A DNA stretch of 64,000 nt from Pseudomonas sp. ACM7 (GTDB taxonomy: Bacteria; Pseudomonadota; Gammaproteobacteria; Pseudomonadales; Pseudomonadaceae): the NCBI RefSeq assembly GCF_004136015.1, contig NZ_CP024866.1, forward strand, positions 3,087,522 through 3,151,521. The letters are read 5' to 3'. Every line of letters starts with the position of its first letter. Position 1 is the stretch's first letter. The notes beneath the pieces are model-generated. The model was not told the origin of the DNA, ran no database searches, and was given only the letters and a program-made list of their open reading frames with translations. Positions 1 to 64,000 of the stretch are shown one piece after another. The translations under genes and the position numbers were made by a program.

Positions 1-873
1 GTGGCGACCATCAACCTCACCGCTGGCCAGGTCGCTGCCGCCGTGCAGGAAACCCAGGCCACCGCCATGCACCTGGCGCAGGCTTCGGAGCATCAGGCGC
101 AGCAGATTGCCGAAGCCTCCACCGCGATCAATGACATGGCCCAGTCCATCGATCAGGTCTCGGCCAACGCCGCCGAATCGTCGGCGGTGGCCGAACGCTC
201 GGTGGAAATCGCCAACAAGGGCAATGAGGTGGTGCACAACACCATCCACGGCATGGACAATATTCGCGAGCAAATTCAGGACACCGCCAAACGCATCAAG
301 CGCCTCGGCGAGTCCTCTCAGGAAATCGGCGACATTGTCAGCCTGATCGATGACATTGCCGACCAGACCAACATCCTTGCGCTCAACGCGGCGATTCAGG
401 CCTCCATGGCCGGTGATGCCGGGCGCGGTTTTGCGGTGGTCGCCGATGAAGTCCAGCGGCTGGCCGAGCGCTCGTCCGCCGCCACCCGGCAGATCGAAAC
501 CCTGGTGCGGGCGATTCAGACCGACACCAACGAAGCGGTGATTTCCATGGAGCAGACCACCACCGAAGTGGTGCGCGGCGCTCGTCTGGCGCAGGATGCC
601 GGAGTGGCCCTGGAAGAAATCGAAGGCGTGTCGAAGACCCTCGCCGCGTTGATCCAGAGTATTTCCAACGCGGCGCAGCAACAGACGTCTTCGGCCGGTC
701 AGATTTCCCTGACGATGAACGTGATCCAGCAGATCACCACGCTGACCTCGTCCGGCTCCACCGCCACCGCCGAGAGCATTGGCAACCTGGCGAAAATGGC
801 CAGCCAGCTGCGGCGTTCGGTGTCCGGTTTCACCTTGCCGGCCGCCAAGGCGCAGGCTGCGGATAAAGTGTGA
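1..873 (+). CDS. pilJ: PilJ, C-terminal part (type IV pilus chemoreceptor)
   Basis: This is the 3' end of a methyl-accepting chemotaxis protein; the gene enters from upstream and the visible 290 residues are open from base 1. The cytoplasmic signalling hairpin is clear: [18 protein letters not shown] is followed by [18 protein letters not shown] (about residues 121-155), the tip that contacts CheA/CheW-type partners. The [13 protein letters not shown] variant is typical of PilJ rather than of flagellar receptors. PilJ senses surface and pilus state and signals to the ChpA kinase. The next gene is chpA, only 37 bases downstream, which supports the assignment. The methyltransferase gene pilK, which lies between pilJ and chpA in P. 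aeruginosa, is absent. The periplasmic and membrane parts lie outside the window. Confidence 0.93.
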
Positions 874-910
874 TGCGCCTTGAGGCGCGCGAATTATGAG
901 TGGAGTGGTT

Positions 911-3900
911 ATGGGTGATCGGCACGACTATGTGGCCCTCGAGTGGGTCAAAGGCGAGATTGCCGAAACGCTGAAAGTGGCTCACCAGGCGATTGAAATG
1001 TTGCTTGATGACCCGCAGGCGACGCACGCCCTCAGTGAATGCCTGGCGTGCATCCATCAGGTTCACGGCAGTTTGCAGATGGTCGAGTTCTACGGCGCAG
1101 CGCTGCTCGCCGAAGAGATGGAACATCTGACCACGGCTTTGCAACAGAACCGCGTCAGTCATCGCGATGAGACGCTCCACCTGTTGCTGCAAGCCCTTGG
1201 GCAGCTGCCGATTTACCTCGACCGGGTGCAAGGTGCGCGCCGCGACCTGCCGCTGGTGGTGCTGCCGCTGATCAACGATCTGCGCAGCGCCCGTGGCGAA
1301 AGCCTGTTGTCGGAAACCAGCCTGTTCAGCCCGCAATTGCCGGACCTGCCGCCCCTGGACGAAGAGTCGCTGGCGCTGCTGGAGCCGGCAGATTTACCGA
1401 ATGTGCTGCGCAAGTTGCGGCAGATGTTGCAGATGGCCCTGGTCGGATTGCTGCGAGAGCAGGATGGCGAAACCAACCTCGATTATCTGACCAGAGTTTT
1501 TACGCGTCTCGAAGGCCTGTGCGGCAATGCGCCCCTGTGCCCGTTGTGGCAAGTGGCCTCGGCGCTGGTCGAAGGTATACGCAGCGGCTCGATTGCTAAC
1601 AGTCCGGCGTTGCGCAGTCTGTTCAAGGAGGCCGACAAAGAACTGAAGCGCCTGCTCGAACAGGGCATGCCCGGAATCAATCAGCCAGCGCCGCTGGAGT
1701 TGCTCAAGAGTTTGCTGTTCTACATTGCCAAGGCCGAACATCCCACCGGGCAGATGCTTACCATGAAAGATCGCTACGGACTGGACGACGCGCTGCCTGA
1801 CAGCGCAATGGTCGACGAAGAGCGCGCACGGCTGGCCGGTCCCGACCGCGATGCCATGCGCTCGGTGTTGGCCGCTTTGTGTGAAGAGCTGGTACGGGTC
1901 AAGGAACGTCTGGACCTGTTCGTGCGCAGTGACCGTCAACACATCTCTGACCTCGAAAGCCTGCTGGCGCCCCTGCGGCAAATCGCCGACACCCTGGCGG
2001 TGCTCGGTTTCGGCCAGCCACGTAAGGTCATCATCGATCAACTGGCGGTGGTGCTGAGCCTGGCCCAGGGCCAGCGTGAGCCCAACGACGCGATCCTGAT
2101 GGACGTCGCCGGTGCCTTGCTCTACGTCGAAGCGACGCTGGCCGGCATGGTCGGCACCGTCGAGCCGGAAAGCCAGGAAGAAAGCCGCCTGCCGACCACC
2201 GACCTGACACAGATCCATCAGATCGTGATCAAGGAAGCGCGCATCTGCCTGCAACAGGCCAAGGACATGATCGTCGACTACATCGACGCCGACTGGGACC
2301 GCCAGCACTTGCAGCCATTGCCGGCCTTGCTGACCCAGGTGCGCGGTGCGCTGGCGATGATTCCGTTGAGCCGTGCGGCGAGCCTGATCGAAACGTGCAA
2401 CCACTTCATCCGCGAGCACCTGCTGCTGGACCCGGATCATCCTGGCTGGCAGGAACTGGACAGCCTGGCCGACGTCATCACCAGCATCGAGTATTACCTG
2501 GAACGCCTCAGCGACGACCCCGAAGCGCCGGGCGAAAAGTTGCTCGACGTCGCGGAAAAAAGCCTGGCCGCGCTCGGCTTTTTCCCCAGCGAGCAGCAGG
2601 TGCCGGTGCTTGAAGATGTGCTCAGCCCGAGTGAAGCGCAGGTCATGCAGGATCTGCAGGAACTGGACGATCCCGAGACCGTCCAGTCACTGGCCGATGT
2701 ATTGGCCAGCCCTGTGTCTTCCGTCAACCCGCCTGCTCTGACCATCCCGGGAAGCCTGTTGCCGCCACCTGCCGGTGAAGAGCCGGTGGACGATGAACTG
2801 CGGGAAGTGTTCCTCGAAGAAACCGATGAAGTCCTGGAAATCCTCCGGGAGTACCTGCCGCGCTGGTCGGCCAATCCCGACGATAAATCAGCTTTGAGTG
2901 AATTGCGTCGGGCCTTTCATACGTTGAAAGGCAGTGGCCGGATGGTCCGCGCTTTGGTCCTGGGCGAACTGGCCTGGGCGGTGGAAAACCTGCTCAACCG
3001 CGTACTGGAACGCAGCGTTCCGCCGGGGCCGGCGGTGCAGCAACTGCTGGGCGATGCGCTGCATCTGCTGCCGGAACTGGTGGCCGATTTTGCGGCCAAT
3101 GCCCAGCGCCAGTGCAACGATGTCGACCAATTGGCCGCACGCGCCCACGCCTTGGCCAAGGGCGATGAATCGATACTCGATGAAGATGCACAAGACGTCG
3201 CAGCCCTCGATCCGCTGCTACTTGAGATCTTCCGCAACGAGGCCGAAACCCATTTGGGCAGCCTCAACCGTTTCCTCGATAAAGCCGCCGAGCACGTGCC
3301 ATTGCAGGCCAGCGACGAGTTGCAGCGGGCGCTGCACACTCTCAAGGGCAGCGCCTCCATGGCTGGCGTATTGCCGATCGCCGAACTGGCAACACCGCTG
3401 GATCATCTGGCCCGGGAGTACAAGGCGCACCTGCTCGCCCTCGACCTGGACGAAGTCGAACTGTTACTCGAAGCCGAAGGACTGTTCCGTCTCGGGTTGC
3501 GACAGCTCAAGACTGATCCACTGGCGGAGATTCCCGGCGCCCCCCCATTGATCGAGCGAACCCAAGCGTTGCTGGCCGAGCGTCTGGAAACGCTCCTGAG
3601 TGCACCGAATACCGGGTTGCGCATCAAGCGTGATCCGCAACTGATCAACAACTTCCTCGCGCAAGGCATGGACATCCTGCTGGACGCCGAAAGCCTGTTG
3701 CAACGCTGGCAGCAACATCCCGGCGAGCGTCAGGAACTTAGCGCATTGCTGGACGAATTGACCACCCTCGGCGAAGGCGCGCACCTGGCTGATTTGCATC
3801 CGGTGGATGAACTCTGCGAAGCCCTGCTCGACCTCTACGGTGCGGTGGAAGAAAGCAGCCTGGCGGTCAGCGAGGCGTTTTTTCACGAGGCGCAAAGTGC

Positions 3901-6817
3901 CCATGAAGCGCTGATCAACATGCTCGACGAACTGGCGGCCGGCCAGGAAGTCAGCCCGCAACCGGAACGCATTCGGGCCTTGCGCGGCTTGCTCGATGAG
4001 AGCCTTGATCCCTCGGCCATGGGCCTGATTCGCAGCGACGGTAGCCGCACCCTGAGCATTAGGGAACTGGGCAGTGCCACCGCCGAACTCGAACAGACCG
4101 CGACCCAGGTTGAGCTGGACGATGAGATCGTTTCGATCTTCCTTGAAGAGGCGATGGATATCCTCGAAAGCGCCGGTCAGGCTTTGCAGCGCTGGCTGAG
4201 CGACCCGGACAACGCCGCGCCGTTGTTGTCGTTGCAGCGAGATTTGCACACCCTCAAGGGTGGTGCGCGGATGGCCGAGGTCGAGCCGGTCGGTGAGCTG
4301 GCCCATGAACTGGAAAGCCTTTACGAAGGTCTGGTGGACCGCCGTTACGCCTACAGCGAAGCCTTGGCGCACTTGCTGCAACACAGTCATGACCGGCTCG
4401 CGCAGCTGCTTGATCAGTTGCAGAACCAGCGTCCATTGGGCGATCCGGGTGAGGTGATCGAGGCCATTCGCGAGTTTCGCCAGGGCAACGCCAGCGCTGT
4501 TGACGTGGTCGAACCGGCACGGGCCGAGGATTCACCGGGGCATGATCCGGAGCTGCTGGAGATCTTCCTCGAGGAAGGTTTCGACATCATCGAAAACTCC
4601 GGCGCGGCGCTGGTGCGTTGGCAGGCCGAGCCGTCGAATCGTCAGGACGTGGAAACCCTGCTGCGTGATTTGCACACCCTCAAGGGTGGCGCGCGGATGG
4701 TGGAAATCGCGCCGATTGGCGACCTCGCCCATGAGCTGGAATTCCTCTACGAAGGCCTGTCCGCTGGCGTACTGCAACCCACCGCCGCGTTGTTCGGCTT
4801 GTTGCAAAGCAGCCACGACCGACTGGCGCAGATGCTCGACGCGACCCGTGCCGGTCAGCCATTGCCGCCCGCCGATCAACTGATCGACGCGATCAAGAAT
4901 TTCAGTCATCCGGCCGTGCCCGAAACACCGGCACCGGTCGCGGTGTCCGCAACGCCGAAAGTCGAGACGCCCGCACTGCAACCCGATGCCGGCGCGGACA
5001 TGGTCAAGGTCTCGGCAGAACTGCTCGACGATCTGGTGAACCTGGCCGGGGAAACGTCGATCTTCCGTGGCCGGATCGAACAACAGGTCAACGATGCACG
5101 CGTGACCCTGAGCGAGATGGAAACCACCATCGAACGCATGCGCGACCAGTTGCGTCGTCTCGATACTGAAACACAAGGGCGGATTCTCAGTCGCCAGCAA
5201 GTCGAAGCCGAACGCCTGGGCTACGAAGAATTCGATCCGCTGGAAATGGACCGCCACTCGCAGTTGCAGCAACTGTCGCGTGCGCTGTTCGAATCCGCCT
5301 CCGACTTGCTCGACCTCAAGGAAACCCTCGACCGACGCAATCAGGACGCGGAAAACCTGCTGCAACAGCAGGGCCGCATCAACACCGAATTGCAGGAAGG
5401 CCTGATGCGCACACGCATGGTGCCGTTCGAACGGATGCTGCCGCGCTTGAAGCGGATCGTCCGTCAGGTCTCCAGCGAACTGGGCAAAGATGTGGAATTC
5501 ATCGTCGGCAATGCCGAAGGCGAGATGGACCGCAATGTCCTCGAACGCATGGCCGCGCCGTTGGAACACATGCTGCGCAACGCCGTGGATCATGGCCTGG
5601 AATCGGCCGAGGTGCGTATCGCGGCGGGTAAACCGGCTCAGGGTCGTATCACCCTCGACCTGTCGCGAGAGGGCGGCGACATCATTTTCGACATCCGCGA
5701 CGACGGTGCCGGCGTGCCGCTGGACGCGGTGCGGCGCAAGGCGATCAAACGCGGGTTGCTGGCCGCGGACAGCGACATCAGCGACCGCGATGTACTGCAA
5801 TTCATCCTGCAACCGGGATTCTCCACCGCCGAGAAAATCACCCAGATTTCCGGGCGTGGCGTCGGCATGGACGTGGTGCATGAAGAGGTCCGGCAGCTCG
5901 GCGGCAGCATGAGCATCGACTCTGTGCCGGGGCAGGGCGTGCACTTCCGGATTCGACTGCCGTTTACCGTGTCGGTCAACCGGGCGCTGATGGTGCAGTG
6001 CTTTGATGATCAGTACGCGATCCCGCTGAACACCATCGACGGCATCGTTCGCGTGCTGCCCAACGAACTTGAAGGGCATTACCGGCTCGATCCGCCGACC
6101 TACAAATACGCAGGGCAACACTATGAGCTGTGCTACCTCGGCGAACTGCTGAAAACCAGCCACCGCCCCAAACTGCTGGGTCAGAGCCTACCGCTGCCGG
6201 TGTTGCTGGTGCAGTGCAACGAGCGGCACATCGCGGTGCAAGTCGACTCCATGGCCGGCACTCGCGAGATCGTGGTCAAAAGCCTCGGCCCGCAATTTGC
6301 GGCGGTGCAGGGTTTGTCCGGGGCCACGATTCTCGGCGATGGGCGGGTGGTGCTGATTCTCGATTTGCTGGCGCCGATCCGCGCGATGCAGGCGCGTGTG
6401 CCGCAGCAGTCAGCGACTCAGGAGGCAGAGGTCGAGCCGCATAAACCGCTGCTGGTGATGGTGGTCGATGATTCGGTCACCGTGCGCAAGGTCACCAGCC
6501 GCCTGCTGGAACGCCACGGCATGAACGTGCTGACCGCCAAGGACGGTGTCGACGCCATGTTGCTGCTCGAAGACCACATGCCTGACCTGATGCTGCTGGA
6601 CATCGAAATGCCGCGCATGGACGGCTTCGAAGTCGCGACCCAGGTACGCGCCGACGAACGTCTGCAGCACCTGCCGATCATCATGATCACCTCCCGCACC
6701 GGACAGAAACACCGCGACCGCGCCATGGCCATCGGCGTCAACGATTACCTCGGCAAGCCGTACCAGGAATCGGTGCTGCTCGAAAGCATCGCCTTGTGGA
6801 GCAAAACCCATGCTTGA
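911..6817 (+). CDS. chpA: ChpA, hybrid chemosensory histidine kinase with several Hpt domains
   Basis: Very large CheA-type kinase of the type IV pilus (twitching) chemosensory system. Four Hpt modules with canonical HTLKG phosphorylation motifs are visible, with histidines near residues 670, 809, 1113 and 1255. They are followed by a CheA-type dimer/ATPase region (NAVDHGLE near 1557, then DDGAG and GRGVGMD), a CheW-like domain, and a C-terminal receiver with its acceptor Asp near 1897 (LMLLDIEMPRMDGFE). The start at 911 is chosen because GGAG lies five bases upstream and the protein then begins MGDRHDYVALEW, as I recall for ChpA; an in-frame ATG at 896 would add five residues. At 1968 residues it is shorter than the P. 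aeruginosa protein (about 2470). The last eight bases overlap chpC. Confidence 0.95.
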   Translation: MGDRHDYVALEWVKGEIAETLKVAHQAIEMLLDDPQATHALSECLACIHQVHGSLQMVEFYGAALLAEEMEHLTTALQQNRVSHRDETLHLLLQALGQLPIYLDRVQGARRDLPLVVLPLINDLRSARGESLLSETSLFSPQLPDLPPLDEESLALLEPADLPNVLRKLRQMLQMALVGLLREQDGETNLDYLTRVFTRLEGLCGNAPLCPLWQVASALVEGIRSGSIANSPALRSLFKEADKELKRLLEQGMPGINQPAPLELLKSLLFYIAKAEHPTGQMLTMKDRYGLDDALPDSAMVDEERARLAGPDRDAMRSVLAALCEELVRVKERLDLFVRSDRQHISDLESLLAPLRQIADTLAVLGFGQPRKVIIDQLAVVLSLAQGQREPNDAILMDVAGALLYVEATLAGMVGTVEPESQEESRLPTTDLTQIHQIVIKEARICLQQAKDMIVDYIDADWDRQHLQPLPALLTQVRGALAMIPLSRAASLIETCNHFIREHLLLDPDHPGWQELDSLADVITSIEYYLERLSDDPEAPGEKLLDVAEKSLAALGFFPSEQQVPVLEDVLSPSEAQVMQDLQELDDPETVQSLADVLASPVSSVNPPALTIPGSLLPPPAGEEPVDDELREVFLEETDEVLEILREYLPRWSANPDDKSALSELRRAFHTLKGSGRMVRALVLGELAWAVENLLNRVLERSVPPGPAVQQLLGDALHLLPELVADFAANAQRQCNDVDQLAARAHALAKGDESILDEDAQDVAALDPLLLEIFRNEAETHLGSLNRFLDKAAEHVPLQASDELQRALHTLKGSASMAGVLPIAELATPLDHLAREYKAHLLALDLDEVELLLEAEGLFRLGLRQLKTDPLAEIPGAPPLIERTQALLAERLETLLSAPNTGLRIKRDPQLINNFLAQGMDILLDAESLLQRWQQHPGERQELSALLDELTTLGEGAHLADLHPVDELCEALLDLYGAVEESSLAVSEAFFHEAQSAHEALINMLDELAAGQEVSPQPERIRALRGLLDESLDPSAMGLIRSDGSRTLSIRELGSATAELEQTATQVELDDEIVSIFLEEAMDILESAGQALQRWLSDPDNAAPLLSLQRDLHTLKGGARMAEVEPVGELAHELESLYEGLVDRRYAYSEALAHLLQHSHDRLAQLLDQLQNQRPLGDPGEVIEAIREFRQGNASAVDVVEPARAEDSPGHDPELLEIFLEEGFDIIENSGAALVRWQAEPSNRQDVETLLRDLHTLKGGARMVEIAPIGDLAHELEFLYEGLSAGVLQPTAALFGLLQSSHDRLAQMLDATRAGQPLPPADQLIDAIKNFSHPAVPETPAPVAVSATPKVETPALQPDAGADMVKVSAELLDDLVNLAGETSIFRGRIEQQVNDARVTLSEMETTIERMRDQLRRLDTETQGRILSRQQVEAERLGYEEFDPLEMDRHSQLQQLSRALFESASDLLDLKETLDRRNQDAENLLQQQGRINTELQEGLMRTRMVPFERMLPRLKRIVRQVSSELGKDVEFIVGNAEGEMDRNVLERMAAPLEHMLRNAVDHGLESAEVRIAAGKPAQGRITLDLSREGGDIIFDIRDDGAGVPLDAVRRKAIKRGLLAADSDISDRDVLQFILQPGFSTAEKITQISGRGVGMDVVHEEVRQLGGSMSIDSVPGQGVHFRIRLPFTVSVNRALMVQCFDDQYAIPLNTIDGIVRVLPNELEGHYRLDPPTYKYAGQHYELCYLGELLKTSHRPKLLGQSLPLPVLLVQCNERHIAVQVDSMAGTREIVVKSLGPQFAAVQGLSGATILGDGRVVLILDLLAPIRAMQARVPQQSATQEAEVEPHKPLLVMVVDDSVTVRKVTSRLLERHGMNVLTAKDGVDAMLLLEDHMPDLMLLDIEMPRMDGFEVATQVRADERLQHLPIIMITSRTGQKHRDRAMAIGVNDYLGKPYQESVLLESIALWSKTHA

Positions 6818-7262
6818 GCACCGCACCAGCAACCTCACCGGCCTGCTGCTGCCCTTGGCCGACCGCAACCTGATTTTGCCCAACGTCGCTGTTGCGGAGC
6901 TTATTGACTACCAACCCAGCGCCTTCGACCTCGACACGCCGCCGTGGTACCTCGGGCGGGTAACGTGGCGGAACCGGCAGATTCCGTTGCTGAGTTTCGA
7001 GTCGGCGTGCGGGCAGAAAATCGTCATCGGCGAGGCGCGGATCGTCATCCTCAATGCGCTCGGTGGGCGGCCCGATTTGAAATTCATCGCCTTGCTGGTG
7101 CAGGGGATTCCGCGGTCTTACAAGCTTGATAGTCAGCTGAGTTATGTGGATGTGCCGTTGTGCTCGCTGGAACAGGCAGCGGTGCAGGTGGGGGAGCAAG
7201 TGGCCAAGGTGCCGGATTTGCTGGCGCTGGAGGAGTTGCTCGTAAGTGCTGGGTTGATCTGA
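6810..7262 (+). CDS. chpC: ChpC, CheW-like adaptor
   Basis: A 150-residue CheW-like protein expected to link pilus chemoreceptors to the ChpA kinase in the cytoplasm. Features seen are LPLADRNLILPNVAVAELI at the N terminus, a WRNRQIPLLSFE strand pair and an ALLVQGIPRSYKL segment, all typical of short CheW folds with no extra domain. The ATG lies inside the 3' end of chpA (8-base overlap), so translation is probably coupled. In P. aeruginosa chpB (a CheB-type methylesterase) separates chpA and chpC; here chpC follows directly. A paired REP element follows the stop codon and the operon appears to end there. Confidence 0.88.
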   Translation: MLEHRTSNLTGLLLPLADRNLILPNVAVAELIDYQPSAFDLDTPPWYLGRVTWRNRQIPLLSFESACGQKIVIGEARIVILNALGGRPDLKFIALLVQGIPRSYKLDSQLSYVDVPLCSLEQAAVQVGEQVAKVPDLLALEELLVSAGLI

Positions 7263-7265
7263 CTG

Positions 7266-7370
7266 GCCTCTTCGCGAGCAAGCCCGCTCCCACAGTTGAT
7301 CGTCGGTGAACACAAAATATGTGTACGACTGGGACCCCTGTGGGAGCGGGCTTGCCCGCGAAGGCGGCCT
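7266..7370. repeat. REPIN, family A (long spacer, subclass 3)
   Basis: Two inverted copies of a REP palindrome with core GTGGGAGCGGGCTTGC face each other across about 42 bases. The right arm reads GCTTGCCCGCG, a one-base variant. The spacer resembles those at 33.7, 34.9 and 58.2 kb (a GTGAACAC half and a GTACGAC half). Confidence 0.9.
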
Positions 7371-7393
7371 TCAATTCACCACAGCCCTGACTG

Positions 7394-7768
7394 CTAAGCG
7401 CTGGCCTGAGCCTTCATCTGCGCCGTCTCATGATGATCCAGCGCCCGCTCCACCAACAACTGCACCCCATCCGCCATGCGGCTGAGCGCCAAGGCTACAG
7501 AACGGCGAGAGCCTTCCACATCGTCCGCCAGATCGGCCGCAATGGCGCTGATGGACAGCAGGTCTTCGGAGGCATTGGCCAGAAGGGCTTCGGTGTCGAT
7601 ATCGGGGGAGACGCTGAAGAGGTGATGTTTGCGGCGCTTGCGCGGTTTTTCATGGGGTGGGAAGTAGTAGGAAAAGACGCGGTCGGCGGCTTCCTTGAGT
7701 TTTTCGGCTTCGAGGGTTGCTTGGGAATCGGTGTCGGATTCCGGCGGATTGGGAGTTGGTTTGAACAT
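7394..7768 (-). CDS. DUF6124-type small protein, function unknown
   Basis: A 124-residue protein beginning MFKPTPNPPE, the opening I associate with the Pseudomonas DUF6124 family. The N-terminal third is proline- and charge-rich with a KPRKRRKHH basic patch (about residues 41-49). The C-terminal half (about 60-120) looks like an amphipathic helix pair rich in Ala, Asp and Leu. There is no signal peptide, membrane segment or catalytic motif. An AGGA ribosome-binding site lies eight bases before the ATG. The transcript would carry the structured leader at 7790-7906, which is shared with the DUF3077-type gene at 53.2-53.5 kb. The cell role is unknown. The leader, small size and acidic C terminus suggest a regulated accessory protein, which is inference only. 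Confidence 0.8.
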   Translation of the reverse strand: MFKPTPNPPESDTDSQATLEAEKLKEAADRVFSYYFPPHEKPRKRRKHHLFSVSPDIDTEALLANASEDLLSISAIAADLADDVEGSRRSVALALSRMADGVQLLVERALDHHETAQMKAQASA

Positions 7769-7789
7769 GGCAGAGATCCTTGTAGTGAT

Positions 7790-7906
7790 GGAGCTGCCAT
7801 TTTTCGTTTTCCAGACGAAAAGGGTGGCAGCTGTACGCGGACTGGAAAAACCGAGAAAGGATCAAACCCGGCAGACCCGAAGGTCTCCCACGCACAGCCG
7901 CCATAA
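7790..7906 (-). promoter_or_regulatory. Structured 5' leader, copy 1 (candidate cis-regulatory RNA)
   Basis: Read on the minus strand, the leader begins TTATGGCGGCTGTGCGTGG. It forms an internal AGACC-UUCG-GGUCU hairpin, and GCUGUGCG then pairs with downstream CGUACAGC. A second small hairpin and a GGCAGCTCC box precede the ribosome-binding site of the DUF6124-type gene. The same order and sequence recur upstream of the gene at 53166-53459. In the long stem a C-G pair here is U-A there, and the tetraloop is UUCG here and UCCG there. An 84-codon reading frame (7904 to 7650, start MAAVRGRPSG) runs through the leader into the gene in another frame and could be a leader peptide. Confidence 0.6.
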
Positions 7907-8132
7907 CTTAGAACTACGGAGCAAAAAAAGCGCCGCATTATGTCATGTGCATTGATCCTGTTCTTCGGGTTTTCCAGACCCGATCGCTGAATTGGCAGCG
8001 ACCCCCAAACGATAAAGATCAACGCAAAACCGCACCAGTCGGCGGGTTCCGGCATTGCTGTAGGCAGCGACGCCAGACTGCGTAGCCTCTCACCGCTCCT
8101 GCGGACAAACTTTTAAACACAAAACCCCAGTC

Positions 8133-8232
8133 TGTCGGACCTTCCGACAAGCCCCCTCGCCACAAAGGTTTCTGCGCCAGGTTGAAGATTCCCAAAAAGG
8201 GAACGATCGGTCCTGTTTTGGGACTGATCGAT
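8133..8232. promoter_or_regulatory. Cluster of inverted repeats upstream of mdcA (candidate operators)
   Basis: The gap 7907-8472 has no convincing gene. It holds three short palindromes: TGTCGGA-CCT-TCCGACA (8133-8149), TTCCC-AAAAA-GGGAA (8189-8203), and GATCGGTCC paired with GGACTGATC (8206-8230, one G-T mismatch). They precede the malonate operon and could be binding sites for MdcR, the LysR-type regulator at the far end of the cluster. A REPIN separates them from mdcA. Their regulatory role is inference. Confidence 0.3.
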
Positions 8233-8273
8233 CATTGCACTCCGGCATTTGAACCGGCGGGGATTGTTCTGGC

Positions 8274-8349
8274 CCCTTCGCGAGCAAGCCAGCTCCCACA
8301 GGGGTATGCATTCCAATGTGGGAGCGGGCTTGCTCGCGAAGAGGCCGGC
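8274..8349. repeat. REPIN, family A (short spacer, subclass 1)
   Basis: Two inverted REP arms separated by about 16 bases that include TATGCATTCCAAT. The spacer matches those at 15.8 and 46.5 kb. The left arm has CCAGCTCCC instead of CCCGCTCCC. Confidence 0.9.
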
Positions 8350-8472
8350 ACAGTCACCACACGTCTTCGCCAACCATTACGGTGACCGTAACGATCCGTC
8401 TTTCTGCTTGATTGATGCCCCCACCCAACGCTCCTAAGGTGACTCCCACGACAGCGAACCCGTGGAGTGGTC

Positions 8473-10143
8473 ATGACAACAACAATATCCCCCGACTCGC
8501 GATGGACGCGGCGGCGCAGCGAAAAGCAGCGGCGTCTCGAGCTGGTACGGGGTTTAGCCGACGGTGTGGTCCTGCCCACCGACAAAATCATTGCGGCGCT
8601 GGAGGCCTTGATCCTGCCCGGCGACCGTGTGGTGCTGGAGGGCAATAACCAGAAGCAGGCGGATTTCCTCTCCCGCTCCCTGGCCAAGGCTGATCCCGCG
8701 AAGCTGCATGACCTGCACATGATCATGCCCAGCGTCGGACGCTCCGAGCATCTGGACCTGTTTGAACGCGGCATCGCCCGCAAGCTCGACTTCTCTTTCG
8801 CCGGCACCCAGAGCCTGCGCATCAGCCAGTTGCTGGAAGATGGCCTGCTGGAAATCGGCGCGATCCATACCTACATCGAGCTCTATGCGCGGCTGGTGGT
8901 CGACCTGATTCCCAACGTCGTGCTCTCGGCCGGTTTCATGGCCGACCGCGCCGGTAACATCTACACCGGCCCGAGCACCGAAGACACTCCTGCATTGATC
9001 GAACCGGCCGCCTTCAGCGACGGCATCGTCATCGTTCAGGTCAATCAACTGGTGGACGATGTCAGCGACCTGCCTCGCGTTGACATCCCTGCCTCCTGGG
9101 TCGACTTCGTGGTGGTGGCCGATAAGCCGTTCTACATCGAACCGCTGTTCACCCGAGACCCGCGGCACATCAAGCCTGTGCATGTGTTGATGGCGATGAT
9201 GGCGATCCGCGGGATCTACGAAAAACACAACGTCCAGTCCCTGAACCACGGCATCGGTTTCAACACCGCTGCCATCGAATTGATCCTGCCGACCTACGGC
9301 GAATCCCTCGGCCTGAAAGGCAAGATCTGCCGCAACTGGACGCTCAATCCGCACCCAACCTTGATCCCTGCCATCGAAAGCGGTTGGGTCGAAAGCGTGC
9401 ATTGCTTCGGCACCGAACTGGGCATGGAAAACTACATCGCAGCCCGGCCCGACGTGTTCTTCACCGGACGCGACGGCTCTCTGCGCTCCAACCGGATGTT
9501 CTGCCAACTGGCCGGGCAATACGCGGTGGACCTGTTCATCGGCGCCACGCTGCAAGTCGATGGTGACGGGCATTCCTCCACCGTGACGCGCGGCCGCCTG
9601 GCCGGTTTCGGCGGTGCGCCGAACATGGGCCATGACCCTCGTGGCCGTCGTCACGGCACCCCAGCCTGGCTCGACATGCGTCACGACGATGCGCCGGAAG
9701 CGCTGCTGGAGCGGGGCAAAAAACTCGTGGTGCAAATGGTCGAGACCTTCCAGGAGGGCGGCAAACCGACCTTCGTCGAAACCCTCGACGCCGTGGAAGT
9801 GGCGAAGAAAAGCGGCATGCCGCTGGCGCCGATCATGATCTACGGCGACGACGTCACCCACCTGCTGACCGAAGAAGGCATCGCCTATTTGTATAAGGCG
9901 CGTTCGCTGGAAGAGCGTCAGGCGATGATTGCGGCCGTGGCCGGAGTCACCGTCATCGGTCTGCGCCACAACCCGAAAGACACTGCGCGCATGCGCCGCG
10001 AAGGCCTGATCGCCTTGCCCGAAGACCTCGGCATCCGCCGCACCGACGCCACCCGCGAACTGCTGGCGGCTAAAAGCGTGGCCGATCTGGTCGAGTGGTC
10101 CGGTGGCCTCTACAACCCGCCCGCCAAGTTCAGGAGCTGGTAA
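8473..10143 (+). CDS. mdcA: Malonate decarboxylase alpha subunit (ACP transferase)
   Basis: First gene of the malonate decarboxylase operon. MdcA transfers the acyl carrier protein between acetyl and malonyl forms (acetyl-S-ACP:malonate ACP transferase), preparing malonyl-S-ACP for decarboxylation in the cytoplasm. The 556-residue length fits the family. The sequence carries a coenzyme-A-transferase-like fold with [19 protein letters not shown] and [18 protein letters not shown] segments characteristic of the subunit. The start at ATG 8473 has GGAG upstream; an in-frame GTG lies six bases earlier. Its stop TAA shares a base with the mdcB ATG, so translation is coupled. Expression is probably driven from the 8.1-8.45 kb region and controlled by MdcR. 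Confidence 0.96.
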
Positions 10144-11006
10144 TGCACGCATTTAACCTGCAACCGAAAACCCTGTCGTTGGCCGAGCGGCTGGCGGATC
10201 TGGCTGTGGATGCGCTGATCGACGAAGCGGACCTGTCGCCGAAACCGGCGCTGGTCGACCGTCGTGGCAATGGCGCGCACACCGATTTGCACCTCGGGTT
10301 GATGCACGCTTCGGCGCTGTCCCTGTGGCCTGCGTTCAAGGAAATGGCGGAGGCCGCCATCGAGTTCGGCGAAGTCAGTTTGCCGCTGCGCGAAGCCATT
10401 GGCCTGATCGGTCGTGAAGGGGAGGAAGTGATGCTCGCCACTACGGGCGGGGTGAATACTCATCGCGGGGCTATCTGGGCCTTGGGTCTGTTGGTCGTGG
10501 CGGCTGCGCTGGAACCCGAATCCACGGCTGCAGGCTCGATCACTTTGCGTGCTGCACGTCTGGCCTTGCTCGACGACCGTTACGCGCCGCGTCCTCTGAG
10601 CCACGGCGCGCAAGTCGCCCAGCGTTATGGCGCACGCGGTGCCCGTGAAGAAGCTCAGCTCGGTTTTCCGGCGGTGATTCAACGCGCGCTGCCACAACTC
10701 AAACGCAGCCGCGCCGCCGGTCATGGCGAGCAGAACGCCCGGCTCGATGCCTTGCTGGCGATCATGACGAATCTGGCCGACACCTGCGTGCTCTACCGCG
10801 CCGGCGAACAAGGCCTGCAGATCATGCAACTCGGCGCCCAAGCGGTGCTTGATGCAGGCGGCAGTGCCAGCCTCGCCGGCCGCCGCCGTTTGCATGAGCT
10901 GGACCAACAACTTATCGCGTTGAATGCCTCGCCCGGTGGTGCTGCGGACTTACTCGCCGCCTGCCTGTTCATCGACCGCATCGAGTCTGGCGACGGCCTC
11001 ATCTAG
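10143..11006 (+). CDS. mdcB: Triphosphoribosyl-dephospho-CoA synthase
   Basis: MdcB builds 2'-(5''-triphosphoribosyl)-3'-dephospho-CoA from ATP and dephospho-CoA, the precursor of the malonate decarboxylase prosthetic group. At 287 residues it has the family length. The N-terminal half shows [16 protein letters not shown] (about residues 35-50), typical of the CitG/MdcB family. The ATG overlaps the mdcA stop by one base (TAATG), and a family start beginning [20 protein letters not shown] is sensible. It acts before MdcG, which attaches the cofactor to the carrier protein MdcC; both genes are in this operon. Confidence 0.94.
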
Positions 11007-11017
11007 GGAGCTTTCTG

Positions 11018-11317
11018 ATGGAAACCTTATCTTTTGAATTCCCCGCCGGGCAGCCGCCACGCTGCCGGACGCTGGTGGGCTGTGTCGGCTCGGGCGATCT
11101 GGAAGTGCTGATAGAACCGGGTCAGACCGGCAAGCTCACGATCAAAGTGCAGACCTCGGTCAATGGCAGCGAACAACGCTGGCAGCATCTGTTTGCGCGG
11201 ATGTTCGACGGTCAGACACCGCCCGCGATGGCGATTGATATCCACGATTTCGGTGCCACACCGGGTGTGGTGCGCTTGCGTCTGGAACAAGGCTTTGAGG
11301 AGATCGGCCATGACTGA
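11018..11317 (+). CDS. mdcC: Malonate decarboxylase acyl carrier protein (delta subunit)
   Basis: A 99-residue acyl carrier subunit. The serine in VGSGDLEVL (Ser25) is the expected attachment point of the phosphoribosyl-dephospho-CoA arm, the same residue number known from the Klebsiella protein. The thiol of that arm carries acetyl or malonyl between subunits. The gene starts 11 bases after mdcB with GGGAG upstream, and ends inside the start of mdcD (8-base overlap), as expected for a tight multisubunit operon. Confidence 0.94.
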   Translation: METLSFEFPAGQPPRCRTLVGCVGSGDLEVLIEPGQTGKLTIKVQTSVNGSEQRWQHLFARMFDGQTPPAMAIDIHDFGATPGVVRLRLEQGFEEIGHD

Positions 11318-12164
11318 TCTTCTTCAGCCATCCCTACAAAGACGCAGCTTCGTCGAACTCGGCGCCCGGCAACGGGCGAAAGCCTTGCTCGACGCCGGTA
11401 CTTTCCGCGAATTGCTCGACCCGTTTCAGCGTGTCATGTCGCCGTGGCTGTCGGGCCAGGGCGTGGTGCCGCAAGCCGATGACGGCGTAGTCATCGCCAA
11501 GGGCAGCATCGGCGGTTTGCCGGTGGTGATCGCCGCCATCGAAGGCGCATTTCAGGGTGGCAGTCTCGGGGAAGTCGGCGGGGCGAAGATTGCCGGTGCA
11601 CTGGAACTGGCGGCCGAAGACAACCGCAACGGTGTTCCCACGCGCGCCGTGTTGCTGCTGGAGACCGGTGGCGTGCGTTTGCAGGAAGCCAACCTCGGGC
11701 TGGCGGCGATTGCCGATATTCATGCGGCGATTGTCGATCTGCGCCAATACCAGCCAGTCGTTGGCGTGGTGGCGGGCAGCGTGGGTTGCTTTGGCGGGAT
11801 GTCGATTGCTGCCGGGTTGTGCAGTTATTTGCTGGTGACTCAGGAAGCGCGGCTTGGCCTGAACGGTCCGCAAGTGATCGAACAGGAAGCCGGGCTTGAG
11901 GAATACGACTCCCGTGATCGTCCTTTCATCTGGAGCCTGACTGGTGGCGAGCAACGTTTCGCCAGTGGTTTGGTGGATCGTTTTGTCGCTGACGACGTGG
12001 CGCAGGTTCAGCAGCAGGTCAGCGAATTGCTGCAACAAGGTTTGCCTGCGCAACAACGCAGCCGTCAGGCCGAGCTGTTCCTGCAACGGTTGGCCCGTCT
12101 GGACGCCGAGCCGCAAATCGAGCCGTCAACGGTTCGCGATCTGTATCAAGGAGAGCGCTCATGA
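11310..12164 (+). CDS. mdcD: Malonate decarboxylase beta subunit
   Basis: MdcD, with MdcE, decarboxylates malonyl-S-ACP to acetyl-S-ACP and CO2. It is a carboxyltransferase-like (crotonase fold) subunit of 284 residues. AEDNRNGVPTRAVLLLETGGVRLQEAN and the glycine-rich VAGSVGCFGGMSIAAG segment (about residues 148-163) are the characteristic active-site region. The start is the ATG at 11310 inside the mdcC end, giving MTDLLQPSLQRRSFVELGAR, as expected for the family; upstream in-frame codons lie within mdcC and are not used. The gene overlaps mdcE by four bases (ATGA). Confidence 0.94.
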   Translation: MTDLLQPSLQRRSFVELGARQRAKALLDAGTFRELLDPFQRVMSPWLSGQGVVPQADDGVVIAKGSIGGLPVVIAAIEGAFQGGSLGEVGGAKIAGALELAAEDNRNGVPTRAVLLLETGGVRLQEANLGLAAIADIHAAIVDLRQYQPVVGVVAGSVGCFGGMSIAAGLCSYLLVTQEARLGLNGPQVIEQEAGLEEYDSRDRPFIWSLTGGEQRFASGLVDRFVADDVAQVQQQVSELLQQGLPAQQRSRQAELFLQRLARLDAEPQIEPSTVRDLYQGERS

Positions 12165-12964
12165 GTTCGTATTCCCTGAGAGGTTTGAGCTGGTTCAACG
12201 CTTTGAGTGCTGGCGCGAAACCGGTTGATGGTTTGCCCGCTTCGTTGAAGGTTGCCGACGGTGTATTGGGTGACCAATCCGTTCGCTTTATCGCGGTGGT
12301 GGCTGATCCCGACAACCGTTTCGTGCGCGCCCGCAATGGCGAGGTCGGTCTGCTGGAAGGTTGGGGACTGGCCAAAGCCGTGGATGAGGTCATCGCAGCG
12401 GATCTGGATAAATCGCAGAAACGCGCCTTAATCGCCATCGTCGATGTGCCGAGTCAGGCCTACGGTCGGCGCGAAGAAGCGCTCGGCATTCATCAGGCCT
12501 TGGCCGGTGCGGCAGACAGTTATGCCCGTGCCCGACTGGCCGGCCATGCCGTGATCGGTTTACTGGTGGGCAAGGCGATGTCCGGGGCGTTTCTGGCTCA
12601 TGGGTATCAGGCCAATCGGCTGATTGCGCTGCGCGATCCGGGGGTGATGGTTCACGCGATGGGCAAGGCTTCGGCGGCGCGGGTGACGTTGCGCAGCGTC
12701 GAAGAACTCGAAGCCTTGGCTGCCAGCGTGCCGCCGATGGCGTATGACATCGACAGTTACGCGAGCCTTGGTTTGCTGTGGGAAACCTTGTCGGTGGAAC
12801 AGATCGAGCAGCCGACGGCGGCGGATCTGACGCGGGTGACTGAATGCCTGACCCGGGCGATTGGTGATGTCGCCGCGAAAGGGCGCGACCTGAGCAGCCG
12901 CCTGGGCGCGAGCAACCGTGCGGCGTCGAGTCAGGTTCGCCAATTGCTGAGAGAGCAGTGGTGA
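12161..12964 (+). CDS. mdcE: Malonate decarboxylase gamma subunit
   Basis: Partner of MdcD in the decarboxylase core, also with a carboxyltransferase-like fold. The protein has 267 residues and shows IAIVDVPSQAYGRREEALGIHQALAG and AVIGLLVGKAMSGAFLAHGY, typical of the gamma subunit. The ATG overlaps the mdcD stop by four bases, and the stop overlaps the GTG of mdcG by four bases. The series of ATGA/GTGA junctions indicates strong translational coupling and keeps subunit ratios fixed. Confidence 0.93.
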   Translation: MSSYSLRGLSWFNALSAGAKPVDGLPASLKVADGVLGDQSVRFIAVVADPDNRFVRARNGEVGLLEGWGLAKAVDEVIAADLDKSQKRALIAIVDVPSQAYGRREEALGIHQALAGAADSYARARLAGHAVIGLLVGKAMSGAFLAHGYQANRLIALRDPGVMVHAMGKASAARVTLRSVEELEALAASVPPMAYDIDSYASLGLLWETLSVEQIEQPTAADLTRVTECLTRAIGDVAAKGRDLSSRLGASNRAASSQVRQLLREQW

Positions 12965-13578
12965 ACACGCTTCTGGCCCACGACCTGCTCTGGGGGATGA
13001 CCCCGGAGCAGTTGCCTGCAGATGCACCGTCGTGGGTGATCGAGTCGATCAGTGCGGGTCAACCGGTGGTGGTTCGGCGTGCGTTGAGCGCGCCGGATCA
13101 CATCGCGGTCGGGGTGCGTGGGAGTTTGCGTGAACAGCGGTATGCAACGGTGATGACGGTCGATGCGATCCAGCGTCAAGTTCGGCCGGAAGCGCTTTGC
13201 CATGTCTCGATTGATCGGGATTTACCGGCAGTGCGCGCCCTCAATCAACTGCGGCCGATGCTCGATTCCTGTGAGTGGGTTTGGGGTGTCAGCGGCAGTG
13301 CCGGGTTTGAATTGGCCAGCGGTTTTCAGGCGTTGCATGAGGGCAGCGATCTCGACTTGATCCTGCGTACACCGCAACCGTTGGAGCGCACTCAGGCGCA
13401 GGAACTGGTGAAACTTCTTGATGCCTCGGTGTGCTTGGTGGACATGCAACTGCAAACGCCAAACGGCGCTGTCGCCTTGCGCGAATGGGCCGGTCCCTCG
13501 CAACGGGTCCTGCTAAAAAGCGCCAGTGAAGCCTGTCTGGTAACCAATCCCTGGAACCCGCAGGAGCAAGCAGCGTGA
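12961..13578 (+). CDS. mdcG: Phosphoribosyl-dephospho-CoA transferase
   Basis: MdcG transfers the phosphoribosyl-dephospho-CoA arm from the MdcB product to Ser25 of MdcC, producing holo carrier protein. The 205-residue protein shows WGVSGSAGFELASG followed by SDLDLILRTP (about residues 103-140), the nucleotidyltransferase-like GS...DxD arrangement of the family. Two consecutive GTG codons are possible starts; the second (12961) is chosen because it overlaps the mdcE stop as GTGA. The gene ends in a four-base overlap with mdcH. Confidence 0.92.
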   Translation: MNTLLAHDLLWGMTPEQLPADAPSWVIESISAGQPVVVRRALSAPDHIAVGVRGSLREQRYATVMTVDAIQRQVRPEALCHVSIDRDLPAVRALNQLRPMLDSCEWVWGVSGSAGFELASGFQALHEGSDLDLILRTPQPLERTQAQELVKLLDASVCLVDMQLQTPNGAVALREWAGPSQRVLLKSASEACLVTNPWNPQEQAA

Positions 13579-14486
13579 GCAGCCTGCTGGTGTTCCCCGG
13601 CCAGGGCGCGCAGCAACCGGGCATGCTCCATCGTTTGCCTCGCGAGACAGTGATCGAAGCGAGTGAAGTGCTTGGCGAAGATACATTGATGCTGGATTCT
13701 GCCGAGTCGTTGAAATCGACAAGGGCCGTGCAGCTCTGCCTGTTGATCGCCGGCGTCGCGGCTTCACGCCAGTTGTTAATGACGGCGGACTACGTGGCGG
13801 GATTGTCCATCGGCGCCTATCCGGCAGCGGTGGTTGCCGGTGCCTTGAGCTTCAGCGATGCGCTGCATCTGGTCAGCCTGCGCGGTGAGCTGATGCAACA
13901 GGCTTATCCACAAGGCTATGGCATGACCGCGATCATCGGTCTGGATCTGGCCACGGTGGAAGATTTGCTGGCGCAGGTTCACAGCGATGCAACACCGGTT
14001 TACCTGGCCAATATCAACGCCGATAACCAGGTGGTGATTGCCGGCAGCGATGGCGCGATGAAAGCGGTGGCCGCGTTGGCGAAAGGTCGCGGTGCAGGTC
14101 TGGCCAAACGTCTGGCCGTCAGCGTGCCGTCTCACTGTCCGCTGCTGGAAACACCTGCGAAAACCCTGGCCGAAGCCTTCGCCAAGGTGCAGCTGAACAC
14201 ACCGACGCTGGGCTACCTGAGCGGCAGTCGCGCCCGGCCCATCATCAACACTGACGCCTTGCGCGACGACCTGGCCTTCAACATGTGCCGCGTGGTGGAT
14301 TGGCGCGGCACGGTACAAAGCGCCTACGAGCGCGGCGTACGTCTACAGATCGAACTGCCGCCCGGTGCGGTGCTGACCGGGCTGGCGCGCCGGGTGTTCG
14401 AGCAGGGCACCGTGATTGCCTTCGACGGTGCGCGGCTCGATACCTTGCAGGCGCTGTTGCGTGAGGAGGGAAGCCGCCAACCCTAG
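13575..14486 (+). CDS. mdcH: Malonyl-CoA:ACP transacylase (malonate decarboxylase epsilon subunit)
   Basis: MdcH loads the first malonyl group from malonyl-CoA onto MdcC to start the catalytic cycle. It is a FabD-like transacylase of 303 residues: an FPGQGAQ motif lies near the N terminus, the nucleophile Ser78 is in GLSIG, and the catalytic His187 is in SVPSHCPLL. A GTG start (13575) overlaps the mdcG stop by four bases. After the stop there is a gap of about 60 bases before madL, which still looks like the same transcription unit because no terminator is visible. Confidence 0.93.
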   Translation: MSSLLVFPGQGAQQPGMLHRLPRETVIEASEVLGEDTLMLDSAESLKSTRAVQLCLLIAGVAASRQLLMTADYVAGLSIGAYPAAVVAGALSFSDALHLVSLRGELMQQAYPQGYGMTAIIGLDLATVEDLLAQVHSDATPVYLANINADNQVVIAGSDGAMKAVAALAKGRGAGLAKRLAVSVPSHCPLLETPAKTLAEAFAKVQLNTPTLGYLSGSRARPIINTDALRDDLAFNMCRVVDWRGTVQSAYERGVRLQIELPPGAVLTGLARRVFEQGTVIAFDGARLDTLQALLREEGSRQP

Positions 14487-14548
14487 AACGCCCCCAGGCT
14501 TCGAACAACAAAAACAACATTCGACGATGCACTTTGAGGACAACAACA

Positions 14549-14965
14549 ATGATTATTTACGGTGTGGCACTGTTGGCGATTTGTACGCTGGCAGGGGTGA
14601 TCGTAGGCGACATGCTCGGCGTGTTGCTGGGTGTGAAATCCAACGTTGGCGGCGTCGGGATCGCGATGATCCTGTTGATCTGCGCGCGGTTATGGATGCA
14701 AAAACGCGGCGGCATGACCAAGGATTGCGAGATGGGCGTCGGTTTCTGGGGCGCCATGTACATTCCGGTCGTGGTCGCGATGGCCGCGCAACAGAACGTC
14801 GTCACCGCCCTGCACGGCGGCCCGGTGGCGGTGCTGGCGGCGATCGGCTCGGTGGTGATCTGCGGTTGCACCATTGCCCTGATCAGCCGGACTCACAAAG
14901 GCGAACCGTTGCCCGATGAACCGGCGGAAATAACTCCGGTTGGCACTCCAGTAGGAGGTCGCTGA
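14549..14965 (+). CDS. madL: Malonate transporter subunit MadL
   Basis: Small integral membrane subunit of the MadLM malonate:sodium symporter. The 138 residues contain about four hydrophobic segments (3-30, 33-50, 65-85, 95-115) and a hydrophilic proline-rich C terminus. The ATG at 14549 is chosen because GAGGA lies eight bases upstream and the protein begins MIIYGVALLAICTLAG; the longer open frame has only a TTG further upstream. madM follows after one base, so both halves of the transporter are made together. Confidence 0.93.
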   Translation: MIIYGVALLAICTLAGVIVGDMLGVLLGVKSNVGGVGIAMILLICARLWMQKRGGMTKDCEMGVGFWGAMYIPVVVAMAAQQNVVTALHGGPVAVLAAIGSVVICGCTIALISRTHKGEPLPDEPAEITPVGTPVGGR

Positions 14966-14966
14966 T

Positions 14967-15731
14967 ATGTGGGAATTCATTGAGAAGGGGCTGGCCAATA
15001 ACAGTCTGATTACCGCGTTCGCGTTCGTCGGCGTGATCATGTGGGTGTCGGTGGTGCTGTCCAAGCGCCTGACGTTCGGACGGATTCACGGTTCGGCGAT
15101 TGCCATCGTCATCGGGCTTGTTCTGGCCTGGGTCGGCGGCACGATGACTGGCGGGCAAAAAGGCCTGGCGGATCTGACGCTGTTTTCCGGCATTGGTCTG
15201 ATGGGCGGCGCCATGCTGCGGGACTTTGCGATCGTTGCCACGGCATTCGAAGTGCAAGCCACCGAAGCGAAAAAGGCCGGTTTGATCGGTGTGATTGCGC
15301 TGCTGTTGGGCACGATCCTGCCATTCACTGTCGGCGCAAGCATGGCCTGGGCGTTCGGTTATCGCGATGCGATCAGCATGACTACCATCGGCGCGGGTGC
15401 GGTGACCTACATCGTCGGGCCGGTGACCGGGGCGGCAATTGGTGCGAGTTCGGATGTGGTGGCGTTGTCGATTGCCACCGGGTTGATCAAGGCGATTTTT
15501 GTAATGGTCGGCACACCGATGGCGGCGCGCTGGATGGGGTTGGATAACCCGCGCTCGGCGATGGTGTTTGGTGGGTTGGCGGGTACTGTCAGTGGTGTGA
15601 CGGCCGGGTTGGCAGCGACGGATCGGCGGTTGGTGCCTTATGGGGCGTTGACGGCGACTTTTCACACTGGGCTTGGGTGCTTGCTTGGGCCGTCGTCGTT
15701 GTACTTCATTGTTCGCGGGATTGTGGGGTAG
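14967..15731 (+). CDS. madM: Malonate transporter subunit MadM
   Basis: Large membrane subunit of the malonate uptake system, 254 residues with roughly seven to eight transmembrane segments. Conserved features are GGTMTGGQKGLADLTLFSG (about residues 57-75), a glycine-rich GAGAVTYIVGPVTGAAIGAS stretch (about 142-161) and a second glycine-rich stretch near the C terminus. AGGAGGT precedes the ATG. With MadL it should import malonate for the decarboxylase encoded upstream. This operon uses MadLM rather than the single-protein MdcF transporter. A REPIN follows the stop, then the convergent regulator gene. Confidence 0.94.
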   Translation: MWEFIEKGLANNSLITAFAFVGVIMWVSVVLSKRLTFGRIHGSAIAIVIGLVLAWVGGTMTGGQKGLADLTLFSGIGLMGGAMLRDFAIVATAFEVQATEAKKAGLIGVIALLLGTILPFTVGASMAWAFGYRDAISMTTIGAGAVTYIVGPVTGAAIGASSDVVALSIATGLIKAIFVMVGTPMAARWMGLDNPRSAMVFGGLAGTVSGVTAGLAATDRRLVPYGALTATFHTGLGCLLGPSSLYFIVRGIVG

Positions 15732-15759
15732 GGCTTTGGTTCTTTGTTGAATGTGCTGG

Positions 15760-15834
15760 CCCCTTCGCGAGCAAGCCCGCTCCCACAGGAGAATGCATTC
15801 CAATGTGGGAGCGGGCTTGCTCGCGAAGGGGGCG
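15760..15834. repeat. REPIN, family A (short spacer, subclass 1)
   Basis: Perfect pair of REP arms around a GAGAATGCATTCCAAT-type spacer, lying between the convergent madM and mdcR genes. The same unit appears in reverse orientation at 46502-46571. Confidence 0.92.
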
Positions 15835-15842
15835 ACGCGGTC

Positions 15843-16757
15843 TCAAGCCTGGCGATTGGCGTACATCCGACACTCAGCCAGCAACGCCAACAAATTCGGA
15901 TCCCGCTCCTTGGCCTTCAAGAACACCACCCCAATGTGCTGCTGCAACCGATACTTTTCCTGCAACGGAATCAGCTTCACCCGGTTTTCATACACCGCTG
16001 CAATCCGCCCCGGCAGCAACGCATAACCCACGCCCGAGCTGACCATGCTCAGCAGGGTGAAGATGTCGTTGACCTGCATCGCCACCTTCGGTTCGAACCC
16101 TGCCTGCTTGAACACCCGATTACCGTCCTGGTGCGTGGCAAAGCCTTGGGTCAGCGTAATGAATGTCTCATCGCGGACTTCGGCAAGGTCGACTTCGGTC
16201 CGTTGAGCAAACTTTGAGTCCGCCGGTGTGGCGAGAAAGATGTCGTCGGAAAACAGCGGAATCTGCTCGCAGTCAGGGTCGTTGACGCTCTCGTCCAGCG
16301 ACACCAGGATCGCGTCGACTTCCATGTTCTTGAGCTTGTACAGCAGGTCGAAGTTCGAGCCGAGGATCAGGTCGATGTTGAGTTCGCTGCGGCGGATTTT
16401 CAGGCCCATGATCAGCTGCGGCACCGTCTTCACCGTCAGCGAATACAGCGAGCCGAGCTTGAAACGCTCGGCGGAGAACCCGGCGGCTTCGCGGGTCAGG
16501 CGCACGGTTTCGACCACGTCCTGAATCAGCTTCTGCGCCCGCTCTTCCAGCACATAAGCGCTTTCCAGCGGCGTGAGATTGCGGCCTTCGTGCTTGAACA
16601 GCGGGCAGCGCAGGGCGCTCTCCAGGGAATGGATCGCCCGGTGCACGCTGACATTGCTGGTCTGCAATTCGGCGGCAGCCCGGGCCAGGTTGCCGGTGCG
16701 CATGAAGGCCAGGAACACCTCGAGTTTTTTCAGGGTCAACTCTTCATCGATCAGCAT
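15843..16757 (-). CDS. mdcR: LysR-family regulator of malonate utilisation
   Basis: A 304-residue LysR-type transcription factor with an N-terminal winged helix (LTLKKLEVFLAFMRTGNLAR, then NVSVHRAIHSLESAL, about residues 6-55) and a two-lobed effector domain. Its position at the end of the mdc-mad cluster, convergent with madM, and its LTLKKLEVFLAF opening match MdcR, which activates malonate decarboxylase genes in response to malonate. The start MLIDEE at 16757 is chosen; an upstream in-frame extension of 12 residues lacks family character. The likely targets are the inverted repeats in front of mdcA (8.1-8.25 kb), which is inference. Confidence 0.9.
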   Translation of the reverse strand: MLIDEELTLKKLEVFLAFMRTGNLARAAAELQTSNVSVHRAIHSLESALRCPLFKHEGRNLTPLESAYVLEERAQKLIQDVVETVRLTREAAGFSAERFKLGSLYSLTVKTVPQLIMGLKIRRSELNIDLILGSNFDLLYKLKNMEVDAILVSLDESVNDPDCEQIPLFSDDIFLATPADSKFAQRTEVDLAEVRDETFITLTQGFATHQDGNRVFKQAGFEPKVAMQVNDIFTLLSMVSSGVGYALLPGRIAAVYENRVKLIPLQEKYRLQQHIGVVFLKAKERDPNLLALLAECRMYANRQA

Positions 16758-16802
16758 GATGCAGACTCTTATTCGAATGGCTCGATTGTGCACGTATGCG
16801 AT

Positions 16803-16888
16803 CTTTTGTAGCAGCTGTCGAGTGAAACGAGGCTGCGATTTTTCAAGATCAAAAGATCGCAGCCTCGTTTCACTCGACAGCTCCTACA
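16803..16888. repeat. REPIN, family B
   Basis: Inverted pair of the second REP family (core AGATCGCAGCCT ... CAGCTCCTAC) with the CGTTTCACTCG tip in both arms. It lies in the divergent gap between mdcR and the hemolysin III-type gene. Confidence 0.88.
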
Positions 16889-16928
16889 GTTTGCGCGATG
16901 TTGCAGTGAATTTTGAGGTGAGCAACAC

Positions 16929-17546
16929 ATGTATCACGGGGAAAGATTGAACGCCTGGACGCATCTGGTCGGGGCGGTGGCAGCGGTTGTCGGGGTGGTG
17001 TGGATGCTGGTGATTGCCGGCATGGACGGAAGTCCGTGGAAGATCGTCAGCGTGGCGATTTACGGGTTTACCTTGCTGGTGCTGTACAGCGCGTCGACCG
17101 TTTATCACAGCGTGCGTGGGCGCAAGAAAGCGATCATGCAGAAGGTCGATCACTTTTCGATCTACCTGCTGATCGCCGGCAGCTACACGCCATTCTGTCT
17201 CGTGACGCTACGCGGGCCGTGGGGCTGGACGCTGTTCGGGATTGTCTGGGGATTGGCGCTGATCGGCATCCTGCAAGAGATCAAGCCGCGTTCGGAGGCG
17301 CGGATTCTGTCGATCGTGATCTACGCAGTGATGGGCTGGATCGTGCTGGTGGCGGTCAAGCCGTTATTGGCGGCGTTGGGCAGTACAGGTTTCGCCTGGC
17401 TGGCGTCGGGCGGCGTGCTGTACACCGTGGGCATTATCTTTTTTGCGCTGGATAGTCGTTTACGCCATGCCCACGGGATCTGGCACCTGTTCGTGATTGC
17501 CGGGAGTTTGCTGCACTTCGTGGCGATTCTGTTTTATGTCTTGTAG
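16929..17546 (+). CDS. trhA: Hemolysin III / PAQR-family membrane protein
   Basis: A 205-residue protein with seven hydrophobic segments. It carries the family's conserved polar residues: H12 in NAWTHLVG, YSASTVYHS (about 53-61), DHFSIYLLIAGSYTPFC (about 74-90), and HAHGIWHLFV near the C terminus (about 180-189). The His/Asp/Ser set resembles the metal-binding site of PAQR proteins. Bacterial members are called hemolysin III or TrhA and have been linked to membrane lipid homeostasis; haemolysis is not implied. GAGGTGAG precedes the ATG. The gene appears monocistronic. Confidence 0.9.
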   Translation: MYHGERLNAWTHLVGAVAAVVGVVWMLVIAGMDGSPWKIVSVAIYGFTLLVLYSASTVYHSVRGRKKAIMQKVDHFSIYLLIAGSYTPFCLVTLRGPWGWTLFGIVWGLALIGILQEIKPRSEARILSIVIYAVMGWIVLVAVKPLLAALGSTGFAWLASGGVLYTVGIIFFALDSRLRHAHGIWHLFVIAGSLLHFVAILFYVL

Positions 17547-17569
17547 ATCGCACTGCAGCTATTTGAAAA

Positions 17570-17666
17570 ACCTGTGGGAGCGGGCTTGCTCGCGAAAGCG
17601 TCAGGTCAGCCGACATCATCGCTGACTGATCCACCGCATTCGCGAGCAAGCCCGCTCCCACAGGGG
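17570..17666. repeat. REPIN, family A (spacer subclass 2)
   Basis: REP arms at 17572-17595 and 17640-17663 with a spacer of about 44 bases. The right arm lies inside the 3' end of the minus-strand LysR gene and supplies its last codons. Confidence 0.9.
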
Positions 17667-18568
17667 TACAGGTGATCCAGTTGTGCCTGCGCCCGTCGGC
17701 TGAACACCTGCAACAAGTCGCTCAGGGTGTGGGGCGGCGGTTCGTCGGCGCGAGTGACCGCATACAACGTGATCGGTAACGCGGGTGCCAGAGGTCGAAT
17801 CGCCGTGGCGGCGGGGGACGCACCGAGTGCGGTAAACGGATCGATCACCGCCAATCCGGCACCTGACTCAACCATCGCCCGCGCCAGCGAGTAGGTCTGC
17901 ACGGCGATGCGAACCCGTGGCGGCGGATCGACCGCCTCAAGGTAGCTGTCGAGTCTGGCCGCCAGCGGGTCGGCGCTGGACAGGCCGATCAGCGGCGCTC
18001 CGGCCAATTCGCTCAACGGCAACGGTTGGCTCAAGGCGTCGTCGGCCCAATAACCCAACGGCGCCAGTGCCACCAAAACCCCGCAAGCCAGGGTCTGTGC
18101 CTTCAGGCCTGGATGATCCGGCGGCTGCAAGGTCAGCGCGACATCCACTTCGCGCATCAACAAATTCTGCATCAGCTCACGGCTGTGGGCGCTGGACAGT
18201 TCGCAGACGATGTCCGGGTAGCGTTGCGTCCACTCGTTGATGGCCGGCGGCAGCAGCGACAGGGCCAGCGCCGGGATCGCGCCGATCCGTACGCTGTGCC
18301 CCGGCTCGCGCCGCAGGCTCTGGGCCAGACGTCGCACGCCTTGCAGGCTTTCGGTGACCTTGTCGACTTCGCGCTCAAGTTCCAGCGCTTCGGGCGTTGC
18401 CTGCAATTTGCCGCGCACCCGCAGGAACAACGGAAAGCCCAGTTGCTGTTCGGCGTGTTGCAGCACTTTGCTCACCGCCGGTTGCGATACGTGCAGCAAC
18501 TGTGCGGCGCCACTGACCGAACCGGTCTGGCGAATGGCCTGGAAAATCTCGATGTGTCGCAGTCGCAT
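17606..18568 (-). CDS. LysR-family transcriptional regulator with REP-derived tail
   Basis: A LysR regulator of 320 residues with an N-terminal winged helix (MRLRHIEIFQAIRQTGSVSG, SQPAVSKVLQHAEQQLG, about 1-50) and a substrate-binding-like effector domain. It is divergent from the FAD dehydrogenase gene at 18676 (107-base gap), so that operon is its probable target. The normal family sequence seems to end near the LDHLY segment. The remaining 18 or so residues (PCGSGLARE and onward) are translated from a REP palindrome, so the original stop was lost or replaced when the repeat inserted. The effector is unknown; an amino acid is plausible given the neighbours. Confidence 0.9.
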   Translation of the reverse strand: MRLRHIEIFQAIRQTGSVSGAAQLLHVSQPAVSKVLQHAEQQLGFPLFLRVRGKLQATPEALELEREVDKVTESLQGVRRLAQSLRREPGHSVRIGAIPALALSLLPPAINEWTQRYPDIVCELSSAHSRELMQNLLMREVDVALTLQPPDHPGLKAQTLACGVLVALAPLGYWADDALSQPLPLSELAGAPLIGLSSADPLAARLDSYLEAVDPPPRVRIAVQTYSLARAMVESGAGLAVIDPFTALGASPAATAIRPLAPALPITLYAVTRADEPPPHTLSDLLQVFSRRAQAQLDHLYPCGSGLARECGGSVSDDVG

Positions 18569-18675
18569 GGCAAGTCCATAACCTTTGTTTATGGGTCAGG
18601 CATCTTTATGCATTGTTCAACGGCTGTCACCTGGTCCTAACCTGAAGCCTGTTCCAACAACGGTTAAGGACAGAC

Positions 18676-19917
18676 ATGGCTCAGCGGGTTTGCATTATCG
18701 GTGGCGGCGTCATCGGGCTGACGACGGCTTACGCACTGGTTCGCGACGGCATCGACGTGACGCTGATCGAGGCCCGGGACTCGCTGGGCAGCGAGACCAG
18801 TTTCGCCAACGGCGGCCAGTTGTCCTACCGCTACGTCGCACCGCTGGCCGATGCCGGCGTACCGTTGCAGGCGCTTGGCTGGATGCTGCGCGGTGACTCG
18901 CCGTTGAAGCTGCGCCCGCGCCTGGACCCGGCGCAATGGCGCTGGATGGCGTCCTTCCTGGCGGCTTGCCGTCGTTCGGTGAATCAGCGCAACGGCGCGC
19001 ACCTGCTGCGTCTGGCGCTGCTGAGCCAGGCCACGCTGCAAGTCTGGCGCGAAGAAGACCCTCTCGACGGTTTCGACTGGCGGCGCAACGGCAAACTGGT
19101 GACGTTTCGTGAAGCCGCGAGTTTTGAACATGCGCGCCATGGCCTGGCCGATCCGCAACAGCAGCATGTGCTGTCGCGGGCCGAATGCGCCCAACTGGAG
19201 CCTGCACTCGCCGAGGCGCCGTTTGTGGGAGCGATTTATACGCCTGACGAAGAAGTCGCCGATTGCCATGCTTTCTGCCAGCAACTGCTGGCTCGACTCC
19301 AGGCGTCGGGGCGTTGCGAGTTTTTGCTCGGGCGCAAGGTCACCGGCATTCGCCACGCGGACGGCGCGGTGCAGGCCGTCGAAATAGGTTCGCAAGTGCT
19401 GCCTGTCGAGCAACTGGTGATTGCCGCCGGTCATCGCAGTCCGGCGCTGGCGCTGCCCGGCATGAACTTGCCGCTGTATCCGCTCAAGGGCTACAGCCTG
19501 ACCTTGCCCATCCGCGCCGAACATCGCGCGCCGGAGCTGAGCATCACCGATTACAACCGCAAGATCGTTTACGCCCGCATCGGTGAACAACTGCGCGTGG
19601 CGGCGATGGTCGATATTGTCGGTTTCGACCCGGCACTCGACCCCAAACGTCTGGCGCTGATCAAGCGCCAGGCGCAGGAAACCTTACCGAATGCTGGCGA
19701 TTACGACGCCGCCATCGAATGGGCCGGCATGCGCCCGGCCACCCCCAGCGGCGTGCCGTTGATCGGGGCCACGGTGTATCGCAACCTGTGGCTCAACCTC
19801 GGCCATGGAGCCCTGGGTTTTACCCTGGCTTGTGGCAGCGCCCGGTTGCTCAGCGAGTTGATCGCCCGGCGCACACCTTCAATCGAAATGCAGGGCCTCG
19901 CCCCCCGCGTCGCCTGA
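18676..19917 (+). CDS. DadA-like FAD-dependent D-amino acid dehydrogenase
   Basis: A flavoprotein of 413 residues with an N-terminal dinucleotide-binding motif (VCIIGGGVIGLTTAYAL, about 5-21), SFANGGQLSYRYVAPLAD (about 41-58), and a C-terminal segment GMRPATPSGVPLIG followed by LGHGALGFTLACGSA, all typical of DadA-type dehydrogenases that oxidise D-amino acids to imino or keto acids at the membrane. GGTTAAGGAC precedes the ATG. A RidA-family gene follows after 18 bases and a periplasmic amino-acid binding protein after that, consistent with a catabolic unit. The alanine racemase gene that accompanies dadA in the main D-alanine operon is absent, so this is probably a paralogue with another substrate. 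Confidence 0.87.
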   Translation: MAQRVCIIGGGVIGLTTAYALVRDGIDVTLIEARDSLGSETSFANGGQLSYRYVAPLADAGVPLQALGWMLRGDSPLKLRPRLDPAQWRWMASFLAACRRSVNQRNGAHLLRLALLSQATLQVWREEDPLDGFDWRRNGKLVTFREAASFEHARHGLADPQQQHVLSRAECAQLEPALAEAPFVGAIYTPDEEVADCHAFCQQLLARLQASGRCEFLLGRKVTGIRHADGAVQAVEIGSQVLPVEQLVIAAGHRSPALALPGMNLPLYPLKGYSLTLPIRAEHRAPELSITDYNRKIVYARIGEQLRVAAMVDIVGFDPALDPKRLALIKRQAQETLPNAGDYDAAIEWAGMRPATPSGVPLIGATVYRNLWLNLGHGALGFTLACGSARLLSELIARRTPSIEMQGLAPRVA

Positions 19918-19935
19918 CTTGAAAAGGAAAAACCG

Positions 19936-20286
19936 ATGAGCATCAACCGAATCAACAGCAACAGCCGACTCTCTGGCGCAGTGACCTTTGGCGATCTGGT
20001 GTTTCTCTCGGGACAGGTTCCGGGTGACAGCACCGACGTCACCGGCCAAACCGCCGAAGTGCTGGCGAAAATCGATGCGTTGCTGGCCGAGGCTGGCAGC
20101 GACAAGGATCATCTGCTCAGCGCGACCATTTACCTGAACGACATTGGCCGCGACTTTGCCGCCATGAACGAGGTCTGGTCGCAGTGGCTGTCACCGGGCA
20201 ACGCACCGACCCGCACCACTGTGCAGGCGCTACTGGCCCGGCCAGAGGTGCTGGTGGAAATCACCGTGATCGCCGCCCGCCGCTAA
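19936..20286 (+). CDS. RidA/YjgF-family protein (imine/enamine deaminase)
   Basis: A 116-residue member of the Rid family, small trimeric enzymes that hydrolyse reactive enamine/imine intermediates. SINRINSNSRLSGAVTFGDLVFLSGQVP at the N terminus and the conserved arginine in PTRTTVQ (Arg93), followed by VEITVIAA, match the active-site pattern. It sits between the FAD dehydrogenase and a binding protein, where it could hydrolyse the imino acid released by the dehydrogenase. That coupling is inferred from context. AAAAGGAAAAA lies upstream of the ATG. Confidence 0.9.
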   Translation: MSINRINSNSRLSGAVTFGDLVFLSGQVPGDSTDVTGQTAEVLAKIDALLAEAGSDKDHLLSATIYLNDIGRDFAAMNEVWSQWLSPGNAPTRTTVQALLARPEVLVEITVIAARR

Positions 20287-20313
20287 TCGCCCTACCCACA
20301 ACGGAGAATAACA

Positions 20314-21216
20314 ATGCAAAAAATCACGTTGATCGGCTGCACCCTCGGCCTGCTGCTCGCCAGTCAGGTCCAGGCCAACGAAGCGCCGCTGACCGGCACG
20401 CTGAACAAGGTCGCCAATGCCAAGAGCATCACGCTGGGTTATCGCGACGCGTCGGTGCCGTTCTCTTACGTGGGTGATCACACGGGGCAGCCGATGGGCT
20501 ATTCGGTGGACCTGGCGAGCAAGATTGTCGAGCGCATCAAGCAAAAGCTTGAGCTGCCGGATCTGCAGGTGAAGTACAATCTGGTGACCTCGCAAACGCG
20601 CATTCCGCTGGTGCAGAACGGCACCGTCGACCTTGAGTGCGGCTCCACCGGCGTGACGGCCGAGCGCATGCAGCAAGTGGCGTTTTCCTACGGGTTTATC
20701 TACGTGAAGGGGCAGTTGCTCACGGCGAAGGACAGCGGCATCAAGAGTTTCGCCGACTTGCGTGGCAAGAACGTCGTGACCACCGCGGGCACCACCAACG
20801 AGCGGTTTCTGAAGAGCTACAACGTCGATAACAAGATCGATATGTTCGTGATCAGCGCCAAGGACCACGGCGAAGCCTTCCAGATGTTGCAGTCGGGTCG
20901 GGCAGCAGCGTTCTATATGGATGACGCGCTGCTTTACGGCGAACGCGCCAAGGCCCGCGATCCGCATAACTGGGTGGTGGTGGGTGAGGAGCAGTCGCGG
21001 GAAATCTACAGCTGTATGGTGCGCAAGGATGATCCGCAGTTTCTTGAGTTGGTGAACTCGACACTCGCCGATCTGTACAGCTCGGGAGAGATCAACGGCA
21101 TCTACCAGCGCTGGTTCCAGCAGCCGATTCCGCCCAAAGGCCTGAACCTGGAATTCCCGATGACCAGCGAACTGAAAGCAATCATCGCCAAGCCGGTGAG
21201 TGATCCGGTGCAATAA
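20314..21216 (+). CDS. Periplasmic amino-acid binding protein (GltI-like)
   Basis: A 300-residue solute-binding protein with a signal peptide (MQKITLIGCTLGLLLASQVQ, cut after QANEA or nearby) and the type II binding fold: ITLGYRDASVPFSY, GYSVDLASKIVERIK and LVTSQTRIPLVQNGTVDLEC. These are typical of the glutamate/aspartate branch (GltI). It ends the gene group LysR / FAD dehydrogenase / RidA. No permease or ATPase gene is adjacent, so it either borrows a transporter encoded elsewhere or acts as an orphan binding protein. A family B REPIN follows directly. Confidence 0.88.
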   Translation: MQKITLIGCTLGLLLASQVQANEAPLTGTLNKVANAKSITLGYRDASVPFSYVGDHTGQPMGYSVDLASKIVERIKQKLELPDLQVKYNLVTSQTRIPLVQNGTVDLECGSTGVTAERMQQVAFSYGFIYVKGQLLTAKDSGIKSFADLRGKNVVTTAGTTNERFLKSYNVDNKIDMFVISAKDHGEAFQMLQSGRAAAFYMDDALLYGERAKARDPHNWVVVGEEQSREIYSCMVRKDDPQFLELVNSTLADLYSSGEINGIYQRWFQQPIPPKGLNLEFPMTSELKAIIAKPVSDPVQ

Positions 21217-21296
21217 GATCAAAAGATCGCAGCCTGCGGCAGCTCCTACAGGAATCGCGCTCCATTGTAGGAGCTGCCGCAGGCTGCGATCTTTTC
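21217..21296. repeat. REPIN, family B
   Basis: Inverted pair with CCTGCGGCAGCTCCTAC arms (short tip), lying between the convergent binding-protein and rsmE genes; it may double as a transcription end. Confidence 0.88.
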
Positions 21297-21300
21297 AGGT

Positions 21301-22020
21301 TTAGAAGTCGCCCCACAACTGCTGGGCAACCGCCAACGCCACCACCGGCGCGGTCTCCGTCCGCAATACCCTTGGCCCAAGCCGTGCGGCGTGAAAACCG
21401 CCAGCCTTGGCCTGATCCACTTCTGCCTCCGACAACCCGCCTTCAGGCCCGATCAAAAAAGCCAAGGTCGCCGGTTTCGCATGGCTCACCAATGGTTCGG
21501 CCACCGGATGCAGTACCAGTTTCAATTCGGCCTCCGTCTGCTTCAACCAATCCGCCAACAGCAGCGGCGGATGAATCACCGGCACCCGCGAGCGTCCGCA
21601 TTGCTCGCACGCGCTGATCGCAACCTGGCGCCAGTGCATCAGGCGTTTGTCGGCGCGCTCATCCTTCAGCCGAACTTCACAGCGGTCGCTAAAAATCGGG
21701 GTGATTTCGGTGACGCCCAACTCGGTGGCTTTCTGAATCGCCCAATCCATCCGCTCGCCACGGGACAAGCCCTGGCCGAGATGGATCTGCAAGGGCGACT
21801 CGACCTGCCCGGCGAAGCTTTCATCGATCTGCACGACGACGCGCTTCTTGCCGACCTCCACCAGCGTGGCGCGAAACTCATGGCCCGAACCGTCGAACAG
21901 TTGCAACGCATCACCCTCGGCCATGCGCAGCACGCGGCTGATGTAATGGGCCTGGGCCTCGGGCAACTCGTGTTCGCCAGTGCTCAAGGGGGCGTCGATA
22001 AAGAAGCGGGACAGTCTCAT
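21301..22020 (-). CDS. rsmE: 16S rRNA m3U1498 methyltransferase
   Basis: RsmE methylates N3 of U1498 in 16S rRNA using SAM. The 239-residue protein starts MRLSRFFIDAPL, has an N-terminal PUA-like part (about 1-70) and a SPOUT methyltransferase domain with the knot signature LAFLIGPEGGLSEAEV (about 188-203) and LGPRVLRTETAPVVAL. The family start at 22020 is chosen; the open frame continues upstream into a REP element and is not used. bioA lies upstream in the same direction, with about 100 bases of REP-containing sequence between them. Confidence 0.95.
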   Translation of the reverse strand: MRLSRFFIDAPLSTGEHELPEAQAHYISRVLRMAEGDALQLFDGSGHEFRATLVEVGKKRVVVQIDESFAGQVESPLQIHLGQGLSRGERMDWAIQKATELGVTEITPIFSDRCEVRLKDERADKRLMHWRQVAISACEQCGRSRVPVIHPPLLLADWLKQTEAELKLVLHPVAEPLVSHAKPATLAFLIGPEGGLSEAEVDQAKAGGFHAARLGPRVLRTETAPVVALAVAQQLWGDF

Positions 22021-22055
22021 CGGGGGTCTCTGTAAAATGTGTGCAGGTTTTGGCG

Positions 22056-22112
22056 GCCCTATCGCGAGCAAGCTCGCTCCCACAGGTGTACGCGGTCAAC
22101 TGTGGGAGCTTC
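22056..22112. repeat. REP element, family A, with truncated second arm
   Basis: A full REP arm (22056-22085, with CGAGCAAGCTCGCTCCC) is followed by a spacer and only the first third of an opposing arm (TGTGGGAGCTTCGG). It is an eroded REPIN between bioA and rsmE. Confidence 0.7.
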
Positions 22113-22123
22113 GGTGAAATCAA

Positions 22124-23530
22124 TCAGCCCGGATCTCGGAAGCCCGGGTGGAAGTCTTTCGGCACCGCCACGCTAACGCTATCGCGAGTCGCGATGTCGA
22201 TGCCTTCGCTGGCCACTTCGGCCAGAAAGTCGATCTGTTCAGGCGTGATCACGTATGGCGGCAGGAAGTACACCACGCTGCCCAACGGTCGAAGTAAAGC
22301 ACCACGCTCCAGCGCATGCTGGAACACTTTCAAGCCGCGGCGTTCCTGCCACGGATAAGCTTCCTTGGTGGCCTTGTCCTTGACCATCTCGATGGCCAGC
22401 ACCATGCCGGTCTGACGCACTTCCGAAACGTTCGGGTGATCGGCCAGGTGCGCAGTGCCGCTGGCCATGCGCTGAGACAGGGCCTTGTTGTTCTCGATGA
22501 CGTTGTCTTCTTCGAATATATCCAGCGTCGCCAAGGCTGCCGCGCACGCCAGAGGATTGCCGGTGTAGCTGTGGGAATGCAGGAAGGCGCGCAGGGTCGG
22601 GTAGTCGTCGTAGAACGCGCTGTAGACATCTTCGGTCGTCACGCAGGCCGCCAACGGCAGGTAACCGCCGGTCAGGGCCTTGGACAGGCACAGGAAGTCC
22701 GGGCGGATGCCGGCCTGTTCGCAGGCGAACATCGTCCCGGTGCGGCCGAAGCCGACGGCGATTTCGTCGTGGATCAGGTGCACGCCATAGCGGTCGCAGG
22801 CTTCGCGCAGCAGTTTCAGGTACACCGGGTGGTACATGCGCATGCCGCCGGCGCCCTGAATCAGTGGCTCGACGATGACTGCCGCGACGGTGTCGTGATT
22901 CTCGGCCAGGGTTTGTTCCATGGCGGCGAACATGTTGCGCGAATGTTCTTCCCAGCTCATGCCTTCCGGGCGCAGGTAGCAATCGGGGCTCGGCACCTTG
23001 ATGGTGTCCAGCAACAGGGCCTTGTAGGTTTCGGTGAACAGCGGCACGTCGCCCACCGACATCGCCGCCATGGTCTCGCCGTGGTAGCTGTTGGTCAGGG
23101 TGACGAAGCGCTTCTTGTTCGGCTGTCCGCGGTTGAGCCAATAGTGAAAGCTCATTTTCAGCGCGACTTCGATGCAGGACGAACCGTTATCGGCGTAGAA
23201 GCATCGGGTCAGGCCTTCCGGCGTCATCTTCACCAGGCGCTCGGACAACTCGATGACTGGCTGATGACTGAAACCAGCGAGGATCACGTGTTCCAGCTGA
23301 TCGACCTGGTCCTTGATGCGCTGGTTGATCCGCGGGTTGGCGTGACCAAACACGTTGACCCACCAGGAGCTGACGGCGTCGAGGTAACGTTTGCCTTCGA
23401 AGTCTTCCAGCCAAACGCCTTCACCGCGTTTGATCGGGATCAGCGGCAGCTGTTCGTGGTCTTTCATCTGGGTGCAGGGATGCCACAACACCGCGAGATC
23501 GCGTTGCATCCACTGATTATTCAGGCCCAT
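22124..23530 (-). CDS. bioA: Adenosylmethionine-8-amino-7-oxononanoate aminotransferase
   Basis: BioA converts 7-keto-8-aminopelargonic acid to 7,8-diaminopelargonic acid in biotin synthesis, with SAM as amino donor. It is a class III PLP aminotransferase of 468 residues. Landmarks are LWHPCTQMKDHE near the N terminus, DAVSSWWVNVFGH, YADNGSSCIEVALKM, the HDEIAVGFGRTG motif with the PLP-binding Asp, and the PLP Lys284 in LSKALTGGYLPLAA. The amine oxidase gene is divergent, with a 223-base gap that should hold both promoters. It stands apart from other bio genes, as is common in Pseudomonas. Confidence 0.95.
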   Translation of the reverse strand: MGLNNQWMQRDLAVLWHPCTQMKDHEQLPLIPIKRGEGVWLEDFEGKRYLDAVSSWWVNVFGHANPRINQRIKDQVDQLEHVILAGFSHQPVIELSERLVKMTPEGLTRCFYADNGSSCIEVALKMSFHYWLNRGQPNKKRFVTLTNSYHGETMAAMSVGDVPLFTETYKALLLDTIKVPSPDCYLRPEGMSWEEHSRNMFAAMEQTLAENHDTVAAVIVEPLIQGAGGMRMYHPVYLKLLREACDRYGVHLIHDEIAVGFGRTGTMFACEQAGIRPDFLCLSKALTGGYLPLAACVTTEDVYSAFYDDYPTLRAFLHSHSYTGNPLACAAALATLDIFEEDNVIENNKALSQRMASGTAHLADHPNVSEVRQTGMVLAIEMVKDKATKEAYPWQERRGLKVFQHALERGALLRPLGSVVYFLPPYVITPEQIDFLAEVASEGIDIATRDSVSVAVPKDFHPGFRDPG

Positions 23531-23753
23531 TTTCAGTCTCCTCGAGGCGGCTCGCGACGTGCGCGGGCAAACAATCGCGCAAGCCTATGCAATGCGTGAC
23601 GTGGGGACAACCCATTGTGTGGATTGAGCTACTTTGTATAGGTGGATAGACGTCGCTGGCGGCCTTTTGATGGCTGACGTATTCTTCGCGGTTCTTTGAG
23701 TCGTCTGACTCGCAAAACCGCTATTTCCTACGTGTATTTCCGGAGTTCGCTGA

Positions 23754-25517
23754 ATGTCTGCTGGTTGGCTGCGCGCCTGTGCGCTGGTGATGTTGGGGCT
23801 GTTCAGCGTGTCTGCGCTGGCCAAGGATAAAACGGCGATCGTGATCGGCGGAGGGCTGTCTGGCCTCACCGCGGCTTACGAACTGCAAAACAAGGGCTGG
23901 CAGGTGACCCTGCTGGAAGCCAAGCCGAGCATGGGCGGTCGCTCCGGCATGGCCACCAGTGAGTGGATCGGCAACGACAAGACCCAACCGGTCCTGAACA
24001 AGTACGTATCGACCTTCAAGCTGAGCACCACGCCGGCCCCAGAGTTCGTGCGGACCCCGGGCTACCTGATTGACGGTGAGTATTTCACCGCCGCCGATCT
24101 GGCCACCAAGCAGCCGGCCACCAGCGACGCGCTCAAGCGCTACGAAAAGACCCTGGACGATCTGGCGCGCTCGATCGAAGACCCGCAGAACCCGGCGGCC
24201 AACAGCACGCTGTTCGCGCTGGACCAGATCAACGTGGCCAACTGGCTCGACCGTCTGAATCTGCCGGCCACGGCTCGTCAGTTGGTGAATCAGCAGATTC
24301 GTACCCGTTATGACGAACCGTCGCGCCTGTCGCTGCTGTACTTCGCACAGCAAAGCCGCGTTTACCGTGGCGTTGCCGACCGTGACCTGCGTGCTTCGCG
24401 TCTGCTCGGTGGCAGCCCGGTGCTGGCACAGGCCTTCGTCAAACAACTGAAAACCATCAAGACCAGCTCCCCGGTCTCGGCCATCACCCAGGAAAAGGAC
24501 GGCGTAACCGTCAAAGTCGGCAGCGTTGGCTATCAGGCTGACTACGTCGTCGTGGCCGTGCCATTGCGCGCCCTGAACAAGATCCAGATGACTCCGTCGC
24601 TGGATGCCCAGCACATGGGCGCGATCAAGGGCACCAACTACGGTTGGCGCGACCAGATCATGCTGAAATTCAAGACGCCAGTGTGGGAAAGCAAGGCGCG
24701 GATGACCGGCGAGATCTACAGCAACGCCGGTCTGGGCATGTTGTGGGTTGAGCCGGCGCTGAAGGGCGGCGCCAACGTGGTGATCAACCTGTCCGGCGAC
24801 AACGCGCGCGTGATGCAGGCTTTCGGCGACAAGCAGATGGTCGATCAGGTGTTGATCCGTCTGCACGCCTTTTATCCACAGGCGCGCGGTTCGTTCACCG
24901 GTTACGAAATCCGCCGCTACAGCACCGACCCATCGATGGGCGGCGCTTACCTGGCGTTCGGTCCTGGCCAGATCAGCAAGTACTGGCGTCTGTGGGAGCG
25001 TCCGATTCAGCGTGTAGCCTTTGCTGGCGAACACACTGACACCTTGTACCCGGGCACGCTGGAAGGTGCATTGCGCACCGGTCAGCGGGCAGCCAGTCAG
25101 GTAGAAGACCTGGCGGCCGGCAAGTCGTTTGAACCGGCGAAAGTTGTTCCGGCAGCGACCGTTGCGGCGGCCGGCGCGGTGGCAGCGAAGAAAGGCAACT
25201 TCTTCACCAACCTGTTCATTGGTTCTGACGACAAACCGGCACCGGTCAAGGCGCCAGAGCCAGTGGCTCCGGTTGCTCCGGCACCGGCACCGGCTCCAAC
25301 ACCTGAGCTGGCCCCAGCGCCAGCACCGGTCGAAGCGTCGAAACCAGCGGCACCGGTGAAAGCTGAACCGGCCAAAAAAGCCCCGGCCAAAAAGCCTGCT
25401 GCCAAAACCGAGGCCAAAAAGGCTCCGGCAAAAGCGCCGGCGAAGAAAGCTGAACCAGCTAAGAAACCAGCGGCCAAGCCCGCTGCGACTCCGGCGACGG
25501 ATACCAAAGCGCAGTAA
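23754..25517 (+). CDS. Exported FAD-dependent amine oxidase with Pro/Ala/Lys-rich tail
   Basis: A 587-residue flavoprotein. Residues 1-23 form a signal peptide ending SVSALA. The FAD-binding motif TAIVIGGGLSGLTAAYEL follows, with MGGRSGM nearby and the family C-terminal FAD motif FAGEHTDTLYPGTLEGALRTG (about 423-443). Up to about residue 480 it looks like a flavin monoamine oxidase acting in the periplasm on an unknown amine. From about 500 the chain changes to PVAPAPAPAPTPELAPAPAP and then to repeats of AKKAPAKKPAAK, like the tail of AlgP or histone H1. A strong terminator follows the stop. The substrate cannot be predicted. The tail could bind anionic polymers, but that is inference. Confidence 0.88.
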   Translation: MSAGWLRACALVMLGLFSVSALAKDKTAIVIGGGLSGLTAAYELQNKGWQVTLLEAKPSMGGRSGMATSEWIGNDKTQPVLNKYVSTFKLSTTPAPEFVRTPGYLIDGEYFTAADLATKQPATSDALKRYEKTLDDLARSIEDPQNPAANSTLFALDQINVANWLDRLNLPATARQLVNQQIRTRYDEPSRLSLLYFAQQSRVYRGVADRDLRASRLLGGSPVLAQAFVKQLKTIKTSSPVSAITQEKDGVTVKVGSVGYQADYVVVAVPLRALNKIQMTPSLDAQHMGAIKGTNYGWRDQIMLKFKTPVWESKARMTGEIYSNAGLGMLWVEPALKGGANVVINLSGDNARVMQAFGDKQMVDQVLIRLHAFYPQARGSFTGYEIRRYSTDPSMGGAYLAFGPGQISKYWRLWERPIQRVAFAGEHTDTLYPGTLEGALRTGQRAASQVEDLAAGKSFEPAKVVPAATVAAAGAVAAKKGNFFTNLFIGSDDKPAPVKAPEPVAPVAPAPAPAPTPELAPAPAPVEASKPAAPVKAEPAKKAPAKKPAAKTEAKKAPAKAPAKKAEPAKKPAAKPAATPATDTKAQ

Positions 25518-25528
25518 GCTTTGGGACT

Positions 25529-25559
25529 AAAAAACGCGGCAGAAATGCCGCGTTTTTTT
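25529..25559 (+). terminator. Rho-independent terminator after the amine oxidase gene
   Basis: AAAAAACGCGGC / GCCGCGTTTTTT stem with loop AGAAAT, followed by a T run, 12 bases after the stop codon. Confidence 0.92.
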
Positions 25560-25780
25560 ATGTCCTGAAGAAAACCAATATCAAGAATCGAATAAATCTT
25601 GGGGCGCAGGTGTTCCTTAGTTGGACTTCATTTTTTCTTACACATTGGTCTTTAATCTTTCCTTAACTCACCTATTTCAGACTCTTGATCGTATTTCTCG
25701 ATATTTCAAAGCGAAATTTTCCGCTTTAACTCGATAGATAACTCGATAGTCTTGTTCGCAGTTCTCACAGGATTTGGGCA

Positions 25781-26332
25781 ATGCAGCTACGTAATTCTTC
25801 TTCGCGCTACGGTTGGGTCAGCATCTTTATGCACTGGGGCGTGGCGCTGGCGGTCTTCGGTCTGTTTGCGTTGGGCTTGTGGATGGTCGGTCTCGACTAC
25901 TACAGCACCTGGCGCAAAGACGCGCCCGACTTGCACAAGAGCATTGGCCTGGTGTTGTTAGCCGTCATGGTTCTACGGGTGCTGTGGCGTTTCATCAGTC
26001 CGCCGCCGCCAGTACTGGAAAGCTATAACCGCATGACGCGCATTGGCGCCAAGTTCGGGCACTCGTTCCTGTATCTCAGTCTGTTTGCTGTGATGATTGC
26101 CGGTTACCTGATTTCCACCGCAGAAGGTGTCGGGATTCCGGTGTTTGGCCTGTTTGAAGTTCCTGCACTGGTGTCCGGACTACCGGACCAGGCAGACACC
26201 GCCGGTGTGATTCATCTGTATCTGGCGTGGATGCTGGTAATTTTTTCCGGCCTCCATGCGTTGGCAGCACTGAAACACCACTTTATCGATCGTGATGCGA
26301 CCCTCACTCGAATGCTGGGGCGCAAAGCTTGA
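25781..26332 (+). CDS. Cytochrome b561 family protein
   Basis: A 183-residue membrane protein with four hydrophobic segments (about 15-38, 48-70, 90-112, 145-165). Histidines suited to di-haem binding lie in them ([79 protein letters not shown]), the arrangement of small bacterial cytochromes b561. It probably passes electrons between quinol and a periplasmic partner. YceI follows 32 bases later, a pairing that is common in proteobacteria. The 220-base gap upstream is AT-rich and contains a tandem repeat of AACTCGATAG (25728-25749). No firm promoter was assigned. Confidence 0.92.
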
Positions 26333-26364
26333 CGTTCAACCTCGACTCCAAAGGAATAGAAAGC

Positions 26365-26958
26365 ATGTTGAAAAAGACTCTCGCCGCTCTGGCAATCGGT
26401 TCTGCTCTGCTGTCCGCCAACGTGATGGCAGCCGACTACGTTGTCGACAAAGAAGGCCAGCACGCCTTCGTTGACTTCAAGATCAGCCACCTGGGCTACA
26501 GCTTCATCACCGGTACCTTCAAGGATATCGACGGCAAGTTCAGCTTCGACGCTGCCAAGCCAGAAGACAGCAAGATCGAGTTCAACGTGAACACCGCCAG
26601 CGTGTTCACCAACCATGCCGAGCGCGATAAGCACATCGCCAGCGGTGATTTCCTGAATGTGAGCAAGTTCGCCAAAGCCACGTTCGTTTCCACCAGCGTC
26701 AAATCCACCGGCAAAAACGCCGCGGGTAAAGACACTGCGGACGTGACCGGTGACCTGACCCTGCTGGGCGTGACCAAGCCAGTCGTGGTCAAGGCCACTT
26801 TCCTGGGTGAAGGCAAGGACCCATGGGGCGGCTACCGTGCCGGCTTCGAAGGCACTACCAGCATCAAGCGTTCCGATTTCGGCAAGCAGAAAGACCTGGG
26901 CCCACAGTCCGACGCGGTCGAGCTGTACGTTACGTTTGAAGGTGTGAAAGCGAAGTAA
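26365..26958 (+). CDS. YceI-family periplasmic protein
   Basis: A 197-residue protein with signal peptide [21 protein letters not shown] ending MA-ADY, followed by the YceI lipocalin-like beta barrel: [21 protein letters not shown], then [19 protein letters not shown], then [16 protein letters not shown] and RSDFG. Family members bind isoprenoid-type lipids in the periplasm. The ATG at 26365 has AAGGAA upstream; the open frame upstream of it overlaps the cytochrome gene. It forms a two-gene unit with cytochrome b561 and is followed by a strong terminator. Confidence 0.94.
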
Positions 26959-26975
26959 CTTTCGCCGCTAAAACA

Positions 26976-27012
26976 AAAACGCCCCCGATCTTGCGATCGG
27001 GGGCGTTTTTTA
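26976..27012 (+). terminator. Terminator after yceI
   Basis: Stem CGCCCCCGATC / GATCGGGGGCG with loop TTGC, flanked by A and T runs, 20 bases after the stop. Confidence 0.93.
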
Positions 27013-27046
27013 TTACCTGGCGCAATACGCACAGGTGATGAGATCA

Positions 27047-27139
27047 AGTGTGGGAGCGGGCTTGCTTGCGAAAGCGGTGGGTCAGTCGCCATCAATGTTG
27101 AATGTTCAACCGCTTTCGCGAGCAAGCCCGCTCCCACAT
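27047..27139. repeat. REPIN, family A (spacer subclass 2)
   Basis: Two arms around a spacer containing GTGGGTCAG and CATCAATGTTGAATG, lying between the yceI and rhlE terminators. The left arm carries GCTTGCTTGCG, a single-base variant. Confidence 0.92.
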
Positions 27140-27196
27140 TTGTTCTTTGGTGAATCCGGTATTTGCGCCTGACTTCAGGGCCGCTACGCAGAAAAC

Positions 27197-27236
27197 AAAA
27201 ATGCCCCTGATCTCGCGATCAGGGGCATTTTTTATT
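27197..27236 (-). terminator. Terminator after rhlE
   Basis: Stem ATGCCCCTGATC / GATCAGGGGCAT with loop TCGC, with a T run on the minus strand, 12 bases beyond the rhlE stop. The stem with A/T flanks could work in both directions. Confidence 0.9.
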
Positions 27237-27247
27237 GCAGTGATAAC

Positions 27248-29131
27248 TCAGCGATTGCGGGTCAGCAACGCTGGTTTCTCGCCGCGCGGACGGCCTGGCA
27301 GTTGATCAAGTTGCTCAGGAGTCGGGAAACGATCGGTTTTCGACTCCTTGTGAATGATCTTCGGTGCCGGGCCGCGCGGGTTTTGCACGGCTGGCTCCGA
27401 ACGCGGCTGGTCGTCGGTGCGGGCAGGGCGGCGGTTGCGGGACTCTTCGCGACGGGCCTGGCCGTCACGTGGAGCGCCATTGCGTGGGCCGCTGCGCTTG
27501 GCCGGCGGAGTGCCGGTGGTGGCGCCATCGCTGCTGCGTGGGCCGCTTTGACGACCCTGAGGCTTGCCGCCGCCGGTGCGCGGAGCACCTGCACCAGCTG
27601 TCGTGCCTTGTGCCGGAGCACTCGGACGGCGGCCACGGCCCTGAGCCGGTTTGGCTTGAGGAACGTAATCGACGCGGTTACCGAAGTTATCGATATCGTC
27701 GTCCAGGAACTCGTCCGGAGCACGGTCTGCGGCAGCAGCGCGTGGTGCTGGACGTTGTTGCTCGCGAGCCGGAGTGCCTTCGCGTGGCTTGTGTTCACGC
27801 GCCGGGCGATCGCCACGGCCAGTGGCTGCAGGTTTTTCCTTGCCGCCCTTGTCCTTGCCCTTGTCTTTACGACCGCCGCCACCGCCAGTGCCGTTCGGAC
27901 CGTCGCCGCGCGGGCCACGTGGGTTGCGCGGGTTACGCACATCCGGACGCTCGCGGACTTCAGGCTTCTCGGCTTCTACAGCGCTGGAGTCGAAGCCCAT
28001 CAGGTTGCCGTCGGCAATCTTCTGCTTGGTCATGCGCTCGATGCTTTTCAGCAACTTCTCTTCGTCCGGGGCAACCAGCGAGATCGCCTCGCCCGAACGA
28101 CCGGCACGGCCAGTACGGCCGATACGGTGAACGTAGTCTTCGTCGACGTTTGGCAATTCGAAGTTGACCACGTGTGGCAACTGGTCGATATCCAGGCCGC
28201 GAGCGGCGATGTCGGTGGCGACCAGGATGCGCACTTCGCCGGCCTTGAAGTCGGCCAAGGCTTTGGTGCGAGCGTTCTGGCTCTTGTTACCGTGGATCGC
28301 AACGGCGCTGAGGCCGTGTTTGTCCAGGTACTCGGCCAGACGGTTGGCGCCGTGCTTGGTGCGGGTGAACACCAGCACCTGTTCCCAGGCACCTGCGGTG
28401 ATCAAGTGCGCCAGCAGCGAACGCTTGTGGCTGGCAGCCAGGCGGAATACGCGCTGTTCGATACGCTCGACCGTGGTGTTCGGCGGCGTGACTTCGATGC
28501 GTTCCGGGTTGTGCAGCAGCTTGCCGGCGAGGTCGGTGATGTCTTTGGAGAAAGTCGCCGAGAACAGCAGGTTCTGGCGTTTGCTCGGCAGACGGGCGAG
28601 GACCTTTTTCACGTCATGGACGAAGCCCATGTCGAGCATGCGGTCGGCTTCGTCCAGCACGAGGATTTCCACGTGGGACAAATCGACGCTGCCTTGGCCG
28701 GCGAGGTCGAGCAGGCGGCCAGGGCAGGCCACCAGCACGTCAACACCGCGGGACATGGCCTGAACCTGCGGGTTCATGCCGACGCCGCCGAAGATGCAGG
28801 CGCTGACGAACTTCAGGTCACGGGCATAGACCTTGAAGCTCTCGTGTACTTGAGCCGCGAGTTCGCGGGTAGGGGTCAGGACCAGTACGCGCGGTTGGCG
28901 CGGGCCGTGACGCTGGGATTTGTCCGGGTGACCGTTGGGGAACAACCGCTCCAGAATCGGAAGGGCGAAGCCGCCGGTTTTACCAGTACCTGTCTGAGCC
29001 GCGACCATCAGGTCGCGACCTTGCAACACGGCGGGAATGGCCCGCTGTTGCACCGGAGTAGGCTCGGTATAGCCCGCTGCCTCGATGGCGCGGACTAAAG
29101 CCTCGGAGAGACCGAGGGAAGCAAAGGACAT
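27248..29131 (-). CDS. rhlE: DEAD-box RNA helicase RhlE
   Basis: A 627-residue ATP-dependent RNA helicase. All core motifs are present in order: TPVQQRAIP (Q motif), AQTGTGKT (I), PTRELAAQ (Ia), [11 protein letters not shown] (II), SAT (III), ARGLDIDQL (V) and [11 protein letters not shown] (VI). The core ends near residue 400. The remaining 220 or so residues are a low-complexity tail rich in Arg, Gly and Pro, expected to bind RNA non-specifically; such tails vary in Pseudomonas RhlE. The start [12 protein letters not shown] at 29131 has AGGA six bases upstream. The open frame extends 84 codons further upstream without family similarity. RhlE is linked to RNA degradation and cold growth. Confidence 0.93.
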
Positions 29132-29354
29132 GAGTAATCCTGTTTTAGTTAGGGCTTGGCCCAATGGGAGTCTTGCCTGGCGCGAATGGCGTTTAAGAGG
29201 AACGCAATCCCGTCCGGTCCTGCTGGGCCAAGAAGGCTCATCTGGAGTGCTCGCGCGGGCTGAAAAGCTGCGCTGTAGCGGGGTCGAGATGCCTTGAACA
29301 AGTCCGAGCGTCCGGGCGTGAGCCTGGCGGGAAGGCCGGAGTATAACAGAGCAA

Positions 29355-30170
29355 TCACTGCGCGCCGCTTTCCTGCTGCTCAACGGTTTTTCCGTTGGCG
29401 GCGGTGGCTCTGGTGGTTTTTACCTCGGCCGCCGGGTCGGCGCCATAACGGGCGCTCAGTTCAGCGTACGCGGGCTCGCGCTTGAAGCGTCTGAGTTCGG
29501 CGCCGAAGCGCTGCACCAACAAGTCCATGCCGGCGTTGCGGCGTACTGCCAGGAACTGGCTCTGGTGGCTGATGACGGTCGGGTTCTCGGTAATCTTGTC
29601 GCGGATGCCCAATTCATCAAGCAAGTGCTGACCGACCCTGCGATCAGTGATCAGTAGGTCGATCCGCCCGCGCACCAGTTTGCCGAAGTTGGCTTCATGG
29701 GTCGGCGCCGGTTCGCGAGTGAACAGGGTCGATTCGCTGAAGTCCTGGCTGTACAGATAGCCCGGGGAAGTGCCGATGGTCAGCCCTTTCAGGTCGGCCA
29801 GGGTGCGAAAAGGGAGGGGCCGCTCATTGGCGTAGAACATTACGAACTCCACTTCCGAGAGCGGCTCGCCGGGGTAGAGCAGGGTGGCGTCGCGCTCATT
29901 GCTGTGGAAGATGTCCAGTGCGCCGTCTGCCTGGCCCGTTTCGAGCATCGACAGGCAGCGTTTCCACGGCAGGAACTGCCATTCCACTTCGATACCCAGA
30001 CGTTTGAAGACGATGGCGGTGGTTTCGTAGTCCAGTCCCAGGGACTTGCCGTTTTCCTCATACACGTACGGCGCCCAGGGTTCGGTGACAATGCGCAGCT
30101 TCTCGCCCCGAGCGGCGAAGCTCAGGCAAGTAAAAAGAAACACGGTCAGTAACTGCGCGATCAAAGGCAT
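29355..30170 (-). CDS. Periplasmic binding-protein-like protein (orphan)
   Basis: A 271-residue protein with a signal peptide ([22 protein letters not shown]) and the type II solute-binding fold: [60 protein letters not shown] and [10 protein letters not shown]. Many Pseudomonas encode such stand-alone proteins without transporter genes. The C terminus (after about residue 245) is hydrophilic and Ala/Thr-rich. The ligand is unknown; the PWxPY opening is frequent in amino-acid binders. It is related in architecture to the protein at 59004-59741. The 220 bases between it and rhlE show no gene. Confidence 0.8.
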
Positions 30171-30265
30171 GGCTTGAGATTACGACGAGAAACCGGAAAG
30201 AGCCAGAAACGGGATCCAGAAGCTCTAACTCAGTGTGTGCTGCACAATAAAAGGGCGTTAAAAGC

Positions 30266-30364
30266 AAAAGATCGCAGCCTCGTTTCACTCGACAGCTCCT
30301 ACAGGGGATTGCGTACCCTGTAGGAGCTGTCGAGTGAAACGAGGCTGCGATCTCTTGATCTTGC
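30266..30364. repeat. REPIN, family B
   Basis: Perfectly matched long arms with the CGTTTCACTCG tip, around a GGGATTGCGTACCCT spacer, lying at the end of metF. Confidence 0.92.
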
Positions 30365-30366
30365 TT

Positions 30367-31212
30367 TTAGCGCGGCAGCTTCAGGTTGTTCCACACCGCC
30401 AGGCTCGGTTCGGCCTGGTTCAGCGTGTAGAAGTGCAGCCCTGGAGCGCCACCTTGCAGCAGGCGTTCGCACATCTCGGTGATGACTTGCTCACCAAAGC
30501 CTTGAATGCTTTGGGTGTCGTCGCCGTAGGCTTCCAGCTGCTTGCGGATCCAGCGCGGGATTTCCGCACCGCAGGCATCGGAGAAGCGCGCCAGCTTGCT
30601 GTAGTTGGTGATCGGCATGATCCCCGGAACGATCGGGATATTCACGCCCATCGCCCGTACACGCTCGACGAAGTAGAAGTAGCTGTCGGCGTTGAAGAAG
30701 TACTGGGTGATCGCACTGTTGGCGCCAGCGTTGGCCTTGCGCACGAAGTTGGTCAGATCGTCTTCGAAATTGCGCGCTTGCGGATGCATTTCCGGGTAGG
30801 CGGCGACTTCGATGTGGAAATGATCGCCGGTTTCTTCACGAATGAATTCAACCAGGTCATTGGCGTGGCGCATTTCACCACTGGCCATGCCCATGCCGGA
30901 AGGCAGGTCACCGCGCAGGGCGACGATACGGGTGATACCGGCTGCCTTGTATTGGGCCAGCAGGCCGCGCAAGTCGTCCTTGCTGTCACCAACGCAGGAC
31001 AAATGCGGCGCGGCAGGAACTTTGACTTCACTTTCGAGCTGCAACACGGTGTTGAGGGTGCGATCACGGGTCGAACCACCAGCGCCGTAGGTGCAGGAGA
31101 AGAAGTCAGGATTGTAGGTCGCCAGATGACGGGCAGTGGCGATCAGTTTTTCATGCCCAGCATCGGTCTTCGTAGGGAAGAACTCGAAGCTGTAGCGACG
31201 TTCTTGGGACAT
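30367..31212 (-). CDS. metF: 5,10-methylenetetrahydrofolate reductase
   Basis: MetF reduces 5,10-methylene-THF to 5-methyl-THF, the methyl donor for methionine synthesis. The 281-residue TIM-barrel flavoprotein shows SFEFFPTKTDAGHEKL at the N terminus (with the catalytic Glu), TYGAGGSTRDRT, ALRGDLPSG and the FVRKANAGANSAITQYFFNAD segment that binds FAD and folate. The start MSQERRY at 31212 has AAGGA seven bases upstream; a codon two residues earlier would place that site too close. ahcY lies upstream in the same direction, 160 bases away across a REPIN, giving a methyl-cycle gene pair. Confidence 0.96.
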   Translation of the reverse strand: MSQERRYSFEFFPTKTDAGHEKLIATARHLATYNPDFFSCTYGAGGSTRDRTLNTVLQLESEVKVPAAPHLSCVGDSKDDLRGLLAQYKAAGITRIVALRGDLPSGMGMASGEMRHANDLVEFIREETGDHFHIEVAAYPEMHPQARNFEDDLTNFVRKANAGANSAITQYFFNADSYFYFVERVRAMGVNIPIVPGIMPITNYSKLARFSDACGAEIPRWIRKQLEAYGDDTQSIQGFGEQVITEMCERLLQGGAPGLHFYTLNQAEPSLAVWNNLKLPR

Positions 31213-31256
31213 GGTCATATCCTTGGAAGCACGTAAGCCGGAGGCTTGCACGTCCC

Positions 31257-31350
31257 AATGTGGGAGCGGGCTTGCTCGCGAAGGCGGTGGGTCAGACGAC
31301 ATTAATGTTGAATGATAAACCGCCTTCGCGAGCAAGCCCGCTCCCACAAG
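31257..31350. repeat. REPIN, family A (spacer subclass 2)
   Basis: Arms around a spacer with GGTGGGTCAG and CATTAATGTTGAATG, lying between ahcY and metF. The 16-base gap to ahcY suggests it may affect processing or attenuation between the two genes. Confidence 0.92.
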
Positions 31351-31372
31351 GGAGAGCAGGCAGCAGGTCGAA

Positions 31373-33087
<1,715 letters not shown>

Positions 33088-33096
33088 GTGAAGATG

Positions 33097-33145
33097 ACCG
33101 TTTTGAAACGGTGGCGATTATAGCCGTGTGAGCGATACTTCCAAA
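33097..33145 (-). promoter_or_regulatory. ahcY: Probable ahcY promoter with operator-like palindrome
   Basis: On the minus strand a perfect TATAAT (33122-33117) lies 16 bases after TTGGAA. Just downstream, where transcription should begin, is the palindrome ACCGTTTTGAAACGGT (33097-33112). The promoter assignment is inferred from sequence only; the predicted 5' untranslated region would be about 330 bases and contain the large palindrome and the riboswitch. Confidence 0.5.
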
Positions 33146-33264
33146 GCGTTTCTGTTGGTCAATGTCTGAACGGTAATTGAGACCATAGTCGATGCTTGAT
33201 AGAGCTCTAGGTCGGGCTCTGCCATGATGGCCGGCATCAATCGGCAAGACGGTCAGGAGTGAAT

Positions 33265-33669
33265 ATGAATTTCCACACCCGCAAATGGGTAAAACCCGAA
33301 GACCTCAACCCTAACGGCACGCTGTTCGGCGGCAGCCTGTTGCGCTGGCTCGACGAAGAAGCGGCAATCTACGCCATCGTCCAGCTGGGCAATCAGCGTG
33401 TGGTCACCAAGTACATTTCCGAAATCAACTTCGTCAGCGCCTCGCGCCAGGGCGACATCATTGAACTGGGCATCACCGCCACGGAATTCGGTCGCACCTC
33501 CATCACCCTGAAGTGCGAAGTGCGTAACAAGATCACCCGCAAAAGCATCCTGACGGTGGAGAAGATTGTCTTCGTCAATCTGGGTGAAGACGGCTTGCCC
33601 GCGGCACACGGCCAAACCGAGATCAAGTACGTCAAAGACCAGTTCAAGGATGAAATCGCCAGCGAGTGA
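33265..33669 (+). CDS. Hotdog-fold acyl-CoA thioesterase
   Basis: A 134-residue YciA/BACH-type thioesterase expected to hydrolyse acyl-CoA in the cytoplasm. The core NPNGTLFGGSLLRWLDEEAA (about residues 15-34) contains the catalytic Asp-Glu region of the hotdog fold, followed by VVTKYISEINFVSASRQGDIIELG and TSITLKCEV. CAGGAG lies before the ATG at 33265; a GTG two codons upstream is a weaker start. Divergent from ahcY and followed by a REPIN; it appears monocistronic. Confidence 0.92.
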   Translation: MNFHTRKWVKPEDLNPNGTLFGGSLLRWLDEEAAIYAIVQLGNQRVVTKYISEINFVSASRQGDIIELGITATEFGRTSITLKCEVRNKITRKSILTVEKIVFVNLGEDGLPAAHGQTEIKYVKDQFKDEIASE

Positions 33670-33681
33670 TATCGGCGGCGC

Positions 33682-33784
33682 GCCCTTCGCGAGCAAGCCC
33701 GCTCCCACATTGGATCTTCAGCGAACACGGTTTCTGTGAACGACTGAGATTAAGGGTGGGAGCGGGCTTGCTCGCGAAAGCGGT
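33682..33784. repeat. REPIN, family A (spacer subclass 3)
   Basis: Arms around a spacer with TTCAGCGAACAC and GTGAACGACTGAGATT, 13 bases after the thioesterase stop. Confidence 0.92.
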
Positions 33785-33874
33785 GTAACAGTCGATGATG
33801 TTTTAACGGGTCAGTGAACAGCTCCGAACCCCGCGTGTCGTACCTACATGACACACCACAGGTTCCGGAGCTTT

Positions 33875-34762
33875 ATGGACGCGCAAAAAGACGGCAAGAC
33901 CCCGAACCTCTCGCCTGAAGAACAGCACGACGTCGACAAGAGCCAGCCACCGCGGGCGGCGGTGTTGCACGAAATCATCCGCACCCAGGGCGATCAGGAA
34001 CTCGAACGCAGCGTCGCCGCCTTGTGGTGGTCGGCGCTGGCCGCCGGCCTGACCATGGGCCTGTCGCTGATGGCCATGGGGCTGCTCAATTCCCGTCTGC
34101 CGGACGGCGAAGGCTTCAAGGTGATTGCCAGTTTCGGTTACTGCGCAGGCTTTCTCGCGGTGATCCTCGCCCGTCAGCAGTTGTTCACCGAAAACACCCT
34201 GACGGCGGTGCTGCCGATCATGACCAAGCCCACACTGAACAATTTCGGTCGATTGCTACGCCTGTGGTCGGTGGTGCTGGTGGGCAACCTCTGCGGCACG
34301 TTGCTGGTGGCGTATGTGATGCTGAATCTGCCGATTTTCGACAGCAAGACCGACCTGGCCTTCCTTGATATCGGGCGCAAGATCATGGAGAACGACGCCA
34401 GCCAGATGTTTGCCAAAGGCATTGTGTCGGGCTGGATGATCGCCACCATGGTCTGGATGATTCCGTCCATGGAGAGCGCGAAGATGTGGATCATCATCCT
34501 CATCACCTACCTAATGGCGCTGGGGGATTTCACCCACATCGTGGTCGGTTCGGCCGAGGTCTCGTATCTGGTGTTTGCCGGCGAGTTGCCGTGGAAGGAT
34601 TTCTGGCTGGTGTTCGCCGGGCCGACGCTGGCGGGGAACATCATCGGCGGCAGCTTCATCTTCGCGCTGATCAGCCATGCGCAGATTCGCAGCGAGAGCG
34701 GGCCGCCGAAGAAGTCTACGGATCAAGGCCCGGAGCCCGACCCGCAGAAGACCACAAAGTAA
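33875..34762 (+). CDS. Formate/nitrite transporter family protein (YfdC-like)
   Basis: A 295-residue membrane protein. A charged N terminus (about 1-45) precedes six hydrophobic segments. The FNT-like central part includes RQQLFTENTLTAVLPIM (about 111-127), LVGNLCGTLLVAYVML and FTHIVVGSAEVSYLVFAGE (about 225-243), and the C terminus is hydrophilic. This is closest to the YfdC branch of the FNT superfamily, whose substrate is not established, so formate or nitrite transport should not be assumed. The ATG at 33875 has CCGGAG upstream; an ATG nine codons earlier is less likely. The 258-base gap after it holds a REPIN and a short coding-like stretch (34763-34850, minus) discussed in the findings. 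Confidence 0.88.
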   Translation: MDAQKDGKTPNLSPEEQHDVDKSQPPRAAVLHEIIRTQGDQELERSVAALWWSALAAGLTMGLSLMAMGLLNSRLPDGEGFKVIASFGYCAGFLAVILARQQLFTENTLTAVLPIMTKPTLNNFGRLLRLWSVVLVGNLCGTLLVAYVMLNLPIFDSKTDLAFLDIGRKIMENDASQMFAKGIVSGWMIATMVWMIPSMESAKMWIIILITYLMALGDFTHIVVGSAEVSYLVFAGELPWKDFWLVFAGPTLAGNIIGGSFIFALISHAQIRSESGPPKKSTDQGPEPDPQKTTK

Positions 34763-34903
34763 TCAGTGATGCTCGGCCTGTGCCGCTGGCGCAGGCTCAC
34801 CCTTGGTCACGTGCTTGACCAGTTTGCCGATGCTCAACAGCAAGTCACGTTCCGGACAGAAAAGAGGGGATTCAGGGAGTGGCTGCTACACCGTGTCAAC
34901 TTC

Positions 34904-34998
34904 TTCGCGAGCAAGCCCGCTCCCACACTGAATCGTCAGTGAACACCGATTTGGTGTACGACGGAGATCAAATGTGGGAGCGGGCTTGCTCGCGAATG
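34904..34998. repeat. REPIN, family A (spacer subclass 3)
   Basis: Arms around a spacer with CGTCAGTGAACACC and GTGTACGACGGAGATC, just beyond the 3' end of the MFS gene. Confidence 0.92.
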
Positions 34999-35021
34999 CA
35001 ATGTCATGGGCGATGCAGCTA

Positions 35022-36191
35022 TTAGCCGGACACATTGACCGCAGCAACACCGCGACGTTGCAGATAGATGTAGAAAAGCGCCGTCAGCACCGTTAATCCA
35101 CTGACCAGCGCGCCGGTCCACGGCAAGTCCGCCAGATCCGCGCCACTGGCAACGACCAGCCCACCAATCCACGCACCGGCCGCGTTGCCGAGGTTGAACG
35201 CGCTCTGGTTCAGCGTTGAACCCAGATTCGGCGCTTCATGGGCCTGATCGATGATCAGCAATTGCAAAATCGGGCACAGGGCAAAGGCGAAGATGCCCCA
35301 CAACACCAGCGTGATCGCCGCCGGAATCACCGAGTGACTGGTCTGCGTGAATGCCGCCAGCACGACCAAAACGGCCAGCGCCATGCCCACCAGCGACGGC
35401 AGCAATCGACTGTCAGCCAGGCGACCGCCGAGCATGCTGCCCGCCGTCAGTCCGACACCGAATAGCAGCAGCATGATGGTCACGCCATGCGGGCTGACGC
35501 CGGTGATGTCCTGCAGGATGGGGGCAATGTAAGTGAAGACGCTGAACAGGCTGGTCGACGCCAGCACGCTCATGCCCAGCGCCAACAACACGTTGACCTT
35601 GCCCAGCACTTTGAACTCGCTGGCGAGGTTGGCTTTGTCCATGGCGATGTCCTTCGGCAACCAGACCCACTGCGCGATCGCGGCAATCACGCCGATTACC
35701 GACACCGCCCAGAACGTCGAGCGCCAGCCGGCGTATTGCCCGAGCGCGGTGCCCAAAGGCACGCCCAGCACGTTGGCCAGGGTCAGGCCGGTGAACATCA
35801 TCGCAATCGCTTGGGCGCGTTTGTTAGGTGCCACCAAACCGGCGGCAACCACCGAACCGATGCCGAAGAACGCACCATGGCAGAGCGCGGTGACCACTCG
35901 TGCGGCCATCAGCGTGGCGTAGTTCGGCGCCAATGCGCAAAGAATGTTGCCGAGGATGAACATCAGGGTCATGCCCAGCAGCGTGGCTTTGCGCGGCATG
36001 TTGGCGGTGCCGACCGCGAGGATCGGCGCACCGAACACCACGCCCAGGGCGTAGCCGGTGATCAGCAGGCCCGCGTGGGGGATGCTCACGGCGAGGTCGC
36101 GGGCGACATCGGGCAGCAAGCCCATGATGACGAATTCAGTGGTGCCGATGCCGAACGCGGCAACGGCGAGGGCAAGCAAGGCGAGTGGCAT
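35022..36191 (-). CDS. MFS transporter, DHA1 family (AraJ/YdhP-like)
   Basis: A 389-residue protein with 12 predicted membrane segments. The N terminus MPLALLALAVAAFGIGTTEF followed by VIMGLLPDVARDLAVSIPHAG is the signature of the AraJ/YdhP group of DHA1 drug or sugar exporters, and GDR-like loop residues follow (ANMPRKATLLG). A probable proton-driven efflux pump; the substrate is unknown. The ATG at 36191 is preferred over a TTG two codons earlier. The gene lies alone between REPINs and its regulator is not evident nearby. Confidence 0.92.
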   Translation of the reverse strand: MPLALLALAVAAFGIGTTEFVIMGLLPDVARDLAVSIPHAGLLITGYALGVVFGAPILAVGTANMPRKATLLGMTLMFILGNILCALAPNYATLMAARVVTALCHGAFFGIGSVVAAGLVAPNKRAQAIAMMFTGLTLANVLGVPLGTALGQYAGWRSTFWAVSVIGVIAAIAQWVWLPKDIAMDKANLASEFKVLGKVNVLLALGMSVLASTSLFSVFTYIAPILQDITGVSPHGVTIMLLLFGVGLTAGSMLGGRLADSRLLPSLVGMALAVLVVLAAFTQTSHSVIPAAITLVLWGIFAFALCPILQLLIIDQAHEAPNLGSTLNQSAFNLGNAAGAWIGGLVVASGADLADLPWTGALVSGLTVLTALFYIYLQRRGVAAVNVSG

Positions 36192-36376
36192 GCGCAAGGT
36201 CTCTGTCGGTAGTCTTGACGCTCTGATCAGGCATACGCATGCCGACGCCCGTTCTCGACGAGAGCGGGCGGTGGCAAAAATTATTGGAATTAGTCTGTGC
36301 GCAACTGAGTGCGGCGTGGTCGCTTGCAGTATAAACAGCTGCTGACATATGGCGAATCAATTATCTACCCGGTCAA

Positions 36377-36462
36377 TGTAGGAGCTGCCGAAGGCTGCGG
36401 TCTTTTGATGTTGATTTTTTAAGATCAAAAGATCGCAGCCTTCGGCAGCTCCTGCAGGGGGG
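36377..36462. repeat. REPIN, family B
   Basis: Arms of the short-tip type (CCTTCGGCAGCTCC) around a TTGATGTTGATTTTTTAAGATC spacer, upstream of the EamA-type gene. A run of seven G residues follows the right arm (36460-36466). Confidence 0.88.
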
Positions 36463-36488
36463 GGCGGGCAAATAATAAGGAGGGTGCC

Positions 36489-37322
36489 GTGCTTGCAACA
36501 GCACTGGTGTTGGTAGCGGCGCTGTTGCACGCGGCGTGGAATACCCTGATCAAATTCAGTGCGGAACGGCTGCTGGTGGTGGCCTGCATGGACAGCGTTG
36601 CAATGCTGTTTGTCGCACTGATGCTGCCGTTCGTGGCGTTGCCACCCCTGGACATCTGGCCGTGGATTCTGGCGTCGGCGGCGTTTGAATTGCTCTATCG
36701 CTACTTGTTGATCCAGGCGTACCGGGTCGGCGACCTCGGGTTGGTCTACCCACTGATGCGTGGCTTGTCGCCGCTGGTGGTGCTGGCACTGACGCTGATT
36801 TTTGCCGGGGAAGTGCTGACGAACCAGCAGATCTTCGGGATTCTGCTGATCCCGTTCGGCATGCTGTGCCTGCTCTGGCAAGGCGGCGGCGGTGCGCGAT
36901 TGCCGTGGTCGATGCTGCCGGTGGTGGCGTTGATCGGCCTGTGCATCGGCTGCTACACCTTCATCGATGGCCAGGCGTTGCGGCGCTGGTCGCATCCGCT
37001 GGATTACCTGGTGTGGGTCACGCTGCTCAGCGCCTGGCCGTTCCCGTTACTGGCGCTGGTGCGTAAGCGACCGGCCTTCATGTTGTTCTGGCGTGAACAG
37101 TGGCGACTGGGGTTGGCGGTCGGGTTTTGCGTGTTGTTCAGCTACGCTCTGGTGCTGTGGGCCATGCAGCTGGGCTCGATTGCCGAAGCGGCGGCATTGC
37201 GCGAGATCAGCGTGATCCTGGTGGTGCTGTTCGGCATGCGTTACCTGAAAGAACCTTTCGGCAGGCCACGGCTCTTAGCCTGTGGGCTGGTGCTGACCGG
37301 TATGCTGGTGATGAAGTTTTGA
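36489..37322 (+). CDS. EamA-family (DMT) transporter
   Basis: A 277-residue drug/metabolite transporter with ten hydrophobic segments arranged as two EamA repeats (about 1-135 and 140-277). LLHAAWNTLIKF at the start and VGDLGLVYPLMRGLSPLVVL in the first repeat are characteristic, and REISVILVVLFGMRYLKEPFG closes the second. It probably exports a metabolite or amino acid; the substrate is unknown. The start is a GTG with an excellent AAGGAGGG site. The MAPEG gene follows 40 bases later, probably in the same transcript. Confidence 0.92.
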   Translation: MLATALVLVAALLHAAWNTLIKFSAERLLVVACMDSVAMLFVALMLPFVALPPLDIWPWILASAAFELLYRYLLIQAYRVGDLGLVYPLMRGLSPLVVLALTLIFAGEVLTNQQIFGILLIPFGMLCLLWQGGGGARLPWSMLPVVALIGLCIGCYTFIDGQALRRWSHPLDYLVWVTLLSAWPFPLLALVRKRPAFMLFWREQWRLGLAVGFCVLFSYALVLWAMQLGSIAEAAALREISVILVVLFGMRYLKEPFGRPRLLACGLVLTGMLVMKF

Positions 37323-37362
37323 CTGGAACTCGACTCTTGAAACTTGAAGAAGGGATTGCGTT

Positions 37363-37746
37363 ATGACGGTTGCTCTGTGGTGCATTTTGATCGCGATTTT
37401 CCTGCCCTATATCTGCACGGGCATCGCCAGGGTCAGTGGCGGGTTCAGGCCGAAAGACAACCATGACCCCCGTGACTTTCTCGAGTCACTGAATGGTTTT
37501 GGCCGACGTGCGTATGCGGCGCATCTGAACAGTTTTGAAGTGACTCCCGCGTTCGCGGCGGCGGTGATCGTTGCCCACTTGGCCGGCAATGCCGAACTGG
37601 TGACGATCAATGTGCTGTCGGTGTTGTTCATCACCAGTCGGCTGCTGTACATCATTTGCTACTTGGCGGACTGGGCGATTTTGCGATCGCTGATGTGGTT
37701 GGTGGGGATGGGGTTGATCGTCAGTTTCTTTGTGGTTTCTGTTTAA
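37363..37746 (+). CDS. MAPEG-family membrane protein
   Basis: A 127-residue protein with four hydrophobic segments. It shows the MAPEG pattern: PRDFLESLNGFGRRAYAAHLNSFEVTPAFAAAVIVAH (about 32-68), then a segment with SRLLYIICYLADWAILRS. Family members include glutathione S-transferases and eicosanoid enzymes in eukaryotes; the bacterial role is not known. It follows the EamA transporter and may be co-transcribed. It ends two bases before a degenerate family B REPIN. Confidence 0.9.
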   Translation: MTVALWCILIAIFLPYICTGIARVSGGFRPKDNHDPRDFLESLNGFGRRAYAAHLNSFEVTPAFAAAVIVAHLAGNAELVTINVLSVLFITSRLLYIICYLADWAILRSLMWLVGMGLIVSFFVVSV

Positions 37747-37747
37747 G

Positions 37748-37823
37748 AGCAAGATCAAGAGATCGCAGGCTTCGCCAGCTCCTACGCTCATCCGCGATTT
37801 TGCGGCGAGCCTGCGATCTTTTG
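37748..37823. repeat. Degenerate REPIN, family B
   Basis: Arms AGATCGCAGGCTTCGCCAGC and GGCGAGCCTGCGATCT; one half lacks the usual GCTCCTAC complement. It lies between the convergent MAPEG and mltA genes. Confidence 0.75.
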
Positions 37824-37826
37824 ACT

Positions 37827-38999
37827 TTAAAGCTTGTCGGTCACCTGAGGCACTTGAGGCAGGGCTGCACCTTTAGGCCAGAGCATCCAGATTTGCCCCT
37901 GCTGTTTCATGTCTCCCGCCAATTGCCCGGCCGCCTCGCCCGTGCCCCAGAACAGGTCTGCACGGACTTCGCCGGCAATTGCGCCGCCGGTGTCCTGAGC
38001 GGCTACCGGGCGTACCAGTGCGGTACCGTCCGGTTTAGTGGTCGACAACCACAACAGACTGCCCAGCGGAATCACTTTGCGATCCACCGCCGCGCTATAG
38101 CCTGCGGTCAGCGGAACGTTCAGCGAGCCGCGAGGCCCTTCGTTGCTGTCCGGGTTGCGGGTGAAGAACACGTAGCTAGGGTTGCTGCCCAGCAGTTCCG
38201 GAATGCGCGTCGGATTGGCCTTGGCCCAATTGCTGATGGCGCCCATGGTCACTTCTTCTTTTTTCAGCTCGCCCTGGTCCACCAGCCAGCGGCCGATCGG
38301 TCGATACGGGTGACCGTTCTGATCGGCATACGCAATGCGCAACTGGCGGCCGTCATCGAGCTGGATACGACCTGAACCCTGGATTTGCAGGAATTGCAGG
38401 TTCATCGGGTCGGTCAGCCAGGCAACGACAGGCGCCTTGACCCCTTGGGTTTCAATGGTGGCCGCATCGTCGTAAGGCTTGAGTACGCGACCTTCGAGTC
38501 GTCCGCGCAGGCGTTTGCCTTTGAGTTCCGGATAAATGCTGTCCAGAGAGACGATGATCATGTCCTCAGGCACACCGTACACCGGGATGTTCGCCACTTC
38601 GGTCTGGGTCAGGCTGCCGGGGTAGACCGGCTCGTAATAGCCGGTGATCAAGCCGTTGGGATTGTCATTGGCGGCGCGCAGGCCGTAGACGTCGAGGTTC
38701 TGCTTGAGGAAGCCACGAATGTCGCTGGCGGATTGCGGCACGTTGGCGGCAGCCGCGCAGGTCGAGCCCCACACCGGGTCGGCTTTGAGTCGGGTACAGG
38801 CGCTGCGCCACGAACCGAAGCCGGCGACCAGGTCGTTGTCGGACACCGTCGGAAGTGCTTCCCACGTGGCGCTGGAGTAGGTGGCCAGGGCGTGGGTTTT
38901 CGGTTGGTTGTTGTCGCCACCGGTGCAGCCCGCAAGCACGGCCACCATCGGAAGTGTCCAGGCGAGGTTGTGACGCCATGCCTTGAAACGGCTGTTCAT
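37827..38999 (-). CDS. mltA: Membrane-bound lytic murein transglycosylase A
   Basis: MltA cleaves peptidoglycan glycan strands to anhydro-muropeptides at the outer membrane. The 390-residue protein has a lipoprotein signal with lipobox LAGC (Cys about residue 20). The MltA domain (LITGYYEPVYPGSLTQTE onward) is followed by the 3D domain (AVDRKVIPLGSLLWLSTT, then VAAQDTGGAIAGEVRADLFWG) carrying the catalytic Asp. AAGGAA precedes the ATG at 38999. It is divergent from the cytochrome c'-like lipoprotein gene. Confidence 0.95.
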   Translation of the reverse strand: MNSRFKAWRHNLAWTLPMVAVLAGCTGGDNNQPKTHALATYSSATWEALPTVSDNDLVAGFGSWRSACTRLKADPVWGSTCAAAANVPQSASDIRGFLKQNLDVYGLRAANDNPNGLITGYYEPVYPGSLTQTEVANIPVYGVPEDMIIVSLDSIYPELKGKRLRGRLEGRVLKPYDDAATIETQGVKAPVVAWLTDPMNLQFLQIQGSGRIQLDDGRQLRIAYADQNGHPYRPIGRWLVDQGELKKEEVTMGAISNWAKANPTRIPELLGSNPSYVFFTRNPDSNEGPRGSLNVPLTAGYSAAVDRKVIPLGSLLWLSTTKPDGTALVRPVAAQDTGGAIAGEVRADLFWGTGEAAGQLAGDMKQQGQIWMLWPKGAALPQVPQVTDKL

Positions 39000-39127
39000 G
39001 GAGTAATTCCTTTGTCGGTTGCCTGAGTGCTCCATGCGCTCAAACAACCCGTATTGATAATAGGGCTATTGGTCTTTGCCGATGACGCGAGGATACTGGC
39101 CGCCGTTTCCCGTGACCTGAAGCCACC

Positions 39128-39577
39128 ATGACTCTTAAAAGACTTTCTGTTGTATTGCTGGCCTGCCTGACGTTGTCTGCCTGCGGTGGTGTCGATCCCA
39201 ACTCGCCGCTGGGCCAGCGCAAGGCGATCTTCAAGCAAATGCTCAAGACCGGCGAAGACCTGGGCGGCATGTTGCGTGGTCGCATCCCGTTCGACGGCCC
39301 GAAATTCGCTGACGGTGCCGTGAAGCTCGATGCGTTGTCCCGTGAACCCTGGAAACATTTTCCGCAGGTGCGCGAAGAAGATCACACCAGTGCCAAGAGC
39401 GATGTATGGCAGAAACAGGAACACTTCCAGGACATGGCCCGCACCCTTGAAGTCGCCACCGGTGAATTGGTGATTGCCAGCAAGGTCCAGCCTTACAAGG
39501 CCAGTAACCTGGGGCCGGCCGTGCAGAAGGTCGAAGATGCCTGCAGTGCCTGCCATAAAGAGTTTCGGGGTCATTGA
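39128..39577 (+). CDS. Cytochrome c'-like lipoprotein
   Basis: A 149-residue protein with a lipoprotein signal (MTLKRLSVVLLACLTLSAC, lipobox Cys19) and a single haem-binding CSACH motif seven residues from the C-terminal region's end, preceded by a long helical part with MARTLEVATGELVIASKVQP. This architecture, four helices with a C-terminal CxxCH, is that of cytochromes c' (ligand-binding or electron-transfer c-type cytochromes). Lipid anchoring would place it in the periplasm on a membrane. The haem makes a redox or gas-binding role likely, but the partner is unknown. No operon partner is obvious. Confidence 0.85.
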   Translation: MTLKRLSVVLLACLTLSACGGVDPNSPLGQRKAIFKQMLKTGEDLGGMLRGRIPFDGPKFADGAVKLDALSREPWKHFPQVREEDHTSAKSDVWQKQEHFQDMARTLEVATGELVIASKVQPYKASNLGPAVQKVEDACSACHKEFRGH

Positions 39578-39592
39578 GTCCTGAGCTGATCC

Positions 39593-39988
39593 TTACTTAT
39601 CCAGCTCATCGAGTGCGTCCTGCAGTTCCTTGCGGGACTCGGCGAGTTTGTCTTTGTGCTTGTTGATTTTCTCGGCGTCGCCTTTCTTCATGGCCTTGTC
39701 GAGGTCAGCCTGACGCTGGCTGACTTCGTGCTTGGCGTCGAGCACCTTGTTTTCCCGTTCTTTCTTCAGGGAAGCATCTGTGCATTGAGCAGTGACTTCA
39801 CTCAGGGCCGTTTCAAGGCCTGCCTGCTGATCGGCGTTGCCGTGGGACTTGGCCAGTTCAATCTGGTTGATGATGCCCTGCTTCTTTGCGGCGCAGCCGG
39901 TCAGGCCCGGAGCTTCTTCGGCGGCCATTAGTGGAGCGGCCAGCACGCTGCAAAGGGTCAACAGGGCGAGCGGTGAAAGAAGTTTCAT
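39593..39988 (-). CDS. DUF1090 family periplasmic protein
   Basis: A 131-residue protein with signal peptide MKLLSPLALLTLCSVLAAPLMA. The mature part is a charged helical bundle containing GCAAKKQGIINQIELAKSHGN, two conserved cysteines (in TGCAAK and TAQCTDA), and a coiled-coil C terminus with SQRQADLDKAMKKGDAEK. This matches DUF1090 (YqjC-like) proteins of unknown function. GGAGCC precedes the ATG at 39988. It lies downstream of ligB on the same strand, about 100 bases away. Confidence 0.9.
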   Translation of the reverse strand: MKLLSPLALLTLCSVLAAPLMAAEEAPGLTGCAAKKQGIINQIELAKSHGNADQQAGLETALSEVTAQCTDASLKKERENKVLDAKHEVSQRQADLDKAMKKGDAEKINKHKDKLAESRKELQDALDELDK

Positions 39989-40087
39989 AAAGGCTCCATG
40001 TGAAAAAGCGATCGGGTCGATGTGGCGATGGGGAGTTTGAGCCCAGCGGCACCATTGGGTTCCCGGGTTGGCGGACATCGCCGGCCG

Positions 40088-41776
<1,689 letters not shown>

Positions 41777-41854
41777 TCAGGAGAATGCTTTCAAGGCTAG
41801 TCAGCTTTCGGGCGTCGGTAGCGAGGATGTTTTTCGGTGTGTTTCGAGAGACAG

Positions 41855-41952
41855 GAAGATCAAGAGATCGCAGCCTCGTTTCACTCGACAGCTCCTACAC
41901 AAATCCCTGTAGGAGCTGTCGAATGAAACAAGGCTGCGATCTTTCGATTTTC
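41855..41952. repeat. REPIN, family B
   Basis: Long-tip arms around a CACAAATCCCTG spacer. The right arm has two changes (GAATGAAACAAGG). It lies between the metK terminator and ligB. Confidence 0.9.
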
Positions 41953-41960
41953 GCGCAATA

Positions 41961-41995
41961 AAAAGCCCCGCACGGCGAACCGTGCAGGGCTTTTG
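41961..41995 (-). terminator. Terminator after metK
   Basis: Minus-strand stem AGCCCTGCACGGTTCG / CGTGCGGGGCTTTTT beginning 18 bases beyond the metK stop codon. Confidence 0.9.
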
Positions 41996-42012
41996 GTACC
42001 GCCGGGGAAGTC

Positions 42013-43203
<1,191 letters not shown>

Positions 43204-43221
43204 CTCGATTTTTTCCTGAAT

Positions 43222-44217
43222 TTACCGATGGTGAGTGTCGCCAGCCGGTCGCTGAAAATGGCGGACCTGGATCTGGAAACCATTACGTAAGCCTACATAG
43301 AGGCTTTCCCCGGGAACGAGTCCCGCAGCGGTGGCCCAACGGGCCAAATCGTCCTGTTCAAACCCCAACCAGAGATCACCGCAGGCCTCCCTGGCCCAAC
43401 TCTGGTTGTGGCTACATAACTCTGTCACGAGCAGGCTACCGCCCGGTTGCAGCAAGTTGGCCATGTGCTTGAGAGCTTCGGCCGGCGCAGCGAAATGGTG
43501 CAGCACCATGTTCAGTACAACGCAGTCAGCCTTGAGGCGGACACCGTTCAATGCATCGGCCAATTGCAGGCTGACGTTAGCCAGCGTTTCACGTTCGCAA
43601 ACCTGGCGCGCCAGTTCGAGCATCGCCGGGCTGTTGTCCAGCGCCGTGACCTGTGTAAAGCGGCGCGCCAGTTCCGGCAAAAATGCGCCATCTCCGGGGC
43701 CGACTTCGATGGCCGTGGCGCCTTCGCTGAAACTCAGCTTGTCGAGCAATGCCACCACGCTTTCGCGGTATTGCGGCAGACCGGCGATCAAGTCTTGCTG
43801 GGCGCGAAACTTCTCCGCGACCCGTGAGAAAAAGTCCTGGCTGGCCGCCGCTCGTTGCCCATGGACCTGACCGATCCGCGACTGCACATCGGCAGGCAGG
43901 GGCAGGTTGTCCACTTCTTCCAGTAGCGCGGCATGCAGCTTGCCGCCCAGCAGGTCGGTGTGGGGCAGGGCGCGACGGTAGAAAATCGCGTTGCCTTCAC
44001 GGCGCGTCGCCACCAGATCGGCCTGGGCCAATACCTTGAGGTGATGACTCATGCCGGACTGGCCGATGCCAAAGATCTGCGCCAGCTCCAGTACGCCAAA
44101 CGAATCGTTGGCCAGCGCGCGCAATACATTCAGCCGCAGAGGATCGCCGCCGGCCTTGCACAGGGCCGCCAGCTCATCGCAATCGTCATGTCGAATGGAA
44201 GGCACACGTAAATTCAT
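43222..44217 (-). CDS. ArsR-type regulator fused to a SAM-dependent methyltransferase
   Basis: A 331-residue fusion. Residues 15-95 form an ArsR winged helix (LCKAGGDPLRLNVLRALAND, then FGIGQSGMSHHLKVLAQADLV). Residues about 150-320 form a class I methyltransferase with the SAM motif AIEVGPGDGAFLPELA (about 166-181) and NMVLHHFAAPAEALKHM. It lies just upstream of metK, and the divergent gap to tkt holds a perfect palindrome of the kind ArsR dimers bind. The simplest model is a repressor that senses SAM or SAH through the methyltransferase domain and controls metK, itself and perhaps tkt. Metal-sensing cysteines typical of ArsR are not seen. The biochemical activity of the methyltransferase part is unknown. 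Confidence 0.9.
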   Translation of the reverse strand: MNLRVPSIRHDDCDELAALCKAGGDPLRLNVLRALANDSFGVLELAQIFGIGQSGMSHHLKVLAQADLVATRREGNAIFYRRALPHTDLLGGKLHAALLEEVDNLPLPADVQSRIGQVHGQRAAASQDFFSRVAEKFRAQQDLIAGLPQYRESVVALLDKLSFSEGATAIEVGPGDGAFLPELARRFTQVTALDNSPAMLELARQVCERETLANVSLQLADALNGVRLKADCVVLNMVLHHFAAPAEALKHMANLLQPGGSLLVTELCSHNQSWAREACGDLWLGFEQDDLARWATAAGLVPGESLYVGLRNGFQIQVRHFQRPAGDTHHR

Positions 44218-44255
44218 AAGGCCAGCAGTCTAGTGACGGTCAGAAAACACCGCAA

Positions 44256-44285
44256 GAGCAATATCAAAAAGTTTTGATATTGCTC
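44256..44285. promoter_or_regulatory. Perfect 14-base palindrome, probable ArsR-type operator
   Basis: GAGCAATATCAAAA and its exact reverse complement flank a two-base centre (AG). The site is 39 bases before the ArsR-methyltransferase start and 193 bases before tkt. ATATCAAAA...TTTTGATAT is the style of ArsR-family operators. The gap 44218-44477 has no gene. Confidence 0.65.
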
Positions 44286-44477
44286 GATAGATGGCACTTC
44301 TCGGGGAAAGGGTCACTCTACAAATCGTCAGCGGAAAGGTTTCATCAGGCGAATGCGACTTTATCCACCGGAAAAACGCCTTCAGATGACTATCTGTCAT
44401 TGCCCCGAGGCGGGTGGGTGAGGGAAAATGCTCGCCTTTTTTCCGTTTCGTTTTATTCAGCCCCCAGGAGAACAGCG

Positions 44478-46475
44478 ATGCCCAGCCGTCGTGAGCGTGC
44501 CAACGCCATTCGTGCCCTCAGCATGGATGCCGTGCAAAAAGCCAACAGCGGCCATCCCGGTGCCCCTATGGGTATGGCGGATATCGCCGAAGTACTTTGG
44601 CGTGACTACCTGAAGCACAACCCGAGCAATCCATCGTTCGCCGACCGTGACCGCTTCGTGCTGTCCAACGGTCACGGCTCGATGTTGATCTACTCGCTGC
44701 TGCACCTGACCGGCTACGATCTGTCGATCGAAGACCTGAAGAACTTCCGCCAACTGCACAGCCGCACCCCGGGTCACCCGGAATTGGGCTACACCCCAGG
44801 CGTTGAAACCACCACCGGTCCACTGGGCCAAGGCCTGGCCAACGCCGTTGGTTTTGCCCTGGCAGAAAAAGTCCTGGCGGCGCAGTTCAACCGTCCGGGC
44901 CACAATGTTGTCGATCACCACACCTACGTGTTCCTGGGTGATGGCTGCATGATGGAAGGCATTTCCCACGAAGTCGGCTCCCTGGCCGGTACTTTGGGCC
45001 TGGGCAAACTGATCGCCTTCTACGACGACAACGGCATTTCCATCGACGGCGAAGTCGAAGGCTGGTTCACCGACGACACGCCGAAGCGCTTCGAAGCCTA
45101 CAACTGGCAGGTCATCCGCAACGTTGACGGTCACGACCCTGAAGAGATCAAGATCGCGATCGAAACTGCGCGCAAAAGCGATCAGCCAACCCTGATCTGC
45201 TGCAAGACCACCATCGGTTTCGGTTCACCGAACAAGCAAGGCAAGGAAGACTGCCACGGCGCCCCACTGGGTGACGCGGAAATCGCTCTGACTCGTGCTG
45301 CACTGAAATGGAACCACGGTCCGTTCGAAATCCCGGCCGACATCTACGCCGAGTGGGACGCCAAGGAAACCGGTCGCGCGGCCGAAGCCGAATGGGATCA
45401 GCGTTTCGCTGCCTACTCTGCTGCCTTCCCTGAGTTGGCCAACGAGCTGATTCGTCGTCTGAGCGGCGAACTGCCGGAAGACTTCGCTGAAAAAGCCTCT
45501 GCTTATATTGCTGAAGTCGCTGCCAAAGGCGAAACCATCGCCAGCCGTAAAGCCAGCCAGAACGCATTGAATGCCTACGGCCCGCTGTTGCCTGAACTAC
45601 TGGGCGGCTCCGCTGACCTGGCCGGTTCCAACCTGACCCTGTGGAAAGGTTGCAAAGGTGTTTCGGCTGAAGACGCCAGCGGCAACTACATGTACTACGG
45701 CGTTCGCGAGTTCGGCATGAGCGCGATCATGAACGGCGTGGCCTTGCATGGCGGTCTGGTGCCTTACGGCGCGACCTTCCTGATGTTCATGGAATATGCC
45801 CGCAACGCCGTGCGCATGGCCTCGCTGATGAAGCAGCGTGTCGTGTTCGTCTACACCCACGACTCCATCGGTCTGGGCGAAGACGGTCCGACTCACCAGC
45901 CGATCGAGCAACTGACCAGCTTGCGCAGCACGCCGAACCTCGACACCTGGCGCCCAGCCGATGCCGTTGAATCGGCGGTGTGCTGGAAACTGGCTCTGGA
46001 ACGCAAGGACGGCCCTTCGGCGCTGATCTTCTCGCGTCAGAACCTGCAGCACCAAACTCGTAATGCGTTCCAGATCGCCGACATCGCCCGTGGCGGTTAC
46101 GTGTTGAAGGATTGCGACGGCGAACCTGAGCTGATCCTGATCTCCACCGGTTCCGAAGTCGGTCTGGCGGTTCAGGCCTACGACAAGCTGACCGAACAAG
46201 GTCGTAAGGTGCGTGTTGTTTCGATGCCTTGCACCAGCGTGTTCGATGCTCAGGACGCCGGTTACAAGCAAGCAGTTCTGCCGTTGCAGGTCAGTGCCCG
46301 TATCGCCATCGAAGCCGCCCACGCGGACTATTGGTACAAGTACGTGGGCCTGGAAGGCCGCGTGATCGGCATGACCACCTACGGCGAGTCGGCGCCTGCG
46401 CCTGCCTTGTTCGAAGAGTTCGGCTTCACCCTGGAAAACATCCTGGGTCAGGCTGAAGAGCTGCTGGAAGACTGA
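44478..46475 (+). CDS. tkt: Transketolase
   Basis: Transketolase transfers two-carbon units among sugar phosphates in the non-oxidative pentose phosphate pathway. The 665-residue protein shows [14 protein letters not shown] (about 24-37), the thiamine-diphosphate motif [12 protein letters not shown] (about 155-166), and [17 protein letters not shown] with [23 protein letters not shown] in the Pyr domain. AGGAG lies seven bases before the ATG at 44478; an open frame continuing 68 codons upstream has no family match. It begins the tkt-epd-pgk-(lipoproteins)-fba series. Confidence 0.97.
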
Positions 46476-46500
46476 TCCAGAAGTTGCTTTGTCTGGACTG

Positions 46501-46572
46501 CCGCTTTCGCGAGCAAGCCCGCTCCCACATTGGAATGCATTCTCCTGTGGGAGCGGGCTTGCTCGCGAAGGC
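46501..46572. repeat. REPIN, family A (short spacer, subclass 1)
   Basis: Inverse of the unit at 15760-15834 (spacer TTGGAATGCATTCTCC). It lies between tkt and epd. Confidence 0.92.
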
Positions 46573-46625
46573 GTCGGTCCGACCAACACTGCAATAACGG
46601 ATTCACCACGGTAATCGAGAACCCC

Positions 46626-47693
46626 ATGCCTCAACCGCGTCCTTACAAAGTTGCACTCAACGGCTACGGCCGGATTGGTCGTTGCGTCTTGCGTGCGTTG
46701 TTTGAGCGAGGCGATAAGGCCGGGTTTGAAATTGTTGCGATCAACGATCTGGCTGACATGGCCAGCATCGAATACCTGACACGCTTCGACTCCACTCACG
46801 GGCGTTTTCCCGGGGAAGTGAAGGTCGAGGGCGATTGTCTGCATATCAATGGCGACTGCGTGAAGGTCCTGCGCAGTGCCACCCCCGAAGGCATCGATTG
46901 GGCGTCGCTGGGCGTCGATCTGGTGCTGGAGTGCTCCGGCGCTTACCACACTCGGGTCGACGGCCAGCGTTTTCTCGATGCTGGCGCACCGCGTGTGCTG
47001 TTTTCCCAGCCGATGGCCAGCGAGGCGGATGTCGACGCCACCATCGTCTACGGCGTGAACCAGGATTGCCTGACCGGCGACGAGCTGCTGGTGTCCAACG
47101 CGTCCTGCACCACCAACTGCGGCGTGCCGCTGTTGCGCCTGCTGGATCAGGCCATTGGTCTGGAATACGTGTCGATCACCACCATTCACTCGGCGATGAA
47201 CGATCAGCCGGTGATTGACGCCTATCACCACGAAGACTTGCGGCGCACCCGTTCGGCGTTTCAGTCGGTGATTCCGGTGTCCACTGGTCTGGCGCGTGGC
47301 ATCGAACGGCTGTTACCGGAACTTGCCGGGAGAATTCAGGCCAAAGCCGTGCGGGTGCCGACGGTTAACGTGTCTTGCCTCGACATTACGATGCAGACCG
47401 TGAGCGACACCGACGCCACCGAGGTCAACCGGATTTTGCGCGAGGCCGCCACCAGCGGCCCGCTCAAAGGCCTTCTGGCCTACACCGAGTTGCCTCACGC
47501 CAGTTGTGATTTTAATCATGACCCACATTCGGCCATCGTCGATGCCAGTCAGACCCGAGTTTCCGGCCCACGGCTGGTGAACATTCTGGCCTGGTTCGAC
47601 AACGAATGGGGGTTTGCCAACCGAATGCTGGATGTTGCGGAACACTATCTGCAATCAGCTGGCTCTCCAAAACACTGCTCTCCAAAACAGTAG
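46626..47693 (+). CDS. epd: Erythrose-4-phosphate dehydrogenase
   Basis: A GAPDH-family enzyme of 355 residues oxidising erythrose 4-phosphate to 4-phosphoerythronate, the entry to pyridoxal phosphate synthesis. The Rossmann motif VALNGYGRIGRCVLRAL is near the N terminus, the catalytic Cys161 is in SNASCTTNCG, and WFDNEWGFANRML closes the chain. Position between tkt and pgk and the HSAMNDQPVIDAY segment favour Epd over glycolytic GAPDH. The start MPQPRPYKV at 46626 is chosen; upstream codons derive from the REPIN. An AATCGAGAA site precedes it. Confidence 0.92.
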   Translation: MPQPRPYKVALNGYGRIGRCVLRALFERGDKAGFEIVAINDLADMASIEYLTRFDSTHGRFPGEVKVEGDCLHINGDCVKVLRSATPEGIDWASLGVDLVLECSGAYHTRVDGQRFLDAGAPRVLFSQPMASEADVDATIVYGVNQDCLTGDELLVSNASCTTNCGVPLLRLLDQAIGLEYVSITTIHSAMNDQPVIDAYHHEDLRRTRSAFQSVIPVSTGLARGIERLLPELAGRIQAKAVRVPTVNVSCLDITMQTVSDTDATEVNRILREAATSGPLKGLLAYTELPHASCDFNHDPHSAIVDASQTRVSGPRLVNILAWFDNEWGFANRMLDVAEHYLQSAGSPKHCSPKQ

Positions 47694-47705
47694 GAAATGC
47701 GACCC

Positions 47706-48869
47706 ATGACCGTGTTGAAGATGACCGACCTCGATCTGCAAGGTAAGCGCGTACTGATCCGCGAAGACCTCAACGTCCCAGTCAAGGACGGTGTTGTCAC
47801 CAGCGATGCGCGAATCCTGGCCTCGCTGCCGACCATCAAGCTGGCCCTGGAAAAAGGCGCGGCCGTGATGGTCTGCTCGCACCTTGGCCGTCCGACCGAA
47901 GGCGAGTTCTCGGCCGAGAACAGCCTCAAGCCAGTCGCTGATTACCTGAGCAAGGCCCTGGGCCGTGAAGTGCCGCTGGTGGCCGATTACCTGGGCGGCG
48001 TTGACGTGAAGGCCGGCGACATCGTGCTGTTCGAAAACGTGCGCTTCAACAAAGGCGAGAAAAAGAACGCCGACGAACTGGCCCAGCAATACGCTGCCCT
48101 GTGCGACGTGTTCGTGATGGACGCCTTCGGCACCGCTCACCGTGCGGAGGGTTCGACCCACGGCGTGGCCAAGTTCGCCAAAGTCGCTGCCGCTGGCCCG
48201 TTGCTGGCCGCCGAACTGGATGCACTGGGCAAAGCCCTCGGCGCCCCGGCTCAACCCATGGCTGCCATCGTTGCCGGCTCCAAGGTCTCGACCAAACTCG
48301 ACGTGCTGAACAGCCTGAGCCAGATCTGCAACCAGCTGATCGTCGGCGGCGGCATTGCCAACACCTTCCTGGCCGCTGCCGGTCACCCGGTCGGCAAGTC
48401 CCTGTACGAGCCGGACCTGCTGGACACCGCTCGCGCCATCGCCGCCAAGGTCAGCGTGCCGCTGCCGGTCGACGTCGTGGTTGCCAAGGAATTCGCTGAA
48501 AGCGCCACCGCTACCGTCAAACTGATCGCTGATGTGGCCGCAGACGACATGATTCTGGACATCGGCCCACAGACCGCGGCGAATTTCGCCGAGCTGCTGA
48601 AGTCGTCCCAAACCATTCTGTGGAACGGCCCGGTGGGCGTGTTCGAATTCGACCAGTTCGGTAACGGCACCAAAGTCCTGGCCCAGGCCATCGCAGACAG
48701 CTCGGCATTCTCCATTGCTGGCGGCGGCGACACCCTGGCCGCTATCGATAAATATGGCGTTGCTGATCAGATCTCCTACATTTCTACCGGTGGCGGCGCG
48801 TTCCTCGAATTCGTCGAAGGCAAGGTTCTGCCAGCCGTTGAAGTCCTGGAAAGCCGGGCCAAGGCCTGA
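47706..48869 (+). CDS. pgk: Phosphoglycerate kinase
   Basis: Pgk interconverts 1,3-bisphosphoglycerate and 3-phosphoglycerate with ADP/ATP. The 387-residue protein shows [16 protein letters not shown] at the N terminus, [13 protein letters not shown], the hinge region [15 protein letters not shown], and the C-terminal nucleotide segment [19 protein letters not shown] with [18 protein letters not shown] precedes the ATG at 47706 by nine bases; an ATG three codons earlier overlaps that site. Part of the gluconeogenic gene series. Confidence 0.97.
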
Positions 48870-48903
48870 GGCCGCCCATTTGACCAGGCAAAGGAGTGTT
48901 CAG

Positions 48904-49125
48904 ATGGTCAAAACATTAGCGCTGTTGATTATCGCGGGATCGCTGGCAGCTTGCGGGAGTAACCCGAAAGCCCCGAAGGTACCCGAGACGCCTGAACAGG
49001 ACAAAGGCTGCTACCAGGCCGACTGGCAGGCGGAAACCAATCCGGTGATCAACAAGCGTTCCGGGCCTGATGGCCTGGACAAATATGAGACACAGACCCC
49101 GGCCAAGGAACATGGTTGCCCTTGA
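48904..49125 (+). CDS. Small lipoprotein, unknown function
   Basis: A 73-residue protein with a lipoprotein signal MVKTLALLIIAGSLAACG (lipobox LAAC, Cys17). The mature part is short and hydrophilic, with two further cysteines (in DKGCYQAD and the final GCP) that could form a disulfide. AAGGAG precedes the ATG. It lies between pgk and an MliC-type lipoprotein and is common in this position in Pseudomonas; no function can be assigned. Confidence 0.85.
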   Translation: MVKTLALLIIAGSLAACGSNPKAPKVPETPEQDKGCYQADWQAETNPVINKRSGPDGLDKYETQTPAKEHGCP

Positions 49126-49181
49126 CGGGTCTGACACTTTACTCAGGGCTGGCGGCGTGCGTCGTCAGTCGAGGAACATGG

Positions 49182-49514
49182 ATGAAAGGTTTTATCGCCG
49201 TTGCGGCGCTGGCTCTACTGGCAGGTTGCGCTAATTTGAACCTGTTCAAGCCTGCCGAATCGACGGATAGCTGGATCACCTGGACCTGCGACAGTCAGGC
49301 CAAAGTGCTCTGGCGCTACACCGACGAAAGCCGCAAGGAAGTCGACGTTCGCCTGGGCGGTGCCGATCAGGTCTACCGCTTGAAACATGAGCCGGGCGCC
49401 GAAGGTTCGCTGTACAGCAATGACATGCTGGCGTTTCACATAAAAGGTGAGGAAGGCCTGGTGTACTGGGTCGCCACCAATGATTTGATCGGCCGCGGTT
49501 GTAAAGCGCAGTAA
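49182..49514 (+). CDS. MliC-family lysozyme inhibitor lipoprotein
   Basis: A 110-residue lipoprotein with signal MKGFIAVAALALLAGC (lipobox LAGC, Cys16). The mature domain matches the MliC fold: ITWTCDSQAKVLWRY, VDVRLGGADQVYRL, GSLYSNDMLAFHIKGEEGLVY, and a C-terminal GC that could pair with the first cysteine. MliC proteins inhibit c-type lysozymes and protect the cell wall. GAGGAAC lies upstream of the ATG at 49182; the longer open frame overlaps the preceding gene. A REPIN follows. Confidence 0.85.
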   Translation: MKGFIAVAALALLAGCANLNLFKPAESTDSWITWTCDSQAKVLWRYTDESRKEVDVRLGGADQVYRLKHEPGAEGSLYSNDMLAFHIKGEEGLVYWVATNDLIGRGCKAQ

Positions 49515-49557
49515 GACACGAAATTGATACACCACAGATCCAATGTGGAAGCAGATC

Positions 49558-49652
49558 CAAATGTGGGAGCGGGCTTGCTCGCGAAGGCGTCGGGTCAGCT
49601 TGCATCAACGTTGAATGTTAAATCGCATTCGCGAGCAAGCCCACTCCCACAA
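49558..49652. repeat. REPIN, family A (spacer subclass 2)
   Basis: Arms around a spacer with GTCGGGTCAGC and CATCAACGTTGAATG. The right arm carries CCCACTCCC instead of CCCGCTCCC. It lies between the MliC gene and fba. Confidence 0.9.
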
Positions 49653-49794
49653 TGAATCTGTGCGGGTACATCAGATTTTTGCAGCACCGAATGAGCGGAG
49701 CGGGCCAACCCCCGATCTGCAATAACTTGAATAGCCGCCGCCGCTACGGCAGGCTGGCACGATTAACGACCCTCAACCGGGAGAGACACACACA

Positions 49795-50859
49795 ATGGCA
49801 CTTATCAGCATGCGCCAGATGCTGGACCACGCAGCCGAGTTCGGCTACGGCGTTCCAGCCTTCAACGTCAACAACCTTGAGCAGATGCGCGCCATCATGG
49901 AAGCCGCTGACAAGACTGACTCCCCGGTGATCGTCCAGGCTTCGGCCGGTGCTCGCAAATACGCAGGCGCCCCGTTCCTGCGTCACCTGATCCTGGCGGC
50001 AATCGAAGAATTCCCGCACATCCCGGTGTGCATGCACCAGGACCACGGCACCAGCCCTGACGTCTGCCAGCGCTCCATCCAACTGGGCTTCAGCTCGGTG
50101 ATGATGGACGGTTCCCTGGGCGAAGACGGCAAGACCCCGACCGACTACGACTACAACATCCGCGTCACCCAACAAACCGTGGCCCTGGCTCACGCCTGCG
50201 GCGTATCGGTAGAAGGCGAGCTGGGCTGCCTGGGTTCGCTGGAAACCGGCATGGCCGGTGAAGAAGACGGCATCGGTGCCGAAGGCGTTCTGGATCACAG
50301 CCAAATGCTGACCGACCCGGAAGAAGCCGCCGACTTCGTCAAGCGCACTCAAGTCGACGCCCTGGCCATCGCCATCGGCACCAGCCACGGCGCCTACAAG
50401 TTCACCAAGCCGCCTACCGGCGACGTGCTGGCCATCGACCGCATCAAAGAAATCCACAAACGCATCCCGAACACCCACCTGGTGATGCACGGTTCGTCTT
50501 CGGTTCCGCAAGACTGGCTGGCGATCATCAACCAGTACGGCGGCGACATCAAAGAAACCTACGGCGTACCGGTTGAAGAAATCGTCGAAGGCATCAAGCA
50601 CGGCGTGCGCAAGGTCAACATCGACACCGACCTGCGCCTGGCGTCCACCGGTGCGATGCGTCGCCTGATGGCCACCAACCCGAGTGAATTCGATCCGCGT
50701 AAATTCTTCGGCGCGACTGTTACTGCCATGCGTGATGTGTGTATCGCCCGTTATGAAGCGTTTGGTACGGCGGGTAATGCTTCGAAGATCAAGCCGATCT
50801 CGTTGGAAGCGATGTATCAGCGTTATTTGAAAGGTGAGTTGAACGCTAAGGTTAACTAA
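49795..50859 (+). CDS. fba: Class II fructose-1,6-bisphosphate aldolase
   Basis: A 354-residue zinc aldolase that splits or forms fructose 1,6-bisphosphate. [20 protein letters not shown] at the N terminus, the zinc-binding CMHQDHGTS (about 82-90), [14 protein letters not shown] and VMHGSSSVP mark the class II, Calvin-cycle-type subgroup used by pseudomonads mainly for gluconeogenesis. It ends the tkt-epd-pgk-fba series and is followed by a terminator. Confidence 0.97.
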
Positions 50860-50879
50860 GACTTTAGTGTTTTAGTCTC

Positions 50880-50911
50880 ATAAAAAACCCGCCGCGAGGC
50901 GGGTTTTTTGT
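50880..50911 (+). terminator. Terminator after fba
   Basis: AAAAAACCCGCC / GGCGGGTTTTTT stem with loop GCGA, 21 bases after the stop. Confidence 0.94.
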
Positions 50912-51060
50912 GGGCGAAACGTTTTTGCATAAAATGCGCCGACGGTTGGAATGTGACCTGTAGCGGACATGTTTTTGCTCAATTTAGAAAAAGTTCGTAA
51001 TAGGTTACATTTTTATCCCGAGATTTATGGCTGACATGCTCTACGTTATATGCTGTGCAC

Positions 51061-51372
51061 TCACCCAATCCGACCAAGGCCTAATTGTTGAGAATACCAA
51101 ACGCCGGTAGCTCCAGTGAAGTTTCGCCTCCCGTTCAGAGCGTTAAAGTCGGAAGTTGTAAGTGTCCAGCTTTCTGTATTCTCACCCACCGTCCCGTTGA
51201 GCGTAATAGTTGTGGAGTTTGCCCCAATGTTCTGCGTCCCGTTGATTGTTCCAGTTTCTCCATTAATATTGGCGGTCGCGTAACCGGACCTGCATAGTCA
51301 TCACTGCTATGGACTGTCAAATAGACGTGATTTTCGGCAAGCGCACCATAAAAAGTTCCAACTAGAGCGCCC
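51061..51372 (-). pseudogene. Frameshifted remnant of an unrecognised Thr/Gly/Asn-rich protein gene
   Basis: On the minus strand two adjoining frames give a continuous-looking protein. One (about 51363-51270) reads GTFYGALAENHVYLTVHSSD, then DYAG. The other (about 51281-51061) reads ATANINGETGTINGTQNIGA and continues rich in Thr, Asn and Gly to a terminal QQLGLGRIG and stop. A single-base change near 51275 would join them. No start codon is visible in the first frame, where a stop lies 5' of it. Composition suggests a small beta-rich protein. The 51463-51668 block upstream of it resembles the sequence upstream of the intact gene at 52433-52924. I do not recognise the family. The gap 50911-51060 holds nothing else clear. 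Confidence 0.4.
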
Positions 51373-51410
51373 CTAATTTATATCCTTGTGATGTTGAAAA
51401 TAACAAAAAT

Positions 51411-51460
51411 GAAAGAAGAAAGAAGAAAGAAGAAAGAAGAAAGAAGAAAGAAGAAAGAAG
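51411..51460. repeat. Heptanucleotide tandem repeat, seven copies of GAAAGAA
   Basis: Seven exact consecutive GAAAGAA units (51411-51459) plus one base, on the plus strand. The unit is not a multiple of three. It lies upstream (with respect to the minus strand) of the frameshifted remnant and could expand or contract by slippage. Confidence 0.95.
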
Positions 51461-51462
51461 GG

Positions 51463-51668
51463 TGGATTTATTTATGTGCCCTGTTCTTCTTTTTTTGTGT
51501 TTCGTAGATAAGGCTAGTTCTGTGAGAGTGCACGGTCACCTGTAATAAGTGACAGCTTTTAATATCTTTTTGCTATAGAAAAACAGGTTTTTTGCGGAAG
51601 GAAGTGAGGGAGAGCTAAAAGGAGGCTAAAAGGGGATAGGCTGGGACAGATTTATTTAATCGTCCCCT
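51463..51668. repeat. Duplicated AT-rich block, copy 1 (with motif copy 1 at 51535-51578)
   Basis: Similar along most of its length to 52967-53150: both contain ATTTATTTATGT, TTTTTTGTGTTTCGTAGAT, GTCACCTGTAA, TGACAG and end TTTATTTAATCGTCCCCT. Each copy lies upstream of a minus-strand gene (a remnant here, an intact gene for copy 2). The end resembles sequences around Y1-type transposase units. Confidence 0.7.
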
Positions 51669-51675
51669 AGTACTT

Positions 51676-51978
51676 CTATTCCAGTTGTTTCGCAGGTCTG
51701 CCGCGCGCTCGACATGATATTCGCAATCCAGTGATTTGTTCAATTTCGTCTATAAATCGAGGATTGCACGTCAGTTGGCCGTGTTGGAGGGCACCTCTGA
51801 TCAACTGCAATTCACAAAAGGCATAGACTTTCACGTCGAATAGGGTTTTGAGCTCTCGCAGATCTTCGAGGTAGCGTTTGTAGTCACTCGGCTCGGCGAA
51901 CACGACCTGCTTGTTGTGGCCGCGTTGCACGACATGATGCGGATAATTGGGTAACACAACACGTCCCATTCTGGGCAT
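51676..51978 (-). pseudogene. RAYT/Y1-type transposase gene with internal deletion
   Basis: The 100-codon frame starts MPRMGRVVLPNYPHHVVQRG with a strong GGAGGAGG site, the opening of REP-associated tyrosine transposases. After KVYAFC it jumps to LQLIRGALQHGQ and ends RARGRPAKQLE, sequences that belong to the C-terminal part. The central segment with the HUH motif (normally MTNHVHLL) and the catalytic tyrosine is missing; intact relatives are about twice as long. The frame is still open, but the product cannot be an active transposase. Confidence 0.85.
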
Positions 51979-52079
51979 ATAGCCTCCTCCTTGTAGTGAT
52001 AGGGGAAGCGTAGCAGCAAATAGACGTGTTCCTGGCGGAAAAGCCGTTCCCAGCATTTTTTCTTTAAAGTTATATCTGT

Positions 52080-52122
52080 TATCGCAAAAATGTATTAAAA
52101 ACTGTCATTTATTACAGGTGAC
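52080..52122. repeat. Inverted copy of the GTCACCTGTAATAA motif (motif copy 3)
   Basis: The reverse complement of this stretch reads GTCACCTGTAATAAATGACA and continues GTTTTTAATACATTTTTGCG. It matches 51535-51578 and 53041-53084 over about 43 bases. With the copy at 51535 it flanks the transposase remnant in inverted orientation. Confidence 0.75.
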
Positions 52123-52247
52123 TTAATGCTGGCTGCTACCTATTGTTTTATGCGTGATCCGAGAAAAAGAATGTTGATTAAATAGATCTGTCCCCTTTAT
52201 TTCGCTTTATTTCGTCCCCTTTATTTCATTGCCATTTATTGATAGCG

Positions 52248-52283
52248 AAAAATGCTCCGTATCTTTCGATACGGAGCATTTTC
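52248..52283. terminator. Bidirectional terminator hairpin
   Basis: Perfect 13-base stem AATGCTCCGTATC / GATACGGAGCATT with loop TTTC and A/T flanks. It would end transcripts of the minus-strand gene at 52433, and possibly any rightward transcription from the transposase region. Confidence 0.85.
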
Positions 52284-52432
52284 TTTGAGCACTGCGCAGA
52301 TTACTAGGTTTTCGCACCGTCTGGAGAGGCTGGTTTTTTGTGGGTGTAACTTTCGATCATGAAATACTATGTATCATAAGATACTCATTCTAGGAGGCAG
52401 TCGGAACTGAATACTCCACAGATAAAAGCGGT

Positions 52433-52924
52433 TTATTCTCGGCGGATGAACTCCACTTTAGGTCCCCAGCTGTCACTTTCGTTGGTGTCATTATTAGTGC
52501 CGTCATAATGAATCCCGACTGAAATTTTCCCGCCAATCTCACGAGCAAAATTGACAGTTAATTCTGTTTCGTAGGTGTGCCACTGTGTATCTTGACTCAT
52601 GGTGTCAGGTGAGTTAACGCGCTGGGAAGTATTGCTTTCAATGAGGATATTTATATTTGCCCTATACCAATTTTTGTTGGTCGGTCGGGTGGTTAGCATA
52701 TACTGCCGCGTTCTTACATATAGTCGGCCATTCTCTACTTTGTATTGATATGTAACCTGGCCCTTCAATTCGGGGACACGAACATGCTGGTGGCTATATG
52801 TGAGAGTTGGTGCGCCATCCCAAAAGCCGGCGGGGAACTGCTCTCCCCCTTCTTCTCGGTATGAACCGTCTTTTTCAACGAACTTCGGGTTGCGTGTTTC
52901 TTCATTTTTGGTTTTTTCAACCAT
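52433..52924 (-). CDS. Unrecognised 163-residue protein in AT-rich island
   Basis: The frame starts MVEKTKNEETRNPKFVEKDG with a good GGAGG site eight bases upstream and runs for 163 residues. There is no signal peptide or membrane segment. The composition (Thr, Asn, Tyr, Trp; strands such as QVTYQYKVENGRLYVRTRQY and TYETELTVNFAREIGGKISV) suggests an all-beta domain, possibly a lectin- or jelly-roll-like fold; this is a guess from pattern only. It is strikingly AT-rich compared with flanking genes and uses codons rare in them, which suggests recent acquisition. Upstream is copy 2 of the duplicated block; downstream lies a terminator. I do not recognise a family and assign no function. Confidence 0.72.
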   Translation of the reverse strand: MVEKTKNEETRNPKFVEKDGSYREEGGEQFPAGFWDGAPTLTYSHQHVRVPELKGQVTYQYKVENGRLYVRTRQYMLTTRPTNKNWYRANINILIESNTSQRVNSPDTMSQDTQWHTYETELTVNFAREIGGKISVGIHYDGTNNDTNESDSWGPKVEFIRRE

Positions 52925-52966
52925 TTTACACCTCCACAAATTAGTAGAAAAAAATCGAAAGTAATA

Positions 52967-53150
52967 GGGGCGAATTTATTTATGTATCTTGTTTTGTTTT
53001 TTGTGTTTCGTAGATGAGATTAGTTTGAGTGGTAAGCACAGTCACCTGTAAAATATGACAGTTTTTTATATCTTTTAGCTATAGGTGAAAAAGGAAAGTT
53101 GACTAAAGAAAAGGACAAGAAAAGGGGGCTGGTTTATTTAATCGTCCCCT
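52967..53150. repeat. Duplicated AT-rich block, copy 2 (with motif copy 2 at 53041-53084)
   Basis: Counterpart of 51463-51668. It lies directly upstream of the unrecognised 163-residue protein, so it probably contains that gene's promoter. It ends in TTTATTTAATCGTCCCCT 13 bases from the DUF3077-type gene stop, without a transposase gene next to it. Confidence 0.7.
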
Positions 53151-53165
53151 TTTCCCTTAAACGGC

Positions 53166-53459
53166 TCAGCGATTTATTGGCTCATCAAACCCACGTTGCT
53201 CAATCACCCGAAACACATCGCTCACATCCTGAACCATGATCCGGGCGATGTTGGTGACGGTGTTGATGTCGTTCTCGGCATAGTCGGGGAGGCTGGTGCA
53301 GGCCATGAGGTTCAGATATTTGAGGACGGCGTTGAGGCGTTCGCTGACGCAGTTGTGGAGTTCGCGTAGCGGGGCGTCGCTGTCGATGAGGAGGACGGGG
53401 TAGTCGGTGGCGAATTGGGACATGGGGGTGAAGCGGCGGGGCGGATTATTCATTTTCAT
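53166..53459 (-). CDS. DUF3077-type small protein, function unknown
   Basis: A 97-residue protein starting MKMNNPPRRFTPMSQF. The body looks like a helical pair containing DAPLRELHNCVSERLNAVLKYL and ENDINTVTNIARIMVQDVSD, consistent with the Pseudomonas DUF3077 family. No signal peptide or catalytic motif. The start at 53459 follows GAGGAAG by eight bases; the frame is open further upstream but that region is the structured leader. A 47-codon upstream frame (53599 to 53456) ends in an ATGA overlap with this start, so translation may be coupled. The gene shares its leader type with the DUF6124-type gene at 7.4 kb. Confidence 0.78.
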   Translation of the reverse strand: MKMNNPPRRFTPMSQFATDYPVLLIDSDAPLRELHNCVSERLNAVLKYLNLMACTSLPDYAENDINTVTNIARIMVQDVSDVFRVIEQRGFDEPINR

Positions 53460-53599
53460 AAGTAAATCTTCCTCGAATCTAAAAGAAGAGCTACTGCCGT
53501 TCGCTGCGAAGCGAATTGGGTGGTAGCTGTGTGCGGGTTCGCAGACCAGGGATACGAGGAACCCGGCAGACCCGGAGGTCTCCCACACACAGCCACCAT
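53456..53599 (-). CDS. Possible 47-residue leader ORF overlapping the DUF3077-type gene
   Basis: The frame begins ATG at 53599 (MVAVCGRPPGLPG) and stops at a TGA that overlaps the downstream ATG by four bases. The first 13 residues resemble those from the leader at 7904 (MAAVRGRPSGLPG). There is no good ribosome-binding site except CCTCCTTTTT-type sequence nearby. The similarity follows from the conserved RNA structure, so it may not be translated. Confidence 0.2.
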   Translation of the reverse strand: MVAVCGRPPGLPGSSYPWSANPHTATTQFASQRTAVALLLDSRKIYL

Positions 53600-53601
53600 A
53601 A
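53488..53601 (-). promoter_or_regulatory. Structured 5' leader, copy 2 (candidate cis-regulatory RNA)
   Basis: Minus strand: starts TTATGGTGGCTGTGTGTGGG, forms AGACC-UCCG-GGUCU, then GCUGUGUG pairs with CACACAGC and GGUGG with CCACC, and finally a TTCGCTTCGCAGCGAA hairpin precedes GGCAGTAGCTC. The order and most bases match 7906-7790. The paired positions that differ keep pairing (C-G to U-A; G-U to G-C). Confidence 0.62.
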
Positions 53602-53937
53602 AAAGGAGGACGGGTGCTGATGCGCCCGTGATTTTCGAGGCGCTAGGTTACTACACGTATCGTTAGGGCTGCGAAACCCTATCGCCAACGATGTCAGCGA
53701 CAGGCTAACTTTAGGCAGCGATTCGGGTAGCCGCAACCGGGCTGTAGGACGCCTTTCCGGTCATTTGGCGAGACGGTTTGGTCTCATTCGGTGGCGTAGC
53801 GGCAATAGAACCGTCCGATGTGATGTGTCTGAGGAAATTGGGGGGGAGGGTTTGGCGCTGCTTCGCAGCCCAGCGGGAGCAAGCTCCCTCGCCACGGTCG
53901 GAGGAGTCCTACGAGTTTTGCGGACGCCAGGTTTTTG

Positions 53938-54094
53938 TAGCAGCTGTCGAGCCTGCGAGGCTGCGTTCGGCTCGGGCCGCGTTCGGACGGAGCAGTCGTA
54001 AATCAGACAACGCATTTATTCAGGTAGACCGGGTTCCTCGGGCTTGCGAGGACTTCGTCCTCGGACGCAGCCTCGCAGGCTCGGCAGCTGCTAC
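53938..54094. repeat. Inverted pair of a third REP-like sequence
   Basis: TAGCAGCTGTCGAGCCTGCG at 53938 and the matching CGCAGGCTCGGCAGCTGCTA at 54075 face each other across about 100 bases. The gap 53602-54186 has no convincing gene; it also holds a nested hairpin (ATCGTTAGGG / CCCT...AACGAT, 53659-53692) and a GCGGGAGCAAGCTCCCTCGC palindrome (53871-53890). Confidence 0.7.
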
Positions 54095-54186
54095 AGAGAT
54101 CGAGTTGTTCTTGGGAGGGTTGGGGCGCGGAGCGTCCCGGGCGGCATTCCATTGCTGCGCGTGGGAACGATCAGGGTGAGGGGGGA

Positions 54187-54855
54187 TTACTTATCGTGAT
54201 CAATATCCAGATTGCTGAACGTCACTTGCCCGCCTTCGCTGGTGTACCCGGTGTTGTCCTGCACATAAACCCCGGCCTTGAAGTACAGCGGCTTGACGCT
54301 CCAGGTCTTGCTGATTTCGGTGTCCCACTGGTAGCCCGCCGCACTGATGCCCAGCGCGCCGCGCGGGCTCAGGTGGATGAGGTAGGAAAACTCCCGATCC
54401 AGTTTCACCCCGGTAGCAATGGTGATTATCCGTGCGCTATCGTCATCAGGGTGCATACGAACCTTGGCGACGATGTTGCCTGACTGCGTAGTGGTGCTGT
54501 ACTGATACTCGAGCTTCACCATGGGCTTCTGGCTTTCATAGGCGTGGATCTGGCCAATAACGATCTTCCCCGAACTCGGTACCTGATTCACCGCCATGGT
54601 GGCGCGCAGGGTATTGTCGGCGTCCGGGTAGCGCCAGTTTTTCAGGGTGCCATTGCTGTAGGTTTCGCGAAGTTCAGTGCGGGGGTACTTTGCGTTTTCA
54701 GTTTTGGAACCGGTGACCGGGGCCCAGAAAAACAAGGTGCCGGTGTCGGAGTGGAAGTATTGGTCCTTGAAGCCATCCACCAGTTTTGACGTTTCAACGG
54801 TGTACGGCGGATTGCCGACAGGAACACTGAGGTTCCAGGTTGCGAGATCAATCAT
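54187..54855 (-). CDS. Polysaccharide lyase family 7 (alginate lyase)
   Basis: A 222-residue single-domain PL7 protein with the three family signature regions: YPRTELRE (RxELR-type, about residues 58-65), QIHAY (about 101-105) and YFKAGVYVQ (about 197-205), containing the catalytic Arg, Gln, His and Tyr. It should cleave alginate by beta-elimination. There is no signal peptide: the chosen start MIDLATWNLSVPVG at 54855 has a GGAAGC site and leads straight into the domain; the longer open frame upstream has no leader either. Similar short PL7 proteins occur in many Pseudomonas. It is divergent from the GGDEF/EAL regulator. No alginate biosynthesis genes are adjacent. Confidence 0.9.
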   Translation of the reverse strand: MIDLATWNLSVPVGNPPYTVETSKLVDGFKDQYFHSDTGTLFFWAPVTGSKTENAKYPRTELRETYSNGTLKNWRYPDADNTLRATMAVNQVPSSGKIVIGQIHAYESQKPMVKLEYQYSTTTQSGNIVAKVRMHPDDDSARIITIATGVKLDREFSYLIHLSPRGALGISAAGYQWDTEISKTWSVKPLYFKAGVYVQDNTGYTSEGGQVTFSNLDIDHDK

Positions 54856-55178
54856 AGACAAAAGCTTCCACGGTTTTTTTACTGCACGCACGTTCCAGAA
54901 GCTCTGGCACGCGCCTTGGGGGCAATCCTTATAATCGCAGAAGTTCAATTTGTTAATGCGTAAATGACAAACGGGTGACGTCAAAATCCTGTCAAAACGC
55001 CATCTTTCCCGGTTTCAGAGGCCTGTGGCGCCGACCGTTAGTCGGCAAATGGACTCTTTGGTTAAATGATGGCGTACTGATAGCTTCTGCTTTTGCAGAA
55101 CCCGGTCTAGAGTGAAGGCTTAGTATTTGTCCGGTTTTCACGAGAAACCGGCCTGACGTCCCGCATAAGAGAAGCAGC
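54856..55178. promoter_or_regulatory. Divergent gap with three hairpins upstream of the GGDEF/EAL gene
   Basis: Within the last 150 bases before the regulator lie GCCGAC-CGTTA-GTCGGC (55030-55046), TTCTGC-TTTT-GCAGAA (55085-55100) and CCGGTTT-7-AAACCGG (55131-55151). A TGGCAC-N5-TTGG sequence (54905-54919) is close to a sigma54 promoter but lacks the C at the -12 element. A leader RNA of the Pseudomon-GGDEF type is possible. Nothing else is clear in this gap. Confidence 0.4.
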
Positions 55179-57302
55179 ATGGAATGCGCGCAACCCACGC
55201 CAGCTGAAGGCAGTTCAATTCTTTTAATCGTCGATGATTACCCTGAAAACCTGATCAGCATGCGCGCGTTGTTGCAGCGCCAGGACTGGCAGGTCATGAC
55301 CGCCGCCTCGGGCTTCGAGGCGCTCAGTCTGTTACTCGAACACGATGTCGACCTGGTGCTGCTGGATGTGCAGATGCCGGGCATGGACGGTTTTGAAGTG
55401 GCACGCCTGATGCGCGGCAGCCAACGAACCTGCCTCACGCCGATCATTTTTCTTACCGCCAACGAACAGTCCCAGGACGCCGTGATCAAGGGCTATGCCT
55501 GCGGCGCGGTGGATTACCTGTTCAAACCGTTCGATCCACAAATTCTCAAGCCCAAAGTCCAGGCGCTGCTCGAGCATCAGCGCAATCGCCGTGCGTTGCA
55601 GCGCCTGAGCCACGATCTGGAGGTCGCACGCGCGTTTAATGCCTCGGTGCTCGACAATGCCGCCGAAGGCATCCTGGTGGTCGGTGAGGACGGTCTGATC
55701 CGCTTTGCCAATCCGGCGATGTCGCGGCTGCTCAATGCCACGGTGCAAGACCTGCAAGGCAAAGAGTTCCTGGATTTCCTGCAAAATCCGCACATCCCGA
55801 TCTGGGCCGACTCCGAGTTGTTCGCCGGTTACAAACGCGGCGAAACCTTGCGCCTGCACGATGCATTGCTGCGTACGGCGCCCGGCCAGCAGGTGCCCGT
55901 GGCGCTGTCCTGCGCACCGTTGCCCAGCGAACAACATGCGATGGTGGTGACGGTGCTGGACATGTCGGTGGTGCGCCATCTGCATCAGCAACTGGAGTTC
56001 CAGGCCGTCACTGATCCATTGACCGGGCTGCTCAATCGTCGCGGCTTTTACCAGACGGCAGAAAACCTGCTGTTGCGTGGCGACCGCTCAGACAGCGCCT
56101 GGGTGCTGCTGTATCTGGACCTCGACGGCTTCAAACGGGTCAACGATTCCCTTGGTCACGATGCCGGCGACCGGGTGCTGCGGTGGGTGTCCGAGCAGTT
56201 GAAGGCCTGTCTGCGGCCCTTCGACATTCTGGCGCGCATGGGCGGTGATGAGTTCACCGCTTTGCTGGATCTGGAATTCCCTGAGCAAGCGGCAAAGATT
56301 GCCGAGAAGCTGATTGAGCGGGTGTCGATTTGTCAGCAGATCGATGGTCTGGATATCGCGTTGGGCGCCAGCATCGGCATTGCGACGTACCCGGATTGCG
56401 GTTCCAATCTTGACGGTTTGTTGCGCGCATCTGACATCGCCATGTACGAAGCCAAGCGCGCCGGCCGTCAGCAATATCGTTTCTACGATCACGAAATGAA
56501 CGGCCGGGCACGCTCGCGGCTGATGCTCGAAGAAAGTGTGCGCGCGGCAATCGAGAACCGTGAATTCAATTTGGTATATCAACCTCAGGTGGCCATTGCC
56601 AGTGGGCAGATTCGCGGGTTCGAAGCGCTGATTCGCTGGCAGCACCCGAGCGTCGGCGATGTACCGCCGGGGCTGTTTTTGCCATTGCTGGAAGAGGCGC
56701 GGTTGATCAGTCGCCTGGGCAGCTGGATCTATCAACAAGGGGCGAGCCAGCGAAAGGCCTGGGAAACCTTGTTTGCCAACGACCTGGTGCTGGGCGTCAG
56801 TTTGAGCAGTACGCAGTTCGGCATGCCCAATCTGGTCACTGAGTTGCGCCAGGTATTGGAGCGCCATGGTTTGCAGGCGCGCCATCTGGAAGTCGAGGTC
56901 ACTGAAGAGGCCTTGATGCAAAACCCCGAGGAAACCCGCAAACAGCTGCGCCTGCTGCGTAACCTGGGTGTGCGAGTGGCCCTGGATGACTTCGGTTCCG
57001 GGCCGTGTTCGCTGTCTCATCTGCGCGATCTGGAATTGGACACGCTCAAGTTCGACCGGCATTTGATTGGCCGGCTTCTGGAGTCCTCACGCGATGCGGC
57101 GCTGGTGCGCAATGTGATCGAGTTGTGCAAGGAGTTCGGGATGCTGGTGATTGCCGAGGGGGTGGAAACCGTTGCGCAATTTCGGTGGCTGCAAGCCAAT
57201 GGTTGCGAGTACGTGCAAGGGTTTCTGGTCGCACGGCCGATGATGGCCGAGGACGTCGGCGACTTTGTGCGGTCGTTCGACTGGAACACGCTGACCGGCT
57301 GA
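55179..57302 (+). CDS. REC-PAS-GGDEF-EAL response regulator (c-di-GMP turnover)
   Basis: A 707-residue response regulator. An N-terminal receiver (about 14-130) has its acceptor Asp63 in LVLLDVQMPGMDGF. A PAS domain (about 150-260; EGILVVGEDGLIRFANPA) follows. The GGDEF domain keeps GGDEF (355-359) and an upstream RxxD inhibitory site (RPFD). The EAL domain keeps E482-A-L with IRWQHPS, and VALDDFGSG and the VEVTEEAL segment downstream. Both catalytic domains look intact, so it may make or degrade c-di-GMP depending on phosphorylation and the PAS signal. No kinase gene is adjacent, so its partner is unknown. It may govern biofilm behaviour together with the divergent alginate lyase, which is inference. 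Confidence 0.93.
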   Translation: MECAQPTPAEGSSILLIVDDYPENLISMRALLQRQDWQVMTAASGFEALSLLLEHDVDLVLLDVQMPGMDGFEVARLMRGSQRTCLTPIIFLTANEQSQDAVIKGYACGAVDYLFKPFDPQILKPKVQALLEHQRNRRALQRLSHDLEVARAFNASVLDNAAEGILVVGEDGLIRFANPAMSRLLNATVQDLQGKEFLDFLQNPHIPIWADSELFAGYKRGETLRLHDALLRTAPGQQVPVALSCAPLPSEQHAMVVTVLDMSVVRHLHQQLEFQAVTDPLTGLLNRRGFYQTAENLLLRGDRSDSAWVLLYLDLDGFKRVNDSLGHDAGDRVLRWVSEQLKACLRPFDILARMGGDEFTALLDLEFPEQAAKIAEKLIERVSICQQIDGLDIALGASIGIATYPDCGSNLDGLLRASDIAMYEAKRAGRQQYRFYDHEMNGRARSRLMLEESVRAAIENREFNLVYQPQVAIASGQIRGFEALIRWQHPSVGDVPPGLFLPLLEEARLISRLGSWIYQQGASQRKAWETLFANDLVLGVSLSSTQFGMPNLVTELRQVLERHGLQARHLEVEVTEEALMQNPEETRKQLRLLRNLGVRVALDDFGSGPCSLSHLRDLELDTLKFDRHLIGRLLESSRDAALVRNVIELCKEFGMLVIAEGVETVAQFRWLQANGCEYVQGFLVARPMMAEDVGDFVRSFDWNTLTG

Positions 57303-57347
57303 ATTCGCTACACTGGCGACCTTTTCGTGAATCGTGTTGCCGCCCCA

Positions 57348-57839
57348 ATGACCGCGTTGAAATACCTCCAGGCCTATCCTGCAGCACTGCAGGACCAAGT
57401 GCGCCAGCTGATCGCCGACGGTCGGCTGGGCGACTACCTGAGCCAGCGTTACCCGGAAAAACACCGGGTACAGAGCGACAAGGCGTTGTACACCTATACG
57501 CTGGACCTCAAGCAGGAATACCTGCGCAACGCCCCGGCCATCGATAAGGTGTTGTTCGACAACCGTCTGGACCTGACCCACCGCGCCCTCGGATTGCACA
57601 CCGCGATATCCCGGGTGCAGGGCGGCAAGCTCAAGGCCAAGAAAGAAATTCGTGTAGCTTCATTGTTCAAGGAAGCACCTGCCGAGTTTCTGAAAATGAT
57701 CGTGGTGCATGAACTGGCGCACTTCAAAGAGTCGGATCACAACAAGGCGTTCTACAAGCTTTGCGAACACATGTTGCCGGGGTATCACCAGGTGGAGTTC
57801 GATGTGCGGGTGTACCTGACGTGGCGGGATATGCAATAG
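57348..57839 (+). CDS. YgjP-like metallopeptidase domain protein
   Basis: A 163-residue protein with the zinc signature VVHELAHFKESDHNKAFY (about residues 125-142), i.e. HELAH plus a third ligand, typical of YgjP/DUF45 proteins related to Wss1/SprT-type metallopeptidases. The start MTALKYLQAYPAAL at 57348 is chosen; the open frame begins seven codons upstream without family similarity. Substrates of bacterial YgjP-like proteins are unknown. The next gene encodes a small winged-helix protein 31 bases later. Confidence 0.88.
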   Translation: MTALKYLQAYPAALQDQVRQLIADGRLGDYLSQRYPEKHRVQSDKALYTYTLDLKQEYLRNAPAIDKVLFDNRLDLTHRALGLHTAISRVQGGKLKAKKEIRVASLFKEAPAEFLKMIVVHELAHFKESDHNKAFYKLCEHMLPGYHQVEFDVRVYLTWRDMQ

Positions 57840-57870
57840 AGATCAAAATATCGCAACCGGGAGTGTTTAG

Positions 57871-58167
57871 ATGGATGTAAGCAAGACCAAGAGCAGCTTC
57901 TATCGTCGGTTGTACGTGGCGTACCTGATTGATAGCGGGTTGGCCAGTAGCGTCCCGGCGCTGACCGAAGTGACCGGCATGCCCCGGCGCACGGCTCAGG
58001 ACACCATCGCGGCATTGGCGGATCTGGACATTGTTTGCGAGTTCGAGCAGGAAGACGGTGCGCGCAATCATGCCGGGCGTTATCGGATTCGCGAGTGGGG
58101 GGCGATTGATCGGGGGTGGATCGAGCGTAATTTGCGGCAGATTAAAGCGGTGCTTGAGTACCCCTGA
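57871..58167 (+). CDS. Small winged-helix DNA-binding protein
   Basis: A 98-residue cytoplasmic protein. SSVPALTEVTGMPRRTAQDTIAALADLDIVCEF (about 27-59) is a helix-turn-helix followed by a wing; YRIREWGAIDRGWIERNLRQIK follows. It looks like a stand-alone DNA-binding regulator, common in Pseudomonas next to the YgjP-like gene. Possibly co-transcribed with it. GGGAG precedes the ATG. The targets are unknown. A REPIN lies downstream. Confidence 0.82.
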   Translation: MDVSKTKSSFYRRLYVAYLIDSGLASSVPALTEVTGMPRRTAQDTIAALADLDIVCEFEQEDGARNHAGRYRIREWGAIDRGWIERNLRQIKAVLEYP

Positions 58168-58187
58168 ACTTCTGCGGTGAACCGGCT

Positions 58188-58292
58188 GACGCCTTCGCGA
58201 GCCAGCCCGCTCCCACATTAGATCTCCAGTGGATATGGACTTTGTGCACGACGCAGATCAATTGTGGGAGCGGGCTTGCTCGCGAAGAGGCC
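58188..58292. repeat. REPIN, family A (spacer subclass 3)
   Basis: Arms around a spacer with CTCCAGTGGATATGG and GTGCACGACGCAGATC. The left arm has GAGCCAGCCCG. It lies between convergent genes. Confidence 0.9.
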
Positions 58293-58293
58293 C

Positions 58294-58746
58294 TCAGGAA
58301 CGACGCATCCCGATATGAGGAATGCCATCCTCCACGAACTCCTCGCCCGCCACCACAAATCCATATTTAGCGTAATACCCCTGCAAATGCGCCTGGGCCG
58401 AGAGATAGATCGGTACTTCAGGCCAGCGCTTTTCAGCCTGCTTCAACGCCTGTGCCATCAGCTCATGCCCAAGCCCTGTACCGCGCGCTTGAGGGGCAAT
58501 GATTACCCGCCCGATGACCACGTCGCCACCCTGTAACTCCGGGTCGAGCAACCGCAGGTACGCCACCAGCCGATCCCCGTCCCAAGCCATTAAATGGCAG
58601 GTGTCACCTTCCAGATCCTGGCCGTCGACGTCCTGATAGACGCATTTCTGCTCAACGACAAACACCTCTGCACGTAGCTGCAGAATGGCGTACAGCTGCT
58701 CTTTGCCCAGATCGCTGTGGTGTTTGCAGACCCAATCGATTGTCAT
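58294..58746 (-). CDS. GNAT acetyltransferase, ElaA family
   Basis: A 150-residue N-acetyltransferase. Typical features are AILQLRAEVFVVEQKCVYQD, VDGQDLEGDTCHLMAWDGDRLVAYLRLL, VIGRVIIAPQARGTGLGHELMAQAL (the acetyl-CoA loop, about 79-103) and IYLSAQAHLQGYYAKYGFVV, which match the ElaA group. ATG 58746 with AAGGAG seven bases upstream is chosen. The substrate is unknown. The 257-base gap between it and the divergent binding-protein gene shows no gene. Confidence 0.9.
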   Translation of the reverse strand: MTIDWVCKHHSDLGKEQLYAILQLRAEVFVVEQKCVYQDVDGQDLEGDTCHLMAWDGDRLVAYLRLLDPELQGGDVVIGRVIIAPQARGTGLGHELMAQALKQAEKRWPEVPIYLSAQAHLQGYYAKYGFVVAGEEFVEDGIPHIGMRRS

Positions 58747-59003
58747 CTTCACACTCCTTGAACATCGTCGCTGCGATACTAAGCGCCCAGGCGAAAGATG
58801 TCTTTATGGCAGAGAAATCTGTGACAAAGGCCAAAATGCCATCATTCATTTCGCGCGGCCTTGTCTTGTTTGTGTAATCTGAGGTGAAGCGCTGTGCAGT
58901 GGCTTCGATGAGTTAATGTTAGTACTTGGGTTTGGCAGTACGGGGGCCTTGAAGTTTTGGCTGAAAACACGTCGGGCGTCCCGCCCGCTAAGGATTTTCT
59001 AGC

Positions 59004-59741
59004 ATGCCGCGATTGCATCGAGCCTTTGCTTTGATTGGATTGCTGTTGCTGACTCAAGGCGCAGCAGCGGAAAAGCTGCGATTGGTCGCCGATGCCTGGC
59101 CACCCTTTACCGATGCCACGCTGGCCAACGGTGGGTTGGCCACGGACATCGTCAGCACAGCGCTGGCCCGGGCCGGTTATGCCAGTGAGTTTGAACAAGT
59201 GCCTTGGGCGCGGGCCTTGCTGGGGGTTGGCGAGGGTCGATACGACGTGTTGGTCAACGCCTGGTACACCGACGATCGTACGAAACTTGGCCAGTTTTCC
59301 GGCGAATACCTGCTCAACCGTGTGCGCTTTCTCAAGCGTAAAGACACACCGATCGAATACAACAACCTGCAACAACTGCACACCTACCCGATAGCGGTGG
59401 TGCGCGGTTATGCCTATTCGTCGGCGTTCGATGACGACGTGTCGCTGCAGAAAGTCCCGGTGCACAGCTTCTCCATGGCGGTGCGCATGGTCGCCGCCGA
59501 CCGGGTCAAATTGACGCTGGAAGACGAATACGTCGCGCGTTACTACCTGGCCCGGGAATCATCCAAGGTGCGCAATGCCGTGGAGTTTTTGCCCCAGCCA
59601 TTGAGCGAGAACAGCCTGCACATCCTGGTCAGCCTGAAGAACCCCCGGCATGAACAGATCGTCGCCGGTTTCGACCGCGAGATCGCGGCGATGAAAGTGG
59701 ATGGGAGTTATCAGCGGTTGATGGAACAGCATGGGATGTAA
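59004..59741 (+). CDS. Periplasmic binding-protein-like protein (orphan)
   Basis: A 245-residue type II solute-binding protein with signal peptide MPRLHRAFALIGLLLLTQGA ending AAAE. LRLVADAWPPFTDATLANGGLATDIVSTALARAGY (about 25-60), VPWARALLGVGEGRYDVLVNAWYTDDRTK and a C-terminal segment FDREIAAMKVDGSYQRLMEQHG are typical. No permease or ATPase gene is adjacent. Similar proteins in Pseudomonas often stand alone and may act as sensors or feed shared transporters. The ligand is unknown. Confidence 0.82.
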   Translation: MPRLHRAFALIGLLLLTQGAAAEKLRLVADAWPPFTDATLANGGLATDIVSTALARAGYASEFEQVPWARALLGVGEGRYDVLVNAWYTDDRTKLGQFSGEYLLNRVRFLKRKDTPIEYNNLQQLHTYPIAVVRGYAYSSAFDDDVSLQKVPVHSFSMAVRMVAADRVKLTLEDEYVARYYLARESSKVRNAVEFLPQPLSENSLHILVSLKNPRHEQIVAGFDREIAAMKVDGSYQRLMEQHGM

Positions 59742-59756
59742 GGTGTGGCTGATGAC

Positions 59757-59830
59757 CTCATCGCGAGCAAGCTCGCTCCCACAGGATTTAGGTAATCCCT
59801 GTGGGAGCGAGCTTGCTCGCGATGAGGCCC
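59757..59830. repeat. REPIN, family A (GAGCTTGCTCGC variant)
   Basis: Arms with CGAGCAAGCTCGCTCCC and its complement around an ATTTAGGTAATCC spacer; a distinct subtype, also seen at 22056-22085. Confidence 0.9.
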
Positions 59831-59848
59831 GCTCAGCCACCGCAGATC

Positions 59849-62032
59849 TCAATCCTCACTCGTTTCTTTGATGAGGTGCGCCGCCAACGTCCGCAATGGC
59901 CCAAGCTGACGGCAGATCAACGCCAACTGCGTCTGCACCAGCCGTTGGCCTTCATCGATTTCGTCCGGCATCTGTTCAAGCGTATTGGCCAGTGCCTCTT
60001 CCTCATCGCTCTGAATCGCAATCGGCAGTTTGCTCGCCAACCCTTGGGCAATTTCATCGATGCTGGCGGCCAGTCTCACGCCGGCACCGTCGATCAAATG
60101 CTCGCGCACGTAGGGCGGTAGCTGGGTTTCCCGGTGTGCGCCCAGTCCGGACAAATAACTGAGCAAGGTGTGCGACAGCACCAGGAAGCGGAACCCGACA
60201 TCCGCCTCCTTACGGAAATGCCCCGGCTCCATCAGCATGTTGGCGAGCGTCGTCGACAGTGCCGCGTCGGCGTTGTGCGCATTGCGTCGGGCCAGGCGAT
60301 ACGCCAGGTCGTCGCTTTTGCCGACGGCGTATTGCTGCATGATCTGGCGCAGGTAAATGCTGTTGCAGGTCAGGGTGTTGGCCAGCACTTTGTTCAGGCG
60401 TCGGCCCTGCCAGTCCGGCAGGAACAGGAACACCGCCAACCCGGCGATCAGGCTGCCGAGCAAGGTATCGAACAACCGCGGCAGGAACAGCCCGTAACCA
60501 TCCCCGACCTGGTTGAAGCAGAACAGCACCATCAAGGTGATCGCGGCCGTCGCCAAGGTGTAGCGGGTGGTGCGGTTGATAAAGAACACCACCCCGGCGG
60601 CGATCGCAAAGCACGATTGGATCAAGGGATTCGGAAACAGATCGAACAACGCCCAGGCAAGGGTGAGGCCGATGGCGGTGCCGATGATTCGTTGGCCGAG
60701 TTTGCGGCGGGTGGCGCCGTAGTTTGGCTGGCAGACAAACAGCGTGGTGAGGATGATCCAGTAACCCTGAGACGGGTGGATCAAATGCACCATCCCGTAG
60801 CCGATGCTCAAGGCCAGGGGCAAACGCAGTGCGTGACGGAACAGCAATGAAGTCGGTGTCAGCTGCGTGCGTAACCGAATCCACACATCTTTGAGGCTAC
60901 GCGGCGAACGGTCGAGCAGGCTGCTGTCGGTGGCATCGGCCAAGGCGTCGGGATTGCTGGCGTCGCTGAGCAAACGATCGAGCGTGCCGAGGTTGGCCGC
61001 CAGTGCCCGCAACGACCGCAACAGTCCGCGCCACGCCGGGTTGCTCTGAACGCGCAAATGTTCGAGAGAGGCGTGCAGGTCGCTCAGGGCTTCGGCGAAG
61101 CTGGCGTCATAGATGAACGGCTGGCGCATCTGGATCGACTCGGCCAGCGCCCGGCAGGCCTTGCCTTGCTGGCGCAGCAGGCGCTGGCAGCGGAACATCA
61201 CGTCGCTGTGAAAGAAGGCATCGGCCAAGGCGTTGTAAGGGTAGTGCGAGGAACTGGCGCGCTCGTGGATGTCCTGAGCGAGGAAGTACAGCTTCAGGTA
61301 ACGGCTGAGTTTCGAGCCCGGTCGACCGTTGCCGACCCGGTGCAGGATGATTTCTTTGGCGGCGTTCAGTGCTGCCACGACACGGCCGTTTTGCTGCGCC
61401 AGTTCCAGTCGACGCGCTTCCACGTCCATCTGCCGGATCGGCTCGAACAGCGAGGACTTCAGCTTCAGGTAGTAACCCAACTCACGGAACAACCGCGCCA
61501 GGCTTTGCTGCACCGGCTGATTGGAAAACATCGCCTGCCACAGCACCGAGAGCAAACCGTACCAGGCTGCACCGGCCACCAGCAGCACCGGCTCGTGCCA
61601 GAAATCGGTGACTGCGCCGCCGCGCTGGTCCACGCCGATCATGGTATAGACCGACAGGATCAGCGTCGCGGAGGCAATCGCGCCATAGCGTTCACCCAAG
61701 GCGCCGAGCATGGTCAGGCCGAAACTGGCCAGGGCCAGGGCGATGATAAAAATAACGGGGTAGGGGAAGAGCAATTCGACGGAGAGGGCGGCGACGCTGA
61801 AGCACACCAGCGTCACGGCCAGTGCGTTAAGGCGGCCTTGCCAACTGTCGTCGGTCTCGGCCAGGGCGCTGGCGATGATCCCGAGGAACAGCGGGATCAG
61901 CAGCCCCATTTCATCCTTGTACCAACACAGCGCCATGCTGCCGGTCAGGGCGATGAACACTCGCACGCTGTAGCTGAATTTATCCAGCGCCCAGAGGCGA
62001 CGCAGAGACTGACTAAACGGGGTCGATGACAT
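59849..62032 (-). CDS. YccS-type FUSC family inner membrane protein
   Basis: A 727-residue protein with two sets of membrane segments (about 18-165 and 395-520) separated by large cytoplasmic parts, the layout of the YccS/YhfK group of the FUSC superfamily. LDKFSYSVRVFIALTGSMAL opens the chain and the second membrane domain begins near FRHALRLPLALSIGYGMVHLIHPSQGYWI with CQPNYGATRRKLGQRIIGT, both strongly characteristic. These proteins are related to aromatic-acid exporters and fusaric acid resistance proteins; the substrate here is unknown. GATGACATG context gives ATG at 62032. Confidence 0.93.
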   Translation of the reverse strand: MSSTPFSQSLRRLWALDKFSYSVRVFIALTGSMALCWYKDEMGLLIPLFLGIIASALAETDDSWQGRLNALAVTLVCFSVAALSVELLFPYPVIFIIALALASFGLTMLGALGERYGAIASATLILSVYTMIGVDQRGGAVTDFWHEPVLLVAGAAWYGLLSVLWQAMFSNQPVQQSLARLFRELGYYLKLKSSLFEPIRQMDVEARRLELAQQNGRVVAALNAAKEIILHRVGNGRPGSKLSRYLKLYFLAQDIHERASSSHYPYNALADAFFHSDVMFRCQRLLRQQGKACRALAESIQMRQPFIYDASFAEALSDLHASLEHLRVQSNPAWRGLLRSLRALAANLGTLDRLLSDASNPDALADATDSSLLDRSPRSLKDVWIRLRTQLTPTSLLFRHALRLPLALSIGYGMVHLIHPSQGYWIILTTLFVCQPNYGATRRKLGQRIIGTAIGLTLAWALFDLFPNPLIQSCFAIAAGVVFFINRTTRYTLATAAITLMVLFCFNQVGDGYGLFLPRLFDTLLGSLIAGLAVFLFLPDWQGRRLNKVLANTLTCNSIYLRQIMQQYAVGKSDDLAYRLARRNAHNADAALSTTLANMLMEPGHFRKEADVGFRFLVLSHTLLSYLSGLGAHRETQLPPYVREHLIDGAGVRLAASIDEIAQGLASKLPIAIQSDEEEALANTLEQMPDEIDEGQRLVQTQLALICRQLGPLRTLAAHLIKETSED

Positions 62033-62157
62033 GAAGTGCGAGGGCCTTCCGAGGCAATGACGCTAAATTGAGCCAGTAATGACGCCGACGCAATGGCGCC
62101 GATCACATCTGACAGCAAAATCTGTTCCTTCCCTGTTCTTACACTGCAACGCAATCC

Positions 62158-62254
62158 CTGTAGGAGCTGCCGCAGGCTGCGATCTTTTGATCTTGATCCT
62201 GGAAAAACAAGATCAAAAGATCGCAGCCTCGTTTCACTCGGCAGCTCCTACAGG
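62158..62254. repeat. Hybrid REPIN, family B
   Basis: Left arm has the short tip (CTGCCGCAGGCTGCG), right arm the long tip (CCTCGTTTCACTCGGCAGC), around a spacer with two complementary TGATCTTG / CAAGATCA ends. The two arm variants are mixed within one element. Confidence 0.88.
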
Positions 62255-62270
62255 GATTGCGTTTGGGGGA

Positions 62271-63449
62271 TTAGACGTATTGCGCGGCGGCGTAGCCGGA
62301 GGCCCACGCCCACTGGAAGTTGAAACCGCCCAGATGCCCGGTGACGTCGAGCACTTCGCCGATGAAATACAAGCCAGGGCTTTTCAGCGATTCCATGGTC
62401 TTGGACGACACCTCGTTGGTATCGACGCCGCCCAGGGTCACTTCAGCGGTGCGATAACCTTCAGTGCCGGCCGGAACCACTTTCCAACTCGCCAGTTTTT
62501 CGGCGATGTCGGCAATTTCTGCATGGGTGTACTGCTTCATCGGTTTGGAGGCGAACCAGTTATCCGCCAGCAGGTTGGCCATCTTCTTGGTGAAGATTTC
62601 CCCCAGCAGGGTTTTCAGCTCGCTGTTCGGGCGTTCGGCTTGCTGCTGTTGCAGCCAGCTCGGTACGTCGTGGTCCGGCATCAGGTTGATTTCTACCGTG
62701 TCGCCGGATTCCCAGAACGATGAAATCTGCAAAATCGCCGGACCGCTGAGGCCGCGGTGGGTGAACAGGATGTTCTCGCGGAAACTCTGCTCATTGCAGC
62801 TCACCAGGCAATCCACCGACGTACCGGACAGTTCGGTGCAAAGCTCCTTGAGCTGATCGGTGATGGTGAACGGCACCAGCCCGGCGCGGGTCGGCAGCAA
62901 GTCGTGGCCGAACTGCTTGGCCACCTGATAGCCGAAACCGGTGGCACCCAGCGTCGGGATCGACAAGCCGCCAGTGGCGATCACTAACGATTCGCAGGTG
63001 ATCTGATCGAGGGTGGTTTGCAACAGGTAGCCGCTTTCCATTTTCTCGATGTGCTGGATCGAGGTGTCCAGGTGCAGGCTGACGCCGACCTGATCGCACT
63101 CGTTGAGCAGCATGTCGAGAATGTCGCTGGATTTGTTATCGCAGAACAACTGGCCGAGTTTTTTCTCGTGGTACGGCACGCCGTGTTTGGCGACCATGCC
63201 GATGAAATCCCACTGGGTGTAGCGGGCCAGGGCGGATTTGCAGAAGTGTTCGTTCTGCGAGAGAAAATTGCTCGGTTCGGTGTACATGTTGGTGAAATTG
63301 CAGCGGCCACCGCCCGACATCAGGATTTTCTTGCCGGCCTTGTTGGCATGGTCGAGCAACATCACCTTGCGCCCGCGCCCGGCGGCAGTCAGCGCACACA
63401 TCAAACCTGCGGCGCCAGCGCCAATGATCACGACTTCGGTAGAGCGCAA
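62271..63449 (-). CDS. HI0933-family FAD-dependent oxidoreductase
   Basis: A 392-residue flavoprotein with N-terminal FAD motif VVIIGAGAAGLMCALTAAGRG, then KILMSGGGRCNFTN (about 42-55), a central SGPAILQISSFW part, and the closing GEVLDVTGHLGGFNFQWAWASGYAAA (about 364-390). These match the HI0933/YhiN group; the reaction is not established. The start is uncertain: TTG at 63449 (RSTEVVIIGAG) has GAGGA nine bases upstream and gives the usual length, while a GTG at 63476 would add nine residues. A REPIN separates it from dbpA. Confidence 0.9.
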   Translation of the reverse strand: MRSTEVVIIGAGAAGLMCALTAAGRGRKVMLLDHANKAGKKILMSGGGRCNFTNMYTEPSNFLSQNEHFCKSALARYTQWDFIGMVAKHGVPYHEKKLGQLFCDNKSSDILDMLLNECDQVGVSLHLDTSIQHIEKMESGYLLQTTLDQITCESLVIATGGLSIPTLGATGFGYQVAKQFGHDLLPTRAGLVPFTITDQLKELCTELSGTSVDCLVSCNEQSFRENILFTHRGLSGPAILQISSFWESGDTVEINLMPDHDVPSWLQQQQAERPNSELKTLLGEIFTKKMANLLADNWFASKPMKQYTHAEIADIAEKLASWKVVPAGTEGYRTAEVTLGGVDTNEVSSKTMESLKSPGLYFIGEVLDVTGHLGGFNFQWAWASGYAAAQYV

Positions 63450-63485
63450 AACGGTGTCCTCTTGATCTGTCACCACAAAACTAAC

Positions 63486-63581
63486 TGTGGGAGCGGGCTT
63501 GCTCGCGAAAGCGGTGTGTCAGCCAACATCAATGGCGACTGACAGATTGCATTCGCGAGCAAGCCCGCTCCCACAGGGGAT
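63486..63581. repeat. REPIN, family A (spacer subclass 2)
   Basis: Arms around a spacer with GTGTGTCAGCCAACATCAATG, between dbpA and the HI0933-type gene. Confidence 0.92.
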
Positions 63582-63602
63582 CTTCGTTGGGTCGAAGAAT
63601 CC

Positions 63603-64000
63603 TTACAAAATCCGCACGCGCAGCGAACGGCCTTTGATCTTGCCGTCATTCAGACGCTGCAACGCTTGCTTGGCGATCCCGCGTTCCACCGCCACATAGG
63701 CCTGGAAGTCGAAAATCGCGATCTTGCCAACCTGAGCGCCGGGAATGCCAGCATCACCGGTCAATGCGCCAAGAATGTCGCCCGGACGAACCTTGTCTTT
63801 ACGGCCAGCGCCGATGACCAGCGTACTCATCACCGGCAGCAGCGGAGCGCCGCCCTGGGATTTGAGGTTGTCCAGCTGATCCCAGCTCAACGGCGAGTTC
63901 TGCAGTTGCTCGATGGCTTGGGCGCGGTGGGCTTCGGACGGTGCGACCAGGCTGATCGCAATACCTTTCTCACCAGCGCGGCCCGTACGGCCAACACGGT
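63603..64000 (-). CDS. dbpA: ATP-dependent RNA helicase DbpA, C-terminal part
   Basis: The 3' end of a DEAD-box helicase gene that continues beyond the window. Visible are motif VI (RVGRTGRAGEKGIAI) and the C-terminal domain (STLVIGAGRKDKVRPGDIL, AQVGKIAIFDFQAYVAVER, GRSLRVRIL), which is the DbpA RNA-recognition domain that binds hairpin 92 of 23S rRNA. DbpA acts in large-subunit assembly. It is distinct from RhlE at 27.2-29.1 kb by this C-terminal domain. Confidence 0.93.
   Translation of the reverse strand, partial: RVGRTGRAGEKGIAISLVAPSEAHRAQAIEQLQNSPLSWDQLDNLKSQGGAPLLPVMSTLVIGAGRKDKVRPGDILGALTGDAGIPGAQVGKIAIFDFQAYVAVERGIAKQALQRLNDGKIKGRSLRVRIL

Follow-up and report, generated by a model that had tools for sequence, protein, structure and literature searches.

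Chromosomal C4 antisense RNA modules of the phage P1 type before small Pseudomonas genes: a probable set of self-addressed translational switches

Introduction

The closest described system to the loci treated here is the c4-icd-ant operon of phage P1 (RF01695). In the annotation of the P1 record its parts are a1 (7 nt), b1 (8 nt), the C4 RNA (77 nt), a2 (7 nt), b2 (8 nt), icd and ant1. According to the accessible sections of the literature, C4 provides phage immunity in P1 and P7 (PMC5320573, PMC12197685), a P1-type RNase P processing site is known, and Acinetobacter baumannii has 21 Group 1 C4-like sRNAs with a variable a' segment, processing at GGW and RNase P-type 5' ends in RNA-seq (PMC5320573). 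The A. baumannii set is a precedent for many C4 copies in one genome, although the accessible sections of that paper propose no downstream target belonging to each RNA, whereas the copies described here tend to match targets on their own transcript.

A second relative is the IsrK/orf45/anrP locus of the prophage Gifsy-1 (RF01394), in which, by the C4 model applied here, an a1/b1-type leader, a C4 and an antirepressor-like gene likewise follow one another. Its authors describe isrK together with a 45-aa ORF and liken them, in the sections available, to CI/SeqA of P4 (PMC4825925). The CI RNA of the P4 satellite, with seqA/seqC, is there likewise presented as a processed antisense RNA with upstream and downstream targets on its own transcript (PMC4825925), but unlike C4 it works by transcription termination. 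In its accessible text, PMC4825925 contains none of the terms "C4 antisense", "C4 RNA", "c4 repressor", "bacteriophage P1", "RNase P" and "Rfam". A 2025 review treats the P1 and IsrK literatures separately in the sections seen (PMC12197685), and a 2025 paper on Xylella places C4 and isrK side by side in a table. No description of self-addressed, multi-copy C4 modules in Pseudomonas was found in the accessible sections of the literature searched.

Results

The window, that is the whole 64,000-nt stretch of the Pseudomonas sp. ACM7 chromosome that was analysed, contains two small genes on the minus strand, at 53166-53459 (locus L010) and 7394-7768 (locus L021), which share a structured leader. 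All elements that a first-pass annotation had described in this leader were recovered on that strand, namely a TGGYGGCTGTG strand, an AGACC-UNCG-GGUCU hairpin, the partner strand, a small variable hairpin and a GGCAG..GCTC box, and both tetraloops are indeed of the UNCG type (UCCG and UUCG). They had been assigned to no named class; however, both leaders match the Rfam C4 antisense RNA (RF01695) in cmscan with 80.1 bits (L010) and 71.1 bits (L021) at a gathering cut-off of 45, accompanied by matches to RF03163 of which the one at L021 exceeds its cut-off, and the E values of 4.3e-14 and 7.4e-12 for 64 kb are far beyond chance. The strands and hairpins seen earlier correspond to stems P1 and P2 of C4, the a2 hairpin and the box before the Shine-Dalgarno region. 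The leader had been placed at 53456-53601, but the unit is larger and begins with an a1/b1 element at 53661-53714. Both window leaders are C4 antisense RNAs in the P1 arrangement of a1/b1, C4, a2/b2 over the ribosome-binding site and gene, the full transcript order being a1, b1, C4, a2, box, b2 over the Shine-Dalgarno region and ORF. Fold, order of parts, segment sizes and the position of b2 before the start codon are those of P1.

At L010, where all features lie on the minus strand, a possible sigma-70-like promoter was read by eye at 53708-53736 (TTGCGG at 53731-53736, a 17-nt spacer and TAAAGT at 53708-53713); a consensus promoter scanner made no call there or for the other module elements. 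The a1/b1 element (RF03163, 53661-53714) scores 31.4 bits, below the gathering cut-off of 46.7, and is also marked by complementarity, with a1 TTCGCAG at 53669-53675 and b1 GATACG at 53656-53661. It is followed by the C4 RNA at 53516-53603, which is backed by P1 covariation as well as by its score and carries a' (CTGCGAA, 53538-53544) and, in the P3 loop, b' (TTCCTCG, 53555-53561). The a2 target TTCGCAG (53504-53510), the exact complement of a', lies within the "small variable hairpin", the box GGCAGTAGCTC (53488-53498) is able to pair with the C4 3' strand as a competing hairpin, and the b2 target CGAGGAA (53469-53475), the exact complement of b', overlaps the Shine-Dalgarno region. The ORF at 53166-53459 encodes 97 aa.

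L021, also on the minus strand, repeats this layout with other letters. Its a1/b1 element (RF03163, 7962-8015) reaches 51.9 bits and thereby passes the cut-off of 46.7 that the L010 element does not; a1 is CTGGAAAA at 7970-7977 and b1 is AGGATCAA at 7952-7959. Between this element and C4 lies a terminator-like GCGGCG..T7 stretch (7923-7936), which a consensus terminator scanner did not call, nor did it call any other module element. The C4 RNA (7820-7908) contains a' TTTTCCAG at 7842-7849 and b' GATCCTT at 7857-7863, and is followed by the a2 target CTGGAAAA at 7807-7814 (exact complement of a'), the box TGGCAGCTCC at 7790-7799 (complement of the C4 3' strand), the b2 target AAGGATC at 7775-7781 (exact complement of b', overlapping the Shine-Dalgarno region) and an ORF of 124 aa at 7394-7768. 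By eye, the C4 core starts with GGT in L010 and GGC in L021. The isrK model (RF01394, cut-off 50) scores 31.6 bits at 7923-8002 in L021, below its cut-off, and has no match in 53000-54200 around L010, while two phage records, L147 (51.3 bits) and L149 (50.8 bits), pass it.

Two further features of the window were recorded. A repeated sequence of the GCGAGCAAGCCCGCTCCCACA type, REP-like by eye, occurs as two inverted copies just past the DUF6124 gene at 7269-7365, and a SAH riboswitch aptamer (RF01057, 65.8 bits) is found at 32806-32908 on the minus strand.

Read by eye, the long stems of the two leaders, previously noted to differ by one C-G to U-A exchange and one G-U to G-C change, differ at more positions: C-G stands against U-A, changed on both strands, at two pairs (positions 4 and 12), and G-C against G-U, changed on one strand, at two others (11 and 17). 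Over 59 Pseudomonas C4s (30 from this genome and 29 from other genomes) 981 of 1003 P1 cells are paired, and 14 of the 17 P1 positions show at least two Watson-Crick types. Sliding the partner strand lowers pairing at positions 4-14 from 0.97 to 0.14-0.52. Dealing 3' strands to other loci had a smaller effect (mean pairing 0.906, highest value in 2000 shuffles 0.949), since the copies have similar stems. Nor are the modules randomly placed relative to genes, since a start codon follows C4 by 45-58 nt in all 30 loci of this genome, with the qualification that the frame is broken in L001 and that the codon opens a short first ORF in L003 and L009. The earlier view of a functional, covarying RNA before small Pseudomonas proteins holds as far as a functional-looking RNA is concerned; a plain cis element is not supported.

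Only two such leaders had been recognized, but the chromosome contains 30 RF01695 matches, 29 of them over the cut-off, and 28 RF03163 (a1/b1) matches at E <= 0.01, seven of which exceed the gathering cut-off. Unlike in P1, the modules are here chromosomal, number about 30, with 24 a2 strings between them, and mostly precede genes without a known antirepressor domain. Within the genus, C4 was matched in 54 of 59 genomes (this one included), over the cut-off in 53, and was not found in five; the median is 17 copies per genome, the maximum at least 54 and the sum at least 1007, and 26 genomes hold 20 or more. With at most 61 candidates scored per genome in the genus and at most 15 in the class, the high counts are lower bounds. 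Across the class, 18 of 274 genomes (again including this one) contain C4, the other 17 with 1-6 copies each, and 14 control genomes gave zero matches. In four close paralogue pairs of this genome (L001/L019, L010/L017, L014/L028 and L004/L008) similarity begins some 150-250 nt before C4 and extends roughly to the ORF end; other pairs have less in common. As a separate observation, 297 identical bases lie beside two C4 modules (L014, 1043-1339, and L029, 2361-2657, oriented), and they contain a reading frame resembling the end of an IS66-type transposase. In another genome (G319, with loci L097, L106 and L111), four of six C4 matches lie inside 1.4 kb of one contig, near VapE- and DUF927-type genes.

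The eight neighbouring genes scanned around the two window modules, out of 30 loci in this genome, include six with a Pfam family (CheA- and CheW-type, CitG, FBP aldolase, alginate lyase and GGDEF-EAL) and no phage gene. Based on these ordinary chromosomal neighbours, the two window modules apparently lie outside any prophage.

The pairing segments, compared by their longest exact complementary run, fit the targets of their own locus. In this genome, the mean run between a' and a2 is 6.93 nt at the own locus and 3.98 nt elsewhere, that between b' and b2 7.13 versus 4.14, that of a' with the upstream region 7.13 versus 4.78, and that of b' with the 35 nt after a1 7.07 versus 4.25; all four means lay above every one of 20000 shuffles. 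In the same order, the own target ranked first in 23, 21, 22 and 21 of 30 rows when ties were counted, and without a tie in 9, 14, 4 and 17. Both runs reach 6 nt or more in 25/30 self pairs as opposed to 9/870 non-self pairs. The tendency is also seen in the loci sampled elsewhere, 29 from other Pseudomonas and 26 from other genera, which are best-scoring rather than random samples. Across all 85 loci, the means were 7.00 nt own versus 4.10 other for a'-a2 (shuffle maximum 4.62), 7.85 versus 4.59 for b'-b2 (5.09), 7.19 versus 4.84 for a' with upstream (5.28) and 7.24 versus 5.06 for b' with upstream (5.49). The 30 loci of this genome have 24 different a2 strings, five of which are common to two or three loci. 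Ranking by duplex energy puts the own a2 first in just 4/30 rows, probably because GC-rich foreign targets bind too, and a and b combined put the own locus first in 14/30. L008 has no a2 match and the ORF of L001 is frameshifted, so some copies may be decayed. As the pairing segments vary from copy to copy and fit their own target, the set looks like many private switches with an antisense RNA as their conserved core, and not like the single regulon-wide cis element suggested before.

In predicted pairing, a 29-nt window placed on the upstream segment a1 outcompetes a2 for a' in 29/30 loci, and random windows do so in 114/600 cases. This is what one would expect of a decoy. Placed in a 120-nt stretch, a1 beats a2 in 30/30 loci, but random 120-nt stretches win in 173/300 cases, and the figure of 29/30 for a1 and b1 together, which comes from such stretches and has the same weakness, was set aside.

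The protein family of L010 allows the two codes to be followed between genomes. Among 80 named Pseudomonas loci, the best 80 of 126, a C4 hairpin with at least 15 of 17 stem pairs stands upstream in 66. In these 66, a2 is TTCGCAG in 63 and TCGCAG in three, while 38 different P3 loops occur. In 62 distinct loci the P3 loop matches its own Shine-Dalgarno region with a mean run of 7.77 nt, against 4.91 with others and a shuffle maximum of 5.63, and the own run is 6 nt or longer in 55. In this family the a-code is constant, and the b-code varies in step with its target. Fourteen of the 66 loci neighbour the alginate lyase gene that also adjoins the window locus; six different P3 loops occur among them, and 12 of the 14 have an own run of at least 6 nt. 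The L010 ORF is under purifying selection, with dN/dS of 0.10-0.51 in ten comparisons with family members.

Of the remaining 14 family loci, two are contig ends, and cmscan (E <= 0.001) found C4 in none of the other 12. The a1/b1 hit is kept in three of these 12, the a1 string in ten and a complete ORF in 11, so repression would be dispensable there. An a1 TTCGCAG and a complete ORF occur together in L271, L276, L277, L278, L295, L296, L303, L315, L337 and L344, and L303 apparently retains the 5' strand of C4. Service of such loci by a partner C4 of the same genome was considered and rejected, as the b run was 5-6 nt versus means of 5.4-5.8 for other C4s in six pairs; the a-code was common to both in 4/6 of the tested partner pairs.

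The guarded proteins themselves are diverse. The L021 gene had rightly been called DUF6124-type (PF19619, 92.6 bits, 1.4e-26, cut-off 27). The name DUF3077-type for the L010 gene did not stand, because its protein matches no Pfam family at the gathering score, DUF3077 (PF11275) included, and no NCBIfam, PADLOC or PHROG family either; a two-helix hairpin is predicted for it. By family-model search, C4 precedes 15/20 DUF6124 genes, 3/5 DUF3077 hits and 3/4 Bro-N genes of this genome, the five DUF6124 genes without a detected C4 all having an open frame. Nine other C4 loci, L010 included, fall outside these families, and the six of them that were scanned against Pfam gave no hit over the cut-off. 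In L003 and L009 the short first ORF is followed by a DUF3077 gene. An antirepressor domain was not found in either window gene with Pfam, and Bro-N accounts for 3/30 loci. Outside Pseudomonas, 20 proteins encoded by the first or second ORF after C4 were scanned from 18 of 26 loci, and nine have a family: AntA, pRha (2), Bro-N (2), P22_AR_N and the replication-type DUF927, VapE-like and Prim-Pol.

Among 50,697 phage records, a single unannotated contig encodes the L010 protein. The DUF6124 protein of L018 likewise turned up in one phage record, at the record edge beside prtR, and in none of 72,556 plasmid records. Ten phage records contain DNA that resembles the L021 module over at most 29% of its length, and a phage C4 stretch as query matched 26 records, 25 of them named Pseudomonas phages. 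Two AlphaFold models predict the same helical hairpin (pLDDT 78.7 and 76.5), and one protein of this genome is matched by both the DUF3077 and DUF6124 models. For a single superfamily of DUF3077, DUF6124 and L010, profile comparison gave a probability of 17% (E 0.0014), Foldseek no match at E <= 0.001, and a PDB sequence search nothing useful. DUF6124 is not mentioned in the literature searched, and DUF3077 hardly.

Two observations may be added. At L072 (about 1501-1912) a DUF6124 gene without C4, whose protein the DUF3077 model also matches, adjoins a PrrF RNA (156.3 bits). At L031-L033, L037, L040, L043, L044, L047, L050, L057 and L058, all from other Pseudomonas, the C4 is followed by a leader ORF of 52-57 aa and then a second small ORF, reminiscent of icd-ant.

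In Gifsy-1, covariance models find isrK at 34240-34316 (79.3 bits) and, immediately following it, a C4 at 34131-34214 (69 bits). With the first base of the isrK match as nt 1, C4 covers nt 103-186, an ORF from A107 has exactly 45 aa, and the published mutated letters C18, G28, G31, A107, G114, C159, C162, G173 and C175 all agree with the sequence; a1 is nt 26-32, and the first bases of the a' window and of a2 are nt 156 and nt 192. By these coordinates the published orf45 begins inside the C4 RNA, G28-C162 and G31-C159 are a1-a' pairs, and STnc1160, of about 80 nt, fits the processed C4. The isrK/orf45 locus (PMC4825925) contains a C4, and its re-reading as a C4 module is testable and would link the P1 and IsrK literatures. 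According to the accessible sections of the same paper, basal anrP translation went from 4 units to 484 and 926 when a' was mutated. Combining a1 and a' mutations brought it part of the way down again in two cases (224 and 327 units), an effect that the authors put down to a cis structure. IsrK in trans increased anrP translation 114-171-fold, and an RNA processed to about 80 nt was present. When STnc1160, here read as the C4, was expressed constitutively, the growth arrest by IsrK became more severe instead of milder (PMC4825925, same sections).

Discussion

We hold, with a probability of roughly 85%, that each leader is a chromosomal immunity module of the P1 C4 type that has become a domesticated and multiplied translational switch, most of the approximately 30 copies apparently being built to silence the adjacent small gene by a short address code of their own. 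By analogy with P1 and with the IsrK work, which amounts to an independent experiment on a homologous locus, one expressed transcript would carry a1/b1, C4, a2/b2 and the small ORF, and RNase P together with other nucleases would release a C4 RNA of about 77 nt. Its a' segment would bind a2 while the P3-loop segment b' would bind b2, occluding the Shine-Dalgarno site and keeping the ORF silent. Wherever transcripts end ahead of C4, the a1/b1 leader, which has the same two addresses, may serve as a decoy, sequestering C4 and thereby opening the switch. A T run of at least 5 within the 75 nt before C4 is present in only 8/30 loci of this genome, so the decoy route may not be general. It also counts against this model that single modules look decayed (no a2 match in L008, a frameshifted ORF in L001), that C4 was not detected at 5/20 DUF6124 genes of this genome and 12/80 loci of the L010 family, that the own target is uniquely the best match in a minority of rows for a'-a2 and b'-b2, and that constitutive STnc1160 and the a1/a' double mutants of Gifsy-1 did not behave as a simple repressor reading would have it.

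Alternatively, the leader could be a cis switch in which the C4 3' strand pairs either with its own 5' strand or with the downstream GGCAGC box, forming a hairpin around a2, and a signal chooses between the two. The pairing energy of box and 3' strand speaks for such a fold, as the observed value was reached by 185 (30 loci of this genome), 119 (29 of other Pseudomonas) and 0 (26 of other genera) of 10000 shuffles, and the same box complement is visible by eye in Gifsy-1. On the other hand, the exact-run test of the box in this genome was not significant (own 5.50, shuffle maximum 5.90), a conserved core of the ligand type was not seen, and the loops change along with their targets, a behaviour typical of antisense segments. 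A cis switch is unlikely on this evidence. The competing hairpin between the C4 3' strand and the box is moderately supported and is not needed for the antisense model. A riboswitch reading was rejected, having nothing in its favour beyond the box pairing.

Less probable still is that the chromosomal C4s act mainly in trans, as an immunity array against phages or satellites with the same address. C4-based immunity is known from P1 and P7, and the 10-kb record vB_Pae_U10, with integrase and primase genes, has an address of 7+9 nt in common with L014. With at least 6 nt for a and 8 nt for b, chromosomal C4s matched viral targets in 6/1830 pairs where 2.5 were expected; 300 shuffles gave up to 10. 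With both runs at 6 nt or more, however, 61 viral C4 modules matched the 30 chromosomal targets in 23/1830 pairs against 28.8 expected by shuffling, and the reverse direction gave 18/1830 against 21.8. The viral sample is confined to C4s of the Pseudomonas-like kind that contain either of two exact cores of 20-21 nt (112 stretches, 87 C4s parsed, 61 distinct, 48 of the 61 self-matching). As there is no clear excess of phage-matching addresses among these 61 distinct modules, the single match of U10 with L014 was set aside as support.

Type I toxin-antitoxin systems typically encode hydrophobic peptides. Cassettes of a similar kind, with a harmful small protein and C4 as the RNA antitoxin, would suit the many dispersed one-gene copies, the antisense RNA over the Shine-Dalgarno site and the annotation of the first P1 operon gene as a cell division inhibitor. 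Against them stand the loss of C4 before 12 of the best 80 L010-family genes, 11 with a complete ORF, the five C4-less DUF6124 genes with open frames, the absence of a PADLOC match among five proteins and the two models, which predict helical hairpins and not hydrophobic peptides. This explanation ranks below the immunity array and is improbable. Functionless dispersed repeats or decaying prophage remnants, which the origin of C4 in phages, one broken ORF and one decayed a2 could suggest, were already disfavoured and are very improbable given the fixed geometry, the compensatory changes, the purifying selection on the ORF, the absence of an identified phage gene from the eight window neighbours scanned and the recurrent alginate lyase gene in 14/66 family loci.

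C4 modules are known in kind, and what is unusual here is their scale, their addressing and their payload. For the genus, we tentatively suggest, at less than even odds, that a phage immunity RNA has been converted in Pseudomonas into some 20-50 largely orthogonal, self-addressed switches spread over the genome. In these, a would be the key of a family and b an individual key that drifts with its target, a1/b1 would be the decoy, and the guarded proteins, some of them perhaps mini-antirepressors, would link the chromosome to prophages and satellites. If this is true, a single cell would contain a natural set of dozens of mostly non-cross-reacting antisense regulators whose specificity code would be readable from sequence, and the modules would offer a first handle on DUF6124, DUF3077 and the unnamed small proteins of Pseudomonas.
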